A DNA stretch of 64,000 nt from Psychroflexus salis (lineage in GTDB: Bacteria > Bacteroidota > Bacteroidia > Flavobacteriales > Flavobacteriaceae), in contig NZ_BMGL01000002.1 of assembly GCF_014640175.1 (NCBI RefSeq), positions 62,001 through 126,000 on the forward strand, written 5' to 3'. The translations under genes were made by a program, and so were the position numbers. Positions 1 to 64,000 of the stretch are shown here, one piece after another (position 1 is the first letter of the stretch; each line of letters opens with the position of its first letter). Under the pieces are notes generated by a model that was given only the letters and a program-made list of their open reading frames with translations, had not been told where the DNA came from and did not search any database.

Positions 1-581
1 ACAAACAAATTTCTACAAATACATTAGCAAATACTCGTATTTTTCATACCACATGTTTTGCATTAAGTAAAAATCCAGCGCAGTCAACCATCTTACAAAA
101 GGCTACAGAAGCTTTTAAGCTTGGTTGTAAATTAAGTATTGATGTCAATTTTTCAGAAAATATTTGGCCAAGCAGAGAAGATGCAATCTGTGTTATTTTA
201 TCCTACTGTAAGTTAAATCCTCTTGTGAAAATTAGTGATGACGATATGTTCAGGCTTTTTGGCAAAACATTACCATACCAACAAATCTTTCAGTTTTTTC
301 ATGATGCAGGAGTAGATATAGTTTGTCTTACACTCGGAGCTAAAGGAGTTGTCTTGTCTCAAAAGAACCAAGAAACCATAGAGCTTCCTGCCATAAAAAT
401 TGAAAAAATACTCGATACCACAGGGGCTGGAGATGCTTTTTGGTCGGGTTTTCTGTTTGCATACATACAACAAAAACCAATGAAGGAATGTCTTGAAGTA
501 GCTTTAAAACTAGCTGCGCTAAAATTGCAAAATGTAGGGCGACTTCCAGATCAAATCAATATTTTATCTCAACTGCTTTAA
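1..581 (+). CDS. PfkB-family sugar kinase (fructokinase-like), 5' end outside the window
   Basis: The frame is open from base 3 to the TAA at 579-581, so this is the C-terminal two thirds of a ribokinase/PfkB kinase. Diagnostic is PfkB signature 2, DTTGAGDAFWSGF, at about 415-453; the aspartate of GAGD is the catalytic base in this family. Upstream, SIDVNFSENIWP resembles the substrate-lid and core region. These enzymes phosphorylate a sugar with ATP in the cytoplasm. The next gene, 16 bases on and on the same strand, is a sucrose phosphorylase-type enzyme, so fructose is the likely substrate (inference). The ATG at 225 is internal and not the start, because homology to the family continues upstream of it. 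Confidence 0.85.
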   Translation, partial: KQISTNTLANTRIFHTTCFALSKNPAQSTILQKATEAFKLGCKLSIDVNFSENIWPSREDAICVILSYCKLNPLVKISDDDMFRLFGKTLPYQQIFQFFHDAGVDIVCLTLGAKGVVLSQKNQETIELPAIKIEKILDTTGAGDAFWSGFLFAYIQQKPMKECLEVALKLAALKLQNVGRLPDQINILSQLL

Positions 582-597
582 ATAATACCTAAAGACA

Positions 598-2337
598 ATG
601 ACTCTAAGATCTGAAAGCCATAAAGTTAAGGGTGTAATGCTTAATGCATATCCAGATAGTGTTGGTCAAAAGTTAAGCGATATGATTCAATTGTTGCAAC
701 GTCCAGCATTCAAAAACACCTTTTCTTTCTTCTATATTTTACCTACCTTTTTTAATAGTGACTTGGATCGTGGCTTTTCCATAATAGATTATGATCTTAA
801 TAAAGAATTAGTTTCTATGGAAGATTTAAAAGCATTAGAAGAACTTAAGATTCAACTTAAATCTGATATTGTTTTAAATCATTTATCGGTTGCTTCACCT
901 CAGTTTAAAGATTTGATTAAATATGGAGAAGCTTCAAAATATAAAGACTTTTTTATCAATTGGAATTCTTTTTGGGAAGGAAATGGTATAATGAATAACG
1001 ATGGAATTATCATTCCAAATCAAGCTTTTATTCAGAAACTTTTCATGCGTAAGTCAGGTTTACCAATCCTACAAGTTCCTTTTCCAGATGGATCTAAAAA
1101 GCCGTATTGGAACACCTTCTATCAAGAAATTATAAGGAATGAAATAAGCGTAGAAGATTTAAATGATATTGAACATATAAGTCTTAATAAAAAAAATGAA
1201 GTTGTTGAAAGGCTAAATAAAGCCATTCAAGACCGTATTGATATTCACAAAGTCGAGTTAGAAGTCCCCTCTTCAATTGCCAAAGAAATACGTAGCATAG
1301 TAGAGAGAAAATCAACCTATTTAGGCCAAATGGATGTTAACGCCGCATCTCCATTAGTGTGGGAGTTTTATGAAGAAACCTTAGCTAAATTAAAAGGCTT
1401 TGGTTGCAAAATCTTGAGATTAGATGCTTTTGCATATTTACATAAAGAAGTAGGTGAACCCAATTTTTTTAATCAGCCCGGCACTTGGAATTACTTGAAT
1501 CGTATAAGTGAAATTGCTAAAAAAAACAATTTATTGCTATTGCCCGAAATTCATGCAGAATATGGTTTGGGAATACATGATCAAGTAGCACAAAGAGGCT
1601 TTTGTATCTATGATTTCTTTTTGCCAGGCTTATTGATTCACACCTTAGAAACTTCTTCTAATTCGACTATTATTAAGTGGATGAATGAAATTGTTTCAAA
1701 AGGATACACGACGGTGAATATGCTGGGTTGCCACGATGGAATTCCTGTGTTAGATTTAAAAGGTAAGGAAGTAGAAGGAAGTTATGTTGAAGGTTTGCTC
1801 AAAGATGAAGAAATAGACGCCATTATGGATGTTATCATCAAACGAGGCGGAAAGCTTAAAAATTTATTTGATGCTGATGGCAAAAAACTCTCCTACTACC
1901 AAGTAAATGCCACTTTTTTTAGTGCATTAGGTGAAGACGAAAAGAAACTTTTACTAGCCAGAACCATACAACTGTTTGCACCCGGCATACCCCAAGTTTG
2001 GTACCTTGATTTATTTGCAGGCAAAAATGATTATCTTGCAGTAGAAAAAGCTGGGAGTGGTGGGCATAAGGAAATAAACAGGACTAACCTATCCTTAGAA
2101 AAAATAGATAATTTACTAAATCAAGATATCGTTAAAAACCAGTTGAAGCTCATTGAATTTAGAAATACTTCTGAAGCTTTTTTAGGTACGATGAAAATAA
2201 ACCCTTCACCAATTTCCGAAATAGATATTTTTTGGGAACATACAACCAATTTTGCTCGCTTAAAAGCAAATTTAAAGACCTGTAGTTTTGTTGTAGAATA
2301 CAGGAATAAAGAAGGTACAGGTAGTTTCTCTTATTAA
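598..2337 (+). CDS. GH13 subfamily 18 glycoside phosphorylase (sucrose phosphorylase-like)
   Basis: A 579-residue alpha-amylase-fold enzyme. Visible GH13 landmarks are region I (DIVLNH, about residues 90-95), the nucleophile in RLDAFAYLHKE (D276), the acid/base in LLLPEIHAEYG (E317) and the transition-state region CHDGIPVLDLKG (H379, D380). These fit the GH13_18 phosphorylases, which split sucrose or glucosyl-glycerate type glycosides with phosphate to give glucose 1-phosphate. It is somewhat longer than the roughly 500-residue classical sucrose phosphorylases. There is no signal peptide, so it acts in the cytoplasm. It probably forms an operon with the preceding sugar kinase, which would handle the released fructose. 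The exact acceptor (sucrose, sucrose 6'-phosphate, glucosylglycerate) cannot be decided by eye. Confidence 0.82.
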   Translation: MTLRSESHKVKGVMLNAYPDSVGQKLSDMIQLLQRPAFKNTFSFFYILPTFFNSDLDRGFSIIDYDLNKELVSMEDLKALEELKIQLKSDIVLNHLSVASPQFKDLIKYGEASKYKDFFINWNSFWEGNGIMNNDGIIIPNQAFIQKLFMRKSGLPILQVPFPDGSKKPYWNTFYQEIIRNEISVEDLNDIEHISLNKKNEVVERLNKAIQDRIDIHKVELEVPSSIAKEIRSIVERKSTYLGQMDVNAASPLVWEFYEETLAKLKGFGCKILRLDAFAYLHKEVGEPNFFNQPGTWNYLNRISEIAKKNNLLLLPEIHAEYGLGIHDQVAQRGFCIYDFFLPGLLIHTLETSSNSTIIKWMNEIVSKGYTTVNMLGCHDGIPVLDLKGKEVEGSYVEGLLKDEEIDAIMDVIIKRGGKLKNLFDADGKKLSYYQVNATFFSALGEDEKKLLLARTIQLFAPGIPQVWYLDLFAGKNDYLAVEKAGSGGHKEINRTNLSLEKIDNLLNQDIVKNQLKLIEFRNTSEAFLGTMKINPSPISEIDIFWEHTTNFARLKANLKTCSFVVEYRNKEGTGSFSY

Positions 2338-2431
2338 TGCATGAAGGTTTCTTAAGGCAATAATGCTTGACTTTTTAAATATAATTAGGTTACTTTTAGA
2401 ACTTCTTTTAGCAAAGGCAATGAATTAAAAT

Positions 2432-2439
2432 TACCTTTG
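2432..2439 (+). promoter_or_regulatory. Promoter -7 element of maeB
   Basis: TACCTTTG matches the Bacteroidota sigma-A -7 consensus TAnnTTTG exactly. It ends 22 bases before the ATG at 2461 and overlaps the alternative TTG start at 2437, which argues that the TTG is not used. No clear TTTG -33 element is visible. Confidence 0.65.
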
Positions 2440-2460
2440 CAAACTTATTCAATACAAACT

Positions 2461-4752
2461 ATGGATATTAACAAGAGAAGATTAAGAAGACATGCTTTGG
2501 TATATCATTCCAAGCCAAAGCCAGGAAAAATAGAAGTAGTACCCACTAAAAAACATAATTCTCAACGCGATTTAGGCTTAGCCTACTCACCTGGAGTTGC
2601 AGCACCCTGTAACGAAATTGCAAAAAACGTAGAAGATGTATATAAATACACTAACAAAGGAAATTTAGTTGCTGTAATATCAAATGGAACTGCTGTTTTA
2701 GGTCTTGGAGACATCGGTCCTGAAGCTTCTAAACCAGTTATGGAAGGAAAAGCTTTACTGTTTAAAATTTTTGCAGATATTGATGTGTTCGATATTGAAG
2801 TAGACGCCAACGATCCTGAAAAATTTATTGAAACCGTAAAAGCAATTGCTCCAACTTTTGGTGGTATTAACCTCGAAGATATTAAAGCTCCTGAGGCTTT
2901 TGAAATTGAAGACCGTTTAAAGGAAGAATTAAACATTCCTGTTATGCACGACGATCAGCATGGTACCGCCATCATATCTGCAGCGGCTTTACTTAATGCA
3001 TTAGAAATTGCAGAGAAAAAAATTGAAGATGTAAAACTTGTAGTTTCTGGTGCAGGTTCTGCAGCTATGGCTTGTACAGACTTATATGTTTTATTAGGTG
3101 TAAAAAAAGAAAATATTTACATGTACGATAGTTCGGGTCTTCTTCATAAACAAAGACAAAATCTTTCTGCTCGTAAAAAAGCATATGCTTATGCAGAAGA
3201 AGACAAAACACTAGAAGATGCAATGGTTGGTGCAGACGTATTTTTAGGACTATCGGTTGCAGGAATTGTGAGCCCAAAGATGCTAAAATCCATGGCAGAA
3301 AATCCAATAGTCTTTGCTATGGCTAATCCAGACCCAGAAATAGACTATCCAACTGCGGTAGAAACAAGATCGGATGTAATTATGGCTACAGGAAGAACCG
3401 ATTTTCCAAACCAAGTAAATAATGTACTTGGTTTTCCTTTTATATTTCGTGGAGCTCTAGATGTTCGTGCCACTAAAATTAATGAGGAAATGAAAATCGC
3501 AGCGGTAAAGGCTATTGCAGAATTGGCCAAAAAACCAGTGCCAGAACAGGTAAATATTGCCTATTCAGAAACACGATTGGCTTTTGGTAGAGAATACATC
3601 ATTCCAAAACCATTCGATCCAAGATTAATTGGTCAGATTCCTCCCGCAGTAGCAAAAGCAGCTATTGAGAGTGGTGTTGCTCAATCGACTATTGAAGATT
3701 GGGATGAATATGAAATGGAATTGCTTGAACGAATGGGCAGTGAAGATAAAATTACACGTTTGTTGCTTAGCCGAGCAAGAAATAATCCTAAACGCATTGT
3801 TTATGCAGAAGCAGATCATTTAGATGTGCTTAAAGCTGCACAAATTGTTTACGATGAAGGTATTGGAGTTCCAATTTTATTAGGAAGAAGAGATGTCATC
3901 AAAGAACTAATGCAGGAAATTGAATTTGAAGCAGATGACGTCATTATTATAGATCCTAAATCCGATAAACAGAAAGAGCAATTAAAACGCTACGGAAAAT
4001 CGCTTTGGGAAAAAAGAAAAAGGAAAGGAATTACCCAATATGAAGCTGAAAAGTTAATGCGAGAACGTAATTATTTTGCTGCTATGATGGTGGTTGAAGG
4101 TGATGCTGATACCATGCTTTCTGGTTACTCGAGAGCTTATCCATCGGTTTTAAAGCCCATTTTAGAAATTATTGGTAAAGAATCAAGTGTTTCAAAAGTG
4201 GCATCAACAAATTTAATGATGACTGCTAAAGGCCCTATTTTTATTAGCGACACTTCTATTAATATCGATCCAAGTGCACAAGAATTAGCCCGAATTGCAC
4301 AAATGACAGCTTTTACTGTTAAAATGTTTGGGGTAGAACCCGTCGTTGCCATGGTAAGTTATTCTAATTTTGGTTCTTCTAAAAATCCAATGGCTAAAAA
4401 AATTACCGAAGCAGTTGCTTACTTGCATGAACATTATCCAGATATTGCTGTAGATGGAGAATTGCAAGTAGATTTTGCTTTAAATCGTAAAATGCGAATG
4501 GATAAATTTCCATTTAGTAAACTACAAAATCGAAAAGTAAACACCTTAATCTACCCTAACTTAGATGCTGCAAATGGCACCTATAAACTTCTTAAAGAAT
4601 TAAATAGTGCAGATTCTATTGGGCCTATTTTAATGGGATTAAACGAGCCAGCTCATGTTTTTCAATTGGGTGCAAGTGTAGATGAAATGGTAAATATGAG
4701 TGCTGTAGCCGTTGTGGATGCTCAACAAAAAGCAAAGCGGAAAAAACATTAA
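2461..4752 (+). CDS. maeB: NADP-dependent malic enzyme with C-terminal phosphotransacetylase-like domain
   Basis: A 763-residue MaeB-type enzyme that decarboxylates malate to pyruvate with reduction of NAD(P). The N-terminal malic domain shows RDLGLAYSPGVAAPCNEIA, and the metal and substrate region contains VMHDDQHGTAII; the NAD-binding domain has VVSGAGSAAMAC. From about residue 430 on there is a phosphate acetyl/butyryltransferase-like domain (NPKRIVYAEADHLDVLKAA), which in this family binds acetyl-CoA as an allosteric regulator rather than acting as a transacetylase. Length agrees with the usual 750-770. The ATG at 2461 is chosen over an in-frame TTG at 2437 because that TTG lies inside the -7 promoter element. 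Confidence 0.95.
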   Translation: MDINKRRLRRHALVYHSKPKPGKIEVVPTKKHNSQRDLGLAYSPGVAAPCNEIAKNVEDVYKYTNKGNLVAVISNGTAVLGLGDIGPEASKPVMEGKALLFKIFADIDVFDIEVDANDPEKFIETVKAIAPTFGGINLEDIKAPEAFEIEDRLKEELNIPVMHDDQHGTAIISAAALLNALEIAEKKIEDVKLVVSGAGSAAMACTDLYVLLGVKKENIYMYDSSGLLHKQRQNLSARKKAYAYAEEDKTLEDAMVGADVFLGLSVAGIVSPKMLKSMAENPIVFAMANPDPEIDYPTAVETRSDVIMATGRTDFPNQVNNVLGFPFIFRGALDVRATKINEEMKIAAVKAIAELAKKPVPEQVNIAYSETRLAFGREYIIPKPFDPRLIGQIPPAVAKAAIESGVAQSTIEDWDEYEMELLERMGSEDKITRLLLSRARNNPKRIVYAEADHLDVLKAAQIVYDEGIGVPILLGRRDVIKELMQEIEFEADDVIIIDPKSDKQKEQLKRYGKSLWEKRKRKGITQYEAEKLMRERNYFAAMMVVEGDADTMLSGYSRAYPSVLKPILEIIGKESSVSKVASTNLMMTAKGPIFISDTSINIDPSAQELARIAQMTAFTVKMFGVEPVVAMVSYSNFGSSKNPMAKKITEAVAYLHEHYPDIAVDGELQVDFALNRKMRMDKFPFSKLQNRKVNTLIYPNLDAANGTYKLLKELNSADSIGPILMGLNEPAHVFQLGASVDEMVNMSAVAVVDAQQKAKRKKH

Positions 4753-4851
4753 ATTTTTTAAATAGAATCTTTATTTATTAAAACATAAAGGAGGTTTAAT
4801 AATCAATTTGTTGGTATGAATACTAGGATTTAAAAATCAAACTTCAAAAGC

Positions 4852-4879
4852 TTTGCTTTAGATTATTTTACTACATTTG
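4852..4879 (+). promoter_or_regulatory. Promoter of ruvA-sprA (TTTG -33 and TACATTTG -7)
   Basis: TTTG at 4852-4855 and TACATTTG at 4872-4879 are separated by 16 bases, slightly short against the usual spacing. The -7 box ends 23 bases before the ruvA ATG, the same distance as at other promoters in this window. Confidence 0.6.
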
Positions 4880-4901
4880 AGCCCACAAATCAGAAGATTT
4901 T

Positions 4902-5483
4902 ATGATTACACAGCTATCAGGAAAACTGATTGAAAAAAATCCAACACATGTGGTTATTGAATGTGCAGGTGTTGGTTACGAAGTAAATATATCATTACAC
5001 ACTTTTGAGCAATTACCTAAAGATGAACACATCAGATTGTTTACTCATTTACAGGTGCGAGAAGATGCGCAAACCTTGTACGGTTTTGCTGAAAAGGTAG
5101 AACGCGAAGTATTTAAAAAATTAATATCTGTTTCAGGAATAGGAGCAAATACTGCAAGATTGATGTTTTCTTCCTTATCACCAGCCCAAATAATTGAAGC
5201 CATTTCTACCGCAGATGTAGATACCATTAAAAGTGTAAAAGGAATTGGAGCCAAAACTGCACAACGTGTAATTGTAGATCTGAAAGACAAAGTAAACGAG
5301 GTTGCGTCTTCTTCGGAAAATTTAACATTTTCAAACAATACTAACCGAACTGAAGCGTTATCAGCATTAGAAACACTGGGATATTCTAAAAAGCAAGTTG
5401 AAAAAGTTGTGGCTAGAATTGTTAAAATTGAACCCGAAGCAAGTGTAGAATATATTTTAAAACAAGCATTAAAAAACTTGTAA
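4902..5483 (+). CDS. ruvA: Holliday junction branch migration protein RuvA
   Basis: A 193-residue protein, the normal length for RuvA, which forms the tetramer that holds a Holliday junction for the RuvB motor. The N-terminal OB-fold begins MITQLSGKLIEK and has VVIECAGVGYEVN; the two helix-hairpin-helix segments are LISVSGIGANTARL and SVKGIGAKTAQRVIVDLKDK (about residues 75-125); the C-terminal domain that contacts RuvB (EALSALETLGYSKKQVEK) follows a flexible linker. It sits 4 bases before sprA, probably co-transcribed with it, an arrangement I recall from other flavobacteria. Confidence 0.97.
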   Translation: MITQLSGKLIEKNPTHVVIECAGVGYEVNISLHTFEQLPKDEHIRLFTHLQVREDAQTLYGFAEKVEREVFKKLISVSGIGANTARLMFSSLSPAQIIEAISTADVDTIKSVKGIGAKTAQRVIVDLKDKVNEVASSSENLTFSNNTNRTEALSALETLGYSKKQVEKVVARIVKIEPEASVEYILKQALKNL

Positions 5484-5487
5484 CGCA

Positions 5488-8400
5488 TTGATTAATAAAC
5501 CTATTTTTTTTCTGCCATACAAACAAATAATATATACAGTAGTTGTATTTTTTATAACTGCTCTTGCTTTTGCGCAAACGGAAACCGAGCAAGATAGCAT
5601 TCAAGAGGGGTATTCCATGGGCCAACTTAATATTAAGAACCCAACCAATATTCAAAATTTATATACTTACGACCCCATTATTAATCGCTATATTTTTTCG
5701 CAAAAAATTGGCGATGTAAATATTAGTTATCCATTGGTTTTAACACCAGAAGAATACCAAGATTTGGTACTTCGGCAACAAATGAAAGATTATTTTAAGC
5801 AAAAAAGAGATGCAGCAAATAATACCGATAGCGAAGAATCTAAAAATTTAATACCTGCTTTTTACGTTAACAATAGTTTTTTTGAAAGTGTTTTTGGAGG
5901 CAATAAAGTTGAAGTTATACCACAAGGACAAGTTTCTATGGATTTAGGAGTTTTATATTCTAAACAAGATAACCCATCGCTTTCACCTAGAAATCAAGCG
6001 AACACAACTTTAGATTTCGATCAGCGTATCAATATGAGTTTAGATGGAACGGTTGGAACCCGCGTAAATATTGCGGCACAATATAATACGCAATCTACCT
6101 TCGACTTTCAAAACCAAATTAAAATAGATTATACACCAGATGAAGACGATATAGTACAGTCTATAGAAGTAGGTAATGTAAATATGCCTTTAAACAGTTC
6201 TCTTATTCAAGGAGCTGAAAGTTTGTTTGGGGTAAAAGCTCAACTGCAGTTTGGTAAAACAACCATTACCGGTGTTTTTTCTGAAATGAATTCTGAACGC
6301 CAAAGTGTAAACGTACAAGGTGGTGGAACAGTAGATGAGTTTGAGAAATTTGGTTTAGAATACGATGAAAATAGACACTTTTTCTTATCGCAATTTTTTC
6401 GAGATGAATATGATAAGGCCTTAACTAACTATCCATTTATTAATAGTAGATTTCAAATTACCCGTGTTCAAATATGGGTAACCAATCGAAACAATAGCCC
6501 GCAAAGTCTTCAAAATGCTAGGAATATTGTCGCTATACAAGATTTAGGTGAATCTAATCCAGAAAAATTAGGCTTGTTTTTAGATAATTCTGGAAATCCA
6601 GTACCACCACCAATTCCTAATTTTATTAATCAGCTTAATGCTTTGCCCGATAACCGAAATAACGATTTTAATCCTGTAGGTATCAACGGGGGCGGATCTA
6701 CGATTTTAACTTCATCAATTCGAGATATTTCTACAGTTGCACAAGGATTTGGACCGGCAGCTCAAATTGTTTCAGAAGGGAGAGACTATGGCGTTCTAGA
6801 AAATGCAAGACAATTATCACCCAACGAATTTACCTTGCACCCACAATTGGGTTATGTTTCTTTAAATCAGCGAATTTCTAACGACGAAATTTTAGCAGTA
6901 GCCTACGAATACACATCCAATGGTCGGGTATATAAAGTAGGTGAATTTGCCAATGATGGGGTAGATTCTTCTCAACCTATTCAAAACCCCAATCCGCAAC
7001 CTGGGCAAGAAGATCAAACCATAACATCTAATCAAAGTTTAGTGGTTAAAATGATAAAAAGTCCAATCACTAACGTTACTGAACCCATCTGGGATTTAAT
7101 GATGAAAAATATTTACAGTATTGGTGGTTTTGATATTGAAGAAGAAGGTTTTCGCTTTAATATATTATATACAGATCCACAGCCTGTAAACTTTTTACTC
7201 GATCCGCCGGGTTCAACTACTCCGCTACCAGAGAATATTGTAGATCAGAATTTACTACAGATTTTTAATTTTGATCGCTTAAATTCTAATGGTGATTTGC
7301 CTGGTAGTGATGGATTTTTCGATTTCGTACCTAACATAACCATCGATACCCAAAATGGTTTTATTAAATTCACAAAAGTAGAACCCTTTGGAGAATATTT
7401 ATTTGAGCAGTTAAATAATACACCAGGTGCAGTTTATGAGAATCAAACTACTTGGAATGATAACCAGTTGCAATACGTTTTTCAGGCATTGTACAACACC
7501 ACTAAAACACAAGCCATGCAGCAAGAAGCTGAGCGGAATAAATTTCAGTTGCGTGGACAATATCGTGCATCAGGACAGGAGGGAATTCCTATCGGCGCCT
7601 TCAATGTTCCCCGTGGTTCTGTTGAAGTTGCCGCTGGTGGAAGAACCCTACAAGAAGGTGTAGATTATGTGGTAAATTACGAATTGGGTTTAGTACAAAT
7701 TTTAGATGAAGGACTTAAAGCATCCGATACACCCATTCAAGTTTCAACAGAAAATAATGCTGTTTTTGGAAGACAAACCAAACGTTTTACCGGAATTGAT
7801 GTACAACATGAATTTTCAGAAAACTTTATTTTAGGAGGGACTTTTTTAAACATGAACGAGCGCCCTTTAACTCAAAAATCAAATTATGGTAGCGAACCAA
7901 TTAACAATACGATGTATGGAATTAACTTTAATTACAATACAACAGTACCATTTTTTACGCGCATTGTAAATAGGCTTCCAAATATTGAAACTGAAGTAGA
8001 ATCGAATTTCTCTATTCGTGGAGAATTTGCTTATCTTCAACCAGGAACACCAGATGCAGACAATTTTGGTGGTAGAGATGCGTCTTATATTGATGATTTT
8101 GAAGCATCGCAAACTTCTATTTCATTATTAAATCCGTCGCCTTGGTCACTTTCTAGTGTGCCAGTTGGCTATCGCGGTCCAAACGATGCAGGTGGAAACT
8201 TTAATTCTAACGACGACATCAGTATTAACCACTATAGGGCTAAGCTAAATTGGTATACCATCGATCCTATTTTTTATAGTACGCAACGCCCAGCTGCTAT
8301 GACCGACGATGATTTTTCATTCTGGTATTCTAGAAGAATACTTATTAATGAAATTTTCCCTAATCGAGACATCGTTCCGGGTCAATTTCAGACCATACCA

Positions 8401-11400
8401 ACTTTCGATTTAGTGTTTAGACCTACACAAAGAGGAATGTATAATTATAATCCCGCAAGTGCATCGAGCGGAAATTTACCTAATCCTAGACAAAATTTTG
8501 GTGGGATTATGCGAGGACTAGAAACCACAGATTTTGAGCGCTCTAATGTAGAGTTCGTTGAATTCTGGGTAATGGACCCGTTTATTTATCCAGAAAATAC
8601 AGGAAACACAGGAGGAAAACTTGTATTAAACTTTGGTAGTATTTCTGAAGATATCTTAAAAGATGGACGCAAACAGTACGAAAATGGACTGCCAGAAGAT
8701 GGCGGTAACCAAAATACCATTCAAACTAGCTTTGCAAAGGTGCCAGCAAACCAATCTTTAGTTTATGCCTTCGATACAGAAGGAGATCAACGTGCAAATC
8801 AAGATATCGGTTTAGATGGTTATAATAATGCAGATGAAGTAGCACAATTTCCAGCTTTTGCAGATTTTGATGATCCTGCTGGAGACGATTATGAATTTTA
8901 TTTAGAAAACGATGGCGATATTTTAACCCGCTACGAAAAATACAATGGAGTTGAAGGAAACAATCCTGTTGAAGTAGGACAAAATAATCGTGGAAATTCA
9001 CCCCTACCCGATGTAGAAGATATTAATCGAGATAATACCATGAATACGATAGATAGTTACTTTGAGTATGAAGTTCCTATGTATCCTGGGATGAGTGTTG
9101 ATAACAATACTAGTTCTATTACTGGTGTTTCTGAAGATTATATAACCGATATAAAAGAATTAACAACAACAGCTCCAAATGGTGAAGAAGTTCCAGTTAG
9201 ATGGGTACAATTTAGAGTGCCTTTACGTACTTCACCCGAATATTCTATAGGTGGTATATCCGATTTAAGAGCAGTGCGTTTTATGCGAATGTTTATGACC
9301 GACTTTTCGCAAGAAACCATATTGAGAATGGGCTCCTTAGATTTAGTCCGTGGAGATTATTTAACTTACGATCAGCCAGTAATTCCTGATGGTACAGATC
9401 CAGTATTAAATTCTGTAACTACATTAAATGTAACTCCAGTAAGCGAAGAAATAACATCGCGATACGTTACTCCTCCGGGTGTAATTAGAGAACAAATTGT
9501 AAATAATAATGTCACCATTAGAGAAGATGAACAATCTTTGGCATTGAAGGTTAAAAATTTAAGACCCAAAGATTCGCGGGCTGTCTTTAAAAACTTTCAA
9601 GTAGATATGCGGCAATATCGCTTTTTAGAAATGTTTTTACATGCAGAAGCGCTTGCTCCTCCAGAAGTTCAGTTGCAAGACAACGAAATGGTTGCTTTTA
9701 TTAGAATGGGAGTCGATTTTACCAATAACTTTTATGAAATAGAAATTCCACTTAAAGTAAGTGATATTTCTGAAACATCTCCGAGAGGTGTGTGGCCCTT
9801 AGAAAATGATTTAGAATTAGACCTTGAACTTTTACAACAAATAAAAGCAACAGTTTTAGGAAGTGATAGTTTTAGTTCTTTAGATTTAAACTTTTTTGAT
9901 GAAAACTTAAATCCAGCATCAGATTTCACCACTGACGGTCTACGTGTTGGTATTAAAGGAAACCCCAGCTTTGGAAATATTCGCGTATTAATGCTTGGGC
10001 TACGTAACGCGAGCGATCAAAATATTTCTGGCGAAGTTTGGTTTAATGAATTGCGAATTTCAGAATTGAAAAGCCAAGGTGGTTGGGCTGCTGTTTTAGA
10101 TGTAGATACTAATATTGCAGATTTTGCAACTTTTTCGGGTAGCGCAAGCCGAAACACCATTGGTTTTGGTTCTATAGATCAAGGCCCTAACCAACGTAGT
10201 ATTGAAGATACTCAACAATACGATTTTGTAACGGGTGTAAATGTAGGACAGTTACTGCCTGCAGATTGGGGAGTAAAAATCCCTTTAAATTATGGACGAG
10301 GAGAAGAATTGGTCACTCCGCGTTTTGATCCTGTTTTATTAGATATTGAGTTAGAAAATTTATTAGATAATACAGAAGATGCCCAGTTAAGAGAAGAGTT
10401 TAGAGAACGAGCAGAATCCTATACCAAAAGACAAACTATTAGTGTAATTGGTTTACGCAAAGATAGAACTAATCAAGAAAAAGTACCTTTGCCATGGGAT
10501 ATAGAAAATTTCACTCTTTCGGGTACCTATAATCAAGTAGAACACAGAGATTTTGAAATAGCTCAATCGGTAGATCAAAACCTAGACTTTAATGCTAATT
10601 ATGCCTTTAATTTTGCAAAAGCAGAAGTTGAACCTTTTCAAAATATCGAATTTTTAAACAAGAGTAAATACTTCGATTTACTAAAAGATTTCAATTTAAA
10701 TCTACTACCAACTAGCATTACCGCTTCAAATAGCGTTATTCGACAATATAGTGAAGTACGGTTTAGAGAACTAAACCTTCCGCCAGGTAGCATAGGTCTT
10801 CCAAAACTTTATCAACGAAATTATTTTTACAATTGGCAATACGCTTTAGATTGGGATTTTACTAAAAATTTAAATGTAAACTTCAATGCTTCGCAAAATC
10901 GAATTGTACGTAACTTTTTAAACGAAGACGATCTAAGCCAAGACAATAGTATTGGAGTTTGGGATGGATTTTTCGATGTTGGAGTTCCTAATACACACAT
11001 GCAAACGCTTCAATTAAATTATAAATTACCTTTCGATAAAATACCTGCACTTAAATTTATACAATCTAATTATTCATTTACTGGAGATTTTCAATGGCAA
11101 AAAGGTTCAGAAATTCTTCGAAATTTAGAAGATATCCCGAATATTGGTAACACGGTTCAAAATTCATCTGCACATCAAATAAACAATACCCTGAATATGT
11201 CTAGGTTGTATAATTATTTGAATTTAAAAAAGCGTAAAGCAAAAGGCGATGCTACAGCACAAAAGCTTCAACGGGGTCAAGACAGAAGACAAACGACTAC
11301 TGCTCGAGCTAGTTTGTCGTCTAAATCAGAAAACAAAGGAGACGAAGACGCAAAAGATAAGCTAAGTATTGGAGATCATTTTTATAATTTTGGAATCAGC

Positions 11401-12744
11401 TTACTTACCATGGTCGATCGTATTCAGCTAAATTATACAGAAAATAGAGGTACGTTTATTCCAGGATTTACACACGATGTTGGTTTTGTTGGTACATTAA
11501 CACCATCGCCTTTGTTTACTTTTGGTGGGCAGGGTGATGTTAGGCAAATTTCAGCTAGAAATCGATGGCTAACCGAATACCAAGAATTTAACGAGCAGTA
11601 CATGGCCACGAAAACCGAACAGCTCGATTTTAACGCGTCGGTAAAGCTTATTCCTGGTATGACTTTAGATATTATTGCTAACCGGATGTACTCTGACACT
11701 TATACTGAAAATTTTAGAGTAGATCGAGAAACTTTACAATACCAATCCTTAACGCCAAATACTTTTGGGAACTTTAGTATATCGACGATGATGATTGGTA
11801 CTGCTTTTGAAGCAAGTACCCGAGAAGGTTCCCCAACTTTCGAAAAATTTAGAGAAAACAGATTGCAAATTGCAAGGCGTTTAGCCCAACAAGCTGGAAT
11901 TAATCCAGACGATCCAGAAAATCAAGACGAAAATGGATACCCAAGTGGTTTTGGTAGAACCAATCAATCGGTTTTAATCCCTGCTTTCTTATCAGCTTAC
12001 ACAGGCGAAAATCCAGAAAGCACCAGTTTAAGTCCGTTTAGAAGTACGCCTCTGCCAAATTGGAATTTAAAATATACAGGTTTGATGAAGCTGCCTTGGT
12101 TTAAAGAAAACTTTAATCGTTTTTCTATTCAACACGGTTATCAGTCATCCTATACCATTAATATGTTTCAATCTAATTTAGATTACGATAGGAGAGACCC
12201 ATTTGGCCAGTTTAATAGAGACCAAAATGGCAATTTTAAAAATGAATTTTACATTGCAAACATGAATTTAATGGAAGTGTTTAGTCCTTTAGTTCAAATC
12301 GATTTTGAAATGAAAAATTCTGTAAGTATTTTAACAGAAATAAAAAAAGACCGTACTTTGTCATTAAGTTTCGATAACAACTTACTAACCGAAATGATTG
12401 GTCAGGAATATATCGTAGGATTGGGTTACCGAATAAAAGATTTGCGCATTGTAACCCAATTTGAAGGAAATAGAAGAGTAATAAGTAGCGATTTAAATTT
12501 GAAATTAGATGTAGCATTACGTCAAAATGAAACCATAATACGGTCGCTAGACGTAGTAAATAATAGAACAACAGCAGGTCAAGATATTTGGAGCATTAAC
12601 TTTTTAGCAGATTATATGATTACTAAACAACTTACAGTTATTTTCTTTTACGATCATATTTTTTCGCAAAATGCCATATCTACAATTTTCCCACAGACTA
12701 CGATTAGGACTGGCTTAACGCTTACCTACAATTTTGGAAATTAA
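5488..12744 (+). CDS. sprA: Type IX secretion outer-membrane translocon SprA (Sov)
   Basis: A 2418-residue protein, the usual giant size of SprA, the 36-strand beta-barrel through which the type IX system exports proteins and which gliding requires. The N-terminus is a signal peptide ending in ITALAFA before QTETEQ (about residue 29). The rest is long outer-membrane beta-barrel sequence rich in alternating aromatic residues, with several SprA-type segments (for example RGEFAYLQPGTPDADNFG and EVWFNELRISELKSQGGWA). The only start that keeps the signal peptide is TTG at 5488; the next ATG falls after the cleavage site. Neighbours (ruvA, gcvH, VanZ, TonB, remB) match the order around sprA that I recall for gliding flavobacteria. 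Confidence 0.95.
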   Translation: MINKPIFFLPYKQIIYTVVVFFITALAFAQTETEQDSIQEGYSMGQLNIKNPTNIQNLYTYDPIINRYIFSQKIGDVNISYPLVLTPEEYQDLVLRQQMKDYFKQKRDAANNTDSEESKNLIPAFYVNNSFFESVFGGNKVEVIPQGQVSMDLGVLYSKQDNPSLSPRNQANTTLDFDQRINMSLDGTVGTRVNIAAQYNTQSTFDFQNQIKIDYTPDEDDIVQSIEVGNVNMPLNSSLIQGAESLFGVKAQLQFGKTTITGVFSEMNSERQSVNVQGGGTVDEFEKFGLEYDENRHFFLSQFFRDEYDKALTNYPFINSRFQITRVQIWVTNRNNSPQSLQNARNIVAIQDLGESNPEKLGLFLDNSGNPVPPPIPNFINQLNALPDNRNNDFNPVGINGGGSTILTSSIRDISTVAQGFGPAAQIVSEGRDYGVLENARQLSPNEFTLHPQLGYVSLNQRISNDEILAVAYEYTSNGRVYKVGEFANDGVDSSQPIQNPNPQPGQEDQTITSNQSLVVKMIKSPITNVTEPIWDLMMKNIYSIGGFDIEEEGFRFNILYTDPQPVNFLLDPPGSTTPLPENIVDQNLLQIFNFDRLNSNGDLPGSDGFFDFVPNITIDTQNGFIKFTKVEPFGEYLFEQLNNTPGAVYENQTTWNDNQLQYVFQALYNTTKTQAMQQEAERNKFQLRGQYRASGQEGIPIGAFNVPRGSVEVAAGGRTLQEGVDYVVNYELGLVQILDEGLKASDTPIQVSTENNAVFGRQTKRFTGIDVQHEFSENFILGGTFLNMNERPLTQKSNYGSEPINNTMYGINFNYNTTVPFFTRIVNRLPNIETEVESNFSIRGEFAYLQPGTPDADNFGGRDASYIDDFEASQTSISLLNPSPWSLSSVPVGYRGPNDAGGNFNSNDDISINHYRAKLNWYTIDPIFYSTQRPAAMTDDDFSFWYSRRILINEIFPNRDIVPGQFQTIPTFDLVFRPTQRGMYNYNPASASSGNLPNPRQNFGGIMRGLETTDFERSNVEFVEFWVMDPFIYPENTGNTGGKLVLNFGSISEDILKDGRKQYENGLPEDGGNQNTIQTSFAKVPANQSLVYAFDTEGDQRANQDIGLDGYNNADEVAQFPAFADFDDPAGDDYEFYLENDGDILTRYEKYNGVEGNNPVEVGQNNRGNSPLPDVEDINRDNTMNTIDSYFEYEVPMYPGMSVDNNTSSITGVSEDYITDIKELTTTAPNGEEVPVRWVQFRVPLRTSPEYSIGGISDLRAVRFMRMFMTDFSQETILRMGSLDLVRGDYLTYDQPVIPDGTDPVLNSVTTLNVTPVSEEITSRYVTPPGVIREQIVNNNVTIREDEQSLALKVKNLRPKDSRAVFKNFQVDMRQYRFLEMFLHAEALAPPEVQLQDNEMVAFIRMGVDFTNNFYEIEIPLKVSDISETSPRGVWPLENDLELDLELLQQIKATVLGSDSFSSLDLNFFDENLNPASDFTTDGLRVGIKGNPSFGNIRVLMLGLRNASDQNISGEVWFNELRISELKSQGGWAAVLDVDTNIADFATFSGSASRNTIGFGSIDQGPNQRSIEDTQQYDFVTGVNVGQLLPADWGVKIPLNYGRGEELVTPRFDPVLLDIELENLLDNTEDAQLREEFRERAESYTKRQTISVIGLRKDRTNQEKVPLPWDIENFTLSGTYNQVEHRDFEIAQSVDQNLDFNANYAFNFAKAEVEPFQNIEFLNKSKYFDLLKDFNLNLLPTSITASNSVIRQYSEVRFRELNLPPGSIGLPKLYQRNYFYNWQYALDWDFTKNLNVNFNASQNRIVRNFLNEDDLSQDNSIGVWDGFFDVGVPNTHMQTLQLNYKLPFDKIPALKFIQSNYSFTGDFQWQKGSEILRNLEDIPNIGNTVQNSSAHQINNTLNMSRLYNYLNLKKRKAKGDATAQKLQRGQDRRQTTTARASLSSKSENKGDEDAKDKLSIGDHFYNFGISLLTMVDRIQLNYTENRGTFIPGFTHDVGFVGTLTPSPLFTFGGQGDVRQISARNRWLTEYQEFNEQYMATKTEQLDFNASVKLIPGMTLDIIANRMYSDTYTENFRVDRETLQYQSLTPNTFGNFSISTMMIGTAFEASTREGSPTFEKFRENRLQIARRLAQQAGINPDDPENQDENGYPSGFGRTNQSVLIPAFLSAYTGENPESTSLSPFRSTPLPNWNLKYTGLMKLPWFKENFNRFSIQHGYQSSYTINMFQSNLDYDRRDPFGQFNRDQNGNFKNEFYIANMNLMEVFSPLVQIDFEMKNSVSILTEIKKDRTLSLSFDNNLLTEMIGQEYIVGLGYRIKDLRIVTQFEGNRRVISSDLNLKLDVALRQNETIIRSLDVVNNRTTAGQDIWSINFLADYMITKQLTVIFFYDHIFSQNAISTIFPQTTIRTGLTLTYNFGN

Positions 12745-12771
12745 AAACAACTAAATAATAATTATATACAA

Positions 12772-13152
12772 ATGAATATTCCAGCAGACTTAAAGTACAC
12801 AAAAGACCATGAATGGGTAAAAATTGAAGGCGATACAGCCATTGTAGGTATTACCGATTTCGCACAAAGTGAATTAGGCGACATTGTTTATGTTGAAGTT
12901 GAAACTGTAGACGAAACCTTAGACCAAGATGAAGTTTTTGGAAGCGTTGAAGCAGTTAAAACAGTTTCAGATTTATTTTTACCCATTACAGGAAAAATAA
13001 TAGCGTTTAACGAAAACCTTGAAGATGAGCCTGAAAAAGTTAATGAAGATCCTTACGGCGAAGGTTGGATGATTAAAATGAAGTTCACTAATCAAGATGA
13101 ACTTAACAATTTAATGGATGCAGAAGCTTATAAAGCACATATTGACGGCTAA
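12772..13152 (+). CDS. gcvH: Glycine cleavage system H protein
   Basis: A 126-residue lipoyl carrier that shuttles the aminomethyl group of glycine between the P, T and L proteins. The lipoylation site is K63 in FGSVEAVKTVSDL, and the N-terminus (LKYTKDHEWVKIEGD) is typical. It starts 27 bases after sprA, so it is probably in the same transcript although the functions are unrelated. Its 3' end overlaps the next gene by 35 bases. Confidence 0.97.
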   Translation: MNIPADLKYTKDHEWVKIEGDTAIVGITDFAQSELGDIVYVEVETVDETLDQDEVFGSVEAVKTVSDLFLPITGKIIAFNENLEDEPEKVNEDPYGEGWMIKMKFTNQDELNNLMDAEAYKAHIDG

Positions 13153-13534
13153 TTTATTCCTTGTGTTGGCTATAGTTTTTACAGTTTTAATACTGTATCT
13201 GTCGCTTATGCCTACCCAAAATTTACCTAGCATTCAAATTGAACAAGCTGATAAGTTCTATCATTTAATTGCCTATATTTTTCTTGCTGGATCTTGGTTT
13301 ACTTACTTTGTTCTCTTTAAAAGTAAGCAAGATAAAATAAGCTTATTTATAATTTCTTCAGCATTAATTTTGTTTGGCATTGTTATTGAAGTTTTACAAA
13401 CGACCTTAACTGATTACCGAACTTTTGATGTGTGGGATATTATATCGAATACTACTGGGGTTTTATTAGTAAACGCATTCTTTATGCTTAATAAAAATAA
13501 GCTTCGGAAATTGAAACACCAATTAAATGTTTAG
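13118..13534 (+). CDS. VanZ-family membrane protein
   Basis: A 138-residue protein with four predicted membrane helices: about 8-28, 44-66, 75-93 and 108-124. The pattern LSLMPTQNLP and DKFYHLIAYIFLAGSW, followed by EVLQTTLTDYRTFDVWDIISNTTGVLL, is the VanZ-like signature. VanZ confers low-level teicoplanin resistance in enterococci, but the role in Bacteroidota is unknown. The start at 13118 lies inside gcvH; a later TTG at 13142 is possible but would shorten the N-terminus before helix 1. The gene is conserved at this place between gcvH and tonB in flavobacteria (from memory). Confidence 0.8.
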   Translation: MQKLIKHILTANLFLVLAIVFTVLILYLSLMPTQNLPSIQIEQADKFYHLIAYIFLAGSWFTYFVLFKSKQDKISLFIISSALILFGIVIEVLQTTLTDYRTFDVWDIISNTTGVLLVNAFFMLNKNKLRKLKHQLNV

Positions 13535-13577
13535 TCAGATTTTTTTTTTTAATTTTAACGCCTAATATTTAAGTATT

Positions 13578-14300
13578 ATGGAACCAAAAAAAAGTGAGAA
13601 AGCAGATTTAAGCAAAAAAAGCTTTCTATTTTTCCAACTAGGACTCGTGTTTATGTTGGCAACTTCTTTATTTTTAATTGAGTTTAAAACTTACGATAAA
13701 GAAGCTTTAGACACTGGTGTGGTTGAGCTCGACATGTTAGATGACGAAGATGTGCCGATTACAGAGCAACTTAAAACACCGCCGCCACCGCCACCACCGC
13801 CACCAGCTCCAGAAGTAATTGAAGTGGTTGAAGATGAAGCAGAAGTAGAAGAAACAATTATCGAGTCTACAGAAACTAATATGGACGAAATTGTAGAAGT
13901 TGAAGAAGTTGCCGATATAGGTGAAGAAGAAGAAATTGAAGACGTTCCTTTTTCTAGTATTCAAGATGTACCGATTTTTCCAGGATGCGAAAAAGAAAAA
14001 ACTAACGATGCTCGAAGAGCATGCATGAGCAAGAAAATACAAGATTTTGTAAACAAAAAGTTTGATACTAGCTTAGGAAGCGAATTAGGTCTTTCTGGAA
14101 TTAATCGTGTATATGTTCGTTTCAAAATAGATAAAACCGGTAAAGTTGTAGATGTGCAAGCAAGATCATCTCACCCAAGACTTACCCGCGAAGGAGAACG
14201 GGTAGTTGGTAGATTACCCGATATGCAACCCGGTAAACAACGCGGTAGAGCTGTTGGTGTTATTTATACTTTGCCTATTACGTTCCAAGTTCAAAACTAA
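13578..14300 (+). CDS. Energy transducer TonB
   Basis: A 240-residue inner-membrane protein linking proton motive force to outer-membrane transporters. One membrane helix lies at about 15-35 (SFLFFQLGLVFMLATSLFLI), a run of nine prolines at about 68-76, then a long acidic Glu/Val-rich periplasmic spacer to about 132. The TonB_C domain starts near residue 132 with VPIFPGCEKEK and a second cysteine in RRACMSK, and ends YTLPITFQVQN. The FPGC...C pair recurs in the next two genes. It follows VanZ after 43 bases that hold a long T run. Confidence 0.92.
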   Translation: MEPKKSEKADLSKKSFLFFQLGLVFMLATSLFLIEFKTYDKEALDTGVVELDMLDDEDVPITEQLKTPPPPPPPPPAPEVIEVVEDEAEVEETIIESTETNMDEIVEVEEVADIGEEEEIEDVPFSSIQDVPIFPGCEKEKTNDARRACMSKKIQDFVNKKFDTSLGSELGLSGINRVYVRFKIDKTGKVVDVQARSSHPRLTREGERVVGRLPDMQPGKQRGRAVGVIYTLPITFQVQN

Positions 14301-14305
14301 AAATC

Positions 14306-14333
14306 AAAACCCGGATTTATTTCGGGTTTTTTT
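14306..14333 (+). terminator. Rho-independent terminator after tonB
   Basis: Stem AAAACCCG (14306-14313) pairs with CGGGTTTT (14323-14330), followed by three more T. The loop can be shortened by two further pairs. It lies 5 bases after the tonB stop, so the following secreted protein may need its own promoter. Confidence 0.85.
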
Positions 14334-14345
14334 AATTATACCCCA

Positions 14346-14834
14346 ATGAAAATACACTACACCATTATTTTGTCTACTTGTTTCTTTATTTCAGCTCTAG
14401 CACAAGAAACTACAAAGCCAGATAAAACTACACCTAGTATTCCACAGTTCGAAAGCTGTGAGCAAGACGACCAAACTGGAAAGCCTTGTTTAGAAAATAC
14501 ATTTAAAACTTTGTTTAAAGAGTTTTATAAAGAAACAGAAATAGCCAAAGATTATGAGTACAGCAGGGAAGTTACAGGAAATTATATAGTAGACCGTCGA
14601 GGTAAAATAATCCAGAAAAAATACAATACAGTAGAGTCACCTATATTCGTTGCAATTCAAAGAGCTATCGATAAATTCTCTCGTTTAACACCTTCAACAA
14701 AAGAAAATGACCTTGCAGTTGAATATCCCTTTCAGGTAATTTATACACTAAAACGCTCGAGTCCTTACGCTAAAAAAGCACTTTCAATAGAATTAGAATT
14801 TGTTTATCCAGAAGGAGATAACGAAAACTCTTAA
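14346..14834 (+). CDS. Secreted protein with degenerate TonB_C-like domain
   Basis: A 162-residue protein of unknown role. A signal peptide (MKIHYTIILSTCFFISALA) is followed by PQFESCEQDDQTGKPCLE, which repeats the P-x-F-x-x-C...C pattern seen at the start of the TonB C-terminal domain of the preceding gene, then NYIVDRRGKIIQKKY and a final YPFQVIYTLKR that resembles the last TonB_C strand. It has no membrane anchor or proline spacer, so it is a periplasmic or exported domain on its own. Its place between tonB and remB suggests a link to outer-membrane energy transduction or gliding (inference). Confidence 0.65.
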   Translation: MKIHYTIILSTCFFISALAQETTKPDKTTPSIPQFESCEQDDQTGKPCLENTFKTLFKEFYKETEIAKDYEYSREVTGNYIVDRRGKIIQKKYNTVESPIFVAIQRAIDKFSRLTPSTKENDLAVEYPFQVIYTLKRSSPYAKKALSIELEFVYPEGDNENS

Positions 14835-15023
14835 TCTAAATTGAAATTTAAGAGCTGCGTTTAGTATAAATTCTTTGATTATTTAATCCACGGCCTAGTG
14901 TAGTACTCTGCTTTTAAACCATCAAAAAAAATATTTTTAAATAAAAACTGATAAGCAGTCTAATATGTTAGACCTTTTTGAGTTAAATTGTGTTAATTTG
15001 CTAATTGTTAAGCAAGTTGACCT

Positions 15024-17102
15024 ATGAATAAACTTTTTTTACTTTCCTGTATACTTTTAACTCTTCATGTTGCTGCACAAAATGCAACATTAATTAAAAA
15101 ATATCCGAAATTTCCTGCTTGCCAAGATAGTGCAACTTCGGATGACGAAATGTGTTTTAAAAACCAATTTCAAAAAACTTTATTTTCTTTATATCAGGAG
15201 CCAGATGTAGTCTCTAATTCTAATTACAAAGGTTCTGCTCAATTAATTTTTGAAGTAAACGAAAAAGGAGAATTCAAAATAATATATGTAAAAGCCGAAC
15301 ACAAGGAGATTGAAACTGCCTTAGAAGATGCGTTTTCTAAAATGCCGAAACTTACCCCAGCTACCTACGATGGTAACCCAACTTATTTTCAATTTAGAAC
15401 TCCACTACCAATACCACTTCAACCTAATTTTCAAGAGGAAAATAATGCCGAAGTAATTATAGAACCAAAAAGAAAGTCTATTCAGGATGAATATAATAAA
15501 ATTGTTAATTTACCATACCAAAATAAACAAAATGAAAGTAGTTTAAATATTCCGTTATCTCACGAGCTCTACAGCCGCTTCGATCCAGAAATGAATTTAA
15601 TCGGTACCAATGCCCATACTGCTTCTAAACCCTATAAATTTAAAGAAGTTAAGCCTTATTATAATTTAGCTGAAGAAAATGAAAAATTATTTTATGACAA
15701 AAAAACTTGGTTTGGGCGAAAATTTTTCAACGAAAATACAGCACGAATTCAAGGTGAAGATTACTGGTTTACTTTCGATATTGCAGCCGATTTACAAATA
15801 GGTAGAGATGAGGGAGAAAGCATAAACACCTACAACAATACGCGTGCAGGAATAATACAAGGCGGATTGGGAGAAAAACTAAATTTTTATAGTGTAATTT
15901 ACGAAAGTCAAGGTCGTTTTGCAGGATATTATAATGATTTAGCAAGAAGTCTAGGCAGAGTAGGTAGCAGTACCGTAGTTATACCAGGTAGAGGAATTGG
16001 AGAAGTTTATAAAGATACAGGCTTCGATTATCCAGTTGTAGAAGGTTACTTAAATTATGAAGCTACTAACTTTTTAGATTTGCAATTTGGAACTGGAAAA
16101 AACTTTATAGGCGATGGATACCGCTCTTTATTTTTAAGTGACAACGCAAGTCCTAATGCTTATTTTAAAATGAATACCACATTTTGGAAATTTAAATATA
16201 CCAGTATTTGGTCTTCTCCCAGAAATTTAAATACTAGAACAGAAGGTGGCGCTTACACCACTAAATATGTGGCCACGCATTACTTAAGCTATAATGTTAC
16301 TGAACGTTTAAATATCGGATTATTTGAATCTGCCTTATTTGAGAGCGAACCTAACCGGGGTTTCGATTGGAATTTTCTTAATCCTGTAATCTTCTATAAT
16401 ATGGTGGAGTATGCAACAGGAACTCGGGCAGGTAAATCGATGATTGGATTAAGTTATAAATACAAATGGAGCAACAAAATAAACTCTTATGGACAATTGC
16501 TGATAGATGAGTTATCTGTAAATGATGTTACTGCTATGAACGATAGTTGGAAAAATAAATTTGGTCTTCAATTGGGAGTAAAATACTTCGATGCTTTTAA
16601 AGTGAAAAATTTATATCTTCAGCTAGAATATAACCAAGTAAGACCTTATACGTATTCGCATAACACACTTTCGCTACATTACACGCATAATAATCAGTCT
16701 TTGGCTCACTTTTGGGGAGCAAATTTTAGAGAATTAATGCTCATAACTCGCTATAAAAAAGATCGTTATTATGGGCATGCTAAGTTTATTTTAGGTGAAC
16801 GCGGCTTTGAGCCATCCGCAGACAGCAATCCATACTACGGTTCGGATTTATTTGGCGATGAACGAAACCGAATTGGCGATAATAATATAAAAATAGGACA
16901 AGGCAATAAAGCAACATCCTACTACGCTGAATTTGAATTCGGATACTTGGTAAATCCAACCACTAACTTGAAACTATACATGAATTTAATTCATAGAAAT
17001 TTTGACATAGCTGAAAACAATGCCAGAAATTTCGACCGTAAAACCAGTTGGTTAAACTTAGGCTTTAGAACAGATATCTTTAACTGGTACTACGACTACT
17101 AA
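15024..17102 (+). CDS. remB: RemB-like outer-membrane protein (gliding motility associated)
   Basis: A 692-residue protein with a signal peptide (MNKLFLLSCILLTLHVAA), then an N-terminal TonB_C-like domain (about 25-135: YPKFPACQDS...EMCFKNQ, LIFEVNEKGEFKIIYV) and a long beta-barrel-like remainder with alternating aromatic strands and a C-terminal aromatic end (WYYDY). The length, the barrel and the position just after sprA-gcvH-VanZ-tonB fit the gene called remB in Flavobacterium johnsoniae, whose loss impairs gliding. I assign it mainly by gene order and general character, from memory; a generic Wzi-like capsule-assembly barrel is the main alternative. The 189 bases before it show no clear promoter. 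Confidence 0.65.
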   Translation: MNKLFLLSCILLTLHVAAQNATLIKKYPKFPACQDSATSDDEMCFKNQFQKTLFSLYQEPDVVSNSNYKGSAQLIFEVNEKGEFKIIYVKAEHKEIETALEDAFSKMPKLTPATYDGNPTYFQFRTPLPIPLQPNFQEENNAEVIIEPKRKSIQDEYNKIVNLPYQNKQNESSLNIPLSHELYSRFDPEMNLIGTNAHTASKPYKFKEVKPYYNLAEENEKLFYDKKTWFGRKFFNENTARIQGEDYWFTFDIAADLQIGRDEGESINTYNNTRAGIIQGGLGEKLNFYSVIYESQGRFAGYYNDLARSLGRVGSSTVVIPGRGIGEVYKDTGFDYPVVEGYLNYEATNFLDLQFGTGKNFIGDGYRSLFLSDNASPNAYFKMNTTFWKFKYTSIWSSPRNLNTRTEGGAYTTKYVATHYLSYNVTERLNIGLFESALFESEPNRGFDWNFLNPVIFYNMVEYATGTRAGKSMIGLSYKYKWSNKINSYGQLLIDELSVNDVTAMNDSWKNKFGLQLGVKYFDAFKVKNLYLQLEYNQVRPYTYSHNTLSLHYTHNNQSLAHFWGANFRELMLITRYKKDRYYGHAKFILGERGFEPSADSNPYYGSDLFGDERNRIGDNNIKIGQGNKATSYYAEFEFGYLVNPTTNLKLYMNLIHRNFDIAENNARNFDRKTSWLNLGFRTDIFNWYYDY

Positions 17103-17191
17103 TGCCGATTTCTGATTTTAGTTTCTAATAAATGATGCTTTGAAGATGTTTTTGCCTTCGTACTTCAATAAATATTAACGAAGTCTTGCCC

Positions 17192-17221
17192 TTTGTAAAA
17201 GACTTTTTAGAGGTATCTTTG
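17192..17221 (+). promoter_or_regulatory. Promoter of the ctaB/oxidase assembly genes
   Basis: TTTG at 17192-17195, an 18-base spacer and TATCTTTG at 17214-17221 form a full match to the Bacteroidota consensus. The start codon follows 17 bases later. Confidence 0.8.
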
Positions 17222-17237
17222 CAAAAAAAATAAATTT

Positions 17238-18140
17238 TTGTCTGAAAACTTGACATACAATTTCATAACTACATCGTTACAAGATTTTAAGAGCTTAACT
17301 AAAATGCGCTTGGCTTTAAGCGTCGTGTTTTCTTCTGTTGCAGGCTATTTTCTAGGTGCAGAAAACTTCTATATTGCAGAAGTGATATTGCTTACAATTG
17401 GAGGCTACGCAATGGTTGGTGCTTCAAATGCATATAATCAAATTATTGAAAGAGATTTAGATGCGCTAATGAATAGAACTAAAAATAGGCCTATTCCATC
17501 AGGAAGATTAAGCGTAAATGCAGCTTTCGCTATTGCGTCTGTTTTAGCTGCCTTAGGCCTTTATTTGTTGTACATTATCAATCCTATTACATCTCTTTTT
17601 GGGGCAATATCTATTTTTTTGTATGTAAGTGTTTACACACCATTAAAAACCAAAACTCCTATTTCTGTTTTTGTTGGAGCCTTTCCAGGAGCAATACCTT
17701 TTATGTTGGGTTGGGTTGCTGCAACAGGAAGCTTTAGTATAGAAGCCGGAACTTTATTTATGATTCAATTTTTTTGGCAATTTCCTCACTTTTGGGCCTT
17801 GGGTTGGTGGCTTTATGAAGATTATAAAAAAGGAGGCTTTTTTATGCTCCCAACAGGTAAAAGAGATACATCTACAGCTTTACAAATTGTATTGTATACA
17901 ATATGGACAATTTTAGTTTCTCTTATTCCGGTTTTAGGAGTTACAGGTAAACTTAAACTTTCGTATTTAGGCGCAAGTATAATCTTAGCATTAGGCTTGT
18001 TTATGCTTTACAATGCAATAAACCTATACAGATTAAGAACTGAAAAACAAGCAAAACAACTTATGCTTGCAAGTGTAACATATATAACTATGATTCAATT
18101 GGTATTTGTACTAGATAAAATTGTAAGAGAATGGGAATAG
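17238..18140 (+). CDS. ctaB: Protoheme IX farnesyltransferase (heme O synthase)
   Basis: A 300-residue UbiA-superfamily membrane enzyme that attaches a farnesyl group to heme b, giving heme O for the oxidase. The prenyl-diphosphate/Mg site is NAYNQIIERDLDALMNRTK with NRPIPSGRLS after it, and a second acidic region follows WWLYEDYKKGGF. About nine membrane helices are visible. The start is TTG at 17238, placed right behind a consensus promoter; the first ATG, at codon 23, would remove conserved sequence. The gene overlaps the next one by 10 bases, so they are translated together. Confidence 0.93.
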   Translation: MSENLTYNFITTSLQDFKSLTKMRLALSVVFSSVAGYFLGAENFYIAEVILLTIGGYAMVGASNAYNQIIERDLDALMNRTKNRPIPSGRLSVNAAFAIASVLAALGLYLLYIINPITSLFGAISIFLYVSVYTPLKTKTPISVFVGAFPGAIPFMLGWVAATGSFSIEAGTLFMIQFFWQFPHFWALGWWLYEDYKKGGFFMLPTGKRDTSTALQIVLYTIWTILVSLIPVLGVTGKLKLSYLGASIILALGLFMLYNAINLYRLRTEKQAKQLMLASVTYITMIQLVFVLDKIVREWE

Positions 18141-18715
18141 AGAATAAATCTTTAGCTGAAAAAAATTACAGAGCAAAGAAAATGATGTTGTGGTTTGGAA
18201 TTATCAGTTTGTCTATGACTTTTGCTGGTCTTACTTCTGCTTTTATTGTAAGTAGCAGCCGGCCTGATTGGGTGGACGATTTTCAAATACCCAATGCATT
18301 TGTATGGAGTACTGTTCTAATTGTAATAAGTAGTTTGAGTTTAATTTTTGCTAAACGAGCTATTCTTCAGAACAAAAGAAAAACAGCTAACTTAGGCATA
18401 ATCCTAACCTTTTTGCTTGGATTATTCTTTATTCATCTTCAATTTTCAGGCTTTAAAGCCATTACAGAACAAGGTTATTATTTTACAGGAAGCGCCAGTA
18501 ATGTTACTGCATCTTACATTTATTTAATTGCCTTTTTGCATGTAGTGCATATCGCTTCTGGAATGATTGTTTTAGCTGTTCTTATTTATAATCATTTTAA
18601 AAATAAATACAAAAAAGATCAAATGCTTGGTTTCGAGCTAGGTGCAACTTTTTGGCATTTCGTAGATGTGCTTTGGTTGTTTCTATTTTTCTTTTTTATA
18701 TATTTTTTAGGATAA
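18131..18715 (+). CDS. Heme-copper oxidase subunit III (short form)
   Basis: A 194-residue five-helix membrane protein of the cytochrome c oxidase subunit III / CyoC family. Helix I follows KNYRAKKMMLWFGIISLSMTFAGL, and the family hallmark at the end is FELGATFWHFVDVLWLFLFFFF, with FLHVVHIASGM before it. Subunit III stabilises the catalytic subunit and is not itself redox active. It overlaps ctaB and is followed by a second, longer subunit III gene. No subunit I or II gene is in the window. Confidence 0.88.
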   Translation: MGIENKSLAEKNYRAKKMMLWFGIISLSMTFAGLTSAFIVSSSRPDWVDDFQIPNAFVWSTVLIVISSLSLIFAKRAILQNKRKTANLGIILTFLLGLFFIHLQFSGFKAITEQGYYFTGSASNVTASYIYLIAFLHVVHIASGMIVLAVLIYNHFKNKYKKDQMLGFELGATFWHFVDVLWLFLFFFFIYFLG

Positions 18716-18725
18716 ATAAAATAAC

Positions 18726-18733
18726 TATTTTTG
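18726..18733 (+). promoter_or_regulatory. Putative -7 element before the long subunit III gene
   Basis: TATTTTTG matches TAnnTTTG and ends 22 bases before the ATG at 18755. No TTTG -33 partner is obvious, so it may be an internal or weak promoter. Confidence 0.45.
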
Positions 18734-18754
18734 CGCTAACTAATATTTAGGTAT

Positions 18755-19738
18755 ATGGATACGACTGCTGTTGCACAAACAGGTACAGAAGGGAAAAATT
18801 GGGGTGGAGGTAACCAACCACTCAAAGCAAGTTATGGTAAATTAATGATGTGGTTTTTTATTACATCCGATGCCTTAACTTTTTCAGGATTTCTTGCCGC
18901 TTATGGATTTTCTAGATTTAAATTTATAAACGAATGGCCAATTGCCGATGAAGTGTTTAATCACTTTCCATTTATGCACGGTGTAGACGCACCTATGTAT
19001 TACGTTGCTTTAATGACCTTTATTCTTATTTTTTCTTCCGTAACTATGGTGTTAGCTGTAGATGCTGGACATAAAATGCAAAAAAATAAAGTAGTAACTT
19101 ATATGGCCTTAACCATTCTTGGTGGAGCTATATTTCTAGGTTCACAAGCCTGGGAATGGAAAAATTTTATTAAAGGTGAATATGGTGCAGTTGAAACTAC
19201 TTCTGGTAAAATTTTACAATTTGTAAATACGGAAGGCAAACGCGTAGATTTAAAGGAATTTACTCCAGTTGCTGAAAGAACTAGAACAACTCATGAAGCT
19301 AAAAATGGCCTTTGGTATACTTCCGAAAAAGAATTAATGGCTTACGACGTAGAAGATGTTAAATCTGCCTTTAAAGCAGATAGCAATCTGCTTGTTCGAA
19401 CCATGGATTTAAACGAACGTGGAGAAAAAACCGTTCTAAGCAGAGAAGAGTCTATTAAAATTCTCGACCAAACAGCTAAAGAAGTTGTTTTAGGCGCTAA
19501 CCTAACTCAAAACGAATATGGAGCGCCTTTGTTTGCAGACTTCTTTTTCTTTATCACAGGCTTTCACGGATTTCACGTTTTATCTGGTGTGTTGCTGTTA
19601 ATTATTATATTTTTTAATGTCTTAATTGGTACATACGAAAAACGCGGATCTTACGAAATGGTCGAAAAAGTTGGGCTTTATTGGCACTTTGTAGACTTAG
19701 TTTGGGTTTTTGTCTTTACTTTCTTTTATTTGGTTTAA
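18755..19738 (+). CDS. Cytochrome c oxidase subunit III (long form with soluble insertion)
   Basis: A 327-residue subunit III. The membrane part is normal: KLMMWFFITSDALTFSGFLAAY at the start and LYWHFVDLVWVFVFTFFYLV at the end, with ADFFFFITGFHGFHVLSGV between. Between the helix ending near residue 130 and the one starting near 263 there is a polar insertion of roughly 110-130 residues rich in Lys, Glu and Asp, absent from the short subunit III. Such long forms occur in Bacteroidota caa3-type oxidases (general knowledge). It probably belongs to the same transcript as subunit IV 29 bases on. Confidence 0.9.
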   Translation: MDTTAVAQTGTEGKNWGGGNQPLKASYGKLMMWFFITSDALTFSGFLAAYGFSRFKFINEWPIADEVFNHFPFMHGVDAPMYYVALMTFILIFSSVTMVLAVDAGHKMQKNKVVTYMALTILGGAIFLGSQAWEWKNFIKGEYGAVETTSGKILQFVNTEGKRVDLKEFTPVAERTRTTHEAKNGLWYTSEKELMAYDVEDVKSAFKADSNLLVRTMDLNERGEKTVLSREESIKILDQTAKEVVLGANLTQNEYGAPLFADFFFFITGFHGFHVLSGVLLLIIIFFNVLIGTYEKRGSYEMVEKVGLYWHFVDLVWVFVFTFFYLV

Positions 19739-19767
19739 TTACATATTTACAATAAGCTTATAACATT

Positions 19768-20127
19768 ATGGCACACGATACAACACATCACGGAGGAGCA
19801 ACAAAGCGCATTTGGCAGGTTTTCGGTATCTTATCTTTACTTACTATTGTAGAAGTTGTTTTGGGTATTATTAAGCCTGAATTCTTGGTTTATACCGATT
19901 TTGTAGCACTTTCTTTACTCAATTGGATATTTATTATTCTTACCATCGTTAAAGCATACTATATTACATGGGCATTTATGCACATGGAGCATGAGTCTGC
20001 CGGTTTACGAAGAACCGTTGTTTGGACAGGGGTTTTTCTTATATCTTACCTAATTGCAATTTTGTTAATTGAAGGCGGTTATATTAACGACGTATACACC
20101 AATGGTTACATTACTTGGGATTTCTAA
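19768..20127 (+). CDS. Cytochrome c oxidase subunit IV (prokaryotic type)
   Basis: A 119-residue membrane protein with three helices (about 15-36, 45-68 and 83-102). The His-rich N-terminus (MAHDTTHHGGATKRIW) and YITWAFMHMEHES between helices 2 and 3 match the prokaryotic COX4 family that accompanies caa3 oxidases. It follows the long subunit III by 29 bases in the same direction, completing the small-subunit set. Confidence 0.85.
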   Translation: MAHDTTHHGGATKRIWQVFGILSLLTIVEVVLGIIKPEFLVYTDFVALSLLNWIFIILTIVKAYYITWAFMHMEHESAGLRRTVVWTGVFLISYLIAILLIEGGYINDVYTNGYITWDF

Positions 20128-20188
20128 GCCAAACATTAACTAAGGTTAAAACATTAACAAAGGCGGTATTATTAATATTGCCTTTTAT

Positions 20189-20196
20189 TATTTTTG
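20189..20196 (+). promoter_or_regulatory. Promoter -7 element before the thioredoxin-like gene
   Basis: TATTTTTG matches TAnnTTTG and ends 22 bases before the ATG at 20218. It covers the alternative TTG start at 20194, which supports the ATG. Confidence 0.55.
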
Positions 20197-20217
20197 TCAA
20201 TTAATTATTCGCACTAC

Positions 20218-20880
20218 ATGCAGACTAAAAAAATCAAAAAATATTCCGTTTTAATTACCTTGTTTATATTGCCACTAGTTACCTATCTTTTTTTTGCTAG
20301 TGCTGTACACAGCTTTGCTAATTTACCAACCGTACATGAAAATGCGCTGCAGCAAAAAGACTATATAAATCTAGTTAATAATGAAGCTTTTAGTTTAAAC
20401 GATAAAATCAATGTAATTACATTTCTGGGTCAGGATGTGAAAAATCAAAAAGTTTTTGCGTATAACTTGAAAGAAAAAATATACGATAAAAATAAAGATT
20501 TTCAAGATTTTCAATTTGTAAGTATTGTTGGTGAAAACCAAAAACAAAACGTAAAAGACTTTATCTATGAAATCAATTTAACTTCTAACGCTGCAAAATG
20601 GAAATTTATAGAGTTGCCTTCAATTGAAGCTGAGCAACTAATAAAACAACTCACGAATTCTAAACTTACACTTGATTCTAATTACGCTTCAAATTATGCT
20701 TTCATTGTAGATAAAAAAGGAAATTTAAGAGGAAGAGTAGACGATAAAGATTATGGAGAGATGTTAGGATATAACATTAAATCTATTGCAGATTTAAACA
20801 ATAAAATGGTAGACGATGTTAAGGTTATTCTAGCCGAATATCGTTTAGAATTAAAAAAATACAAAGCAGATCGAAAATAA
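20218..20880 (+). CDS. Membrane-anchored thioredoxin-like protein without active-site cysteines
   Basis: A 220-residue protein with one N-terminal membrane helix (about 11-32) and a periplasmic domain. The order of strands (INVITFLGQDV, FQFVSIVGENQ, NYAFIVDKKGNLRGRVDDKD) resembles the SCO/thioredoxin fold, but there is no CxxC or CxxxC; apparently no cysteine at all. It lies 3 bases before a true SCO gene in the oxidase block, so a scaffolding or redox-inactive partner role in Cu-A assembly is plausible (inference). The ATG at 20218 is preferred over TTG 20194, which lies inside a promoter element. Confidence 0.7.
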   Translation: MQTKKIKKYSVLITLFILPLVTYLFFASAVHSFANLPTVHENALQQKDYINLVNNEAFSLNDKINVITFLGQDVKNQKVFAYNLKEKIYDKNKDFQDFQFVSIVGENQKQNVKDFIYEINLTSNAAKWKFIELPSIEAEQLIKQLTNSKLTLDSNYASNYAFIVDKKGNLRGRVDDKDYGEMLGYNIKSIADLNNKMVDDVKVILAEYRLELKKYKADRK

Positions 20881-20883
20881 TTT

Positions 20884-21570
20884 ATGAAAAATAAATCGTA
20901 CATAGGAATTTCATTTATCGTTTTAATTTTCGGAATATGGGCTGTCAAAGAATACTCAAGTAGGTATTCAGTAGAAGAATTAGCTTATTTAGAAGTAGAA
21001 AATGAAAATGGCGTACCCATCAAAAGAAAAGCGCCAGAATTCGAATTAATCAATCAAGATGCCGATACCATTACCCACGAATTTTACAAAGGTAAAGTTT
21101 ATGTGGTGGAGTTCTTTTTTGCTACATGTCCAACAATTTGTCCTATTATGAATGAAAATTTGGTAGAAATTCAAAATGAATTTTATGGAAATATGGACTT
21201 TGGCATTGCTTCGTTTACCATAAATCCGGAACACGACACTCCCGAAGTCTTAAAAGAATACATGCAAAAAAAAGGAGCTAAGCATGCCAATTGGAATATG
21301 CTAACAGGTAATCGCGACCAAATCTATAAGATTGCTAGAGAAGGTTTTAACGCATATGCTGCCGAAAACAAAGATGCACCTGGCGGGTTTGAACATGCAG
21401 GCTACTTTGCATTAGTAGATCAAGATGGTTATTTGCGTTCTAGAAGAGATAAAAATGGAAACCCAATATTGTATTACCAAGGCAGTATTCCATTTAATGA
21501 ACCAGACCAAAATGATGGTAACGAGCAACAAATTGATATTTTGATTGAAGACATAAAAAAACTTTTATAA
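20884..21570 (+). CDS. SCO family protein (Cu-A site assembly)
   Basis: A 228-residue SCO1/SenC protein that delivers copper to, or keeps reduced, the Cu-A site of oxidase subunit II. One membrane anchor lies at about 6-22. The metal-binding cysteines are C82 and C86 in FFATCPTICPIMN, and the conserved histidine is in GGFEHAGYFALVDQDG. SFTINPEHDTPEVLKEY is also typical. It is tightly packed with the cysteine-less relative before it and overlaps the DUF420 gene by one base. Confidence 0.93.
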   Translation: MKNKSYIGISFIVLIFGIWAVKEYSSRYSVEELAYLEVENENGVPIKRKAPEFELINQDADTITHEFYKGKVYVVEFFFATCPTICPIMNENLVEIQNEFYGNMDFGIASFTINPEHDTPEVLKEYMQKKGAKHANWNMLTGNRDQIYKIAREGFNAYAAENKDAPGGFEHAGYFALVDQDGYLRSRRDKNGNPILYYQGSIPFNEPDQNDGNEQQIDILIEDIKKLL

Positions 21571-22112
21571 TGCAAACAACTCCAACAGCCCCTAAAGATA
21601 AAGTAATGGTACCTGTAATTATTGGTTTATCTGTAGTAGTTCCAATTGTGGTAATTATTTTAATGAATTTAGAAACACGTGTAAATTTACTGGGATTAAA
21701 ACTGGGTACTTTTCCATTTTTTCATGCCATCATCAATGCTTCAACTGCAGTGTTATTAGCCATGGGTTATTCTTTAATTAAGAAGAAAAACTATGCCATG
21801 CACAAACGTGTTATGATAACAGCATTTGCCTTATCAGCCGTTTTTTTAGTAAGCTATGTTATTTCAAAAATCAGTCACGACCCGGTTCCTTACGGTGGAG
21901 AAGGTTTTTTTAAATACCTTTATTTCTTTATATTAATATCTCATATTGTGCTTTCTGGAATTATTATTCCCTTAGTTTTATTCACCATGTACCGAGGATT
22001 AACTGGAGAATATCAGAAACATAAAAAAATTGCACGATGGACATTTCCTATTTGGATGTATGTTGCAGTTACAGGAGTTTTGGTTTACTTATTTATGATG
22101 CCTTATTATTAA
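21570..22112 (+). CDS. DUF420 membrane protein (CtaM-like)
   Basis: A 180-residue protein with five membrane helices and the family hallmarks FPFFHAIINASTAVLL, NYAMHKRVMITAFALS and KISHDPVPYGGEG; the final helix follows HKKIARWTFPIWMYVAVTGV. DUF420 proteins (CtaM in Firmicutes) are needed for assembly of heme-copper oxidase. The gene shares one base with the SCO gene, so they are translationally coupled. Confidence 0.88.
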   Translation: MQTTPTAPKDKVMVPVIIGLSVVVPIVVIILMNLETRVNLLGLKLGTFPFFHAIINASTAVLLAMGYSLIKKKNYAMHKRVMITAFALSAVFLVSYVISKISHDPVPYGGEGFFKYLYFFILISHIVLSGIIIPLVLFTMYRGLTGEYQKHKKIARWTFPIWMYVAVTGVLVYLFMMPYY

Positions 22113-22131
22113 TTTGTAATTTTGCAATGTT

Positions 22132-22353
22132 ATGAAATTAAAATTTTCTTTATCAATTATAGTTCTGTTGCTCTTGTTCATTAGCCAAGATGTTTCGGCA
22201 CAATGTTCCATGTGTAGAGCTGTGTTAGAAAGCGAAGGCGATAAAAGTATGGCAGAAGGCATCAATAACGGAATTGTTTACCTCATGGCTTTTCCATATT
22301 TATTAGTGGGTGGCTTAGGCTATTATATTTACCGAACTTACCGTTCAAAATAA
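22132..22353 (+). CDS. Small CxxC-containing membrane protein
   Basis: A 73-residue protein of unknown function. A signal peptide or first helix (MKLKFSLSIIVLLLLFISQDVSA) is followed by QCSMCRAVLESEGD with C25 and C28, then a second helix (about 48-68) and a short basic tail. It ends the oxidase maturation block, 19 bases after DUF420. The CxxC facing the periplasm suggests metal or thiol handling for the oxidase (inference). Confidence 0.75.
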   Translation: MKLKFSLSIIVLLLLFISQDVSAQCSMCRAVLESEGDKSMAEGINNGIVYLMAFPYLLVGGLGYYIYRTYRSK

Positions 22354-22358
22354 ATTTT

Positions 22359-22712
22359 ATGAAAGCATATTATCTTTCTACCTGTTCAACTTGCAAACGT
22401 ATTTTAGGTGAAATTCAACTTCCTGAAAGCACAACTTTAATCGACATTAAAAAAAATCCGATTACAGTAAACCAATTAGAAGAATTATATGCGCATACCA
22501 ATTCGTACGAAGCTTTATTCAACAAAAGAGCGCAATTATACCGCAAGCGAGAATTGAATACTAAAAAACTTTCTGAAAACGATTATAAAAACTTGCTTCT
22601 CGAACACTACAGTTTTTTAAAGCGTCCTGTTTTTGTAGATCAAAAGCAAATATTTGTGGGTAATGCAAAGTCTACCATTCAAGATTTAAAAGATTATATA
22701 AGTGTCCAATAG
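22359..22712 (+). CDS. ArsC/Spx-family thioredoxin-fold protein
   Basis: A 117-residue protein starting MKAYYLSTCSTCKRIL, with C9 and C12 in the CxxC place used by ArsC/Spx/YffB proteins, and the later conserved part LLEHYSFLKRPVFVD with an arginine-proline pair. Many members are annotated as arsenate reductases without proof; no arsenic genes are nearby. It starts 5 bases after the CxxC membrane protein and overlaps the next gene by 11 bases, so it may be the last cytoplasmic member of the same transcript. Confidence 0.8.
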   Translation: MKAYYLSTCSTCKRILGEIQLPESTTLIDIKKNPITVNQLEELYAHTNSYEALFNKRAQLYRKRELNTKKLSENDYKNLLLEHYSFLKRPVFVDQKQIFVGNAKSTIQDLKDYISVQ

Positions 22713-23610
22713 GCTGTGGGCTATATTGGCAGCTACCTTAGCAACTTGCATTTATGGAGTAAACCATACCGTTGCTAAAGCCTTAATGCCAGATTATGTT
22801 GGACCTTTCGGCTTAATCTTAATTCGTGTGGCAGGCGCAGCCATTTTGTTTTGGTGTATCAGCTTATTTACTAAAAATCAAAAAATAGATTTTAAAGATT
22901 TTCCACGAATATTTGGATCGGCTGTATTTGGTATGGTCATAAATATGCTGATGTTTTTTAAAGGCTTAAGCTTATCAACACCCATCAATTCTTCGGTAAT
23001 TGTTACCATTTCACCAATTATAGTCTTTGTGCTTTCGGCATTTTTAATCCGAGAAAAAATTACGTGGCTCAAAGCATCTGGAGCAGTAATTGGTTTAGCT
23101 GGAGCTTTAATTTTAGTGCTGTTCGGAAAACAACTTTCGTACAACTCGCCCAATATTCCTTTAGGCAATGCATTCATTTTTATCAATGCCACTTCTTATG
23201 GAATTTATTTAATAATGGTAAGACCGCTTACTAAAAAGTATTCAGCCATTACCTTAATGAAGTACTTGTTTTTAGTAGCCACATTAATTAACCTGCCAAT
23301 TTGTTACGCAGAATTTTCAGCAATTAGTTGGTCAGCATTGCCATTCGATTCCATTTGGAGAATTGCTTTTGTGGTTCTAGGCACTACTTTTTTAACCTAT
23401 CTTTTAAATATTTACGCTTTAAAAGAAGTATCCGCTTCTACCTTGGGAGTTTTTGTGTATTTACAACCTGTAATCGCCATTTCGTATGCTATTTTTGCAG
23501 GAGTAGACCAGCTTAATTTTCTCAAAATTATAGCTGCTGTACTCGTTTTTCTGGGTGTTTTTATGGTAAGTAAAAATCCAGCAAGAAAACGAAATTTAGC
23601 GGGTAATTAA
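22702..23610 (+). CDS. EamA-family (DMT) transporter
   Basis: A 302-residue protein with ten membrane helices in two EamA repeats (about 6-138 and 150-290). The N-terminal LWAILAATLATCIYGVNHTVAKAL and VTISPIIVFVLSAFLIREKITW, and the second-half equivalent VYLQPVIAISYAIFAG, are typical of drug/metabolite exporters. The substrate is unknown. The start is GTG at 22702, which overlaps the ArsC-like gene. Its stop codon directly abuts the stop of the convergent thioesterase gene with no base between. Confidence 0.88.
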   Translation: MSNRLWAILAATLATCIYGVNHTVAKALMPDYVGPFGLILIRVAGAAILFWCISLFTKNQKIDFKDFPRIFGSAVFGMVINMLMFFKGLSLSTPINSSVIVTISPIIVFVLSAFLIREKITWLKASGAVIGLAGALILVLFGKQLSYNSPNIPLGNAFIFINATSYGIYLIMVRPLTKKYSAITLMKYLFLVATLINLPICYAEFSAISWSALPFDSIWRIAFVVLGTTFLTYLLNIYALKEVSASTLGVFVYLQPVIAISYAIFAGVDQLNFLKIIAAVLVFLGVFMVSKNPARKRNLAGN

Positions 23611-24099
23611 TTAAAACTGTAAATCGATATCTTTCGGAAACTTTTGAAATTTACGCGTAGCTTCTTTGGTTAAAATTTCAAAATCTTCAGTTTTGTTAAG
23701 TTTAGAAACTTGACTAACCAAATGTTTTGGCAATGCTGTTAACTTTCTCGATTTTAAATCTATCCAAGCACCCAACATTTCACAAGAAGCACAATGTTTT
23801 CCGTTTTGGTTGTAAAGGTGGTGTTCAAATTCAAAAAACATTCCATCTTCCGATAAACCTTTTAAAGATAAAGTCACCAAAATCCGATCTTCGGGTAAAA
23901 CTTCTTTAAAATAGTAAATGTGTTCATAAAACACCACTGGTCCTAAATTCAACTTTATTAATTCTTTCGAAGAAAATCCGTTTTCTATTAAAAAACCCAT
24001 GCGGGTATGGCTCATAAAGTTTTGATAAGCTGAATTAGCCAAATGCCGATTCGCATCTAAATCAGACCAACGGATTTCAAATTTTTTTTGGTATGTCAT
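23611..24099 (-). CDS. Acyl-CoA thioesterase (4HBT hot-dog fold)
   Basis: A 162-residue single hot-dog domain. The N-terminus FEIRWSDLDANRHLANSAYQNF carries the D-x-N-x-H motif of 4-hydroxybenzoyl-CoA thioesterase-like enzymes, in which the aspartate is catalytic. These hydrolyse acyl-CoA or act on acyl carrier protein; the substrate is unknown here. It is read opposite to EamA and lies in a minus-strand group with the two genes upstream of it (24103-25174). Confidence 0.85.
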   Translation of the reverse strand: MTYQKKFEIRWSDLDANRHLANSAYQNFMSHTRMGFLIENGFSSKELIKLNLGPVVFYEHIYYFKEVLPEDRILVTLSLKGLSEDGMFFEFEHHLYNQNGKHCASCEMLGAWIDLKSRKLTALPKHLVSQVSKLNKTEDFEILTKEATRKFQKFPKDIDLQF

Positions 24100-24102
24100 A
24101 AG

Positions 24103-24408
24103 TTATCTGCTAAAATAGAGTAGGGCTGTAAAAACAGCAATACTAATAGTTGCGACTAAAACGCCACGAGCTCGGTAAATTAAATTTTTCTTTAAAAATA
24201 AATAGAAAGGAAGAAAATTAAAAATAGCACCTAAGGCAATAATTTTATTTAATACTTGATTCTGGTAAGCCACCACAAAAATGCGCTCAAAATCAAACTC
24301 ATTTATAAATAAACCTGAAAAAACAAATACGCCAATGGTATTCGCTATCAAGCCCACCAAAGTCCCAATGCCAATTTCCTTTTTAATATTGATGTTTTTA
24401 GTCTTCAA
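24103..24408 (-). CDS. Small membrane protein of unknown function
   Basis: A 101-residue protein with three predicted helices (about 12-34, 56-72 and 80-98) and a basic N-terminus. I do not recognise a family. It overlaps the end of surE by 11 bases and precedes the thioesterase by 3, so it is co-transcribed with both. Confidence 0.65.
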   Translation of the reverse strand: MKTKNINIKKEIGIGTLVGLIANTIGVFVFSGLFINEFDFERIFVVAYQNQVLNKIIALGAIFNFLPFYLFLKKNLIYRARGVLVATISIAVFTALLYFSR

Positions 24409-25174
24409 AATTCCAATTTTTAAATTCTTTTAATGCGTGGTAAGCCGTTAAATCGAATTGCACAGGCACCACCGAAATATAATTGTTGGCTAAAGCCCAT
24501 TCATCGGTATCTTTTCCGCCATCGTGGTTTACAAATTCGCCTGTTAACCAGTAGTAATCTCTGCCATGCGGAGTTTGGCGTTTATCAAAATTCTCTACCC
24601 AATTGGCTTTTGCTTGTCGGCATAGACGCAAACCTTTAATTTCGTGATCAGATTTTTTCGGAAAGTTTACATTTAAAACCGTTGCCTTAGGTAAACCTTC
24701 ATCCAAAACTTTCTTTACCATATATTCAATATAAGAAGATGTATGGCTAAAGTCGGCATCCATAGCATAATCTAACAACGAAAATCCAATCGCAGGAATA
24801 TCGCCAGTTCCAGCTTCAACAGCGGCGCTCATGGTTCCAGAATAAATTACATTTATCGAAGAATTAGACCCATGATTAATGCCACTCACACAAATATCAG
24901 GCTTTTGTTTTAAAATTTCTTGTGTAGCAATTTTCACACAATCGGCAGGCGTACCCGAGCAACTGTATTCTTTTACTTCGTCATCCAAATGCACTTCATC
25001 GCAATACAAATTATCGTTTACCGTAATGGCGTGTCCCATTCCACTTTGTGGGCTATCGGGAGCAACCACAATAACATCACCAATTTTTTTTACTACCGAA
25101 ATAAGATGTCGAATACCCGGTGCAGTAATGCCATCGTCGTTAGTTACTAATATTAAAGGTTTCTTTTTTGCCAT
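24398..25174 (-). CDS. surE: 5'-nucleotidase SurE
   Basis: A 258-residue metal-dependent nucleoside 5'-monophosphatase linked to stationary-phase survival. Metal ligands are visible: the DD pair in ILVTNDDGITAPGI, the serine in VVAPDSPQSGMGHAIT and the asparagine in VSGINHGSNSS; GTMSAAVEAG is also conserved. It is divergent from the Prc protease gene across a repeat-bearing spacer. A near-consensus -7 box (TGCATTTTTG read on the minus strand, about 25193-25202) lies about 19 bases before its start. Confidence 0.95.
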   Translation of the reverse strand: MAKKKPLILVTNDDGITAPGIRHLISVVKKIGDVIVVAPDSPQSGMGHAITVNDNLYCDEVHLDDEVKEYSCSGTPADCVKIATQEILKQKPDICVSGINHGSNSSINVIYSGTMSAAVEAGTGDIPAIGFSLLDYAMDADFSHTSSYIEYMVKKVLDEGLPKATVLNVNFPKKSDHEIKGLRLCRQAKANWVENFDKRQTPHGRDYYWLTGEFVNHDGGKDTDEWALANNYISVVPVQFDLTAYHALKEFKNWNFED

Positions 25175-25280
25175 GTTTTTTCAAATGAACTGCAAAAATG
25201 CACAAATTAAAACAGAAAAACCTGAGCCTTTTTTTATTTCTTAAGATAAAACTTTTACAACACTCAATATCTGAAGCCGA

Positions 25281-25473
25281 GAACCCGCTTTCTGCTACAA
25301 ATCCTCAGCATGCAAGCCAATTTTCTAAAACCAACACAAGAGCTTCCTTTTGGTCGCTTTGGTTGGTTAACAAAATTAGGCTTTCCTGCTTCCGGGTTTT
25401 TCACTACAATCGGGGCTATCACCAAATTAACCAACTTCAACCCTGCAAGCGTTTCAAAGGCTTGCAGAGTTTT
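25281..25473 (+). repeat. Interspersed flavobacterial-type repeat between surE and prc
   Basis: The 444 bases between surE and prc contain no convincing gene. This part has GAACCCGCTTTCTGCTACAA, later TTTTTCACTACAATCGGGGC, the layout of a repeat I recall from many Flavobacterium genomes. It ends in a perfect hairpin, CTGCAAGC (25443-25450) with GCTTGCAG (25460-25467), followed by six T, which can act as a terminator-like structure. An open frame of 136 codons runs across it but has low-complexity, gene-unlike content. Confidence 0.5.
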
Positions 25474-25618
25474 TTAAATGTAGGAGTAGTAAAATATTCA
25501 AGCCTTAAAATTCAACAAAATACCTTCAAACAAACTTTCAATAATTTTATAAGTATATTCACTTTATTTATTCATAATTATACTAATTTCAACTTTTTAT
25601 TTAAGTAACAGATATTTT

Positions 25619-27763
25619 ATGATGAAGAAGAATTTTGTAATTGCATTACTTACCGTATTGTTGGCTGTAACTTCTTGTAGTTTTACCACCAAAAAATTTG
25701 ATCCTGATAGCGATAAAGATAAGGTCTTAATCGAATTAATAACCTACGTTTTAGAACAAGGTCACTTCGATTTAAGACAAATGGACGATGATTTCTCCGA
25801 AGATGTTTTTAATGAATTTATACAAAACCTAGATCCATTAAAAAGACATTTTCTACAAGCTGATTACGAAGAGTTTGCAGCATATAAACACGAATTAGAC
25901 AATCAAATTAAAAATAAAGATTTGTCTTTTTTCGAAATGGTGTACAACCGACACTTAATTCGAGTAGAAGAGTCTGAAGCTTTTTACAAAGAGATTTTAG
26001 AAAAACCTTTTAATTTTGAAGAAAACGAAAGCATCAATACCGATTATGAAAGCCTTTCGTACGCAAAAAACAATGCCGAATTAAAAGAACGTTGGAGAAA
26101 AATTTTAAAATTCAATACCCTGGGAATTTTCTACGATAATTACGAAACCCAACTTCAAGAAACCGAAGAAGCCTCAACTGAAAAAGAAGAAGTCGAATTA
26201 AAGTCTTTAGCTGAGCTAGAAGAAGAAGCAAGAACAACCACTAAAGAATCTATGGAAACCTATTTTGAAACTTCAAAAGATTTGGAGCGTAAAGATTGGT
26301 TTAGTATGTACATCAACACCTTTGTAAGTCAATTTGATCCCCACACCAATTATTTTGCGCCCCGCGATAAAGAACGTTTTGATGTGTCTATGTCTGGAAA
26401 ATTAGAAGGAATAGGCGCAAGACTTCAAAAGGAACGCGATCACGTAAAAATTATGGAAGTGATATCAGGTGGTCCAGCTTGGCGCGGAGACGAAATAGAG
26501 GTTGGAGATGTTATTCAAAAAGTTCGACAAGAAGACGAAGTAGATGCGGTAAATATTGGCGGAATGCGCCTAGACGATGCGGTAGATTTAATAAAAGGGC
26601 CAAAGGGAACAAAAGTCTTTTTAACCGTAAAAAAAGTAGATGGTTCTATTGAAGAAATCGAAATTACTCGTGATATTGTTGAAATTGAAGAAACCTATGC
26701 CAAAACAGCCTTGGTAGAAAAAGACGGAATTAGTTATGGCGTAATTAATTTACCGAAGTTTTATTTCGATATGCAAGATTACAATCAGCGTAATGCAGCA
26801 ACCGATATTAAAAAAGAAATTATTCGTTTAAAAGAACGCGAAGCAGAAGGTTTGGTTTTAGACCTAAGAAACAATGGTGGCGGTTCGCTTTCTACGGTAG
26901 TCGATATCGCTGGCTTGTTTATTGAAAAAGGACCTGTGGTTCAAGTAAAAGATAAAGAAAATAACCGCGATGTTTTAAAAGATAAAGATCCTTTAATTTT
27001 ATGGGAAGGACCATTGGTAATATTAGTGAATGAATTGTCTGCATCGGCTTCAGAAATTTTAGCAGCAGCCATGCAAGACTACGAACGCGCTATTGTTATT
27101 GGAAGCAAACAAACTTACGGCAAAGGAACGGTTCAAAATGTATCAGACTTAAACCGATGGATGCGTCAAAGCAACTTTGGCGATATGGGTGCACTAAAAG
27201 TAACTACACAAAAATTCTACCGCATCAACGGCGGTTCTACGCAATTAAAAGGGGTAGAGAGCGACGTAGTGGTGGCCGATCGGTATTCGTATATCGATAT
27301 TGGCGAACGCGATTACAAAAATCCATTGCCTTGGGATCAAATTGATCCAGCTAAATACAAAAAATGGGAAGGTTACCACAACCTAGAAAAGGTAGTAGAA
27401 AGCAGTACAAAACGCATGAAGAAAAATCAGCATTTGGCTTTAATCGACGAAAATGCAAAATGGATTAAAAACCAACGTGATGTTGAAGAATACTCACTAA
27501 ACTTCGAGACTTTTAAAGCTGAAAATGAAGAAATCGATGAGAAAGCCAAGAAATACAAAAAGTTGAACGAATACACAACAAGCCTAGATTACATCTCACT
27601 TCCTTATGAAGAAAAATTAATTGAACAAGATTCTGCTTTAGGCGATAAAAGAGAACGCTGGCATAAAAACTTAAAAAAAGATGTGTACGTAGAAGAAGCA
27701 ATTTATGTATTAGAAGATTTGCGTAAACAAACCAAAGCCTATAAATTAGCCAATGCTAAATAG
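25619..27763 (+). CDS. prc: Tail-specific C-terminal processing protease (S41)
   Basis: A 714-residue Prc/Tsp-type protease. The N-terminus is a lipoprotein signal (LLAVTSC, Cys20). A TSP N-terminal helical domain is followed by the DUF/PDZ region (KLEGIGARLQKERDHVKIMEV, about 261-345) and the S41 protease core with LVLDLRNNGGGS, the serine of the SASASE run (about residue 476) and the lysine in TYGKGTVQ (K502), which form the Ser-Lys dyad. A DUF3340-type C-terminal domain ends the protein. Substrates are mis-folded or C-terminally tagged periplasmic proteins. It is divergent from surE and 6 bases before a permease gene. Confidence 0.95.
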   Translation: MMKKNFVIALLTVLLAVTSCSFTTKKFDPDSDKDKVLIELITYVLEQGHFDLRQMDDDFSEDVFNEFIQNLDPLKRHFLQADYEEFAAYKHELDNQIKNKDLSFFEMVYNRHLIRVEESEAFYKEILEKPFNFEENESINTDYESLSYAKNNAELKERWRKILKFNTLGIFYDNYETQLQETEEASTEKEEVELKSLAELEEEARTTTKESMETYFETSKDLERKDWFSMYINTFVSQFDPHTNYFAPRDKERFDVSMSGKLEGIGARLQKERDHVKIMEVISGGPAWRGDEIEVGDVIQKVRQEDEVDAVNIGGMRLDDAVDLIKGPKGTKVFLTVKKVDGSIEEIEITRDIVEIEETYAKTALVEKDGISYGVINLPKFYFDMQDYNQRNAATDIKKEIIRLKEREAEGLVLDLRNNGGGSLSTVVDIAGLFIEKGPVVQVKDKENNRDVLKDKDPLILWEGPLVILVNELSASASEILAAAMQDYERAIVIGSKQTYGKGTVQNVSDLNRWMRQSNFGDMGALKVTTQKFYRINGGSTQLKGVESDVVVADRYSYIDIGERDYKNPLPWDQIDPAKYKKWEGYHNLEKVVESSTKRMKKNQHLALIDENAKWIKNQRDVEEYSLNFETFKAENEEIDEKAKKYKKLNEYTTSLDYISLPYEEKLIEQDSALGDKRERWHKNLKKDVYVEEAIYVLEDLRKQTKAYKLANAK

Positions 27764-27769
27764 GAACTA

Positions 27770-28885
27770 ATGGCAAATAAATCAGCTTCGTTAAGCCAAC
27801 TAGCGCTCCAGCGGTTTAAGAAAAATCGATGGGGCGTTTTTAGCTTCAGCTTCATTGTAATGATGGCTTTTTTAGCGATTTTTGCTTATGTTTTGTCGCC
27901 AGATAACAGTCAAGATGCCAATCAGATGGCTTTGCCTATTCATTCCCAATCACCAGGATTTAGCGTAAAAACTATTCAACTGCCAAATCAAGAAAACCAA
28001 ACAAATCAATCTTTTGTATCCAAAGTTTTTTTCGGTAAAAAACAATCTTCCCCTTTTTATCCCATTGATGAATATTCATTTACCAATGATAGCTTATACT
28101 ATAAAACCTTCGGAAAAGCTTCAATTAGCAATAATTTTTTGGAAGGTTTTTCACTACAAAACGATTTCAAAGGATTAACAAAACAAGAAATTACAGAAGA
28201 ATTTATTCAACAAAAAACCTTTTGGCTGGGCACCGATAAATATGGCAGAGATATGCTAAGCCGAATGTTAGTTGGCATTCGTATTTCACTTTCTATAGGA
28301 TTTGTAGCCGTTTTTATTTCCTTATTTATCGGCATTACTTTAGGTGCAGTTGCTGGCTATTTTGGTGGAAAAGTTGATGCTGCTATTATGTGGCTCATTA
28401 ATGTAACTTGGTCTATTCCGACTTTGTTATTGGTTATTGCCATAAGTTTAGCCCTAGGAAAAGGTTTTTGGCAAGTTTTTATAGCCGTAGGTTTAACCAT
28501 GTGGGTCGAAGTTGCGCGAGTAGTACGCGGGCAAGTAAAAAGTTTAAAAGAAATGCAATACATTACCGCAGCTCGTGCTTTGGGTTTTGGGAATTTGCGC
28601 ATTATTTACAAACACATTTTACCCAATGTGTTAGCACCCGTAATTGTAATATCTGCAGCCAATTTTGCCGCAGCTATTTTAATTGAAAGCGGATTGAGTT
28701 TTTTAGGTATCGGTGCACAACCACCTACACCAAGCTGGGGATCGATGATTAAAGATCATTATGCATACATTGTTATGGGAAAAGCCTATTTAGCCATAAT
28801 TCCTGGCTTGGCAATTATGAGTTTAGTCATGGCATTCATGCTGATGGGGAGTGCCTTACGCGATGCCCTAGATGTAAATAATTGA
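27770..28885 (+). CDS. Orphan peptide-type ABC transporter permease (OppC/DppC-like)
   Basis: A 371-residue inner-membrane permease. An N-terminal helix (about 20-42) and an extra periplasmic stretch (about 45-150) precede GTDKYGRDMLSRMLVGIRIS, the OppC hallmark, then five helices with the EAA loop ARALGFGNLRIIYKHILPN that contacts the ATPase. No ATPase, second permease or binding protein gene is adjacent, so partners must be elsewhere. It follows prc after 6 bases and is probably on the same transcript. Confidence 0.88.
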   Translation: MANKSASLSQLALQRFKKNRWGVFSFSFIVMMAFLAIFAYVLSPDNSQDANQMALPIHSQSPGFSVKTIQLPNQENQTNQSFVSKVFFGKKQSSPFYPIDEYSFTNDSLYYKTFGKASISNNFLEGFSLQNDFKGLTKQEITEEFIQQKTFWLGTDKYGRDMLSRMLVGIRISLSIGFVAVFISLFIGITLGAVAGYFGGKVDAAIMWLINVTWSIPTLLLVIAISLALGKGFWQVFIAVGLTMWVEVARVVRGQVKSLKEMQYITAARALGFGNLRIIYKHILPNVLAPVIVISAANFAAAILIESGLSFLGIGAQPPTPSWGSMIKDHYAYIVMGKAYLAIIPGLAIMSLVMAFMLMGSALRDALDVNN

Positions 28886-29538
28886 TTTGTAGATGTTTAA
28901 AAAAAATGTTTATTTCAATCTAAGCTAATAAGTTGTAAATGAATTATGCTCTCTATTTCACTTGTCCAGTAAGGCTTTAGAATATTCTTTCTAAGAAACC
29001 AAAACACTACGCCTTAGTGCCTTTGCGAGAATATTTTCACACATTTTCTCCGTGTCTTTGCGCCCTAGCGAGATTATTTTGCATATAAATTTTCTGCGCC
29101 CCTGACTGTCAGTAGATAGGTTTGCGGTTAGATTATTTTAGTGCAGAGTACGCAAAGTTTGTAAACTTCCCCTAAAACCTAACAGTTTAAAAGTATAATG
29201 TAAATCCGGAGTATACTATCATTCGAGCGGAGTCGAGAACGGTTTGCATCTCGACTCCGCTCGATGCTGAAACATATTATAAACATCACTTTCATTAAAT
29301 AAAATTTTCAGGGGCTCGAACTGACAGGTTTTTTTAATAATGCACTACGGATAATACAAGTCTTAATCCTTGTTTCTAACAGCGACTTGTGCTGAATCTA
29401 CTTGCCCTGAGCATGTCGAAGGGTCAAAGCAAGCACTCTTTTTTCTTTTCTAGGAAAACACTAAATAATTATCCAGCCACAGGCTACAAATTCATTTCAA
29501 TTCTGCTATTTTTATCGTTTCAATAAAGACATCATTTC
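28886..29538. repeat. Gene-free 653-base spacer filled with degenerate interspersed repeats
   Basis: No credible gene. It holds a mosaic of motif types common in flavobacterial intergenic DNA: CCTTTGCGAGAA and GTGTCTTTGCGCCC near 29015-29065, CTGACTGTCAG near 29103, a perfect 42-base palindrome (listed separately) and CCCTGAGCATGTCGAAGGG near 29404-29422. Near its end TATTTTTA (29507-29514), one base off the -7 consensus, may be the polA promoter. Confidence 0.6.
29223..29264. repeat. Perfect 16-bp-arm inverted repeat (TCGAGCGGAGTCGAGA)
   Basis: TCGAGCGGAGTCGAGA (29223-29238) is followed after 10 bases by its exact reverse complement (29249-29264). One arm of the same sequence recurs alone at 51105-51122 (TTCGAGCGGAGTCGAGAA), so it is a dispersed family. 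Confidence 0.85.
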
Positions 29539-32367
29539 ATGGTAAAAGAAAACCGACTTTTTCTACTCGACGCATACGCATTAATTTTTCGTGCCTACTA
29601 CGCACTCATTAAAAATCCTAGAGTAAACTCTAAAGGCCAAGATACTTCAGCTATTATGGGGTTTATGAACTCTTTGTTTGATGTAATAAAACGAGAAAAA
29701 CCAAATTTATTGGCCGTCTGTTTCGATAAAGGGGGAAGCCAAGCCAGAACCGAAATGTTTAAAGATTACAAAGCCAATCGAGATGAAACACCGCAAGTAA
29801 TTCGCGAATCGGTACCGGTTATTCAAGATATTTTACGAGCCATGGAAATTCCTGTAATGGAAGTGCAAGGTATGGAAGCAGACGATATTATTGGCACCTT
29901 AGCCAAACAAGCCGAAAAAGAAGGTTTTGAAGTCTATATGGTTACACCAGACAAAGATTTTGCACAACTGGTCTCTGAAAACATTTTTATGTACAAACCT
30001 TCCCGAATGGGCAACGGAATTGAAAAATGGGGAATTCCAGAAGTGCAGAAAAAATTCGGAGTAGAACGACCAGAGCAAGTCATAGATTATCTAGGTATGA
30101 TGGGCGATTCTTCAGATAACATACCGGGTTTACCAGGCGTTGGTGAAAAAACAGCAAAAAAATTCCTGAAACAATTTGGGAGCATGGAAGCACTCCTTGA
30201 AAATACCGACCAGCTAAAAGGTAAAATGAAAGAAAAAATAGAAGAGAATGCCGAATTGGGTCGTCTTTCTAAAAAATTAGCCACTATTTTTATTGATTGC
30301 GATGTGCAGTTTCATGCTGAGAATTTCAAATTAAGCCAACCTGATGTTGAAAAAGTTGTAGAGATTTTTAAAGATTTAGAATTTAGAAGACTTACAGAAC
30401 AATTCATCAAAATGTTCAATTCTCCTAAAGAAGTTGCAAAAGAAGGCGAAACCACTTCAAAAAAAGAAAACACAAAAGAAGCAGGATCAGGGCAGTTTTC
30501 ACTCTTTGGAAACGATGCATCAGCCAATGATGTTGATGCCGAAAACTTTCAAGGTTATAAAACTTTAGAAAATACCGACCATAGCTATCAGTATGTAAAC
30601 ACCAATATGGGAATCAAAATTTTCCTAGATAAATTGCATCAACAAAAATCGGTTTGTTTCGATACGGAAACTACATCTTTAAAAACCTTAGATGCCGAAC
30701 TAGTTGGTATTGCATTTTCATGGGAAAAAGGCAAAGGTTACTTTATTCCTTTTCCCGAAAAAAGAGACGAAGCCCAAGCCTTAATCGAACAATTAAGACC
30801 CTTTTTTGAAGATGAAAACATCGAGAAAATCGGTCAAAATTTAAAATACGATATTAAGGTGTTGGCCAATTACAAAATCGAAGTAAAAGGGCCGCTTTTC
30901 GACACCATGTTAGCGCATTACATCATCAATCCTGATATGCGTCACAATATGGATGTGTTGGCAGAAACCTACTTAAATTATTCACCCAAACCCATTGCAG
31001 ATTTAATTGGAAAAGGCAAAAACCAAAAATCCATGCGCGATGTTAGTTTAGAAGAAATTACTGAATATGCAGTAGAAGATGCCGATATTACTTTTCAGCT
31101 TAAAAAATATTTTGAAGAAGAACTAAAGGATGCATCCAACGAACATTTGTTTGGCGAATTAGAAATTCCTTTGCTTCGAGTCTTAGCTGCTATGGAAGTT
31201 GAAGGAATACAAGTAGATAAAGATAAACTTATCGATTTATCTGAAGGACTTACCAAAGATATTGAACAGCTTGAAAAAGAAGTATATGAAGCAGCAGGCG
31301 AAGAATTCAATATTGGTTCGCCTAAACAATTGGGAGAAATTTTATTCGGAAAACTCGAAATTGCTAAGAAACCTAAAAAAACTAAATCAGGACAATATTC
31401 AACTGCCGAAGATGTACTTTCTTTTTATGCTAAGGATTATCCAATTGTGCAAAAAGTTTTAGATTGGCGTGGACTGAGCAAGCTGAAAAGTACCTATGTA
31501 GATGCGCTTCCTAAGCAAATTCACAAAAAAACAGGACGCATTCACACGGAGTTTATGCAAAGCGTTGCGGCAACTGGACGACTAAGTTCCAATAACCCAA
31601 ACTTACAAAACATTCCTATTCGTACCGAACGTGGTCGAGAAGTGCGAAAAGCTTTTGTGCCTAAAGATGAAAACCATGTGCTATTAGCAGCCGATTATTC
31701 ACAAATTGAATTGCGTATTATCGCTGCCTTGAGCGAAGAAGAAACCATGATTGAAGCCTTTAATAATGGTGAAGATATCCACGCTTCTACAGCGGCTAAG
31801 GTATTTAAAGTTCCTATTGAAGAAGTAACACGCGAGCAACGAAGTAATGCTAAAACTGTTAACTTCGGGATTATTTATGGTGTTTCAGCTTTTGGATTGA
31901 GCAATCAAACTGATTTAAGTAGAAACGAATCCAAAGAACTAATTGAAACTTACTACCAAACTTATCCAAAACTTCGTGATTATATCGATGATCAAGTTGA
32001 GTTTGCGCGCGAACATGGATATGTAAAAACTGTTTTGGGTAGAAGGCGTTATTTAAAAGATATCAATGCCAGAAATCATGTAGTGAAAAATGCAGCCGAA
32101 CGAAATGCAGTTAATGCGCCCATTCAGGGAAGTGCAGCCGATATTATTAAAGTAGCCATGATTCGTATTTTCGATAAAATGAACCAACAGAACTACAAAA
32201 GTAAAATGCTGCTGCAAGTACATGATGAATTAATTTTCGATACGCATAAAGACGAGTTGGAGCAATTGAAAAAACTTATTAAAGAAGAAATGGAAAACGC
32301 CTATAAGTTAAGTGTTCCTTTAAAAGTTGACATAGGAACAGGGCAAAATTGGTTAGAAGCACATTAA
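29539..32367 (+). CDS. polA: DNA polymerase I
   Basis: A 942-residue Family A polymerase with all three activities. The 5' nuclease domain (1-290) has LFLLDAYALIFRAYYAL, EADDIIGTLA and the helix-hairpin SSDNIPGLPGVGEKTA. The 3'-5' exonuclease looks active: CFDTETTSL (D375, E377), NLKYDIKVLA and YAVEDADITFQL. The polymerase has motif A LLAADYSQIELRI, motif B AKTVNFGIIYGVSAFG and motif C LQVHDELIFD. It fills gaps and replaces Okazaki primers. Convergent with dinB; the 110-base spacer has a CCTGC-AGTTG-GCAGG hairpin. Confidence 0.97.
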   Translation: MVKENRLFLLDAYALIFRAYYALIKNPRVNSKGQDTSAIMGFMNSLFDVIKREKPNLLAVCFDKGGSQARTEMFKDYKANRDETPQVIRESVPVIQDILRAMEIPVMEVQGMEADDIIGTLAKQAEKEGFEVYMVTPDKDFAQLVSENIFMYKPSRMGNGIEKWGIPEVQKKFGVERPEQVIDYLGMMGDSSDNIPGLPGVGEKTAKKFLKQFGSMEALLENTDQLKGKMKEKIEENAELGRLSKKLATIFIDCDVQFHAENFKLSQPDVEKVVEIFKDLEFRRLTEQFIKMFNSPKEVAKEGETTSKKENTKEAGSGQFSLFGNDASANDVDAENFQGYKTLENTDHSYQYVNTNMGIKIFLDKLHQQKSVCFDTETTSLKTLDAELVGIAFSWEKGKGYFIPFPEKRDEAQALIEQLRPFFEDENIEKIGQNLKYDIKVLANYKIEVKGPLFDTMLAHYIINPDMRHNMDVLAETYLNYSPKPIADLIGKGKNQKSMRDVSLEEITEYAVEDADITFQLKKYFEEELKDASNEHLFGELEIPLLRVLAAMEVEGIQVDKDKLIDLSEGLTKDIEQLEKEVYEAAGEEFNIGSPKQLGEILFGKLEIAKKPKKTKSGQYSTAEDVLSFYAKDYPIVQKVLDWRGLSKLKSTYVDALPKQIHKKTGRIHTEFMQSVAATGRLSSNNPNLQNIPIRTERGREVRKAFVPKDENHVLLAADYSQIELRIIAALSEEETMIEAFNNGEDIHASTAAKVFKVPIEEVTREQRSNAKTVNFGIIYGVSAFGLSNQTDLSRNESKELIETYYQTYPKLRDYIDDQVEFAREHGYVKTVLGRRRYLKDINARNHVVKNAAERNAVNAPIQGSAADIIKVAMIRIFDKMNQQNYKSKMLLQVHDELIFDTHKDELEQLKKLIKEEMENAYKLSVPLKVDIGTGQNWLEAH

Positions 32368-32477
32368 TTATAATTAGTGCATGAGTGGCATAAAACATAA
32401 GCGAAGATGATTTTTATTCGCGCACTTGCCTGCAGTTGGCAGGTTAGTGGCAACAAGCATATTCAGGTCTACTTAAA

Positions 32478-33572
32478 CTAAAAAGGAAACTTTAATTGAA
32501 CATTTACATCGCTTGGAATTGTGCTTTTCTTTTCGGTATTGAGATTAGAAACACTTATTCCTAGTAAGCGCACTGATTCTCGAATAGGATCTTGATACAG
32601 TAAATTTTTAGCTTCTTCAAAGAGTAAACTTTTAGACGAAATATAAAAAGCCAAGGTCTTACTTCGCGTCTGTACACTAAAATCGCTGTGTTTTATTTTT
32701 AAAGTAATGGTTTTACCCGCTACTTTTTTCGATGTTAATCGGCGTTCAACTTCTTCAGCAATTTGCTCTAAACGCTGCAACATAAATATTTCTGAAGAAA
32801 TATTATCGCTAAATGTCCGCTCGGCTCCAAGCGATTTGCGGGTGCGATTGGGCTTTACTTCACTTAAATGAATTCCACGTACGACTTGATAATAGTGTTT
32901 TCCACTTTTTCCAAATTTATCTTCTAATTCTGTTAAGCTATATTTTTTGAGATCTGCACCCGTAAAAATACCGATTTTATACATTTTTACTTGAGTTACT
33001 TTTCCAACTCCATGGAATTTTCGAACATCTAAATCTTCTAAAAACGAAATCACTTCTTCTGGTGGAATGGTTTTTTGTCCGTTGGGTTTATTAATATCAC
33101 TGGCTACTTTAGCAATAAATTTATTGATCGAAATTCCTGCGGAAGCATTTAATCCTGTTTTCTCTTTAATGCGTTTACGAATTTCTGTAGCCAAGTGAGT
33201 AGCACTCGGATTCCCTTTTTTATTTTGGGTAACATCTAAGTAAGCTTCATCTAAAGACAAGGGTTCAACTAAATCGGTATATTCAAAAAAAACTTTTCTG
33301 ATTTTTTCAGAAATTTCAGTATATCGGTCAAATCGTGCTTTCACAAAAATTAAATCTGGACAAAGTTTTTGCGCTAGCCTGCCACTCATTGCACTTTTTA
33401 CACCAAACTTTCTTGCTTCGTAACTTGCTGCAGCAACCACACCACGTTTTGAACTTCCGCCAACGGCAATGGCTTTACCTCGCAACTCAGGATTATCTAA
33501 TTGCTCAACAGAAGCATAAAAAGCATCCATATCTACATGAATAATTTTTCGAAGGTAATTTCGGAAATCCAT
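32478..33572 (-). CDS. dinB: DNA polymerase IV (Y family)
   Basis: A 364-residue translesion polymerase. Catalytic acids are D14 in IIHVDMDAFYASVEQ and D108/E109 in PLSLDEAYLDV. AARGVV-like fingers (SSKRGVVAAASYEARKFGV), a helix-hairpin DVRKFHGVGKV and a little-finger domain (KSLGAERTFSDNI) follow. The C-terminus has QLKFPF, which could serve as a sliding-clamp motif. The start at 33572 adds a few residues before the usual first strand and lies only 5 bases from a -7 promoter box, suggesting a leaderless mRNA. Confidence 0.95.
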   Translation of the reverse strand: MDFRNYLRKIIHVDMDAFYASVEQLDNPELRGKAIAVGGSSKRGVVAAASYEARKFGVKSAMSGRLAQKLCPDLIFVKARFDRYTEISEKIRKVFFEYTDLVEPLSLDEAYLDVTQNKKGNPSATHLATEIRKRIKEKTGLNASAGISINKFIAKVASDINKPNGQKTIPPEEVISFLEDLDVRKFHGVGKVTQVKMYKIGIFTGADLKKYSLTELEDKFGKSGKHYYQVVRGIHLSEVKPNRTRKSLGAERTFSDNISSEIFMLQRLEQIAEEVERRLTSKKVAGKTITLKIKHSDFSVQTRSKTLAFYISSKSLLFEEAKNLLYQDPIRESVRLLGISVSNLNTEKKSTIPSDVNVQLKFPF

Positions 33573-33576
33573 AGGT

Positions 33577-33584
33577 CAAAAATA
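33577..33584 (-). promoter_or_regulatory. Promoter -7 element of dinB
   Basis: On the minus strand TATTTTTG matches TAnnTTTG and ends 5 bases from the dinB ATG. Transcription would start at or next to the A of the start codon. Confidence 0.5.
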
Positions 33585-33740
33585 CGGTTTTTTGAAGTGT
33601 AGTGAGATGTAACTTATGCTACGAAATGAGCTTTAACTACTATTTTTCTATTTATTTTTCGTGGTTGATGTTAGAATTATAAATTATTTATTTGCTTTTG
33701 CAAGGAATAAGCTTGCTAATCAATGCAAATTATACAACGA

Positions 33741-33851
33741 ATGAAATTTATTTATCAGTTATACGAGTGGCCAAATTTTAAATGGGAATCTGATCAAATC
33801 CTACATTTGTTGGGATAAGCTAGGCATTTACAAGGTAAGATTTTAGGAAGA
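33741..33851 (+). pseudogene. Cut-off N-terminal segment of the Fic gene (in-frame TAA)
   Basis: In the same frame as the Fic gene that follows, the codons from ATG 33741 read MKFIYQLYEWPNFKWESDQ and on to LG, then TAA at 33816-33818, then ARHLQGKILGR up to the ATG at 33852. This is the expected beginning of the DUF4172 domain that precedes Fic domains (WPxFxW..., then xHLQGxLLGRMxxLGF). A single nonsense codon, at codon 26, therefore separates the natural start from the rest. An earlier in-frame ATG is at 33723. Confidence 0.75.
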
Positions 33852-34850
33852 ATGCAGTCGCTTGGATTTGAATTAAAAAATGAAGCTAATCTAGCCACTT
33901 TAACACTAGACATTATAAAGTCTAATGAAATTGAGGGAGAATACTTAAATCAAGATCAGGTTCGTTCGTCAATTGCAAGAAAATTAGGTCTTGAAATAGC
34001 AGGATCAGTGAATTCAGATCGGTACGTTGATGGGGTAGTGGAGTTAATGTTAGAAGCCACACAAAATTATTCTAATGAAATAACAAAAACTCGATTATGC
34101 AATTGGCATGCAGGACTTTTTCCGACAGGAAGAAGCGGAATTTTTAAAATTCAAGTTGCTGATTGGAGAACCGTTGTTAATGGTCCAATACAAGTAGTCT
34201 CTGGCAGTATAGGAAAAGAAAAAATACATTTCCAAGCACCTGATGCAAAATTAGTAAATCGAGAAATGATTCATTTTTTAGATTGGATTAATGCAAGCCC
34301 AAACATTGATTTAATCATTAAAGCAGCAATAGCTCATTTATGGTTTTTAACAATTCATCCTTTTGAAGATGGAAATGGGCGTATAGCTCTTGCAATTACC
34401 GACTTGCTGCTGGCTAGATCTGATAAAAGTCCACAACGATTTTACAGTATGTCATCACAAATTCATATCAAAAGAAATCAGTATTATCAAATTCTTGAAG
34501 ATACACAAAAAGGAAATTTAGATGTTACAAATTGGATAGTATGGTTCCTAACAACTTTAATCGAGACGATTGAATCAACTGAGCTTGTTTTAAATCGCAT
34601 TTTTCTGAAAGCTGATTTTTGGAACATGCATGCTAAAACCATTATGAACCAAAGGCAAAAAAATATACTTAACAAGATTTTGGACGGCTTCGAAGGGAAA
34701 TTGACATCTTCCAAATGGGCAAAAATCACCAAATGTTCAAAAGATACAGCTGTAAGAGATATAAACGATTTAGTTAAAAAAAACATACTTAAAAAAGAAA
34801 ACGCTGGTGGCAGAAGTACAAGTTATGAATTAGTAAAAATTGATGAATAG
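33852..34850 (+). CDS. Fic family AMPylase-type protein (N-terminally shortened)
   Basis: A 332-residue open frame carrying the core of a Fic enzyme, which transfers AMP (or another nucleotide part) to target hydroxyls. The catalytic motif is HPFEDGNGRIAL (H169 to R177). The helix with the inhibitory motif SNEIEG (S24, E28) matches the [S/T]xxxE[G/N] rule of self-inhibited class II Fic proteins. A winged-helix-like C-terminus (WAKITKCSKDTAVRDINDLVKKNILKK, in parts) suggests DNA contact or self-regulation. Because the DUF4172 domain is broken by a TAA upstream, this frame is expressed only if translation restarts at 33852; otherwise the gene is a pseudogene. Confidence 0.85.
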   Translation: MQSLGFELKNEANLATLTLDIIKSNEIEGEYLNQDQVRSSIARKLGLEIAGSVNSDRYVDGVVELMLEATQNYSNEITKTRLCNWHAGLFPTGRSGIFKIQVADWRTVVNGPIQVVSGSIGKEKIHFQAPDAKLVNREMIHFLDWINASPNIDLIIKAAIAHLWFLTIHPFEDGNGRIALAITDLLLARSDKSPQRFYSMSSQIHIKRNQYYQILEDTQKGNLDVTNWIVWFLTTLIETIESTELVLNRIFLKADFWNMHAKTIMNQRQKNILNKILDGFEGKLTSSKWAKITKCSKDTAVRDINDLVKKNILKKENAGGRSTSYELVKIDE

Positions 34851-35154
34851 GTATTGATAGCAACTATTGTACAAATCTTTTTAAAGTGTGTTGCTTTGCC
34901 AATTTTTTCCTAGCACAAAGACAGTTTAATTAGTCTTTATTAATGAATTCATGGTAAAATATAGATTCATTAGTGTCTATTAGTGTATTCGTGGCATTAG
35001 TATTTATTATGAATTTTCAGCAAATTATAGCTTCATTTCAGTATAATATTAGTTAACCGATGCACCACACATTGGAACACAACTTCAATTTAGCTTAAAA
35101 CGAGCTAAGCAAAATAAATTCCGTAATTTTGAGCAAATTAAAAAATGACTATTT
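34851..35154. other. 304-base spacer with a degenerate direct repeat and a promoter
   Basis: No gene seen. Two related stretches, TTAATGAATTCATGGTAAAA (about 34939-34958) and ATTAGTGTATTCGTGGCATT (about 34979-34999), look like decayed copies of a dispersed repeat. The promoter of the next gene is at the right end. Confidence 0.4.
35124..35131 (+). promoter_or_regulatory. Promoter -7 element of the 3-hydroxyacyl-CoA dehydrogenase gene
   Basis: TAATTTTG matches TAnnTTTG and ends 24 bases before the ATG at 35155. No clear -33 box. Confidence 0.5.
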
Positions 35155-36312
35155 ATGAAAGTAGGCGTAATTGGCGCAGGAACTATGGGCAGCGGAATTG
35201 CACAAATTGCAGCAACAGCAAGTTGCCAAGTTCAACTATTCGATAAACAAAACACAGCGCTCGAACATTCGAAAACGCAACTCGATAAAATACTAAACCG
35301 ATTAATTGAAAAAAAAAGAATTTCTGTTGAAGAAAAACAGCACATTCAACTAAATATAAACTACACAGCATCGCTATCCGATTTAAACAAATGCGATCTA
35401 GTTATTGAAGCTATTGTTGAAAATTTAGAAATTAAACAGCAAGTATTTCAAGATTTAGAAAAAATAGTGGGAGCAGGGACTATTTTAGCTAGCAACACAT
35501 CTTCACTTTCTATTGCATCTATTGCTTCAGCTTTGGCAAAACCCGAACGTTGTATAGGAATGCACTTCTTTAATCCAGCGCCTTTAATGAAGTTGGTAGA
35601 AGTTATTCCTGCGGTACAAACTAGCGATCATGTTGTTCAAAAATCCCTTCAAATATTAACCGATTGGAAAAAATCTCCAGCCTTAGCTAAAGATACACCC
35701 GGCTTTATTGTGAATCGTGTGGCTCGCCCCTTTTATGGTGAAGCACTTCGCATTTATGAAGAAGGTATCGCCAATTTTGTAACGATTGACTGGGCAATGA
35801 AGCATTTTGGAAAATTTAGAATGGGACCATTCGAGTTGATGGATTTTATTGGTAATGATGTAAATTATACTGTAACAGAAACTGTTTTTAAAGCTTTTTA
35901 TTACGACCAAAGGTATAAACCTTCATTTACCCAAAAACGCTTTGCCGAAGCGGGTTACCTAGGAAGAAAATCGGGTAAAGGCTATTATGATTATGCTGAA
36001 AATGTGCAAAATCCGAATCCGAATACTGACGAAACTTTAGGAAAACAAATTTTTGAACGCATATTGATTATGCTTATTAACGAAGCTGCCGATGCGCTTT
36101 TTATGCAAATTGCATCTGCAAAAGATATCGATTTAGCCATGAAAGGTGGAGTTAATTACCCCAAAGGATTGTTGGCTTGGGCAAACCAAAAAGGAATGGA
36201 TTGGTGTGTGCATCAAATGGATGATTTATACGATACTTATCGAGAAGATAGATATAGATGCAGCCCTTTGCTTAGAAAAATGATGAAAGAGAAAAAGGAA
36301 TTTAGTTTTTAA
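35155..36312 (+). CDS. 3-hydroxyacyl-CoA dehydrogenase (3-hydroxybutyryl-CoA / PaaH type)
   Basis: A 385-residue NAD-dependent enzyme oxidising 3-hydroxyacyl-CoA to 3-oxoacyl-CoA. The N-terminal Rossmann fold starts VGVIGAGTMGSGIAQIAA. The catalytic region has SNTSSLSIASIA, GMHFFNPAPLMKLVEVIP with the essential histidine, and DTPGFIVNRVARPFYGEAL. Two C-terminal 3HCDH domains (about 185-280 and 295-385) make it longer than the 280-residue single-domain enzymes. A PaaI-type thioesterase follows after 27 bases, so the pair may act in phenylacetate or short-chain acyl-CoA breakdown, although no other paa genes are present. Confidence 0.9.
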   Translation: MKVGVIGAGTMGSGIAQIAATASCQVQLFDKQNTALEHSKTQLDKILNRLIEKKRISVEEKQHIQLNINYTASLSDLNKCDLVIEAIVENLEIKQQVFQDLEKIVGAGTILASNTSSLSIASIASALAKPERCIGMHFFNPAPLMKLVEVIPAVQTSDHVVQKSLQILTDWKKSPALAKDTPGFIVNRVARPFYGEALRIYEEGIANFVTIDWAMKHFGKFRMGPFELMDFIGNDVNYTVTETVFKAFYYDQRYKPSFTQKRFAEAGYLGRKSGKGYYDYAENVQNPNPNTDETLGKQIFERILIMLINEAADALFMQIASAKDIDLAMKGGVNYPKGLLAWANQKGMDWCVHQMDDLYDTYREDRYRCSPLLRKMMKEKKEFSF

Positions 36313-36339
36313 AAATTCAAGATTTAAAACCATACACTA

Positions 36340-36768
36340 TTGAAAAATTTGAGCGAAGCTGATAAATTGAAAATTCCATATAAAATGCTTTCAGAAGATG
36401 CATTTTCGCAATGGTTGGGAATTGAAATTGTGAAAGTTAAACTCGGTTATTGCCAAGTAAAATTGAAGGTGAGAAAGGAAATGCTCAACTCTATGCAAAA
36501 ATCCCACGGCGGAATTACGTATGCATTGGCAGACACCGCTTTTGGCTTTGCAGCCAATACGCATGGCAATTATGCTGTTTCTATCGAAACTTCTATCAAT
36601 CATATTGAAGCGGTAAATGAAGGCGATGAACTAACGGCTGAATCTAGTGTAAGCATCGATAAAAATAAATTGGGTTTTCATGTGGTAGAAATTAAACGTA
36701 ATACAGAATTAGTAGCTTTGTTTAAAGGGGTTGTGTATAAAGCTTCAAAAAAATGGGAAGTTGAATAA
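36340..36768 (+). CDS. PaaI-family hot-dog thioesterase
   Basis: A 142-residue enzyme of the PaaI type. The hallmark is MQKSHGGITYALADTAFGFAA in parts: the HGG turn followed by the catalytic aspartate. PaaI clears dead-end hydroxyphenylacetyl-CoA in phenylacetate breakdown, which agrees with the preceding dehydrogenase. The start is TTG at 36340; the first ATG at 36385 would drop the N-terminal helix that this family usually keeps before the FSQWLGIEIV strand. Confidence 0.85.
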   Translation: MKNLSEADKLKIPYKMLSEDAFSQWLGIEIVKVKLGYCQVKLKVRKEMLNSMQKSHGGITYALADTAFGFAANTHGNYAVSIETSINHIEAVNEGDELTAESSVSIDKNKLGFHVVEIKRNTELVALFKGVVYKASKKWEVE

Positions 36769-36892
36769 AAAGGACTGTTTTTATTAACTGCCAACTAACC
36801 AGAAGGGGAAATTCCTGCTTATGTTATGCTATTGATGCTATAAGAATTGAAATTTAATTTTCTTTTTAAAACATTGCTCTCTAGCTTTTAGT

Positions 36893-36900
36893 TATTTTTG
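36893..36900 (+). promoter_or_regulatory. Promoter -7 element of purK-purE
   Basis: TATTTTTG ends only 6 bases before the ATG at 36906 and overlaps the alternative GTG start at 36900. The predicted transcript would begin at or beside the start codon. Confidence 0.55.
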
Positions 36901-36905
36901 TGCTT

Positions 36906-38069
36906 ATGAACAATTACTTTTCATCAGATTTTAAACTAGGAATTTTAGGCGGCGGTCAACTTGGTAAAATGATGTTGTACGAAACCCGAAAGTACGATAT
37001 TGCTACTTCGGTAATCGATCCCAACCCTGAAGCTCCAGCTAAATTAGCTGCCAATTATTTTGAAGTTGGTGATATACAAGATTATGAAACCGTTTTGAAA
37101 TTTGGACGCGCTGTAGACTTGCTAACTTTCGAGATTGAAAGTGTGAATGTAGAAGCACTTCAACAACTAGAAAAAGAAGGAAAAAAAGTATATCCATCTT
37201 CTCAAACCTTACTGCAAATTCAAGATAAAGCAGTTCAGAAACAATTTTATAAAGCCGAACATTTACCTACGGCTAATTTTGACGTTTTTACCTCAAAAGC
37301 TGAGTTAACAGAAGCTATACTTCGCAAAGAAATTAGCTTTCCATTTGTTTGGAAAGCCTGTAAAGGTGGCTACGATGGAAAAGGGGTGAGTGTAATTAAA
37401 AAACAGGAAGATTTAATTTCGTTGCCCGAAATCGCTTGTATACGCGAAGATTTAGTTCCTTTTAAAAACGAGTTAGCAGTTATTGTTGCAAGAAATGTTT
37501 CAGGTGAAATAAAAACCTATCCTGTGGTTGAAATGGAGTTTCATCCAACAGCCAATCAAGTAGAATATGTATTGAGTCCCGCTCGAATTTCTGCAGAAGT
37601 AGCCCAAAAAGCAAGAATGGTAGCCATGCGAGTTTCAGAAGCTTTTCGGCATGTAGGTTTATTAGCTGTTGAACTTTTTCAAACCGAAGATGATGAAATT
37701 TTAATCAACGAAGTTGCTCCGAGACCACATAATTCTGGTCACTTTAGTATAGAAGCTAGTTACACTAACCAATTTGAACAGCATTTACGTGCTATTTTGA
37801 ATTTGCCTTTAGGTGAAACCAAACAAAAATTAGGTGCAGTAATGGTTAATTTGGTGGGTGATGCAGATTATACTGGAAATGTATATTACCAACATATTGA
37901 AGAAATTATGAAAATGCCTGGAGTAACCCCACATATATATGGTAAACGCGAAACGCGTCCATTTCGAAAAATGGGGCATGTAAGCATTATTCACGAAGAC
38001 TTAAATGAAGCACGTAAAGTAGCTGAACACGTAAAAACAAAAATAAAAGTAATTTCTAAATCAAAATAA
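36906..38069 (+). CDS. purK: N5-carboxyaminoimidazole ribonucleotide synthase
   Basis: A 387-residue ATP-grasp enzyme of purine synthesis that carboxylates AIR to N5-CAIR. Visible are [13 protein letters not shown] at the start, [15 protein letters not shown] in the ATP-binding region and [20 protein letters not shown] at the Mg/ATP site. The ATG at 36906 is chosen because the upstream GTG (36900) lies in the promoter box. purE follows after one base, the usual purK-purE pair. Confidence 0.96.
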
Positions 38070-38070
38070 G

Positions 38071-38556
38071 ATGGCAAAAGTGGGAATAATTATGGGGAGT
38101 ACAAGCGACTTACCTATTATGCAAGAAGCAATCGATTTTTTAGAAGGTTTATTAATTGAAGTTGAAGTAGATATTGTTTCAGCACACCGAACACCAGATA
38201 AATTAATGGAATATGGGAAAAATGCTCATGCACGTGGTTTACAGGTAATTATTGCTGGAGCAGGTGGAGCTGCGCATTTACCGGGTATGATTGCATCCCT
38301 TTCTCCACTTCCTGTTATTGGAGTTCCCGTGAAATCAAGAAATTCTATAGATGGCTGGGATTCTATTTTATCAATTTTACAAATGCCCGCTGGTGTTCCT
38401 GTGGCAACTGTGGCTCTAGATGGTGCAAAAAATGCTGGCATTTTAGCTGCTCAGATTTTAGGCGCAAGCAATGCTGAAATTCAACAGCAAGTATTGGATT
38501 ATAAAGCTTCATTGAAAGAAAAAGTAATACAAGGTGCTAAAGAAGTAAGAAAGTAA
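38071..38556 (+). CDS. purE: N5-carboxyaminoimidazole ribonucleotide mutase
   Basis: A 161-residue class I PurE that moves the carboxyl group of N5-CAIR to carbon 4, giving CAIR. Active-site motifs are [26 protein letters not shown] with the catalytic histidine, and [14 protein letters not shown]. It is one base downstream of purK. Confidence 0.97.
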
Positions 38557-38754
38557 GAATTAAAACTAAGATTTCTCCCTGTCCTGCTATTCTTCAAATG
38601 GAAACCATGAACTCATTTTTAAATCTTCAAATTCCTAGTAACGCATCAGTCTTTTTGGTCTTTTTGGTCATTCAGTCTTTTTGTCTTTTCAGTCTTCTCT
38701 CATTTCCCAAATTATCAAATCAACACATCTTCCAATCATCAAATTAAAAAAAAC

Positions 38755-40014
38755 TTACATTTTCTTTTTCTGTGCATGGTCAACCGTCATAGAAACCGCA
38801 GCGTCTCCAGTAACATTAACGGTGGTACGCAGCATGTCTAAGGGTCGATCTACTGCAAAAATTAAAGCAAGACCGGCTTCTGGAATTCCTGCTTGACTTA
38901 AAACAATAACTAGCATTACAATTCCAGCTCCTGGGACTGCGGCTGATCCAATAGATGCAAGCGTGGCTGTTCCAATAATTCCAAGTTGAGCGGCCAAATC
39001 TAAATTCATACCAAAAGCTTGAGCAATAAAAACGGCAGCAACTGCTTGGTACAAGCTAGTACCATCCATGTTAATTGTGGCACCGATGGGTAGTACAAAA
39101 CTTGCTACTTTCGAATCTACTTTAAGTTCATCTTCTACACGTTCCATGGTAACCGGTAGTGTAGCTGCACTCGAACTGGTAGAAAAAGCTAAGAGTTGAG
39201 CTGGGAAAATTCCACCTAAAAAAGTGCTTGGATTCTTTCCTGTAATTAACCAAACGCCCAATGTATAAAATAGAATCATGATAACTAAACCAGCTACCAC
39301 ACAAAGCGAATAATATAGTAAGGCAATAATTAAATCACTACTAGGTGCTTCAACAACTAGAGCAGCTAATAAAGCGAAAACACCTACCGGAGCAGCTAGC
39401 ATAATTAAATCGATCATTTTTAAAATGACTTCATTTAAACTATCAAAAAAATCTTTTACGGGTTTAGCTTGCTTTTCAGGAATAAGGATTAAACCAATAC
39501 CAAAAAAAATGGCGAAGAAAATTACCTGAAGCATATTCCCATTATCTGATGCTGCTCCAAAAATATTGTCGGGTACTAAATCTTCTAAGGCTTGTAAAGG
39601 ACCTGATTCTTTTTGTTTTTGAGCAACTTGTCTGCTCGATTCGGCATCGGCTCCATAGCTTTCGACTAATTCGTTTCGTGTTTCTTCGGAAATGGTTTTT
39701 CCTGGTTGAAAAACATTAACCATTATTAAACCAATACTAACTGCAATTAGGGTAGTAATTAAATAAGTAGCAATGGTTCTAAATCCCATTTTCGACAGGC
39801 TAGAAATATCTTTTAAATCGGAAATTCCTTTTACTAAAGAAGCAAGTATTAAGGGTACAGCAATAAGTTTGAGTGATTTGATAAAGATGTTTCCAAAGGG
39901 TTTGATCCAGTCTGAGATAAAGTCGGCTCCCCAATCGAATGGATTTAGTACTAACGCAAAAATAACGCCTAAAACCATTCCCAATATAATTTGCCAGTGT
40001 AGTGCTAATTTCAT
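38755..40014 (-). CDS. Dicarboxylate/amino acid:cation symporter (DAACS, GltP/DctA type)
   Basis: A 419-residue secondary transporter importing glutamate, aspartate or C4-dicarboxylates with Na+ or H+. Family hallmarks are the serine-rich hairpin FSTSSSAATLPVTM, the substrate and Na+ helix NMDGTSLYQAVAAVFIAQ, and the last motif IFAVDRPLDMLRTTVNVTGD. Eight helices plus two re-entrant loops fit. The 198 bases between purE and its end hold only a T/C-rich low-complexity run and no obvious terminator. Confidence 0.93.
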   Translation of the reverse strand: MKLALHWQIILGMVLGVIFALVLNPFDWGADFISDWIKPFGNIFIKSLKLIAVPLILASLVKGISDLKDISSLSKMGFRTIATYLITTLIAVSIGLIMVNVFQPGKTISEETRNELVESYGADAESSRQVAQKQKESGPLQALEDLVPDNIFGAASDNGNMLQVIFFAIFFGIGLILIPEKQAKPVKDFFDSLNEVILKMIDLIMLAAPVGVFALLAALVVEAPSSDLIIALLYYSLCVVAGLVIMILFYTLGVWLITGKNPSTFLGGIFPAQLLAFSTSSSAATLPVTMERVEDELKVDSKVASFVLPIGATINMDGTSLYQAVAAVFIAQAFGMNLDLAAQLGIIGTATLASIGSAAVPGAGIVMLVIVLSQAGIPEAGLALIFAVDRPLDMLRTTVNVTGDAAVSMTVDHAQKKKM

Positions 40015-40059
40015 GTATTTGAATTATCGAATTAAATTTGATGTTAAATTAAAATTGCA

Positions 40060-41133
40060 TTAAAACCTAAAATTTTTTCGTGCTTGGTGCAAAAGTAAAT
40101 GGTCTAAAATAACCATTGCAGCCATGGCTTCTACTATGGGTACTGCTCGAGGTACCACACAAGGGTCGTGTCTCCCTTTTCCTTGCATTTCAACTTCAGT
40201 TTGTGTGGTATTTATGGTTTTTTGCTTTTGCATTAAAGTGGCAACGGGTTTAAAAGCTACTTTAAATACGATGTCCATTCCGTTAGAAATTCCACCTTGA
40301 ACGCCACCACTAAAATTAGTTGATGTTTGCTCATTAGTTTGAATCAGGTCATTATGCTCGCTGCCTTTCATTGTTGTGCCTTCAAATCCGCTGCCAATTT
40401 CGAAACCTTTAACTGCGTTAATGGACAGCATAGCTTTTCCTAAGTCGGCATGTAGTTTGTCAAATACGGGTTCGCCCAAACCTACGGGTATATTTTGAAT
40501 TACACAGGTTATCACTCCACCAATGGTATCGCCTTCTTTTCGGATTTGCTTAATGTAATCTTCCATTTTTTTAGCTAAATCTAGGTCTGCACAACGCACA
40601 GGATTCTGCTCAATGTTTGTAAAATCTAATTGAGGATAATCTTTATTGAGTTGCATATTTCCAACAGCAGATGTGTAAGCTGTAAATTTTAACTCTTTCA
40701 ATAATTGTTTGGCAATTGCTCCCGCTACAACACGAGATGCAGTTTCTCTGGCGCTCGATCTTCCGCCACCGCGGTAATCGCGATTTGCATATTTTTTTTG
40801 GTAGGTAAAATCTGCATGACTTGGGCGGTAAACATCTTTAATATGGCTGTAATCTTTAGACTTAGAGTCGGCATTTACAATTTCAAAAGCAATGGGCGTG
40901 CCTGTTGTTTTTCCCTCAAATAACCCCGATTTAAATTGAACAATATCACTCTCTTTACGTTGAGTTACAATATTGGATTGTCCAGGTTTACGCCTGTCCA
41001 ATTCTTGTTGTATTAAATTTAAGTCCAATGGAATATTAGATGGGCAACCATCGATGATACCACCGATAGAAACACCATGAGACTCCCCATAAGTGGTGAG
41101 TTTAAAAATATTTCCAAAACTATTTCCTGCCAT
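40060..41133 (-). CDS. aroC: Chorismate synthase
   Basis: A 357-residue FMN-dependent enzyme forming chorismate from EPSP. Signature parts are [19 protein letters not shown] (catalytic histidine), [20 protein letters not shown] and the last-third [18 protein letters not shown]. It precedes the symporter on the minus strand by 45 bases, possibly on one transcript. Confidence 0.97.
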
Positions 41134-41147
41134 AATTACAATTTCAA

Positions 41148-41177
41148 CAAATGTAAATGATTACGCCATTTTACAAA
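41148..41177 (-). promoter_or_regulatory. Promoter of aroC
   Basis: On the minus strand TTTG (41177-41174), 18 bases, then TACATTTG (41155-41148): a full consensus match ending 15 bases before the aroC ATG. Confidence 0.8.
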
Positions 41178-41227
41178 AGTTTTTTACGATGAAGTCTTTA
41201 CTACTTAAGTGTTTTTTTTCACATTAA

Positions 41228-41262
41228 TTTGATATATTCTTAGCTTTATTCGAGTATTTTTG
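41228..41262 (+). promoter_or_regulatory. Promoter of the DedA-like gene
   Basis: TTTG at 41228-41231 and TATTTTTG at 41255-41262 with a 23-base spacer; the box ends 20 bases before the ATG. It is back to back with the aroC promoter. Confidence 0.6.
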
Positions 41263-41281
41263 CAGAACAATTTTACAATTA

Positions 41282-41908
41282 ATGTCCAATTCTAATTCTA
41301 CAAATACCAACAAAAAACCACGTTGGAAATTGCTTCATCAATACTACACCTACACAGGTTTTTATAATTTTTTGGGTAGAAGTATGATGAAGGCTGCGAT
41401 ACCTATTGCCGCTTTTATTGCGGTAGTCCTAGGGATTCACTTTTTTGTAATGGATATTAATGATATATTAATTTACGTTACCGAAAACTTTCATCCGATT
41501 GGTGTTTTAACTGTTTTTTTTGCATCAGAATCTATTTTGGGTTTAATTCCACCAGAAATATTTATTGCTTGGGCTGGGAAATTTGTAAATTACCAATGGT
41601 ACTTATTGGCTTTGCTCGGAATACTTTCTTATTTAGGAGGTATTATTTCTTATTTTGTTGGTCGAGGTTTTGCAGCTATTCCTAGTGTTTTTGTGTATTT
41701 AGAAGTTAAAATGGCAAAACACATTAAAAATATGCGAAAGTGGGGTGGACTTTTAATTATTGCTGGAGCTTTATTGCCTTTACCTTTTTCAATTTCAAGC
41801 ATGGCAGCTGGAATTATAAAATTTCCGTTCGGAAGCTTTTTGCTCTTTGGTTTACTTCGCTTGTTGCGTTTTGCAATATACGGAATAGCTATCTTCGGAG
41901 CTTTATAA
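41282..41908 (+). CDS. DedA/VTT-domain membrane protein
   Basis: A 208-residue protein with a VTT (DedA, SNARE-associated) domain at about 60-205: FASESILGLIPPEIFIAWAG is the re-entrant loop with the conserved acidic residue, and GALLPLPFSISSMAAGIIKFP carries the arm-like Pro-rich turn. DedA proteins are needed for lipid carrier recycling and membrane homeostasis; the substrate here is unknown. It is a monocistronic gene with its own promoter and terminator. Confidence 0.82.
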   Translation: MSNSNSTNTNKKPRWKLLHQYYTYTGFYNFLGRSMMKAAIPIAAFIAVVLGIHFFVMDINDILIYVTENFHPIGVLTVFFASESILGLIPPEIFIAWAGKFVNYQWYLLALLGILSYLGGIISYFVGRGFAAIPSVFVYLEVKMAKHIKNMRKWGGLLIIAGALLPLPFSISSMAAGIIKFPFGSFLLFGLLRLLRFAIYGIAIFGAL

Positions 41909-41910
41909 AA

Positions 41911-41940
41911 AAAAGCTGTTTAAGTAAATAAACAGCTTTT
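41911..41940. terminator. Strong terminator after the DedA-like gene
   Basis: AAAAGCTGTTTA (41911-41922) pairs with TAAACAGCTTTT (41929-41940), 12 perfect pairs with a six-base loop. The A and T tracts on both sides make it usable from either strand, though the minus-strand gene ends 126 bases away. Confidence 0.88.
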
Positions 41941-42066
41941 GTATCTTTATGAATTTGAGTCCATTCTTTACTAAATAAAACCCATAATTTTTTTATAGTC
42001 TTAAAATAGGTTGAAATTTAGAATTAAGAAAATTTAGTAGTAATAACCCAATTAAAAGTAGGAGTT

Positions 42067-42414
42067 TTAATCTTGTAAGGGATATAAAATTAAGATTTCT
42101 TTTGTTTTCTCTTCTCCAAATATGCTTATAGCATTCTTTTTAAAAGATCTATTTAATTTTTCTATATGCTTAGCATGACTTGCATCTTCTGAGTTATTAG
42201 GTCCTAATTTTGCCATACTTTGTTCTCTAGAAGTAATAAAACGAGTTAAGTATTGAGTCTCTTCCTCGCTTAAATCTAATTTTTCTGAAATAACTAATGC
42301 AGTTTTCTTAGATGTATTGTACAATTCTTGATAATCAACTTCTTGAGCAAAGCCAGAAAGACTACCCAATACAATAGCTGCAAAAAGTACAAAAGATGTA
42401 AAATATCGTTTCAT
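42067..42414 (-). CDS. Small secreted helical protein of unknown function
   Basis: A 115-residue protein with a clear signal peptide (MKRYFTSFVLFAAIVLGSLSG, cleaved before QEVDY). The mature part is polar and mostly helical: LDLSEEETQYLTRFITSREQ suggests a helix-turn-helix of the kind seen in Spy/CpxP-like or Fe-S-sensor-less secreted proteins, but no motif is decisive. It stands alone between two terminators. Confidence 0.65.
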   Translation of the reverse strand: MKRYFTSFVLFAAIVLGSLSGFAQEVDYQELYNTSKKTALVISEKLDLSEEETQYLTRFITSREQSMAKLGPNNSEDASHAKHIEKLNRSFKKNAISIFGEEKTKEILILYPLQD

Positions 42415-42692
42415 AAATAATAAAATTTTTGTTTGGGTTAAATATAGGGTTAATTTTATAAAGCTACCTAATTGGAATGCTTTTTTATTTAATTTTGCCT
42501 AGTACTTATTAAAATAACTAATTGGTGTTTTGGCTTTTTAATCATCTTGCAATATAGTACATTATAATGGCTATTGAGCTGTTAAACAGCTTTATCCTCA
42601 TGTCTTAGCTTGTTTTGTTTTCTGTTTTATCTTAATTATAAAATTCGATAGTTTGTAACTTCTTCTGCTTATATAAGTTGGTAAGTCTTAAA
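42415..42692. other. Spacer without a visible gene
   Basis: AT-rich; no frame with gene-like content on either strand. The only structure is a 15-base palindrome, AGCTGTTAAACAGCT (42577-42591). Confidence 0.5.
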
Positions 42693-42729
42693 AAAAAGCG
42701 TCTTATTGAAAACCAATAAGACGCTTTTT
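42693..42729 (-). terminator. Terminator of the OmpA-family gene
   Basis: Sixteen perfect pairs: AAAAAGCGTCTTATTG (42693-42708) with its complement at 42714-42729, five-base loop, and a T run on the minus strand. It ends 18 bases past the stop of the OmpA-family gene. Confidence 0.9.
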
Positions 42730-42746
42730 AAATTTTAAAATTAGGA

Positions 42747-44006
42747 TTAGTTGAGTGTAAATGTTACTCTTCTAACAATATTTCTAGCTTCTGAAGCATT
42801 TGATTCAACAGACTCATCAATTCCACCACCTTGGTGTGTTAAGCGGTCTTCGCTTATGCCAGCGCTAACTAAGATATCAAAAACTTTTTTAGCTCTTCGT
42901 TCTGATAAGCTATTGTTGTATTCTGCATTTCCAATTTGGTCAGCGTATCCAGTTAAAGTAGCTGTTGCTTCTGGATTATTACGCATATAAGTTACCATAT
43001 AATTAACTGCATCGAACGAATAAATTTCTGGTTGAGTACTATCAAACTTAAAGTATACGTTTACATAGCCTTCATTCAACAATGTTTTAGCCATTTGATT
43101 TGCATCACCTAACATGCCTTCTTCTTCAGCTTGTTGTTGAGATACGAATCGAGCATCTAAAGATTCTTCCATATCATCAGGAATGCCATTACTATTTGTA
43201 TCAACAGCTCTTCCTTTTGTATCTACGCTAATTCCAGTAGGAGTATTTGGCTCAACATCGATATAATTAGGAATTCCATCACGGTCATCATCTTGCATAT
43301 CGCCTTCTAGTTTTGCTAAGCGTCCTTCAATTTCTTCAACTTCTTTTTGCAATTGCTTAGTTTTAGAGTTGTCTACAAAATCAGCATGCTTATCGTTACT
43401 GCCTAAATAAACAGATAAACCTAAAGTGGTTGTAAACATGGTATGGTCAAATCCATTAATAACACCACTACTCGAGCCATCCCAAGTTAGGTCTGCAGAA
43501 TCAAAGTACATTGCATTGATATTTAAATTAAGTGCAAAACGTTCTGTAATTTTAAACTGAGGAGTAATTCCGCCTGTAACACCAATAAATTGGTCAGTTT
43601 CAGAAACAAATTCAGTATCATTTCTGCCGTAACTAACTCCAGCGTGACCGAGTATATTGAAGCGTTGTGTCCACTCTCTAAAATTCATAATATTACCAAA
43701 ATTAGCAACACCTTGTACGCCAAGACGCATAAAATTCGACTCAAAATCTAAAGAGCCAGAGCTTGGTCTAATCTCCGAATATCCAAGATCAGCACGTAAA
43801 CCAAAACGGTCGTTAAACATGTAACGAGCACCAATTTCAACCGCTAAATCAGTAATTTGGTTTTGGTCAAAACCAGTTCCATAAGTTTCTGTAGCTTTGT
43901 TTACACCAGCACCAAAGTCTATAGACCATCTATTAAAATCTTCTTGTGCGAAAACGGATGTAGCCGTTAAAAGTAAAAATACAGCTAAAAGTGTATTATT
44001 TTTCAT
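42747..44006 (-). CDS. OmpA-family outer-membrane protein with type 3 thrombospondin-like repeats
   Basis: A 419-residue outer-membrane protein. A signal peptide (ending SVFA before QEDF) precedes an eight-strand-like barrel (about 25-210), a short coiled-coil linker (LQKEVEEIEGRLAKLEGDM), Asp-rich calcium-binding repeats (DDDRDGIPNYIDVEP and DTNSNGIPDDMEE) and a C-terminal OmpA peptidoglycan-binding domain (about 305-419) with TLTGYADQIGNAEYNNSLSE and RRAKKVFDIL. It anchors the outer membrane to the cell wall. It has its own promoter and a strong terminator. Confidence 0.93.
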   Translation of the reverse strand: MKNNTLLAVFLLLTATSVFAQEDFNRWSIDFGAGVNKATETYGTGFDQNQITDLAVEIGARYMFNDRFGLRADLGYSEIRPSSGSLDFESNFMRLGVQGVANFGNIMNFREWTQRFNILGHAGVSYGRNDTEFVSETDQFIGVTGGITPQFKITERFALNLNINAMYFDSADLTWDGSSSGVINGFDHTMFTTTLGLSVYLGSNDKHADFVDNSKTKQLQKEVEEIEGRLAKLEGDMQDDDRDGIPNYIDVEPNTPTGISVDTKGRAVDTNSNGIPDDMEESLDARFVSQQQAEEEGMLGDANQMAKTLLNEGYVNVYFKFDSTQPEIYSFDAVNYMVTYMRNNPEATATLTGYADQIGNAEYNNSLSERRAKKVFDILVSAGISEDRLTHQGGGIDESVESNASEARNIVRRVTFTLN

Positions 44007-44031
44007 GATAGTTATTTTATTAATTATCTTG

Positions 44032-44062
44032 CAAATATAAGGTAGTTTAGTTTAAAGACAAA
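44032..44062 (-). promoter_or_regulatory. Promoter of the OmpA-family gene
   Basis: On the minus strand TTTG (44062-44059), 19 bases, TATATTTG (44039-44032): a full consensus match, 26 bases before the ATG. Confidence 0.8.
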
Positions 44063-44417
44063 GATTTTAATATTATTATCTTATTCATTTTTAAATTTTT
44101 AACCAAATTAGCCTATCACTTTCTATACCACAAATAGAGTTTTTATGTAGAATTTTTAGTTCAAATATTTGTATAGGCAGATAATATTTAGCATTTTTGT
44201 ATATACTAATCAATGCTTTAACCTAGTATGAAATCAAATTTCGGCTATCATCCAACCCATCAGCCATTTGAATTACGTTAAATAGCGCTATGAACTTGAG
44301 TTCATTTAAGAAAGCGTTTACATTTGCATTGATTATTAATTTGTTAGTCTTAAAATGGGACTAGCCATGGCGAAGCCGTAGAAAAAATCAAGCTTAACTC
44401 CTTATATATTTTATTTC
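44063..44417. other. 355-base spacer before wecB
   Basis: No gene and no consensus promoter seen. It marks the border between housekeeping genes and the polysaccharide locus. Confidence 0.5.
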
Positions 44418-45524
44418 ATGAATGCATCAACATCAATACGAATTACACTTATCGCTGGGGCGAGGCCGAATTTCATGAAAATTGCACCTATCATACATGC
44501 TATTCAAAAAGCAAAAAAAAGTGGGGAACAAATTGATTACCGTTTAGTGCACACCGGACAGCATTACGATGAAAAAATGAGTGAAACCTTTTTTAAGCAG
44601 CTCAATATTCCGCATCCAGATGTAAATTTAGCCTGTGGTGGAGGCAGTCAAGCTGAACAAACAGCTGCCATTATGCTAGCTTTTGAAAAAGAAATTTTAG
44701 CCAATCCAAGCGATTTGGTTGTGGTGGTTGGCGATGTAACTTCAACCATGGCATGCAGCATTGTTGCTAAAAAGCTGAGCATTAAAGTAGCTCATGTTGA
44801 AGCAGGAATTCGTTCTTGGGATTGTAGTATGCCCGAAGAAATTAACCGCATGCTTACCGATAGTATAACCGATTGCTTTTTTACCACTTCTACTTTAGCA
44901 GGGGAAAACCTTTTAAATGAAGGCCACAAAAAAGAACAAATTCACTTTGTAGGAAATGTAATGATCGATACACTTCGAGCCAACGAAAGTCGTTTTCAGC
45001 AACCTGAAGTTTGGAAAGAACTTGGCTTAAGTCCAAAAGCATATTTGGTTATGACCATGCACAGACCAGCCAATGTAGATGAAGAAGCCAAGTTAAAAGA
45101 ATTTATTAGCAGCATAGACGACAATACCAACGCAATGCCGGTTGTATTTCCAATTCACCCACGTACCAAAGCAATTCTAGAAAAAGCAGGTATCCAAATG
45201 AAAAATATTCATTTAGTGGAGCCCTTGGGTTATTTGGAATTCAACTATTTGGTAAAACACGCCAAGGGAGTATTAACCGACTCTGGTGGAATTACCGAAG
45301 AAACTACGGTAATGAATGTACCTTGCATTACCTTACGTGATAACACCGAACGCCCAGAAACGATTGATATTGGAACCAACGAACTTATCGGCACAGATCC
45401 TAAAAAAATCAAACCAGCCTTAGAAAAATTACTTGCTGGTAAGTGGAAACAAGGTCACATCCCCGAAAAATGGGACGGCAAAGCCGCAGAACGCATAGTT
45501 TCTATACTCTGTCATTCTTTATAG
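44418..45524 (+). CDS. wecB: UDP-N-acetylglucosamine 2-epimerase (non-hydrolysing)
   Basis: A 368-residue enzyme converting UDP-GlcNAc to UDP-ManNAc, a precursor of surface polysaccharides. Typical parts are LIAGARPNFMKIAPIIHAI, VHTGQHYDEKMSETFF, VVVGDVTSTMACSIVAKKL, HVEAGIRSWD and DSGGITEETTVMNVPCITLR. It opens the polysaccharide locus; a ManNAc dehydrogenase (wecC) is not in the window. Confidence 0.95.
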   Translation: MNASTSIRITLIAGARPNFMKIAPIIHAIQKAKKSGEQIDYRLVHTGQHYDEKMSETFFKQLNIPHPDVNLACGGGSQAEQTAAIMLAFEKEILANPSDLVVVVGDVTSTMACSIVAKKLSIKVAHVEAGIRSWDCSMPEEINRMLTDSITDCFFTTSTLAGENLLNEGHKKEQIHFVGNVMIDTLRANESRFQQPEVWKELGLSPKAYLVMTMHRPANVDEEAKLKEFISSIDDNTNAMPVVFPIHPRTKAILEKAGIQMKNIHLVEPLGYLEFNYLVKHAKGVLTDSGGITEETTVMNVPCITLRDNTERPETIDIGTNELIGTDPKKIKPALEKLLAGKWKQGHIPEKWDGKAAERIVSILCHSL

Positions 45525-45573
45525 TCAGTAAAATACATATTAAAAACCTGGTCTTTCTATGTAATACTGTGTA

Positions 45574-45727
45574 AGCGGAATTACTCAGAAACCTGTGTTT
45601 CGTAACTAAAAACATCAATTAAATATAAAATCACAGGTCCCTGAGTAATTTTAAAAAGTTCCCTGAGTGTTCCGATGATAATCGGAATGTACCGAAGGGC
45701 CTTTTTAAAATTGTACCGAAGGGCCGG
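45574..45727. repeat. Inverted-repeat element, copy R1
   Basis: About 154 bases in the gap between wecB and the cupin gene. The left half (GCGGAATTACTCAGAAACCT) is a diverged version of the left arm of copies R2 and R3; the right half contains AGGTCCCTGAGT, a hairpin TTCCGAT-GATA-ATCGGAA (45670-45687) and TGTACCGAAGGGCC twice (45689-45702 and 45712-45725), ending in GGGCCGG like R2. Confidence 0.7.
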
Positions 45728-45748
45728 CTTACAACACCAAAAAAAACA

Positions 45749-46093
45749 ATGGAACACGACAAACGCCCTTGGGGCGAATATTTTGTGCTCGAAGACGCCG
45801 TTACCCACAAAGTAAAGCGCATAGAAGTTAAGCCTGGCGGACGCTTATCTTACCAGTACCACCATAAACGCTCCGAAGTTTGGACCATAGTCAGCGGTGT
45901 GGGCCGCATCACTTTAAATGGTGATGTGCAAGATTACCATGCAGGCCAAGTCATCCACATCCCACAAGGCATGAAACATCGTATCGAAAACCCTTCCAGT
46001 AGCGAAAACTGTGTGTTTATTGAAGTACAACTCGGTACTTATTTTGGGGAAGACGATATTGTGCGCATTGAAGATGATTATGACAGGCTATAA
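45749..46093 (+). CDS. Mannose-6-phosphate isomerase-type cupin protein
   Basis: A 114-residue single cupin matching the C-terminal isomerase domain of bifunctional ManC/AlgA enzymes: RPWGEYFVLED at the start, LSYQYHHKRSEVWTIVSG (metal-binding histidines and glutamate) and VIHIPQGMKHRIENPS. It probably interconverts mannose and fructose 6-phosphates for sugar nucleotide supply. The 3' end has a decayed copy at 51343-51414. A repeat element lies just upstream and a heptamer array downstream. Confidence 0.85.
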   Translation: MEHDKRPWGEYFVLEDAVTHKVKRIEVKPGGRLSYQYHHKRSEVWTIVSGVGRITLNGDVQDYHAGQVIHIPQGMKHRIENPSSSENCVFIEVQLGTYFGEDDIVRIEDDYDRL

Positions 46094-46178
46094 GCATGAA
46101 AATGCTATAAGTTATAAGCAAAAAAAAGCCCAAAGCCTAAACCAAGTAGCAATAAGCTATAAGCCATAAGCAAAAAAA

Positions 46179-46234
46179 GCCTAAAGCCTAGAGCCTACAG
46201 CCTACAGCCTACAGCCTAAAGCCTAAAGCCTACA
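46179..46234. repeat. Heptamer array 1 (GCCTAMA, eight units)
   Basis: Eight head-to-tail 7-base units, four GCCTACA, three GCCTAAA and one GCCTAGA, preceded by GCAAAAAAA and followed by ACAAC. Looser versions (AAGCCATAAGC, AAGCCCAAAGCC) extend left to the cupin stop. The rest of the 46094-46464 gap has no gene. A second array with the same flanks is at 51041-51075. Confidence 0.85.
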
Positions 46235-46382
46235 ACAAAAAAAGCCAACAACCACAAAAAATAAAAAACAAGACTATTAACTGAATTTTGATGACGAACG
46301 TTTAATTCACTTTAAAGTAGAAGACTTTCAACAACTCTTAGAGCTTTTTAATTAGACAAGTTAAATTCTTATTTAGCAAATA

Positions 46383-46437
46383 TTGCACTACAGTAGTGCA
46401 AAAAAACAATAAATATGCACTATTATAGTGCATATTT
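46383..46437. promoter_or_regulatory. Two operator-like palindromes before the ATPase gene
   Basis: TTGCACTACAGTAGTGCAA (46383-46401, arms of 9) and a perfect 27-base palindrome with arms of 13 (46411-46437, core GCACTAT-T-ATAGTGC). Both share TGCACTA-n3-TAGTGCA; their centres are 32 bases apart, about three helical turns. The second overlaps the promoter -7 box, so a dimeric repressor is the simplest reading. Confidence 0.75.
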
Positions 46438-46448
46438 TTGTATCTTTG
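46433..46448 (+). promoter_or_regulatory. Tandem -7 elements of the ATPase gene
   Basis: TATTTTTG (46433-46440) and TATCTTTG (46441-46448) lie back to back, 25 and 17 bases before the ATG at 46465. The first covers an alternative TTG start at 46438. Confidence 0.6.
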
Positions 46449-46464
46449 TGTAATTCAATACAAC

Positions 46465-47634
46465 ATGGATCATTTATTTCAATATTCTAATCAGTTAATT
46501 ACACAAGTTGATACATCATTTAAACGCTATTTGTATAACGAAATTAATTGGAATAACAGATTACTTGGACTCATTGGTCCAAGGGGCATCGGTAAAACAA
46601 CACTCTTACTTCAGTACATAAAAAATAATTTAAATCTACAAGAAACGCTTTATGTGAGCGCGGAAGACTTCTATTTTGCTGAAAAAAGATTTACTGATTT
46701 AGCAAGCGACTTTGAAAAAGCAGGTGGTAAATATTTATTTATAGATGAAATACACAAATATCCAGACTGGTCTAAGGAATTAAAATTAATTTACGATTAC
46801 CATCAAAACTTGAAAATAGTCTTTACAGGCTCTTCAATTTTAGATATAAAAAAAGGAAGTTCAGATTTAAGTAGACGAGCTGTAATTTATACCATGCAAG
46901 GCCTATCTTTTCGTGAATATGTAGAACTTTTTCATCAAATAAAGCTTCCCGTATATAACCTAGGTCAAATCCTTAATCATGAAGTAAAGGTTCCAGAAAT
47001 CAAGCATCCTTTGCCTTTATTTAAGAAGTATTTACAAACAGGTTATTATCCGTTTGCCATAGAAGATGAGTTTGAAATAAAATTACAACAAGTCATTAAC
47101 CAAACCCTAGAAATAGATATCCCTACTTACGCATCCATGAATGTTTCTACGGGAAGAAAGTTAAAGCAATTGTTAGCTATTGTAGCAAAAAGCGTCCCTT
47201 TTAAACCCAATATGAGCAAAATAGCTGAACTATTAAATATCAGCAGAAACAACATTGCAGATTATTTGCTTTATATAGAAGATGCAGGAATGATTGCACA
47301 GCTAAGAAGTCAAACTAAAGGTATTCGTGCCTTAGGAAAAGTAGAAAAAGTATATTTAGAAAACACCAATTTACTTTATAACCTAGCTGATGAAAACCAA
47401 AGAAAGGGAAATCTAAGAGAGACGTTTTTCTTTAACCAATTAAAAGCAAAATACAATGTTTCTGCTTCAGCAATAGCCGATTTTAGAATTGATAAGGTCG
47501 ATTTTGAAGTTGGTGGAAAAAACAAAAGCTTGAAACAAATTAAAAATGCAAAAAATGGCTTTGTTGTTAAAGACGATATCGAAACAGGCTTTTTAAACAC
47601 CATACCACTTTGGTATTTTGGACTACTGTATTAA
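46465..47634 (+). CDS. AAA_14/DUF4143-type ATPase
   Basis: A 389-residue P-loop ATPase. Walker A is GPRGIGKTT (about 38-46) and Walker B LFIDEIHKYPDW (about 91-102), followed by the sensor TGSSILDIKKGSSDLSRR. A winged-helix-like part (MSKIAELLNISRNNIADYLLYI, in two pieces) and a C-terminal DUF4143 nuclease-like fold region (FFNQLKAK... IDKVDFEVGGKNKSLKQIK) follow. Members are widespread and variable in copy but their function is unknown. The ATG at 46465 is chosen because the upstream TTG falls in a promoter box. Two palindromes upstream suggest tight regulation. Confidence 0.85.
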   Translation: MDHLFQYSNQLITQVDTSFKRYLYNEINWNNRLLGLIGPRGIGKTTLLLQYIKNNLNLQETLYVSAEDFYFAEKRFTDLASDFEKAGGKYLFIDEIHKYPDWSKELKLIYDYHQNLKIVFTGSSILDIKKGSSDLSRRAVIYTMQGLSFREYVELFHQIKLPVYNLGQILNHEVKVPEIKHPLPLFKKYLQTGYYPFAIEDEFEIKLQQVINQTLEIDIPTYASMNVSTGRKLKQLLAIVAKSVPFKPNMSKIAELLNISRNNIADYLLYIEDAGMIAQLRSQTKGIRALGKVEKVYLENTNLLYNLADENQRKGNLRETFFFNQLKAKYNVSASAIADFRIDKVDFEVGGKNKSLKQIKNAKNGFVVKDDIETGFLNTIPLWYFGLLY

Positions 47635-47637
47635 AAC

Positions 47638-47960
47638 CCGGCCCTTCGGTACAATCCCGCAATTGCGGAATCACTCAGGGACCTTTGTTCCTGATTCTAA
47701 ACGGGGCTTCGATACATTTTTATTTGTACCAAAGAAAATTTAACTACTGAAACCAAAATCACAGGTCCCTGAGTGATTTTAAAAAGTTCCCTGAGTGTTC
47801 CGATGATAATCGGAATGTACTTCGACTAAGCTCAGCAGAACTACCGAAGGGCGAAATTAAAACACTCAGCCACCTTTTTAAAAAGAAAATTATTCTACTG
47901 AAAACCAAAACACAGGTCCCTGAGTGATTTTGCGATAGCAAAATTGTATCGAAGGGCCGG
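47638..47960. repeat. Inverted-repeat element, copy R2 (323 bp)
   Basis: Ends are CCGGCCCTTCGGTACAAT (47638-47655) and ATTGTATCGAAGGGCCGG (47943-47960), terminal inverted repeats with 17 of 18 matches. Inside are the palindrome CCGCAATTGCGG (47657-47668), CACTCAGGGACC facing later GGTCCCTGAGTG copies, and the ATCGG hairpin. It starts 3 bases after the ATPase stop and ends 10 bases before the GIY-YIG start. Confidence 0.8.
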
Positions 47961-47970
47961 ATAACAAAAA

Positions 47971-48258
47971 ATGAACGCCTATACCTACATCTTAAAATGC
48001 TCAAATGGCAGTTACTATGTAGGTAGCACGAAAGACTTAACACGAAGAGTTGAAGAACATCAATCAGGTGAAGGAGCCAACCATACTAAAAAGTATTTGC
48101 CAGTAGAATTGATTTACTACGAAGAATACACCAGAATAGATGATGCTTTTTACAGAGAAAAACAACTTCAAAAGTGGAGTAGAAAGAAAAAAGAAGCTTT
48201 GATGCGAGGCGATAAAGATTTACTATCAGATTTAGCTAAGAAGGTGTTTGTTAACTAA
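47971..48258 (+). CDS. Single-domain GIY-YIG nuclease-type protein
   Basis: A 95-residue protein consisting only of a GIY-YIG domain of the UvrC/YhbQ type: YTYILKCSNGSYYVGSTKD gives the two motif halves, LTRRVEEH the conserved arginine, KKYLPVELIYYEEY the middle strand, and FYREKQLQKWSRKKKEAL the catalytic glutamate helix. The domain looks intact. It lies directly between two inverted-repeat elements, R2 ending 10 bases before its start and R3 starting 4 bases after its stop, so it has no room for its own promoter outside R2. Confidence 0.9.
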   Translation: MNAYTYILKCSNGSYYVGSTKDLTRRVEEHQSGEGANHTKKYLPVELIYYEEYTRIDDAFYREKQLQKWSRKKKEALMRGDKDLLSDLAKKVFVN

Positions 48259-48262
48259 CAAA

Positions 48263-48705
48263 CCGGCCCTTCGGTACAATCCCGCAATTGCGGGATCACT
48301 CAGGGACCTTTGTTCCTGATTCTAAATGGGGCTTCGATACATTTTTATTTCGCTCCCTGAGCCTGCGTGCGCTAGTCAGGCAGGTGTTCCGATGATAATC
48401 AGAATGTACTTCGACTAAGCTCAGCAGAACTACCGAAGGGCGAAATTAAAACACTCAGCCACCTTTTTAAAATCGTACTATAGAAATATATATTCTATTG
48501 AAAACTAAATAAAAGTTCCCTGAGTGTCCCGATGGTAATCGGGATGTACTTCGACTAAGCTCAGCAGAACTATCGAAGGGAATCACAGGTCCCTGAGTGT
48601 CCCGATGGTAATCGGGATGTACTTCGACTAAGCTCAGCAGAACTACCGAAGGGAATCACAGGTCCCTGAGTGTCCCGATGGTAATCGGGATGTATCGAAG
48701 GGCCG
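48263..48705. repeat. Inverted-repeat element, copy R3 (443 bp)
   Basis: Begins with CCGGCCCTTCGGTACAAT (48263-48280), identical to R2, and ends TGTATCGAAGGGCCG (48691-48705). The left arm holds a perfect 18-base palindrome ATCCCGCAATTGCGGGAT (48279-48296), then sequence nearly identical to R2 up to about 48357. It also contains CCTGCGTGCGCTAGTCAGG (48362-48380) and a 73-bp tandem array. Confidence 0.8.
48517..48700. repeat. 73-bp tandem repeat inside R3
   Basis: Units start with TCCCTGAGTGTCCCGATGG at 48517, 48590 and 48663, an exact period of 73. Each holds the hairpin TCCCGAT-GGTA-ATCGGGA. The third unit lacks the CTTCGACTAAGCTCAGCAGA part and joins directly to TATCGAAGGGCCG. Confidence 0.9.
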
Positions 48706-48833
48706 ACAACAGATAAACTAATTACCTTGATAAGCAATAAACAACTAAATTTGCTTAATACAGTAAACAGAAAATAAACAATATTATACAACATAATATA
48801 CAAGCAATCATAGACGTTTGCAAAAAACATCAA

Positions 48834-49082
48834 GTGAAGTCAATAGCTTTATTTGGCTCTGCGGCTAAAGGAACAGTGAATACGAAAAGTGATTTTGATT
48901 TATTGGTTGAGTTTTCTTCTGAATTAGAAGTCTTAGATTATGCGAATAATTATTTTTCACTTCTTGATGCACTTGAGAAAATACTTGAAAGAAAAGTTGA
49001 TTTAGTCTCGGTTAAATCACTTAAAAACCCAGTGCTCTTAGAAGAAATAAATAAATATAAAGTAAACTTGTATGCAGCCTAA
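48834..49082 (+). CDS. MNT-type minimal nucleotidyltransferase, start codon lost or unusual
   Basis: The sequence KSIALFGSAAKG with SDFDLLVEFS is the nucleotidyltransferase core (GS and the DxD metal site) of MNT antitoxins, which AMPylate their HEPN partner. The only ATG/GTG/TTG in frame is GTG 48834, but family-like sequence (IIQHNIQAIIDVCKKHQV) continues upstream to about 48783, where only ATT/ATA codons exist before a stop at 48756. Either the start was lost or a rare ATT start is used. A HEPN relic overlaps its 3' end by 11 bases. Confidence 0.65.
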   Translation: MKSIALFGSAAKGTVNTKSDFDLLVEFSSELEVLDYANNYFSLLDALEKILERKVDLVSVKSLKNPVLLEEINKYKVNLYAA

Positions 49083-49164
49083 ATTACTAAAATATATTCT
49101 AGATATTGAATCTGTTATCTAAAAGATTGAATTAAAAGTAAATAAAAACACAGCCAATACCTAA
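49072..49164 (+). pseudogene. HEPN (DUF86-like) toxin relic
   Basis: From ATG 49072 the frame reads MQPKLLKYILDIESVI, then TAA (49120-49122), then KIELKVNKNTANT and TAA at 49162-49164. The start resembles HEPN toxins (…KYLxDIxxxIxxIE). Its overlap with the MNT gene is the usual layout of HEPN-MNT pairs. Only about 30 codons remain, with one internal stop, so it cannot make a toxin. The assignment rests on a short match. Confidence 0.5.
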
Positions 49165-50498
49165 TGACTGAAAATAACCGAGTTGAATTCAAAGCACAAC
49201 TAACTCCACATTTAGAACGGGAAGTGGTGGCTTTTTTGAATTATTTAGGCGGAGGTGTTATTTATATAGGAATCAATGATCAAGGTGAAGCACAGGGGGT
49301 TGAAAACTCAGATCAACTACAATTGCAAATCAAGGACAGAATTAAAAATAATATAGCTCCATCTTGTATGGGACTGTTTGATGTAGTAGAAGAAGTAAGA
49401 GAGGAAAAACCAATTATTAAAATAATCGTTGCCAGCGGACAAGAGCGCCCCTATTACCTTAAGAAATACGGAATGTCTTCTAAAGGAGCATTCATGAGAA
49501 ACGGCAGCGCTTCAGAGCCGATGACTGGGAGAATGATAGAAGACCTATTTTCAAAAAGAATCAAAACTTCTATCGGTAAAATTGAATCACCAAATCAGGA
49601 GTTGAAATTTGAACAACTTCGGATTTATTACGACACAATAGGAAAGCCTCTAAAAAAACAATTTGCCAAATCCTTAGAGCTTTTAAATCCAGATAAAAAA
49701 TACAATTATGTAGCCTATTTGGTGGCTGATAACAATAACGTCTCTGTAAAAGTAGCGAAATACGCTGATACATCACGAGTTGATTTGGTTCAAAATGAAG
49801 AGTTTGGTTTCTGCTCATTGATAAAGGCCACCAAACTAGTACTTGACAAAATAGATGTTGAAAATAAAACTTTTACGAAGATTACTTCAAAAGAACGTTT
49901 AGAAAAGAAGCAATGGGATAAAGTTGCACTGCGTGAAGCTATCATTAATGCTATGGTACACAATGACTATACGTATGAATTAGCTCCAAAATTTGAGTTT
50001 TTCTCTGATCGTTTTGAAATTACATCTTATGGAGGTTTACCACAAGGCCTTTCTAAAGAAGAGTTTTTCTTAGGAGTATCTATCCCTAGAAGTAAAGAAA
50101 TAATGCGTATTTACAGAGATATGGAATTAGTAGAACAACTTGGTTCTGGCGTACCAAGAATTCTACAAACCTATGGAGAGGAATGTTTCTACTTTTCAGA
50201 AAATTTTATTCGTATGAGTTTTCAAATGGAGAAACAAATGGGAAAGACTGTGGAAAAGACTGTGGGAAAAACTGTGGGAAAAACTGTGGGAAAAACTGTG
50301 GGAAAGACTCAATTAGATATATTACAATTACTTATTGTTGATCCGCAAATTACTCATAAAAAAATAGCAGAAAAGTTGAAATTAAGTGTTCGTGGAGTAG
50401 AGTACAACATAAAGAAATTAAAAGACAACAAAATTATTGATAGAAGAGGAGGAAGAAAAGAAGGGTATTGGATAGTTCTGGAGCAACTTGAATTATAA
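49164..50498 (+). CDS. AlbA_2 / GHKL-like ATPase domain regulator
   Basis: A 444-residue protein of the Schlafen AlbA_2 group. The N-terminal AlbA_2 domain (1-130) starts NRVEFKAQLTPHLEREVVAF and has GGGVIYIGINDQGE. A middle region leads to the ATP-binding part (about 250-345: ALREAIINAMVHNDYT, RFEITSYGGLPQGL, LVEQLGSGVPRIL). Residues 360-382 are tandem VGKT repeats. The C-terminus (about 384-444) is a winged helix (KIAEKLKLSVRGVEYNIKKL). Such proteins are often called transcriptional regulators; the target is unknown. It lies in the repeat-rich island. Confidence 0.85.
   Translation: MTENNRVEFKAQLTPHLEREVVAFLNYLGGGVIYIGINDQGEAQGVENSDQLQLQIKDRIKNNIAPSCMGLFDVVEEVREEKPIIKIIVASGQERPYYLKKYGMSSKGAFMRNGSASEPMTGRMIEDLFSKRIKTSIGKIESPNQELKFEQLRIYYDTIGKPLKKQFAKSLELLNPDKKYNYVAYLVADNNNVSVKVAKYADTSRVDLVQNEEFGFCSLIKATKLVLDKIDVENKTFTKITSKERLEKKQWDKVALREAIINAMVHNDYTYELAPKFEFFSDRFEITSYGGLPQGLSKEEFFLGVSIPRSKEIMRIYRDMELVEQLGSGVPRILQTYGEECFYFSENFIRMSFQMEKQMGKTVEKTVGKTVGKTVGKTVGKTQLDILQLLIVDPQITHKKIAEKLKLSVRGVEYNIKKLKDNKIIDRRGGRKEGYWIVLEQLEL
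50241..50309 (+). repeat. 12-bp coding tandem repeat (GGAAAAACTGTG)
   Basis: Five full 12-base units and a partial sixth. The first two units vary (GGAAAGACTGTG and GAAAAGACTGTG), the next three are identical. In frame they give GKTV repeats in the linker between the ATPase and the winged helix. Because 12 is a multiple of 3, copy changes alter linker length without a frameshift. Confidence 0.9.
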
Positions 50499-50957
50499 GT
50501 TGATTTTTATAGTAGAATCCCAGAAAAATTAGGAGAAAAAGAGTTTTTTGAAGGCTATTCCATTCCTAGAAATAAAGAAATTATGAGAATATACAGAGAT
50601 CTAGATCTTGTTGAACAACTTGGTTCTGGCCTACCCCGTATTTTAAAATCTTATGATAAATCATGTTTCTATTTTACCGAAAATCACATAAGAACGACTC
50701 TTCCAATGGAACAAGTCACCGAACAAGTCACCGAACAAATTGAAAAGTTAGTTTCAGTTCTTAATGATGATATGACACTAAGTGAGCTTATGACTAAATG
50801 CGAAATTAAACATAGACCCACATTTTTATATAATTACATTCAGCCCGCATTAGAAATTGGTTTAATACAAATGACCATACCTGAAAAACCAAAAAGCAGA
50901 AACCAGAAATATAAACTAACAGCACTTGGTAGAAAATTTAAAAATAGAACAGAATAA
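50499..50957 (+). pseudogene. 5'-truncated relative of the AlbA_2/ATPase regulator
   Basis: Directly after the stop of the preceding gene the same frame continues with IPEKLGEKEFFEGYSIPRN and KEIMRIYRDLDLVEQLGSG, which matches the preceding protein's LPQGLSKEEFF... region almost residue by residue. It then has MEQVTEQVTEQIEKL (again a repeated linker) and its own winged-helix end. The AlbA_2 domain and most of the ATP site are missing. The first ATG is at 50583, so a 124-residue product is possible but would be a fragment. Confidence 0.75.
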
Positions 50958-51342
50958 AATTGAAAAATAATTTTTCAAGGATGAAGGCTGAGAGCTAAGT
51001 GTTGATGCTAAATTCTGTAAAAAGACAAAAGCAAAAAAAAGCCTAGTGCCTACAGCCTAAAGCCTACAGCCTACAACAAATCCGCTATAAAAATCTGTTT
51101 TAAGTTCGAGCGGAGTCGAGAATAACCGACCCTTAACTATTGACCAATGACTAAAGACCAACGAAATAATAAATCACAACTATAACCAAAAATGATACGC
51201 GGCTCTCGGGCTGAGTAATTCACTTTAACTGAGGTTTATCGAAGTTGAATAATCTAGCTTCATGATGAATTTTACCGAAGTCCCGACTCACGTAACAAAA
51301 AACCCACAATAAATAAAACGTAAAAATAAAAATTGCCTGTTT
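50958..51342. other. Gene-free stretch holding heptamer array 2 and a palindrome half
   Basis: No gene seen. It holds the heptamer array at 51041-51075 and TTCGAGCGGAGTCGAGAA at 51105-51122, one arm of the palindrome at 29223-29264. Confidence 0.55.
51041..51075. repeat. Heptamer array 2 (GCCTAMA, five units)
   Basis: Units GCCTAGT, GCCTACA, GCCTAAA, GCCTACA, GCCTACA. As in array 1 it is preceded by GCAAAAAAAA and followed by ACAACAAA, in the same orientation. Confidence 0.85.
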
Positions 51343-51414
51343 GTAAAACAACAACTTGCAACCTATTTTGGTAAAGACGATATTGTGCGGATTAAATATG
51401 ATTATAATAAGTAA
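51343..51414 (+). pseudogene. 3' remnant of a second mannose-6-phosphate isomerase-type cupin
   Basis: The frame reads KQQLATYFGKDDIVRIKYDY then NK and TAA (51412-51414). It matches the end of the cupin at 45749-46093 (VQLGTYFGEDDIVRIEDDYD). The rest of the gene is gone; upstream bases do not continue the homology. Confidence 0.75.
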
Positions 51415-51415
51415 A

Positions 51416-51970
51416 ATGGAAATTGTAAAAACAGAACTAAAAGGTTGTTACATCATAAAACCAAAAATTTTCAGCGATGAGCGTGGTTACTTCTACGAAA
51501 GCTTTAATCAAAGCGATTTTAACAGAGCAATAGGGTAAAATATAAATTTTGTACAAGATAACGAATCTGAATCCCAATATGGAACTATAAGAGGGCTTCA
51601 CATGCAAAAAGGAAATTATGCTCAAGCAAAATTAGTAAGAGTAATTAAAGGGAGAGTCAAAGATGTGCTTGTTGATGTTAGACCTGACTCACCAAGTTTT
51701 AAGCAGAAATTTGAAATAGAATTGTCAGAAGAAAATAAAAAACAGTTATTTGTGCCTCGAGGTTTTTTACATGGATTTTCAGTACTAAGCGAAGAAGCTA
51801 TCTTTTTTTACAAATGTGATAATTACTACAATAAGATTTCTGAAACAGGGGTTAATCCTTTAGATACACAGTTAAATATAGATTGGGGAATTGCTCAGAG
51901 AAAAAAAATTATCTCTCAAAAAGATATTATGAATAATGAGTACGAAGATTTTTTGTTAAAGAATATATGA
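51416..51970 (+). pseudogene. rfbC: dTDP-4-dehydrorhamnose 3,5-epimerase, split by a nonsense codon
   Basis: From ATG 51416 the frame gives a full-length RfbC (184 codons, normal size) interrupted only by TAA at 51536-51538 (codon 41): FNRAIG-stop-NINFVQDNESES. RfbC proteins usually have Q or D at this point, so CAA to TAA is the simple explanation. The catalytic RGLH motif (GTIRGLHMQKGNYAQAKLV) and the downstream VPRGFLHGF are intact. The second part could start at ATG 51602 but would lack the N-terminal strands and the RGLH histidine, so it is probably inactive. It would make dTDP-L-rhamnose precursors. Confidence 0.85.
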
Positions 51971-52054
51971 GCATTTATTAATAGCTAATGAATTATAAAA
52001 ACTAAACTACTCATCAATACTATTTAATGAAATATTGAAAACATTTGCTAAAAC

Positions 52055-52450
52055 ATGACTAATAGCAAGGACGTAAAACTATTAAAGCTTCCCAAAATTG
52101 AAGACGATAGAGGCAATTTGACTTTTCTTCAAGAGCAGACGCACATCCCCTTTAAGGTAGAGCGCGTATTCTGGAACTATGATGTGCCAGGTGGACAACA
52201 GCGTGGTGGACATGCTTATCACCAACAGGAAGAGATCATCATCGCCCTTTCTGGGAGTTTTGATGTGGTCATCACCCATAAAAATGGAGATAAAGAAACA
52301 CTTCAACTTAACCGTTCTTACAACGCTATTTACATTCCGCCTAAAACCTGGAGACACATAGAAAATCATTCGACTAACGCCGTATCTTTGCATTTATCCA
52401 GTCATAAGTTTGATGCTCAAGATTACATTAGAAATATAAACGACTTATAA
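52055..52450 (+). CDS. FdtA/QdtA-like sugar 3,4-ketoisomerase cupin, variant copy
   Basis: A 131-residue WxcM-like cupin. The family isomerises dTDP-4-keto-6-deoxyglucose to the 3-keto sugar. The frame has DDRGNLTFLQE, IPFKVERVFWNYDVPGG, and RGGHAYHQQEEIIIALSGS where functional FdtA/QdtA proteins usually have RGxHAHK; the second histidine is a tyrosine here. IYIPPKTWRHIEN and SSHKFDAQDYIRN are conserved. The stop overlaps the start of the second copy by one base. Confidence 0.8.
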   Translation: MTNSKDVKLLKLPKIEDDRGNLTFLQEQTHIPFKVERVFWNYDVPGGQQRGGHAYHQQEEIIIALSGSFDVVITHKNGDKETLQLNRSYNAIYIPPKTWRHIENHSTNAVSLHLSSHKFDAQDYIRNINDL

Positions 52451-52866
52451 TGAAACCAACAAGTATTGACGATTGTAAGTTGATTAAAATTGACCAGATT
52501 GGAGACCGGCGAGGGCATATTTCGGTAGTAGAAAATAATAGAGAAATCCCTTTTGAAATAAAACGGGTTTTTTATTTATACGATATTCCGGGTGGGGAAT
52601 CTCGAGGAGCTCATGCACATAAAGAATGTCATCAGGTTATAGTGGCAGTCAGTGGAGGCTTTCAGGTAAAAATGAAAGATGGAAAGCAGGAAAAAATAAT
52701 TTCTTTGAACAGACCTAATCAGGCATTACATGTTCCACCGGGAATTTGGGCTTCTGAAATTAATTTCACATCTGGAGCCATTTGTTTGGTTTTAGCATCC
52801 CATGAATATGATGAACAAGATTATTTAAGAAATTATAACGACTTCTTAAACTTTAAAAATGCTTAA
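52450..52866 (+). CDS. fdtA: FdtA/QdtA-like sugar 3,4-ketoisomerase cupin
   Basis: A 138-residue cupin close to the first copy but with the complete RGAHAHKECHQVIVAVSGG motif, so it is the more likely active dTDP-6-deoxyhexulose 3,4-ketoisomerase. Other marks are GDRRGHISVVE, IPFEIKRVFYLYDIPGG and LHVPPGIWASE. The product would be aminated by the FdtB-type enzyme at 57029. It overlaps the flippase gene by 8 bases. fdtA versus qdtA (galacto or gluco product) cannot be told by eye. Confidence 0.8.
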   Translation: MKPTSIDDCKLIKIDQIGDRRGHISVVENNREIPFEIKRVFYLYDIPGGESRGAHAHKECHQVIVAVSGGFQVKMKDGKQEKIISLNRPNQALHVPPGIWASEINFTSGAICLVLASHEYDEQDYLRNYNDFLNFKNA

Positions 52867-54295
52867 ACAAAAAGCATTAGGCGGTGTAGCTTGGAGTGCC
52901 GTAGAAATATTTTCTAGACAAGCTGTAACTTTTTTTGTTAGTATATTATTGGCTAGAGTTCTTGCTCCCGAAGATTTTGGTTTGATTGGGATGATTGTAT
53001 TTATAATAGCAATATCCAATGTTTTGGTCAATTCAGGAATTGGTGATGCTTTAATAAGAAAGAGGAATCCTGATGATAGTTACTATAACACCGCTTTTTT
53101 GTTTAATGTATTAGTTGGTATATCAGTATTTATCATAATTTTTTTCATATCGCCTTACATTGCTTCATTTTACAATAAACCAATATTAAAGGATTTGGTC
53201 AGAATTTTATCATTAAGTCTTGTAATTAATTCTACTATTATTGTTCAAAGAACAATCTTTATAAAAAAATTAGAATTTAAAAAGCTTTCAATTATTACTT
53301 TCTTTTCAGTTTGTATTTCAGGTAGTATTTCTGTGATTATGGCTTACAATAATTATGGTGTTTGGAGTTTAGTTTGGAAAGAAATAATATTAGCTTTATG
53401 TCTTATGTTTTTATTTTTTAAATATTCGAATTGGAAGCCTAAGCTAGAGTTTTCTCTCAAAGATTTTAAAGATATGTATGGGTTTGGAAATAAGTTGATG
53501 CTTTTGGGGTTAATCGACACAGTTTATCAAAACATCTATTTCATTGTTATTGGTAAATTTTTCTCAACAGCACAACTAGGGCAATACACTCGAGCTGAAA
53601 CTTTTAAGCGTCTCCCTTCAAACTCTATATCTCAAATCGTTCAAAAAGTTACTTACCCGGTTTTAAGCGAAATACAAGATGACAACCTAAGATTAAAAAA
53701 CTCATACAAACAAATTTTAAGAACTATAATGTTGGTGTCTATTACAGGCATGTTTTTATTGTCCTTTATTGCGAAAGACTTAACAGTAGTTTTAATGGGG
53801 CAGCAGTGGGAATTAGCTGGAGAATATTTAACCATTCTCTGTTTCTCTGGTTTGTTTTATCCATTAGATGCGCTTAATACTAATATTTTAAAAGTTAAAA
53901 ATCAAAGTGGTAAAATTCTTAAAATAGGGATTTACCGTAAGTTTTTAGCAATACCCTTGATTGCAAGCTTAATTTTTTATGGGATGGAGCCTTTTTTATA
54001 TGGTCTAATCTTACACCAGTTTTTATCTTTCATTTTAATAAGTTGGCCTAATAAAAAATTGATTGATTTCGGTACGCAAGAACAACTAAAAAGTGTATTA
54101 ACTTTTTTTATGATTAATGGAAGCGTTTATATTATTGGAGTTTTAATTTCCAAATTCATAGACTTTAATTTTACAGAATTAACAAGTTTACTAATCAGGT
54201 TTTTATTATTTAGTATATTGATATTAAGTATATTAGGGTTGATAAGGGATAAAACACTTTATTTTTTATTATCAACAATTAAAAATAAGATTTAA
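52859..54295 (+). CDS. Polysaccharide repeat-unit flippase (Wzx, MOP family)
   Basis: A 478-residue protein with about 12-14 membrane helices. The N-terminus LGGVAWSAVEIFSRQAVTFF and VLAPEDFGLIGMIVFII, followed by GIGDALIRK, match the WzxC/TuaB-like oligosaccharide translocases that flip lipid-linked repeat units to the periplasm. It is embedded in the polysaccharide locus and overlaps both neighbours slightly. Confidence 0.9.
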   Translation: MLKQKALGGVAWSAVEIFSRQAVTFFVSILLARVLAPEDFGLIGMIVFIIAISNVLVNSGIGDALIRKRNPDDSYYNTAFLFNVLVGISVFIIIFFISPYIASFYNKPILKDLVRILSLSLVINSTIIVQRTIFIKKLEFKKLSIITFFSVCISGSISVIMAYNNYGVWSLVWKEIILALCLMFLFFKYSNWKPKLEFSLKDFKDMYGFGNKLMLLGLIDTVYQNIYFIVIGKFFSTAQLGQYTRAETFKRLPSNSISQIVQKVTYPVLSEIQDDNLRLKNSYKQILRTIMLVSITGMFLLSFIAKDLTVVLMGQQWELAGEYLTILCFSGLFYPLDALNTNILKVKNQSGKILKIGIYRKFLAIPLIASLIFYGMEPFLYGLILHQFLSFILISWPNKKLIDFGTQEQLKSVLTFFMINGSVYIIGVLISKFIDFNFTELTSLLIRFLLFSILILSILGLIRDKTLYFLLSTIKNKI

Positions 54296-55263
54296 TGATT
54301 GTAGAGTTTTATTCAAAAACAAAAAAAAAAGATTGGAATAGCTTTATAAAGCATGCTAAAAATGCAACTTTTTTATTTGAGCGTGAATTCATGGATTATC
54401 ATGCCGATCGGTTTACAGATTATTCCTTGATGGTCTATGACGATAAAAATAAGCTCGTAGCTTGCTTACCTGCCAACATTACGGATGAAAATATTGTGTA
54501 TTCCCATCAAGGGCTAACCTACGGTGGAATTTGTTATAAAAAAGACTTGAAATTACCAGTACAGTTAGAGATTATAAAAGCAATAGTCCAATATTTGAAT
54601 CAACAGGGAGTAGAAAAATTGATTTACAAAGCTTTTCCACGGTTTTATAATGAGCTCCAAACCGATGAAGTGGAATATGCTATGTTTTTAATTAATGCGA
54701 AATTGTATAGAAGAGATACAGCATTAGCAATAGATTATAGTAATAGATTTAAATATAGTCCTAATTATAGAAGAGAAGCCAAACAAGCAGCTAAAGCAGG
54801 TACTAAAGTTATAGAATCTGAAGATTTTGAATCATTTTGGCGTGATGTGCTAGAACCCAATCTATATTCAAGGTTTAAAGTAAAACCTGTACATAATATT
54901 GAAGAGATTTTATTACTAAAGTCTAGATTTCCTAATAACATAAAATTGTATATTGCCCAAAACGACAATACAACGATTGCAGGGACGGTCTTTTTTGAAA
55001 CTAAAACTGTTGCTCACGCGCAGTATATATCAGCAACAGATGAAGCGAGGAAAAATGGAGCTTTAAATCAGCTATATATACATTTAATAGATGAGGTTTT
55101 TAATAATAAAAAATATTTTGATTTTGGTATTGCCAACGAAAATAATGGGAAAGCCTTAAATCAAGGCTTATTAGCCTGGAAAGAACGCATGGGAGGTAGA
55201 GCCTATTCGCATGATTTTTATGAGATTAAGACCAAAAATTATAATTTATTAGATCAAATTTAA
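54295..55263 (+). CDS. FemAB-like GNAT acyltransferase
   Basis: A 322-residue protein with the layout of FemAB/BioF2-like transferases: NATFLFEREFMDYHADRFTD near the start, a basic substrate loop YSPNYRREAKQAAKAGTKV and the second GNAT half IAGTVFFETKTVAHAQYISA with YFDFGIANENNGKALNQG. In sugar clusters such enzymes N-acylate amino sugars. It may take the place of the acetyltransferase (FdtC/QdtC type) for the 3-amino sugar made here, which is an inference. It overlaps the flippase by one base. Confidence 0.75.
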   Translation: MIVEFYSKTKKKDWNSFIKHAKNATFLFEREFMDYHADRFTDYSLMVYDDKNKLVACLPANITDENIVYSHQGLTYGGICYKKDLKLPVQLEIIKAIVQYLNQQGVEKLIYKAFPRFYNELQTDEVEYAMFLINAKLYRRDTALAIDYSNRFKYSPNYRREAKQAAKAGTKVIESEDFESFWRDVLEPNLYSRFKVKPVHNIEEILLLKSRFPNNIKLYIAQNDNTTIAGTVFFETKTVAHAQYISATDEARKNGALNQLYIHLIDEVFNNKKYFDFGIANENNGKALNQGLLAWKERMGGRAYSHDFYEIKTKNYNLLDQI

Positions 55264-55265
55264 AA

Positions 55266-56195
55266 ATGATTTTAAATAATTACATTGTAGAAGAAATCAC
55301 TAATAATCATCCTAGTTTCTTAATAATACCTTCTAGAAAAAAAGATATTTTCAAAAATGCGTCTATTGCTAGAAATAATGATTTTGACCTATTGACTTTA
55401 TTGCAGAAAAGATATCCAGATAAGTATGTAACGTTAACAAAGAGTGGAAAAGATGCTTTGAGGTTAGTATATGAAAATACAAAACAGTATAATGGTAAAG
55501 GAAATACTATAATTAAAACTACTTCGAACAATTTTTATATAAGTGGTTGTGTTACAAAAACCATAGAAATGTACCAAAATTGGACTAGACATGAAGATAC
55601 GAAATCTAACTATCAGCTATTCAACCACGAATTTGGATATGCAGACAATTCTGTGATGGACTATAAAAGTGATAAAATTGTGATTGAAGATTGTGCCTAT
55701 TCATTTAACTCTAGGTTATCTAATAATGAGTTGTGCGGAACAAAGAGTAATTATTCAATTTTCAGCTTTTCTAAATTTTTTCCAATTCAATTGGGAGGTT
55801 TTCTTTTGTCTGATACGCCTGTAGACTACAAGTTGGAAAATGATCTATTTCAATATATATCCAGTGTTGTTGGTTATTATTTTAATAAAATAGAATATTG
55901 GACATCAGTTAGAAGGAAAATATTTAATTATTATAGCACAGTTTTTAGTCAATTAGGTTTTAAGCCTTTCTTTATGTTTTCGGAAAATAGTGTGCCAGGC
56001 GTATTTTTGTTTACGGCTCCTAAAGAAATTGACTTAGATTTATTAAAAAAATATTATTGGACAAGAGGTATTCAGTGTAGTGTTTTTTATGGAAAGCAAG
56101 CTTTTTATCTACCTTTAAATCAATTTATAGAAAAAAGTCATGTTGACTATTTTGCTTCAATACTAAAATCATTTTTAAAAAGATATAATTATTAG
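55266..56195 (+). CDS. Atypical DegT/DnrJ-like PLP-dependent protein
   Basis: A 309-residue protein with the fold and order of DegT/DnrJ/StrS sugar aminotransferases but low similarity. VIEDCAYSFNSRL corresponds to the FDDAAQAHG cofactor loop (D142), and SIFSFSKFFPIQLGGFLL to the SFYPGKNLGALG lysine site, with K170 as the likely Schiff-base residue. It is shorter (309 versus about 370) and the lysine motif lacks the PxK. It may be a transaminase, a dehydratase-type PLP enzyme or inactive. The sulfotransferase gene follows with no gap. Confidence 0.6.
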   Translation: MILNNYIVEEITNNHPSFLIIPSRKKDIFKNASIARNNDFDLLTLLQKRYPDKYVTLTKSGKDALRLVYENTKQYNGKGNTIIKTTSNNFYISGCVTKTIEMYQNWTRHEDTKSNYQLFNHEFGYADNSVMDYKSDKIVIEDCAYSFNSRLSNNELCGTKSNYSIFSFSKFFPIQLGGFLLSDTPVDYKLENDLFQYISSVVGYYFNKIEYWTSVRRKIFNYYSTVFSQLGFKPFFMFSENSVPGVFLFTAPKEIDLDLLKKYYWTRGIQCSVFYGKQAFYLPLNQFIEKSHVDYFASILKSFLKRYNY

Positions 56196-57032
56196 ATGAT
56201 AAATAACTTGATACTTAATGGTTATGATCGTTCAGGTACATCTGCAATATCTCGAACCTTATCAAAACACCCAGATGTTGAGCTTGTATTCAGACCTTTT
56301 AATAGTGGGTCTATAAGAAAAAAAATGTACAAAATATTAGATGATTCAAATACTAATTCTGAAGACAATAATTTTTTTTCAAATTTAGAGAAAGGTATCT
56401 TTATTGAATCATATATTAAATCTGAGTGGCATTTCAAATACTCAACGGTAGAGGGTGATTTTCATCCTAATAACTTCCATATAATAATAACTAATATCAA
56501 CCATTTTTCAATACCTTGGGTAAACAAAAATTATCCAAAAATAGAACAATGGGCGATTTGGCGAGATCCAATTGAAATACTAAATAGTTGTGTTAAAAAT
56601 AAGTTTTATGGAAAATGGTATAAAGATGCATTCGATGAACTTGATGAAACTTTAAATAAAAATGACTTTTTAAAGGAGCTTTTTTATAATAAATTCACCT
56701 TAGCTATAAAGAGTAATTATGTAGTGAAAACCGCATTTTTAATTGCTGTTAGAAACTATGTTTTATTTAAATATATTTCCAAATCTAAGATTATTGATTA
56801 TAACATTTTTGAAATAGACCCTAATAAAGCTTTAAATGGGCTATTAAAACACTTTAATTTAAAGGACTTTGATTTTAAAGAATATTTAAAAGTAGATTTG
56901 AATAGTATATCATCTATTGACGGTTTCAAGCCAAGTGTGAAAAAGCCTATAATATTAGATAAGAATGATTTAACTATTGCAAAAGATTTTTTTAAACCTT
57001 TATATGAAATTTACAATACAAAAACTCAATGA
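56196..57032 (+). CDS. Sulfotransferase family protein
   Basis: A 278-residue protein beginning LILNGYDRSGTSAISRTLSK, the 5'-phosphosulfate-binding loop (xxRSGTS) of PAPS-dependent sulfotransferases, with EQWAIWRDPIEILNSCV giving the 3'-phosphate-binding strand (RDP, then S). It would sulfate a sugar of the surface polysaccharide using PAPS. It overlaps the FdtB-type gene by 4 bases (ATGA). Confidence 0.75.
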   Translation: MINNLILNGYDRSGTSAISRTLSKHPDVELVFRPFNSGSIRKKMYKILDDSNTNSEDNNFFSNLEKGIFIESYIKSEWHFKYSTVEGDFHPNNFHIIITNINHFSIPWVNKNYPKIEQWAIWRDPIEILNSCVKNKFYGKWYKDAFDELDETLNKNDFLKELFYNKFTLAIKSNYVVKTAFLIAVRNYVLFKYISKSKIIDYNIFEIDPNKALNGLLKHFNLKDFDFKEYLKVDLNSISSIDGFKPSVKKPIILDKNDLTIAKDFFKPLYEIYNTKTQ

Positions 57033-58135
57033 TTAAGTTTTTAGACTTACAACAAATAAACGAAGAGTACCGAGAAGCTTTTCATACGCAATTAGTCGAT
57101 TTGCTAGATTCTGGTTGGGTGTTAATGGGTAAGCACTTAGAGAGTTTTGAAACTAATTTTGCCAAGTATTGTAAGGCAAAACATTGTGTAGGTGTAGCCA
57201 ATGGTTTAGAAGCGATTACGATTATTCTTGAAGCTTATAAAATTGCTGGAAAATTGAAAGAAGGTGATGATGTTATTGTGCCTTCAAACACTTATATTGC
57301 CACTATATTAGGAGTGATTAATGCAGGTTTAAAGCCAGTTTTTGTCGAGCCAGATGAAGATTTTAATCTGTCAGTTAAGCATACCCAAAAAGCAATTTCA
57401 CAAAACACAAAAGCTATCTTTACGGTTCATTTGTATGGTCAAGCATCAAATATACCAGCTTTTACAAAACTAGCTAGTGAGAACGGCTTATTATTGTTTG
57501 ATGATGCGGCTCAAGCACATGGAGCAAAGGATTTAGAAGGTCAAAGAGTTGGCGGATCAACCCATGCCACGGCTTTTTCGTTTTATCCTGGAAAAAATCT
57601 TGGTGCCTTGGGTGATGGTGGCGCAATTACAACGAATGATTCTGAAATTGCTCAAATTATAAAAGCTTATCGAAACTATGGTTCTCACCAAAAATACCAC
57701 AACAAATACAAAGGCGTCAACAGCCGATTAGATGAATTACAAGCGGCATTTCTAAATAAAAAACTTGAAAATTTAGACCGTGATAATAAAAAACGCCAAA
57801 ATGTAGCAAAACAGTATTTAGAACAAATTGATAATAAATATATACAATTGCCTTTAGTGCATGATATAGAAAAACATGCCTTTCACTTATTTGTATTAAG
57901 AATTAAAGAAAGCCGAAGAGATCATTTTCAAGAATATCTTGCAAAACATAACATACAGACAGTCATTCATTATCCCATACCGCCACACCACCAATCGGCT
58001 TTAAAAGAATTTAAACATTTAAATTTACCTGTAGCTGAACAAATGCAAGACGAGGTTATCAGTATACCAATAAGTCAGGTCATTACTAAAGATGAAGTCA
58101 ATACCATAATTAAGACGATAAATGACTACCGATAA
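57029..58135 (+). CDS. fdtB: Sugar 3-aminotransferase (FdtB/QdtB type)
   Basis: A 368-residue DegT/DnrJ/EryC1/StrS aminotransferase. VIVPSNTYIATILGVINAG, LLLFDDAAQAHGAKD (D158) and TAFSFYPGKNLGALGDGGA (K189, Schiff base) are complete. With the FdtA-like cupin it would give dTDP-3-amino-3,6-dideoxyhexose. The gene symbol follows the pathway context; QdtB is the alternative. It overlaps the next glycosyltransferase by 14 bases. Confidence 0.85.
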   Translation: MIKFLDLQQINEEYREAFHTQLVDLLDSGWVLMGKHLESFETNFAKYCKAKHCVGVANGLEAITIILEAYKIAGKLKEGDDVIVPSNTYIATILGVINAGLKPVFVEPDEDFNLSVKHTQKAISQNTKAIFTVHLYGQASNIPAFTKLASENGLLLFDDAAQAHGAKDLEGQRVGGSTHATAFSFYPGKNLGALGDGGAITTNDSEIAQIIKAYRNYGSHQKYHNKYKGVNSRLDELQAAFLNKKLENLDRDNKKRQNVAKQYLEQIDNKYIQLPLVHDIEKHAFHLFVLRIKESRRDHFQEYLAKHNIQTVIHYPIPPHHQSALKEFKHLNLPVAEQMQDEVISIPISQVITKDEVNTIIKTINDYR

Positions 58136-59192
58136 ATTAAAAGTTTTTCATGGCTTGTTTAATTATGGCACCCAAGCAGGACTTTTTGCAAGAGAGCTAA
58201 GAAGAAAAAATATATATGCAAAATCCTACGTTATCGAAGATAATTCAAAAAGGGTTAATGACAATCAGCTTAAGTTAGGTGTTAATTTCTTTGATAGATT
58301 GTTTTTTAAACTAATAAACTTCTTAAAATTAATTTATGCTTTCTTTAAGTATAATACTTTCCATTTTTATTTTGGAAAAACACTTTTGCCATACCAAATA
58401 GACCTACCCTTTTATAGATATTTCAAAAAAGTTGTTATTATGGAATATTTGGGGAATGACATTAGACATTATGAATGGATAATAAAAAGGTATAAATTAG
58501 AAAATGGTCATATATTTGTAAAGAATAAATCTCATGACTCTAGAATAAAAAGTAGGCTAAAAAATGAGTTTAAGTATATAGACTATAGCCTTTGTTGTCT
58601 GCCAACTCATATGGAGTTTTCTAAACAGTTTGGCTTTGAAGTTAATGAATTATTACCAATAAGTTTAGATTTTAATGACTTTGAATTTACACCTATTTTA
58701 AACTTAGAAAATAGAAAAATAAGGATACTACATGCGCCAACTCACCGTGTTTTTAAAGGTACAAATTATATTGAAAATGCTATAGAAGATTTGCAAAAGG
58801 ATGGTTACCAAATTGATTTTAAAATAATAGAAAATGTTACGCATGCAGAGCTTCAAAAATATTATAAATGGTGTGATATTTATATAGATCAGATTTCTGT
58901 TGGGTGGTATGGTACAGCAGCTTTAGAGGCTATGGCATATGGTAAAGTAGCATGCGCTTTTATCGATAAAATATATTTAAAGTATTTACCAAAAAATATT
59001 AAGAGTCCTGTTTTTAATATTGAAAAATCTAACTTAAAAAAAAACTTAAAGTATCTTCTAGATAATAAAAAAGATTTGCATAGATGGGGTTTAGAAAGTA
59101 GAAATTTCGTACATAATAATCACTCTATTTCAAAAACTTCTGATAGGTTAATAAGTCTGTATTTAAATTTGCATAAATTAAAATCAAATTAA
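58122..59192 (+). CDS. Glycosyltransferase (GT-B fold)
   Basis: A 356-residue cytoplasmic glycosyltransferase. The first half is poorly conserved (YGTQAGLFARELRRKN); the second has the GT4-like pattern ILHAPTHRVFKGTNYIENAI, then CDIYIDQISVGWYGTAALEAMAYGK, the nucleotide-sugar site with its glutamate. Donor and acceptor are unknown. It overlaps fdtB and directly precedes another glycosyltransferase. Confidence 0.75.
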   Translation: MTTDKLKVFHGLFNYGTQAGLFARELRRKNIYAKSYVIEDNSKRVNDNQLKLGVNFFDRLFFKLINFLKLIYAFFKYNTFHFYFGKTLLPYQIDLPFYRYFKKVVIMEYLGNDIRHYEWIIKRYKLENGHIFVKNKSHDSRIKSRLKNEFKYIDYSLCCLPTHMEFSKQFGFEVNELLPISLDFNDFEFTPILNLENRKIRILHAPTHRVFKGTNYIENAIEDLQKDGYQIDFKIIENVTHAELQKYYKWCDIYIDQISVGWYGTAALEAMAYGKVACAFIDKIYLKYLPKNIKSPVFNIEKSNLKKNLKYLLDNKKDLHRWGLESRNFVHNNHSISKTSDRLISLYLNLHKLKSN

Positions 59193-60302
59193 ATGAAGAT
59201 AGTTATAGTAGCAGTAGCGATATATCCAAGAATATCTCCACGTTCCTTTAGAGCCACTGAACTTGCCAAAGAATTTGCTGTTAAGGGTCATGATGTAACT
59301 TTAATGGCATGCACAGGAAAATATAATTATAAAGAATTTGAGGCAAAGTACAATGTCAAAGTTAAAGACATAGGCACACCCGCTTTTCTAACTAAAAATA
59401 GTGACGGTAAAATAAATTTACCACTTTGGAAAAAAGCAATTATTTATACATTAAATCGATTTTTAGAATTTCCAGATATTTTATTACTGAATAAAGTTAG
59501 AAAGAAAATAGTTAATGAAGGTGACATAGACTTACTAATTACAGTGGCATTGCCTTTTCCCATACATTGGGGTGCCGCTGTTATTAAAAAAAGAAATTTT
59601 AAAACTTGGGTTTCTGATTGTGGAGACCCTTATATGGGTAATTCAATAAAAAAGCCGTTCTTTTATTTTAAGTATGTCGAGAAATTTTGGTGTAGAAAAA
59701 CTGATTTTATTACCGTCCCAATTACACAAGCAAAAAACTCCTTTTACAAAGAATTTAGAGATAAGATTAAAGTAATTCCTCAAGGATTTAACTTTGATAA
59801 ATTAAAACTCTTTAAATACACTCAAAATAAAATTCCAACCTTTATTTATGCGGGGTTGTTTTATAAAAACAATAGAGATCCATTTAATTTTCTCACTTAT
59901 TTATCTAATTTACAATTAGAATTCAAATTTATAATTTACACACCTAATAAAAGATTGTTGTTGCCATTTATTGACAAACTTGGAGATAAGCTAGTAATTG
60001 AAAATAGTATCCCTAGAGATGAATTAATTGCTCAAATGAGTAAGGCAGATTTTTTGATAAATTTTACTAATTTAAATATCAGTAATCAGCTTCCTAGTAA
60101 ACTAATTGACTATTCTCTTGCAAATAGACCGATATTAGAATTGACAAGCAATTTTGAAGAAAATGAAAAACATAACTTTGAAAATTTTTTGGTAAATAAT
60201 TTTGAAAATCAAAAGAAAATAAAAAACTTGAAACAGTATAATATAAAAATAGTAGCTAAAAAGTTTTTATCAATTTACAAAAATAAAAATGAAGGCATTT
60301 AG
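59193..60302 (+). CDS. Glycosyltransferase family 4-like protein
   Basis: A 369-residue GT-B enzyme. The N-terminal domain starts MKIVIVAVAIYPRISPRSFR with ATELAKEFAVKGHDVTLMAC; the C-terminal domain has IKVIPQGFNFDKLKLF and FIYAGLFYKNNRDPFNFL, then SKADFLINFTNLNISNQLPSK in place of the usual EGFP loop. One base after the previous gene and 14 bases overlap with the polymerase gene. Confidence 0.78.
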   Translation: MKIVIVAVAIYPRISPRSFRATELAKEFAVKGHDVTLMACTGKYNYKEFEAKYNVKVKDIGTPAFLTKNSDGKINLPLWKKAIIYTLNRFLEFPDILLLNKVRKKIVNEGDIDLLITVALPFPIHWGAAVIKKRNFKTWVSDCGDPYMGNSIKKPFFYFKYVEKFWCRKTDFITVPITQAKNSFYKEFRDKIKVIPQGFNFDKLKLFKYTQNKIPTFIYAGLFYKNNRDPFNFLTYLSNLQLEFKFIIYTPNKRLLLPFIDKLGDKLVIENSIPRDELIAQMSKADFLINFTNLNISNQLPSKLIDYSLANRPILELTSNFEENEKHNFENFLVNNFENQKKIKNLKQYNIKIVAKKFLSIYKNKNEGI

Positions 60303-61539
60303 CAAATTATCAATTCCATTATTTCCTATTTGGCCTTTAGGGAGTTTTCTAATGGCTTCTAAAAATATACTATCGATTCAAAGTGCATTTGTTTTTGTTT
60401 TATTTTCATGTCTGTATGGTTATGCATTTGATTTTACAGATAGATCTGCTGATTCTTATCGAGTTGCATATGTATTCAGTAATTTTAATTTTTCTAGTTT
60501 TAGCGATATTTATAATTTATTTTTACTTGGTGAAAGCACTGATTTATACAGATTTTTTGCTTACGGTTTAGTAAAACAATTTACTGATAATCCTAAAGTT
60601 TTATTTGGTTTTTTTGGTTTAGTATTTGGGTTTTTTTGTTACAAGTCATTAAAAATATTTATGAGTGAATGTAGGCTTGTTAAGCATGATATTTATATTT
60701 ATATTTTATTGATTTGCTTTTTTGCGATAAATCCAATATCAAATATGAATGGGGTAAGATTTTGGACAGCCTCGTGGCTTTTTTTTATATCAGTTTTTCT
60801 AATATTAAAAAATAAGAAAAGTGGTTTAATTTTATTGTTTGCAGTACCTCTTTTTCATTTTTCTTACTTATTTATATCTTTAGCTGTTCTGTTTTACATC
60901 TCTGGTTACAAAATTTTAAGTATAAAACGTAGAACACTTTTAAACTTGCATTTTTATATTTTTTTAATAGCGTTTTCTGCTTCTTGGTTCTTAGAAACTA
61001 ATTCAATAGACATTAAATTCATTGGTGAGTCTGATTTAGTTTCTTCTAGTGTGAAAAAAAAAATCAATTTATACAATAGTGATAAATTAACAGATAAAAT
61101 TGAAGAAAGATCTGATTCTCTTTACCAAATAGTATCAAGATACTTTTCGATAATAAATAAGTTATTCTTTTTCTTTTTATCGATTTATTTTTTTAAGAAA
61201 TTGAAGAATCCAAAATTACATATTAATACTAGAATATTTAATCTTTTCAACTTCAGTTTGTTTTTTGCATCCTTATCTTTTTTTGCGAGTATAATACCTT
61301 CAGGTAACAGATTTTTCACAGTGTCTCAATTGTTTTTTGTTTTATTAATGTTGCTGCTATATATTCAACATAGAGAATCAAAGATGATGATTTTGCTTCT
61401 TATTCCAGTCTTTTCTTTTAAATTTTTTTTTACAATTATATATTTGAGTTATGTACTTATTAGTCCTTCTTTGTGGTATGGCAATTTATTTTTAATACTG
61501 TATGAGGGTATTGATTTTAAGCCAATAGTGCAATATTAA
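60289..61539 (+). CDS. O-antigen/capsule polymerase (Wzy, EpsG-like)
   Basis: A 416-residue membrane protein with about 10-12 helices and long aromatic-rich segments, little sequence conservation and a central periplasmic loop (about 245-285), as in Wzy/EpsG polymerases that join repeat units in the periplasm. ADSYRVAYVFSNFNFSSF and NPISNMNGVRFWTASWL are EpsG-like. It is the only Wzy candidate in the window. The following 108 bases hold no gene. Confidence 0.75.
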   Translation: MKAFSKLSIPLFPIWPLGSFLMASKNILSIQSAFVFVLFSCLYGYAFDFTDRSADSYRVAYVFSNFNFSSFSDIYNLFLLGESTDLYRFFAYGLVKQFTDNPKVLFGFFGLVFGFFCYKSLKIFMSECRLVKHDIYIYILLICFFAINPISNMNGVRFWTASWLFFISVFLILKNKKSGLILLFAVPLFHFSYLFISLAVLFYISGYKILSIKRRTLLNLHFYIFLIAFSASWFLETNSIDIKFIGESDLVSSSVKKKINLYNSDKLTDKIEERSDSLYQIVSRYFSIINKLFFFFLSIYFFKKLKNPKLHINTRIFNLFNFSLFFASLSFFASIIPSGNRFFTVSQLFFVLLMLLLYIQHRESKMMILLLIPVFSFKFFFTIIYLSYVLISPSLWYGNLFLILYEGIDFKPIVQY

Positions 61540-61647
61540 TAATTTATTAAAATAACACTTCAATCAAATAAGTTTTTAAGTTTGAAATCATTCAAAAACA
61601 AATTTGAATATTATAATTTATAACTAATAAATATAATATAACGATTA

Positions 61648-63027
61648 ATGAATAATATTACAAACTATTTGCCAAATTTTGTATTTAATTTTTTAATTTC
61701 ATTTTATAATTTTCTTTCGTATAGAAAAAGGTATTCAGGTGTTTATAATAAGTTTTTAGTAGATTTTAAGTCTAATGCATATAAGTCTAGAAGCGGTCTT
61801 TTAAAAATTCAGCATATAAGGTTAAATAAGTTTTTAATTGATGCTTTAGATAATTCAGTTTATTATAAAAAGTATACCCAAAAAATAAATCTTAGTGAAA
61901 TCAATTTACATGATTTTAAAATTCTTAATAAAGAAACATTAAGAAAAAATTTAAATGAAATTATTACACTACAAAAAAAAAATGGTATAGTTTCTAAAAC
62001 AGGAGGAACTACAGGTAAATCTTTAGAAGTTGTGTTCACAAAAGAAGATATGCAAGAGCGCTTTGCCATGCTTGATGCCTTTAGAATGAAACAAGGGTAC
62101 AAGCTCGGTAAAAAAACAGCTTGGTTTTCTGGTAAATCTATTATTTCAAAAAGAGATATTAGTAAAAATAGATTTTGGAAGACTGATTATTTGTACAAGG
62201 TTAGATATTACTCTACTTTTCATATAAGTGAAAAATACCTTAGTTATTACTTAGAAGATTTAATAAAATATCAACCTGAGTTTTTTGTAGGTTTTCCATC
62301 TACAATTTTAGAAATTGCTAAATATGGAATTAAATATAATATTAAATTTCCTTCTAACATAGTAAAAGCTATTTTTCCAACCGCTGAAACTATTACAACT
62401 GAAACTAGAAATATTATTGAGACTTACTTCAATACAAAAATGTTTGATCAGTATGCATCATCAGAAGGTGCACCTTTTATTTTTGAATGTGAAAAAAGAA
62501 ATTTACATTTAGAATTGCAAAGTGGGGTGTTTGAAGTTTTAGATGATAATGATCTTCCTGTGTATTCTGGTCGACTTATAGTTACATCATTCACAACTCA
62601 TGGTACTCCATTAATTCGTTATGATATTGGCGACCGTATTACCTTAGAAGATGAGAATAAAGTGTGTGATTGTGGTAATAATAACCCTATGGTAAAGGAA
62701 ATTTTAGGTCGTATAGATGATTTCATATATTCACCTGAAAATGGTAAAATTAATTTAGGAAATATTTCAAATACATTAAAAGGAACCCTTGGAATAAAAA
62801 AATTTCAGGTAATTCAGGACTCTTTAGATGAGATTCAAATACTAATAGAAATTGATGACAATTTTACTGAAAAAAGTAAAAAGGTATTCATTGATAATTG
62901 GATAGATAGAGTTGGTAATAAGATGGTTATAGAGGTTAGTCCAGTTGAAAAAATAAAAGTAGAAAATAGTGGTAAGTTTAGAATTGTTAAGAATAATATC
63001 AAGCACCTAATAAATGGGTATGCCTAA
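61648..63027 (+). CDS. CapK-like adenylate-forming enzyme (phenylacetate-CoA ligase family)
   Basis: A 459-residue relative of phenylacetate-CoA ligase and coenzyme F390 synthetase. The nucleotide-binding loop is SKTGGTTGKSLEV (about 116-128), the second motif FPTAETITTETRN and YASSEGAPFIFEC, and the adenylate core RLIVTSFTTHGTPLIRYDIGD. CapK-type genes are common in capsule clusters; they may activate a carboxylic or amino acid for attachment to a sugar, but no member's reaction is assured. The start overlaps nothing; the end overlaps the next glycosyltransferase. Confidence 0.8.
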   Translation: MNNITNYLPNFVFNFLISFYNFLSYRKRYSGVYNKFLVDFKSNAYKSRSGLLKIQHIRLNKFLIDALDNSVYYKKYTQKINLSEINLHDFKILNKETLRKNLNEIITLQKKNGIVSKTGGTTGKSLEVVFTKEDMQERFAMLDAFRMKQGYKLGKKTAWFSGKSIISKRDISKNRFWKTDYLYKVRYYSTFHISEKYLSYYLEDLIKYQPEFFVGFPSTILEIAKYGIKYNIKFPSNIVKAIFPTAETITTETRNIIETYFNTKMFDQYASSEGAPFIFECEKRNLHLELQSGVFEVLDDNDLPVYSGRLIVTSFTTHGTPLIRYDIGDRITLEDENKVCDCGNNNPMVKEILGRIDDFIYSPENGKINLGNISNTLKGTLGIKKFQVIQDSLDEIQILIEIDDNFTEKSKKVFIDNWIDRVGNKMVIEVSPVEKIKVENSGKFRIVKNNIKHLINGYA

Positions 63028-64000
63028 ACTCATCCGCTTAACCACAGTGCCGCTATCCCTTCAGTTTTTAATCAAAGGGCAACCTAGATTTATGAGTAAG
63101 TTTTTTGAGGTGCTGTGTGTGTCTTCAGGACCTAAAGAAGAGCTGGAAAAAGTGTCGGTTTATGAACAGGTAGGGGTGAGAGAAGTCCACATGACGCGCC
63201 AGATCACGCCGGTGAAAGATTTAGTGTCTTTGGTTAAGCTTATACGCTTGTTCAGAAAAGATAAACCCGCTGTTGTTCACACTCACACTCCAAAAGCGGG
63301 AATTTTAGGGATGCTGGCAGCAAATCTAGCTAATGTGCCTATACGTTTACACACCGTTGCAGGAATGCCACTCATGGAAGCAGAGGGTGGTAAAAGAAAA
63401 TTGCTAGATGCTGTAGAAAAACTAACCTACGCTTGCGCCACTAAAATATATCCCAACAGCAAAGGATTAGAGCACTTTATCTTAGAAAATAACTATGCTA
63501 AAAAAGAAAAAATAAAAGTCATTGCCAACGGAAGCTCTAATGGCATAGACACTTCCTATTTCAATCCAGAAAACTACACACAACAACAAAACCAAACATT
63601 ACGAAAGCAATTAGGCATCCAAGAAGAAGATTTTGTCTTCATATTCGTAGGTCGTTTAGTTGGAGATAAAGGGATAAATGAGTTGGTTCAAGCTTTTAAG
63701 TCCCTTTCCTTTGGAGAGGGATTTAGGGTGAGGCTTTTACTCGTCGGTCCCCAAGAATCTGAACTTGACCCCTTACTCCCCGAAACTTTACAAGAAATAC
63801 AAAACAATCCGAATATCATTGCCGTAGGATTTCAAGAAGATGTACGGCCTTATTTTGCTATTTCAGATGCGTTAACTTTTCCAAGTTATCGAGAAGGATT
63901 TCCTAATGTGGTCATGCAAGCAGGAGCAATGGGCTTGCCTAGTATAGTGTCGGATATTAATGGTTGTAATGAAATTATTATTGAAGGCAAAAACGGATTG
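63014..64000 (+). CDS. Glycosyltransferase family 4, 3' end outside the window
   Basis: The frame is open from ATG 63014 (or ATG 63020) to the window edge, 329 codons. It matches capsule/O-antigen GT4 enzymes: VVHTHTPKAGILGMLAANLA, VPIRLHTVAGMPLMEAEGG, VFIFVGRLVGDKGINELV, FPSYREGFPNVVMQAGAMG (the EGFPxxxxEA-like donor loop). A palindromic repeat sits in frame between helix and strand near 63701. It is visibly less AT-rich than the genes before it. It overlaps the CapK-like gene by up to 14 bases. Confidence 0.88.
   Translation, partial: MGMPKLIRLTTVPLSLQFLIKGQPRFMSKFFEVLCVSSGPKEELEKVSVYEQVGVREVHMTRQITPVKDLVSLVKLIRLFRKDKPAVVHTHTPKAGILGMLAANLANVPIRLHTVAGMPLMEAEGGKRKLLDAVEKLTYACATKIYPNSKGLEHFILENNYAKKEKIKVIANGSSNGIDTSYFNPENYTQQQNQTLRKQLGIQEEDFVFIFVGRLVGDKGINELVQAFKSLSFGEGFRVRLLLVGPQESELDPLLPETLQEIQNNPNIIAVGFQEDVRPYFAISDALTFPSYREGFPNVVMQAGAMGLPSIVSDINGCNEIIIEGKNGL
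63701..63721 (+). repeat. In-frame palindromic repeat inside the glycosyltransferase gene
   Basis: TCCCTTTCC (63701-63709) and GGAGAGGGA (63713-63721) pair over 9 positions with one G-T wobble; together with the following TTTAGGGTGAGG it is a repeat type I recall from flavobacterial spacers. Here it is translated as SLSFGEGFRVRL. Confidence 0.6.

Follow-up and report, generated by a model that had tools for sequence, protein, structure and literature searches.

The window analysed here, a stretch of 64,000 nucleotides from Psychroflexus salis, contains a small GIY-YIG nuclease gene located between two blocks of inverted, REP-like hairpins. We consider it probable that this unit is one copy of a two-part selfish system, similar to RAYT/REP pairs and driven by an unrelated small GIY-YIG endonuclease, for which the flanking hairpins would serve as the dedicated substrate. 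The partnership of GIY-YIG genes and REPs is well supported: the association is subfamily-specific and distance-limited, and the types of the repeats are matched to the protein clades, with TTCG..CTCA hairpins in the clade of the window and CGTC repeats in sister clades of Pseudomonadota. We infer that it is the nuclease that moves the repeats.

Few repeats are as common in bacterial genomes as short palindromic ones, and the GTAG REP superfamily has a partner enzyme, RAYT. According to the 2013 survey by Di Nocera et al. (PMC3733652), which leaves the question open, the CGTC REP superfamily, whose members include dRS3 of Neisseria and the rickettsial RPE-4 and RPE-6, apparently lacks a dedicated transposase.

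The window locus and its repeats

The GIY-YIG gene (positions 47971-48258, plus strand) encodes a UPF0213-like protein of 95 amino acids with a single catalytic domain (PF01541, E=1.2e-18). An earlier note on this DNA had placed the ORF 10 bp past the end of the repeat element R2 and 4 bp ahead of the start of the element R3, and this was confirmed (R2 ends at 47960, R3 starts at 48263). The same note took R2 and R3 for simple two-ended elements; they are instead composite arrays of several hairpins, with four internal copies of the core TTCGACTAAGCTCAG. R2 (47638-47960, no strand) consists of arms at both ends and one internal copy, the core lying at 47821-47835 (+). Its left arm (47638-47689, +), GGCCC-TTCG-(enlarged inner part)-CTCA-GGGACC, is of the TTCG...CTCA type with an enlarged loop; alone it folds weakly (z 0.43 in ssDNA folding against shuffles), and in inverted orientation it matches the segment 47909-47960 at 83% over 52 nt. 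That segment is the right hairpin (-), GGTCCC-TGAG-(8-bp inner hairpin)-CGAA-GGGCC, with a ssDNA fold of -8.1 kcal/mol (z -2.33). R3 (48263-48705, no strand), on the other side of the gene, is 97% identical to R2 over the first 91 nt. Its left hairpin (48263-48314, +) is of the R2-left-arm type, and its inner stem is the better of the two (ssDNA fold -8.7 kcal/mol, z -1.55). The core occurs three times in R3, at 48410-48424, 48550-48564 and 48623-48637 (all +). A third and shorter block of the same repeat, R1 (about 45579-45737, no strand), lies 2 kb upstream. The end arms can be read as hairpins, GGNCCC-TTCG...CTCA-GGGACC and its inverse, with an inner stem.

The 18-base end CCGGCCCTTCGGTACAAT is found exactly at 47638-47655, 48263-48280 and 45710-45727 (-), and inexactly at 47943-47960 (-, 1 mismatch) and 45686-45703 (-, 3 mismatches). 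With up to 3 mismatches, the window holds 5 matches against 0.02 expected, a number reached in none of 100 shuffles. R2 and R3 had also been described as sharing their start and ending with its inverted form. The identical starts and the inverted end of R2 (1 mismatch) stand, whereas the right end of R3 carries only TGTATCGAAGGGCCG (48691-48705, -), an imperfect copy of the inverted terminus recognised in the repeat-family comparison (D6), and no 18-mer at up to 3 mismatches. A whole-genome search for the ends, which the earlier note had proposed, was performed with the shortened form CGGCCCTTCGNTA: the 2.87 Mb contain 5 copies, all within one 3-kb neighbourhood, that of the GIY-YIG gene, and the reversed control gave 0. 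As all 5 copies are local, genome-wide dispersal of the window's own repeat ends is ruled out.

The genome contains eight PF01541 places, three of which belong to one subfamily: the window gene (L007), L006 (67% identical) and L008 (37%). Arrays of related repeats surround or adjoin all three; within 350 bp of the other five places, neither such a hairpin nor the core motif was found. Within the same distance, L006 has 4 hairpins and L008 has 7, and the window gene has 2 core motifs and 0 hairpins by the strict counter defined below, which misses it on account of the enlarged loops and the bulged stem of its hairpins. L006 is situated between hsdM- and hsdS-like genes, and its ORF runs on into the repeats. 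L008 (L008:1417-1731 and flanks) represents the next GIY-YIG clade (YTYKRRP), in which some hairpins close with C-G instead of T-A (TTCTCGACTCCGCTCGAA type), likely a clade-specific variant.

The neighbours of the unit in the window are an AAA_14/DUF4143 ATPase (46438-47634), a small nucleotidyltransferase (48834-49082) and an AlbA_2/Schlafen-type protein (49164-50498). Upstream of the ATPase gene there is a short tandem array of AGCCTAAAGCCTACA-like units (46127-46234). The ATPase and the nucleotidyltransferase match the PADLOC candidate defence models PDC-S01 and PDC-S09. A defence-system reading of the GIY-YIG protein itself was rejected: it has no PADLOC match, and an hsdM-like ORF occurs within 1.5 kb in 7 of the 80 loci introduced below, too few for a rule.

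The AF2 model of the window protein has a pLDDT of 91.7. Residues Y6, Y16, G18, R26 and E63, conserved at 100% in 87 genes of the TTCG class, and H30, conserved at 98%, are the catalytic residues of the GIY-YIG family. The nearest solved structures, 1zg2 and 1ywl (UPF0213; sequence E 1.6e-20 and 6e-16, Foldseek ranks 1-2), share sequence and fold family with the window protein. They were deposited as hypothetical proteins, and in the comparisons made here no partner repeat or function was met for either. Next in the Foldseek ranking come SLX1-SLX4 structures, which according to their entry titles act on branched DNA; the match is weak (E 0.01-0.2, 21-30% identity), the SLX1 chains are much longer, and SLX1 works with SLX4. 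This match hints at an action on extruded hairpins. Pfam scanning of 6 ORFs around the locus gave no transposase match.

Association of the hairpins with one GIY-YIG subfamily

A scan of a species-genome collection confirmed at least 516 relatives, counted among the first 587 stretches, and the best 80 were analysed; these 80 loci are not fully independent, as 7 of them occupy one orthologous position and synteny links a few further pairs. Going by record titles, the relatives come mostly from Bacteroidota, and also from Gamma- and Deltaproteobacteria, Treponema, Fibrobacter, Melainabacteria, Ignavibacteria and Dojkabacteria. At the 80 loci, the density of the core GAGC-N1-3-GTCGA is 3.05/kb up to 250 bp from the gene versus 0.03-0.19/kb in farther bins, and de novo k-mers recover the same family, the conserved elements being the TTCG..CTCA loops. 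Hairpins with at least 4 paired stem bases and a TTCG...CTCA loop were then counted at 81 loci (the best 80 and the window locus). They were present within 250 bp in 70 of the 81, at a density of 5.97/kb, which falls to 0.655, 0.227, 0.114, 0.039, 0.030 and 0.010/kb in successive bins up to 10 kb (the last covering 7-10 kb). Such flanking of the gene by locally enriched palindromic repeats is a REPtron feature. Three control tag pairs gave 0 matches within 500 bp of the 81 loci. In a frequent layout, judged by eye, a '+ -' hairpin pair stands on each side of the gene, the nearest hairpins often at about -33 to -40 and +30 to +50.

The specificity of this association was examined with 159 unique GIY-YIG genes, taken from the own genome, the 80 loci and loci of 60 same-family genomes. 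A strict counter (stem of at least 5, loop TCG-N4-8-CTC, within 250-300 bp of the gene) found hairpins near 71 of 82 core genes, 7 of 19 genes of the next clade, 3 of 13 of the following clade and 0 of the 45 remaining distant genes (core versus distant, Fisher p=3e-24). Two of the three matches in the 3/13 clade come from a single frameshifted core gene (L067) that is split into two halves. The window gene is among the 11 core genes that the counter missed. Among the distant genes, 13 lie by tRNA genes, 5 by CGTC hairpins and 24 by neither, and 3 were too short for the protein tree. With 0 of 45 in the distant subfamilies, a tie between TTCG..CTCA hairpins and all small GIY-YIG genes is ruled out. 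The enrichment of the subfamily beside the repeats, which the earlier note had put forward as a check, was found and extends no farther than about 250 bp. A phage or plasmid origin of the close subfamily's carriage was also rejected, as protein searches matched only at <60% identity (51 plasmid and 15 phage records).

The structure of the hairpins was studied in 286 loop matches within 300 bp of the 80 genes, taken regardless of their flanks. Stem positions 2-4 are paired at 0.90, 0.88 and 0.91, versus 0.56, 0.37 and 0.46 with shuffled partners. Stems of at least 5 bp are formed by 187 of the 286 near matches (shuffled mean 20.2, maximum 33 in 200 shuffles) and by 33 of 168 far ones, and 269 of the 286 have a Watson-Crick inner loop pair (C-G, G-C or T-A). 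With pairing so far above the shuffled values, a constant loop goes with a covarying stem. It is on this covariation that the structural claim is based, because single-strand folding of lone hairpins is not always better than that of shuffles (the left arm of R2, above, and L068, z -0.11); a more detailed model of the loop, 'bulge and inner pair', was drawn up by eye, with a test at one inner pair. Constant loops with drifting stems most likely mean that the nuclease reads the loop or tag, while the stem needs only to pair. We did not find a description of such a constant-loop, variable-stem hairpin class in the open-access literature.

At the level of whole genomes, the simple loop pattern, a usable but noisy counter, occurs 1251 times in 60 family genomes versus 566 times for its reversed control. 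Its mean is 31.0 in the 21 genomes with a core or next-clade gene (at least 80 bits) and 15.4 in the other 39 (p=1.5e-4), counts that take in the hairpins beside the GIY-YIG gene itself; the control means are 10.0 and 9.2, respectively (p=0.21). Among the genomes lacking the gene, some are loop-rich, such as G011 (64) and G001 (40). In a genus represented by 80 genomes, with up to 7 GIY-YIG matches per genome, the numbers of REPs and GIY-YIG genes are weakly related (rho 0.24, p=0.029), and genomes with the full unit do not differ in REP number from those with the empty site (p=0.64). Two genomes of this genus without the gene at E<=1e-15 contain 103 (G377) and 13 (G393) REPs. The REPs of gene-less genomes and the weak correlation indicate that the repeats can outlive the gene or live without it.

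Repeats of the sister clades and sites with and without the unit

In 7 of eight plasmid relatives that were read, palindromes were seen nearby, by eye; no repeat was seen near L185 (rnc-[GIY]-era). Some of these relatives are located inside operons: sufB-[GIY]-sufC in Azospirillum, nrdR-[GIY]-rRNA methyltransferase and rnc-[GIY]-era in Sphingomonas, and MmeI-[GIY]-drmA in Planktothrix (L189). In this last case the GIY-YIG gene lies within a DISARM cluster on a plasmid, amid GTCATTCTGAGTGAAACGAAGAATC repeats. GIY-YIG matches were found in 180 of 299 genomes of the phylum of G060 (L099, Gammaproteobacteria).

For Pseudomonadota, 101 gene entries were used, drawn from 30 among the matches listed, 60 chosen places and 8 plasmid loci (L192, in two pieces, counted twice). 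A GTC-AT hairpin is present within 250 bp of 43 of them and a TCG..CTC hairpin within 250 bp of 8, and five control tags gave 0-1 matches at that distance. The density of GTC-AT hairpins is 1.82/kb within 250 bp and then 0.324, 0.134, 0.122 and 0.041/kb in bins up to 4 kb (the last covering 2-4 kb), and the gene is frequently enclosed by an inverted pair (e.g. -22/+31, -34/+21, -31/+18). Tag-independent palindrome counts are noisy in GC-rich genomes (9.1/kb near versus 4.4/kb far). The GTC-AT hairpins fit the description of CGTC REPs, having a CGTC/TGTC tag, a stem with AT at its end and a CCA tail; these features are absent from the window's own repeats.

Labelled by their neighbours, the 254 genes of the protein tree comprise 87 with TTCG..CTCA hairpins, 52 with CGTC repeats, 13 with tRNA genes and 102 with no neighbour of the searched types. 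The three positive labels require 8 changes on the tree, versus 54.5 on average and never fewer than 47 in 200 shuffles, and all four labels ('none' included) require 54 versus 121; the tree, built on 94 columns, is poorly resolved, and label clustering alone was used. Position 73 is Lys in 100% of the TTCG..CTCA class and Trp in 94% of the CGTC class. The repeat type thus follows the GIY-YIG protein tree.

The comparison of strains and species, another check named in the earlier note, yielded sites with and without the unit. In L101 the GIY-YIG lies in frame inside an hsdR ORF (970 aa), whereas the hsdR of L080 (800 aa) has none. A moaE-like gene is preceded by REP-GIY-REP in L225 and by neither gene nor REP in L250, and a trpG-trpD-like junction shows the same kind of difference between L182 and L175 (in both cases the genes were named by eye). 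At the L268 site, 80 genomes of one genus show a full-length match in 10 cases, 12-15 bp in 34, 21-150 bp in 3 and >150 bp in 31, with 2 not placed; this presence/absence pattern may reflect gain or loss of the unit. An in-frame stop interrupts one of the ten full-length copies (G418). Reading of 30 loci of this site revealed 10 full units, 11 gaps of 12-14 bp, 1 single REP (L335), 1 REP-(gene remnant)-REP (L345) and 7 copies of another inverted element. REP-gene-REP is therefore present or absent at a site as a unit.

In L268/L324 the unit is bounded by terminal inverted repeats, a feature of IS and MITE transposons, with inverted ends of about 36 bp that start with CGTCATGGCC. No target-site duplication was recognised by eye at the compared sites, whose flanks are about 70-95% identical. 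The different inverted element (CCCTCTCCCCAACCCTCCCCCGCAAGGGGGGAGGG type) replaces REP-GIY-REP in L334, L337, L338, L348, L349, L350 and L352, with a REP remnant in L350, and the L268 site is a shared landing site for unrelated repeats.

Proposed mechanism and competing explanations

As in RAYT/REP systems (REPtrons), a nuclease gene is flanked by palindromic repeats, often as inverted pairs, solo repeats and pairs occur elsewhere, and repeats are occasionally found inside genes. However, the enzyme is here a GIY-YIG protein (PF01541), while RAYT is a Y1/HUH (IS200-like) transposase, and the GTAG tag is absent, the window clade having TTCG..CTCA loops and its relatives CGTC tags. The idea of the earlier note that the layout is comparable to that of RAYT/REP pairs, with a GIY-YIG enzyme, gains support from the contrast of 71/82 and 0/45, from the decay with distance and from the sites that have or lack the unit. 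We set the unit outside RAYT/REP and call it new, since it differs in enzyme class and in both classes of repeat; on a stricter view it may be a variant of the REP-plus-nuclease theme. Repeats of the CGTC description flank the sister GIY-YIG genes of Pseudomonadota, whereas the consulted part of PMC3733652 reports no associated transposase, and the window's own repeats are untagged TTCG..CTCA hairpins. No GIY-YIG-REP link was found in the open-access PMC literature, a body of text with no bioRxiv and few subscription journals, nor in the consulted parts of PMC10928387 and PMC9465073, where both words occur.

Based on these observations, we lean, if only moderately, towards the view that REP-(GIY-YIG)-REP is a transposable element of a new class, whose nuclease of ~95 aa would cut structured REP ends and so spread itself along with gene-less REPs and REP pairs. 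It would supply the mobiliser that is missing for both the CGTC REP superfamily and the TTCG..CTCA hairpins, distributed over many bacterial phyla and independent of RAYT/REP, with enzyme and hairpin type co-evolving. The nuclease may recognise the extruded hairpin, single-stranded or as a cruciform, by its loop, bulge or tag, and may nick or cut at the bases of the REPs, as its distant structural relative SLX1 cuts branched DNA. Host repair or replication would then move or copy the cut ends to new, mostly intergenic sites. REP-gene-REP would be the autonomous form, and solo REPs and REP pairs its derivatives without the gene; deletions inside REP-gene-REP, of the kind suggested by L345, could yield the gene-less pairs. 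A simple transposon view is at odds with the vertical retention of the gene in Flavobacteriaceae at one orthologous position (7 of the 80 loci) and with the 103 REPs of G377.

It is possible, although we regard it as unlikely, that the gene is a free-standing homing endonuclease that invades existing REPs as a target or safe harbour, the REPs themselves being spread by other means. GIY-YIG is a classic homing-nuclease fold, and the window protein shares catalytic fold and motif with I-TevI-like and Seg enzymes, shows a weak match, under the cut-off, to group I intron endonucleases (TIGR01453) and has relatives in other GIY-YIG subfamilies whose place beside tRNA genes is a homing-like habit; REPs also persist in the gene-less G377 and G393. 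I-TevI carries DNA-binding modules beyond the catalytic domain, whereas the window protein is one domain of ~90 residues. Moreover, no REP stands at the counterpart sites: 34 of 80 genomes have 12-15 bp only (11 read), and the aligned gap in L250 is free of REPs. The flanks are whole inverted hairpins and not two halves of one site, and the repeat type changes with the protein clade.

Slightly less probable, in our opinion, is a domesticated REP-processing nuclease, no longer mobile and linked to its REPs by a host role such as cruciform removal, mRNA processing or self-regulation via the hairpins. The nearly invariant catalytic residues would agree with it, as would the orthologous Flavobacteriaceae position at which the gene was kept vertically in 7 of 80 loci while the hairpin sequences turned over. 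RAYTs likewise appear unable to self-mobilize, according to the consulted part of PMC3116915. On the other hand, the varied operon positions (sufB-sufC, nrdR-rRNA methyltransferase, before the moaE-like gene), the up to 7 matches per genome and the patchy occurrence at a single site are better explained by a selfish element. REPs and small genes are both common and intergenic, so permissive gaps might collect the two by coincidence; this is very improbable given that none of the 45 other small GIY-YIG genes has TTCG..CTCA hairpins, that control tags are near zero, and that spacings recur and repeat types are clade-matched.

The selfish two-part system thus remains our preferred reading, and it names a tiny, testable candidate partner enzyme for the CGTC REPs and for the TTCG..CTCA hairpins. 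If the enzyme moves the repeats, bacteria would have a transposition chemistry not seen in them before, REP-type selfish DNA would have arisen independently a second time, and a hairpin-specific nuclease of <100 residues would exist in nature.

A second, tRNA-seeking habit is seen in other GIY-YIG genes. A tRNA lies within 250 bp of 13 of 254 genes versus 18 of 3874 random positions, and all 13 are among the 45 distant genes. Small subfamilies adjoining tRNA genes, often in tandem, are found at L012 and L013 of the own genome and at L133, L145, L148, L152, L154, L159, L160, L213, L214 and L220; copied tRNA 3' ends were seen by eye beside L213, L214 and L220.

REP hairpins, or the complete GIY-YIG unit, are found within type I restriction genes or in the gaps separating them, at L101:2519-5431 (in frame), in the hsdR of L080, at the hsdS-like genes of L006 and L020, and in L099, the L099 and hsdS cases being judged by eye.
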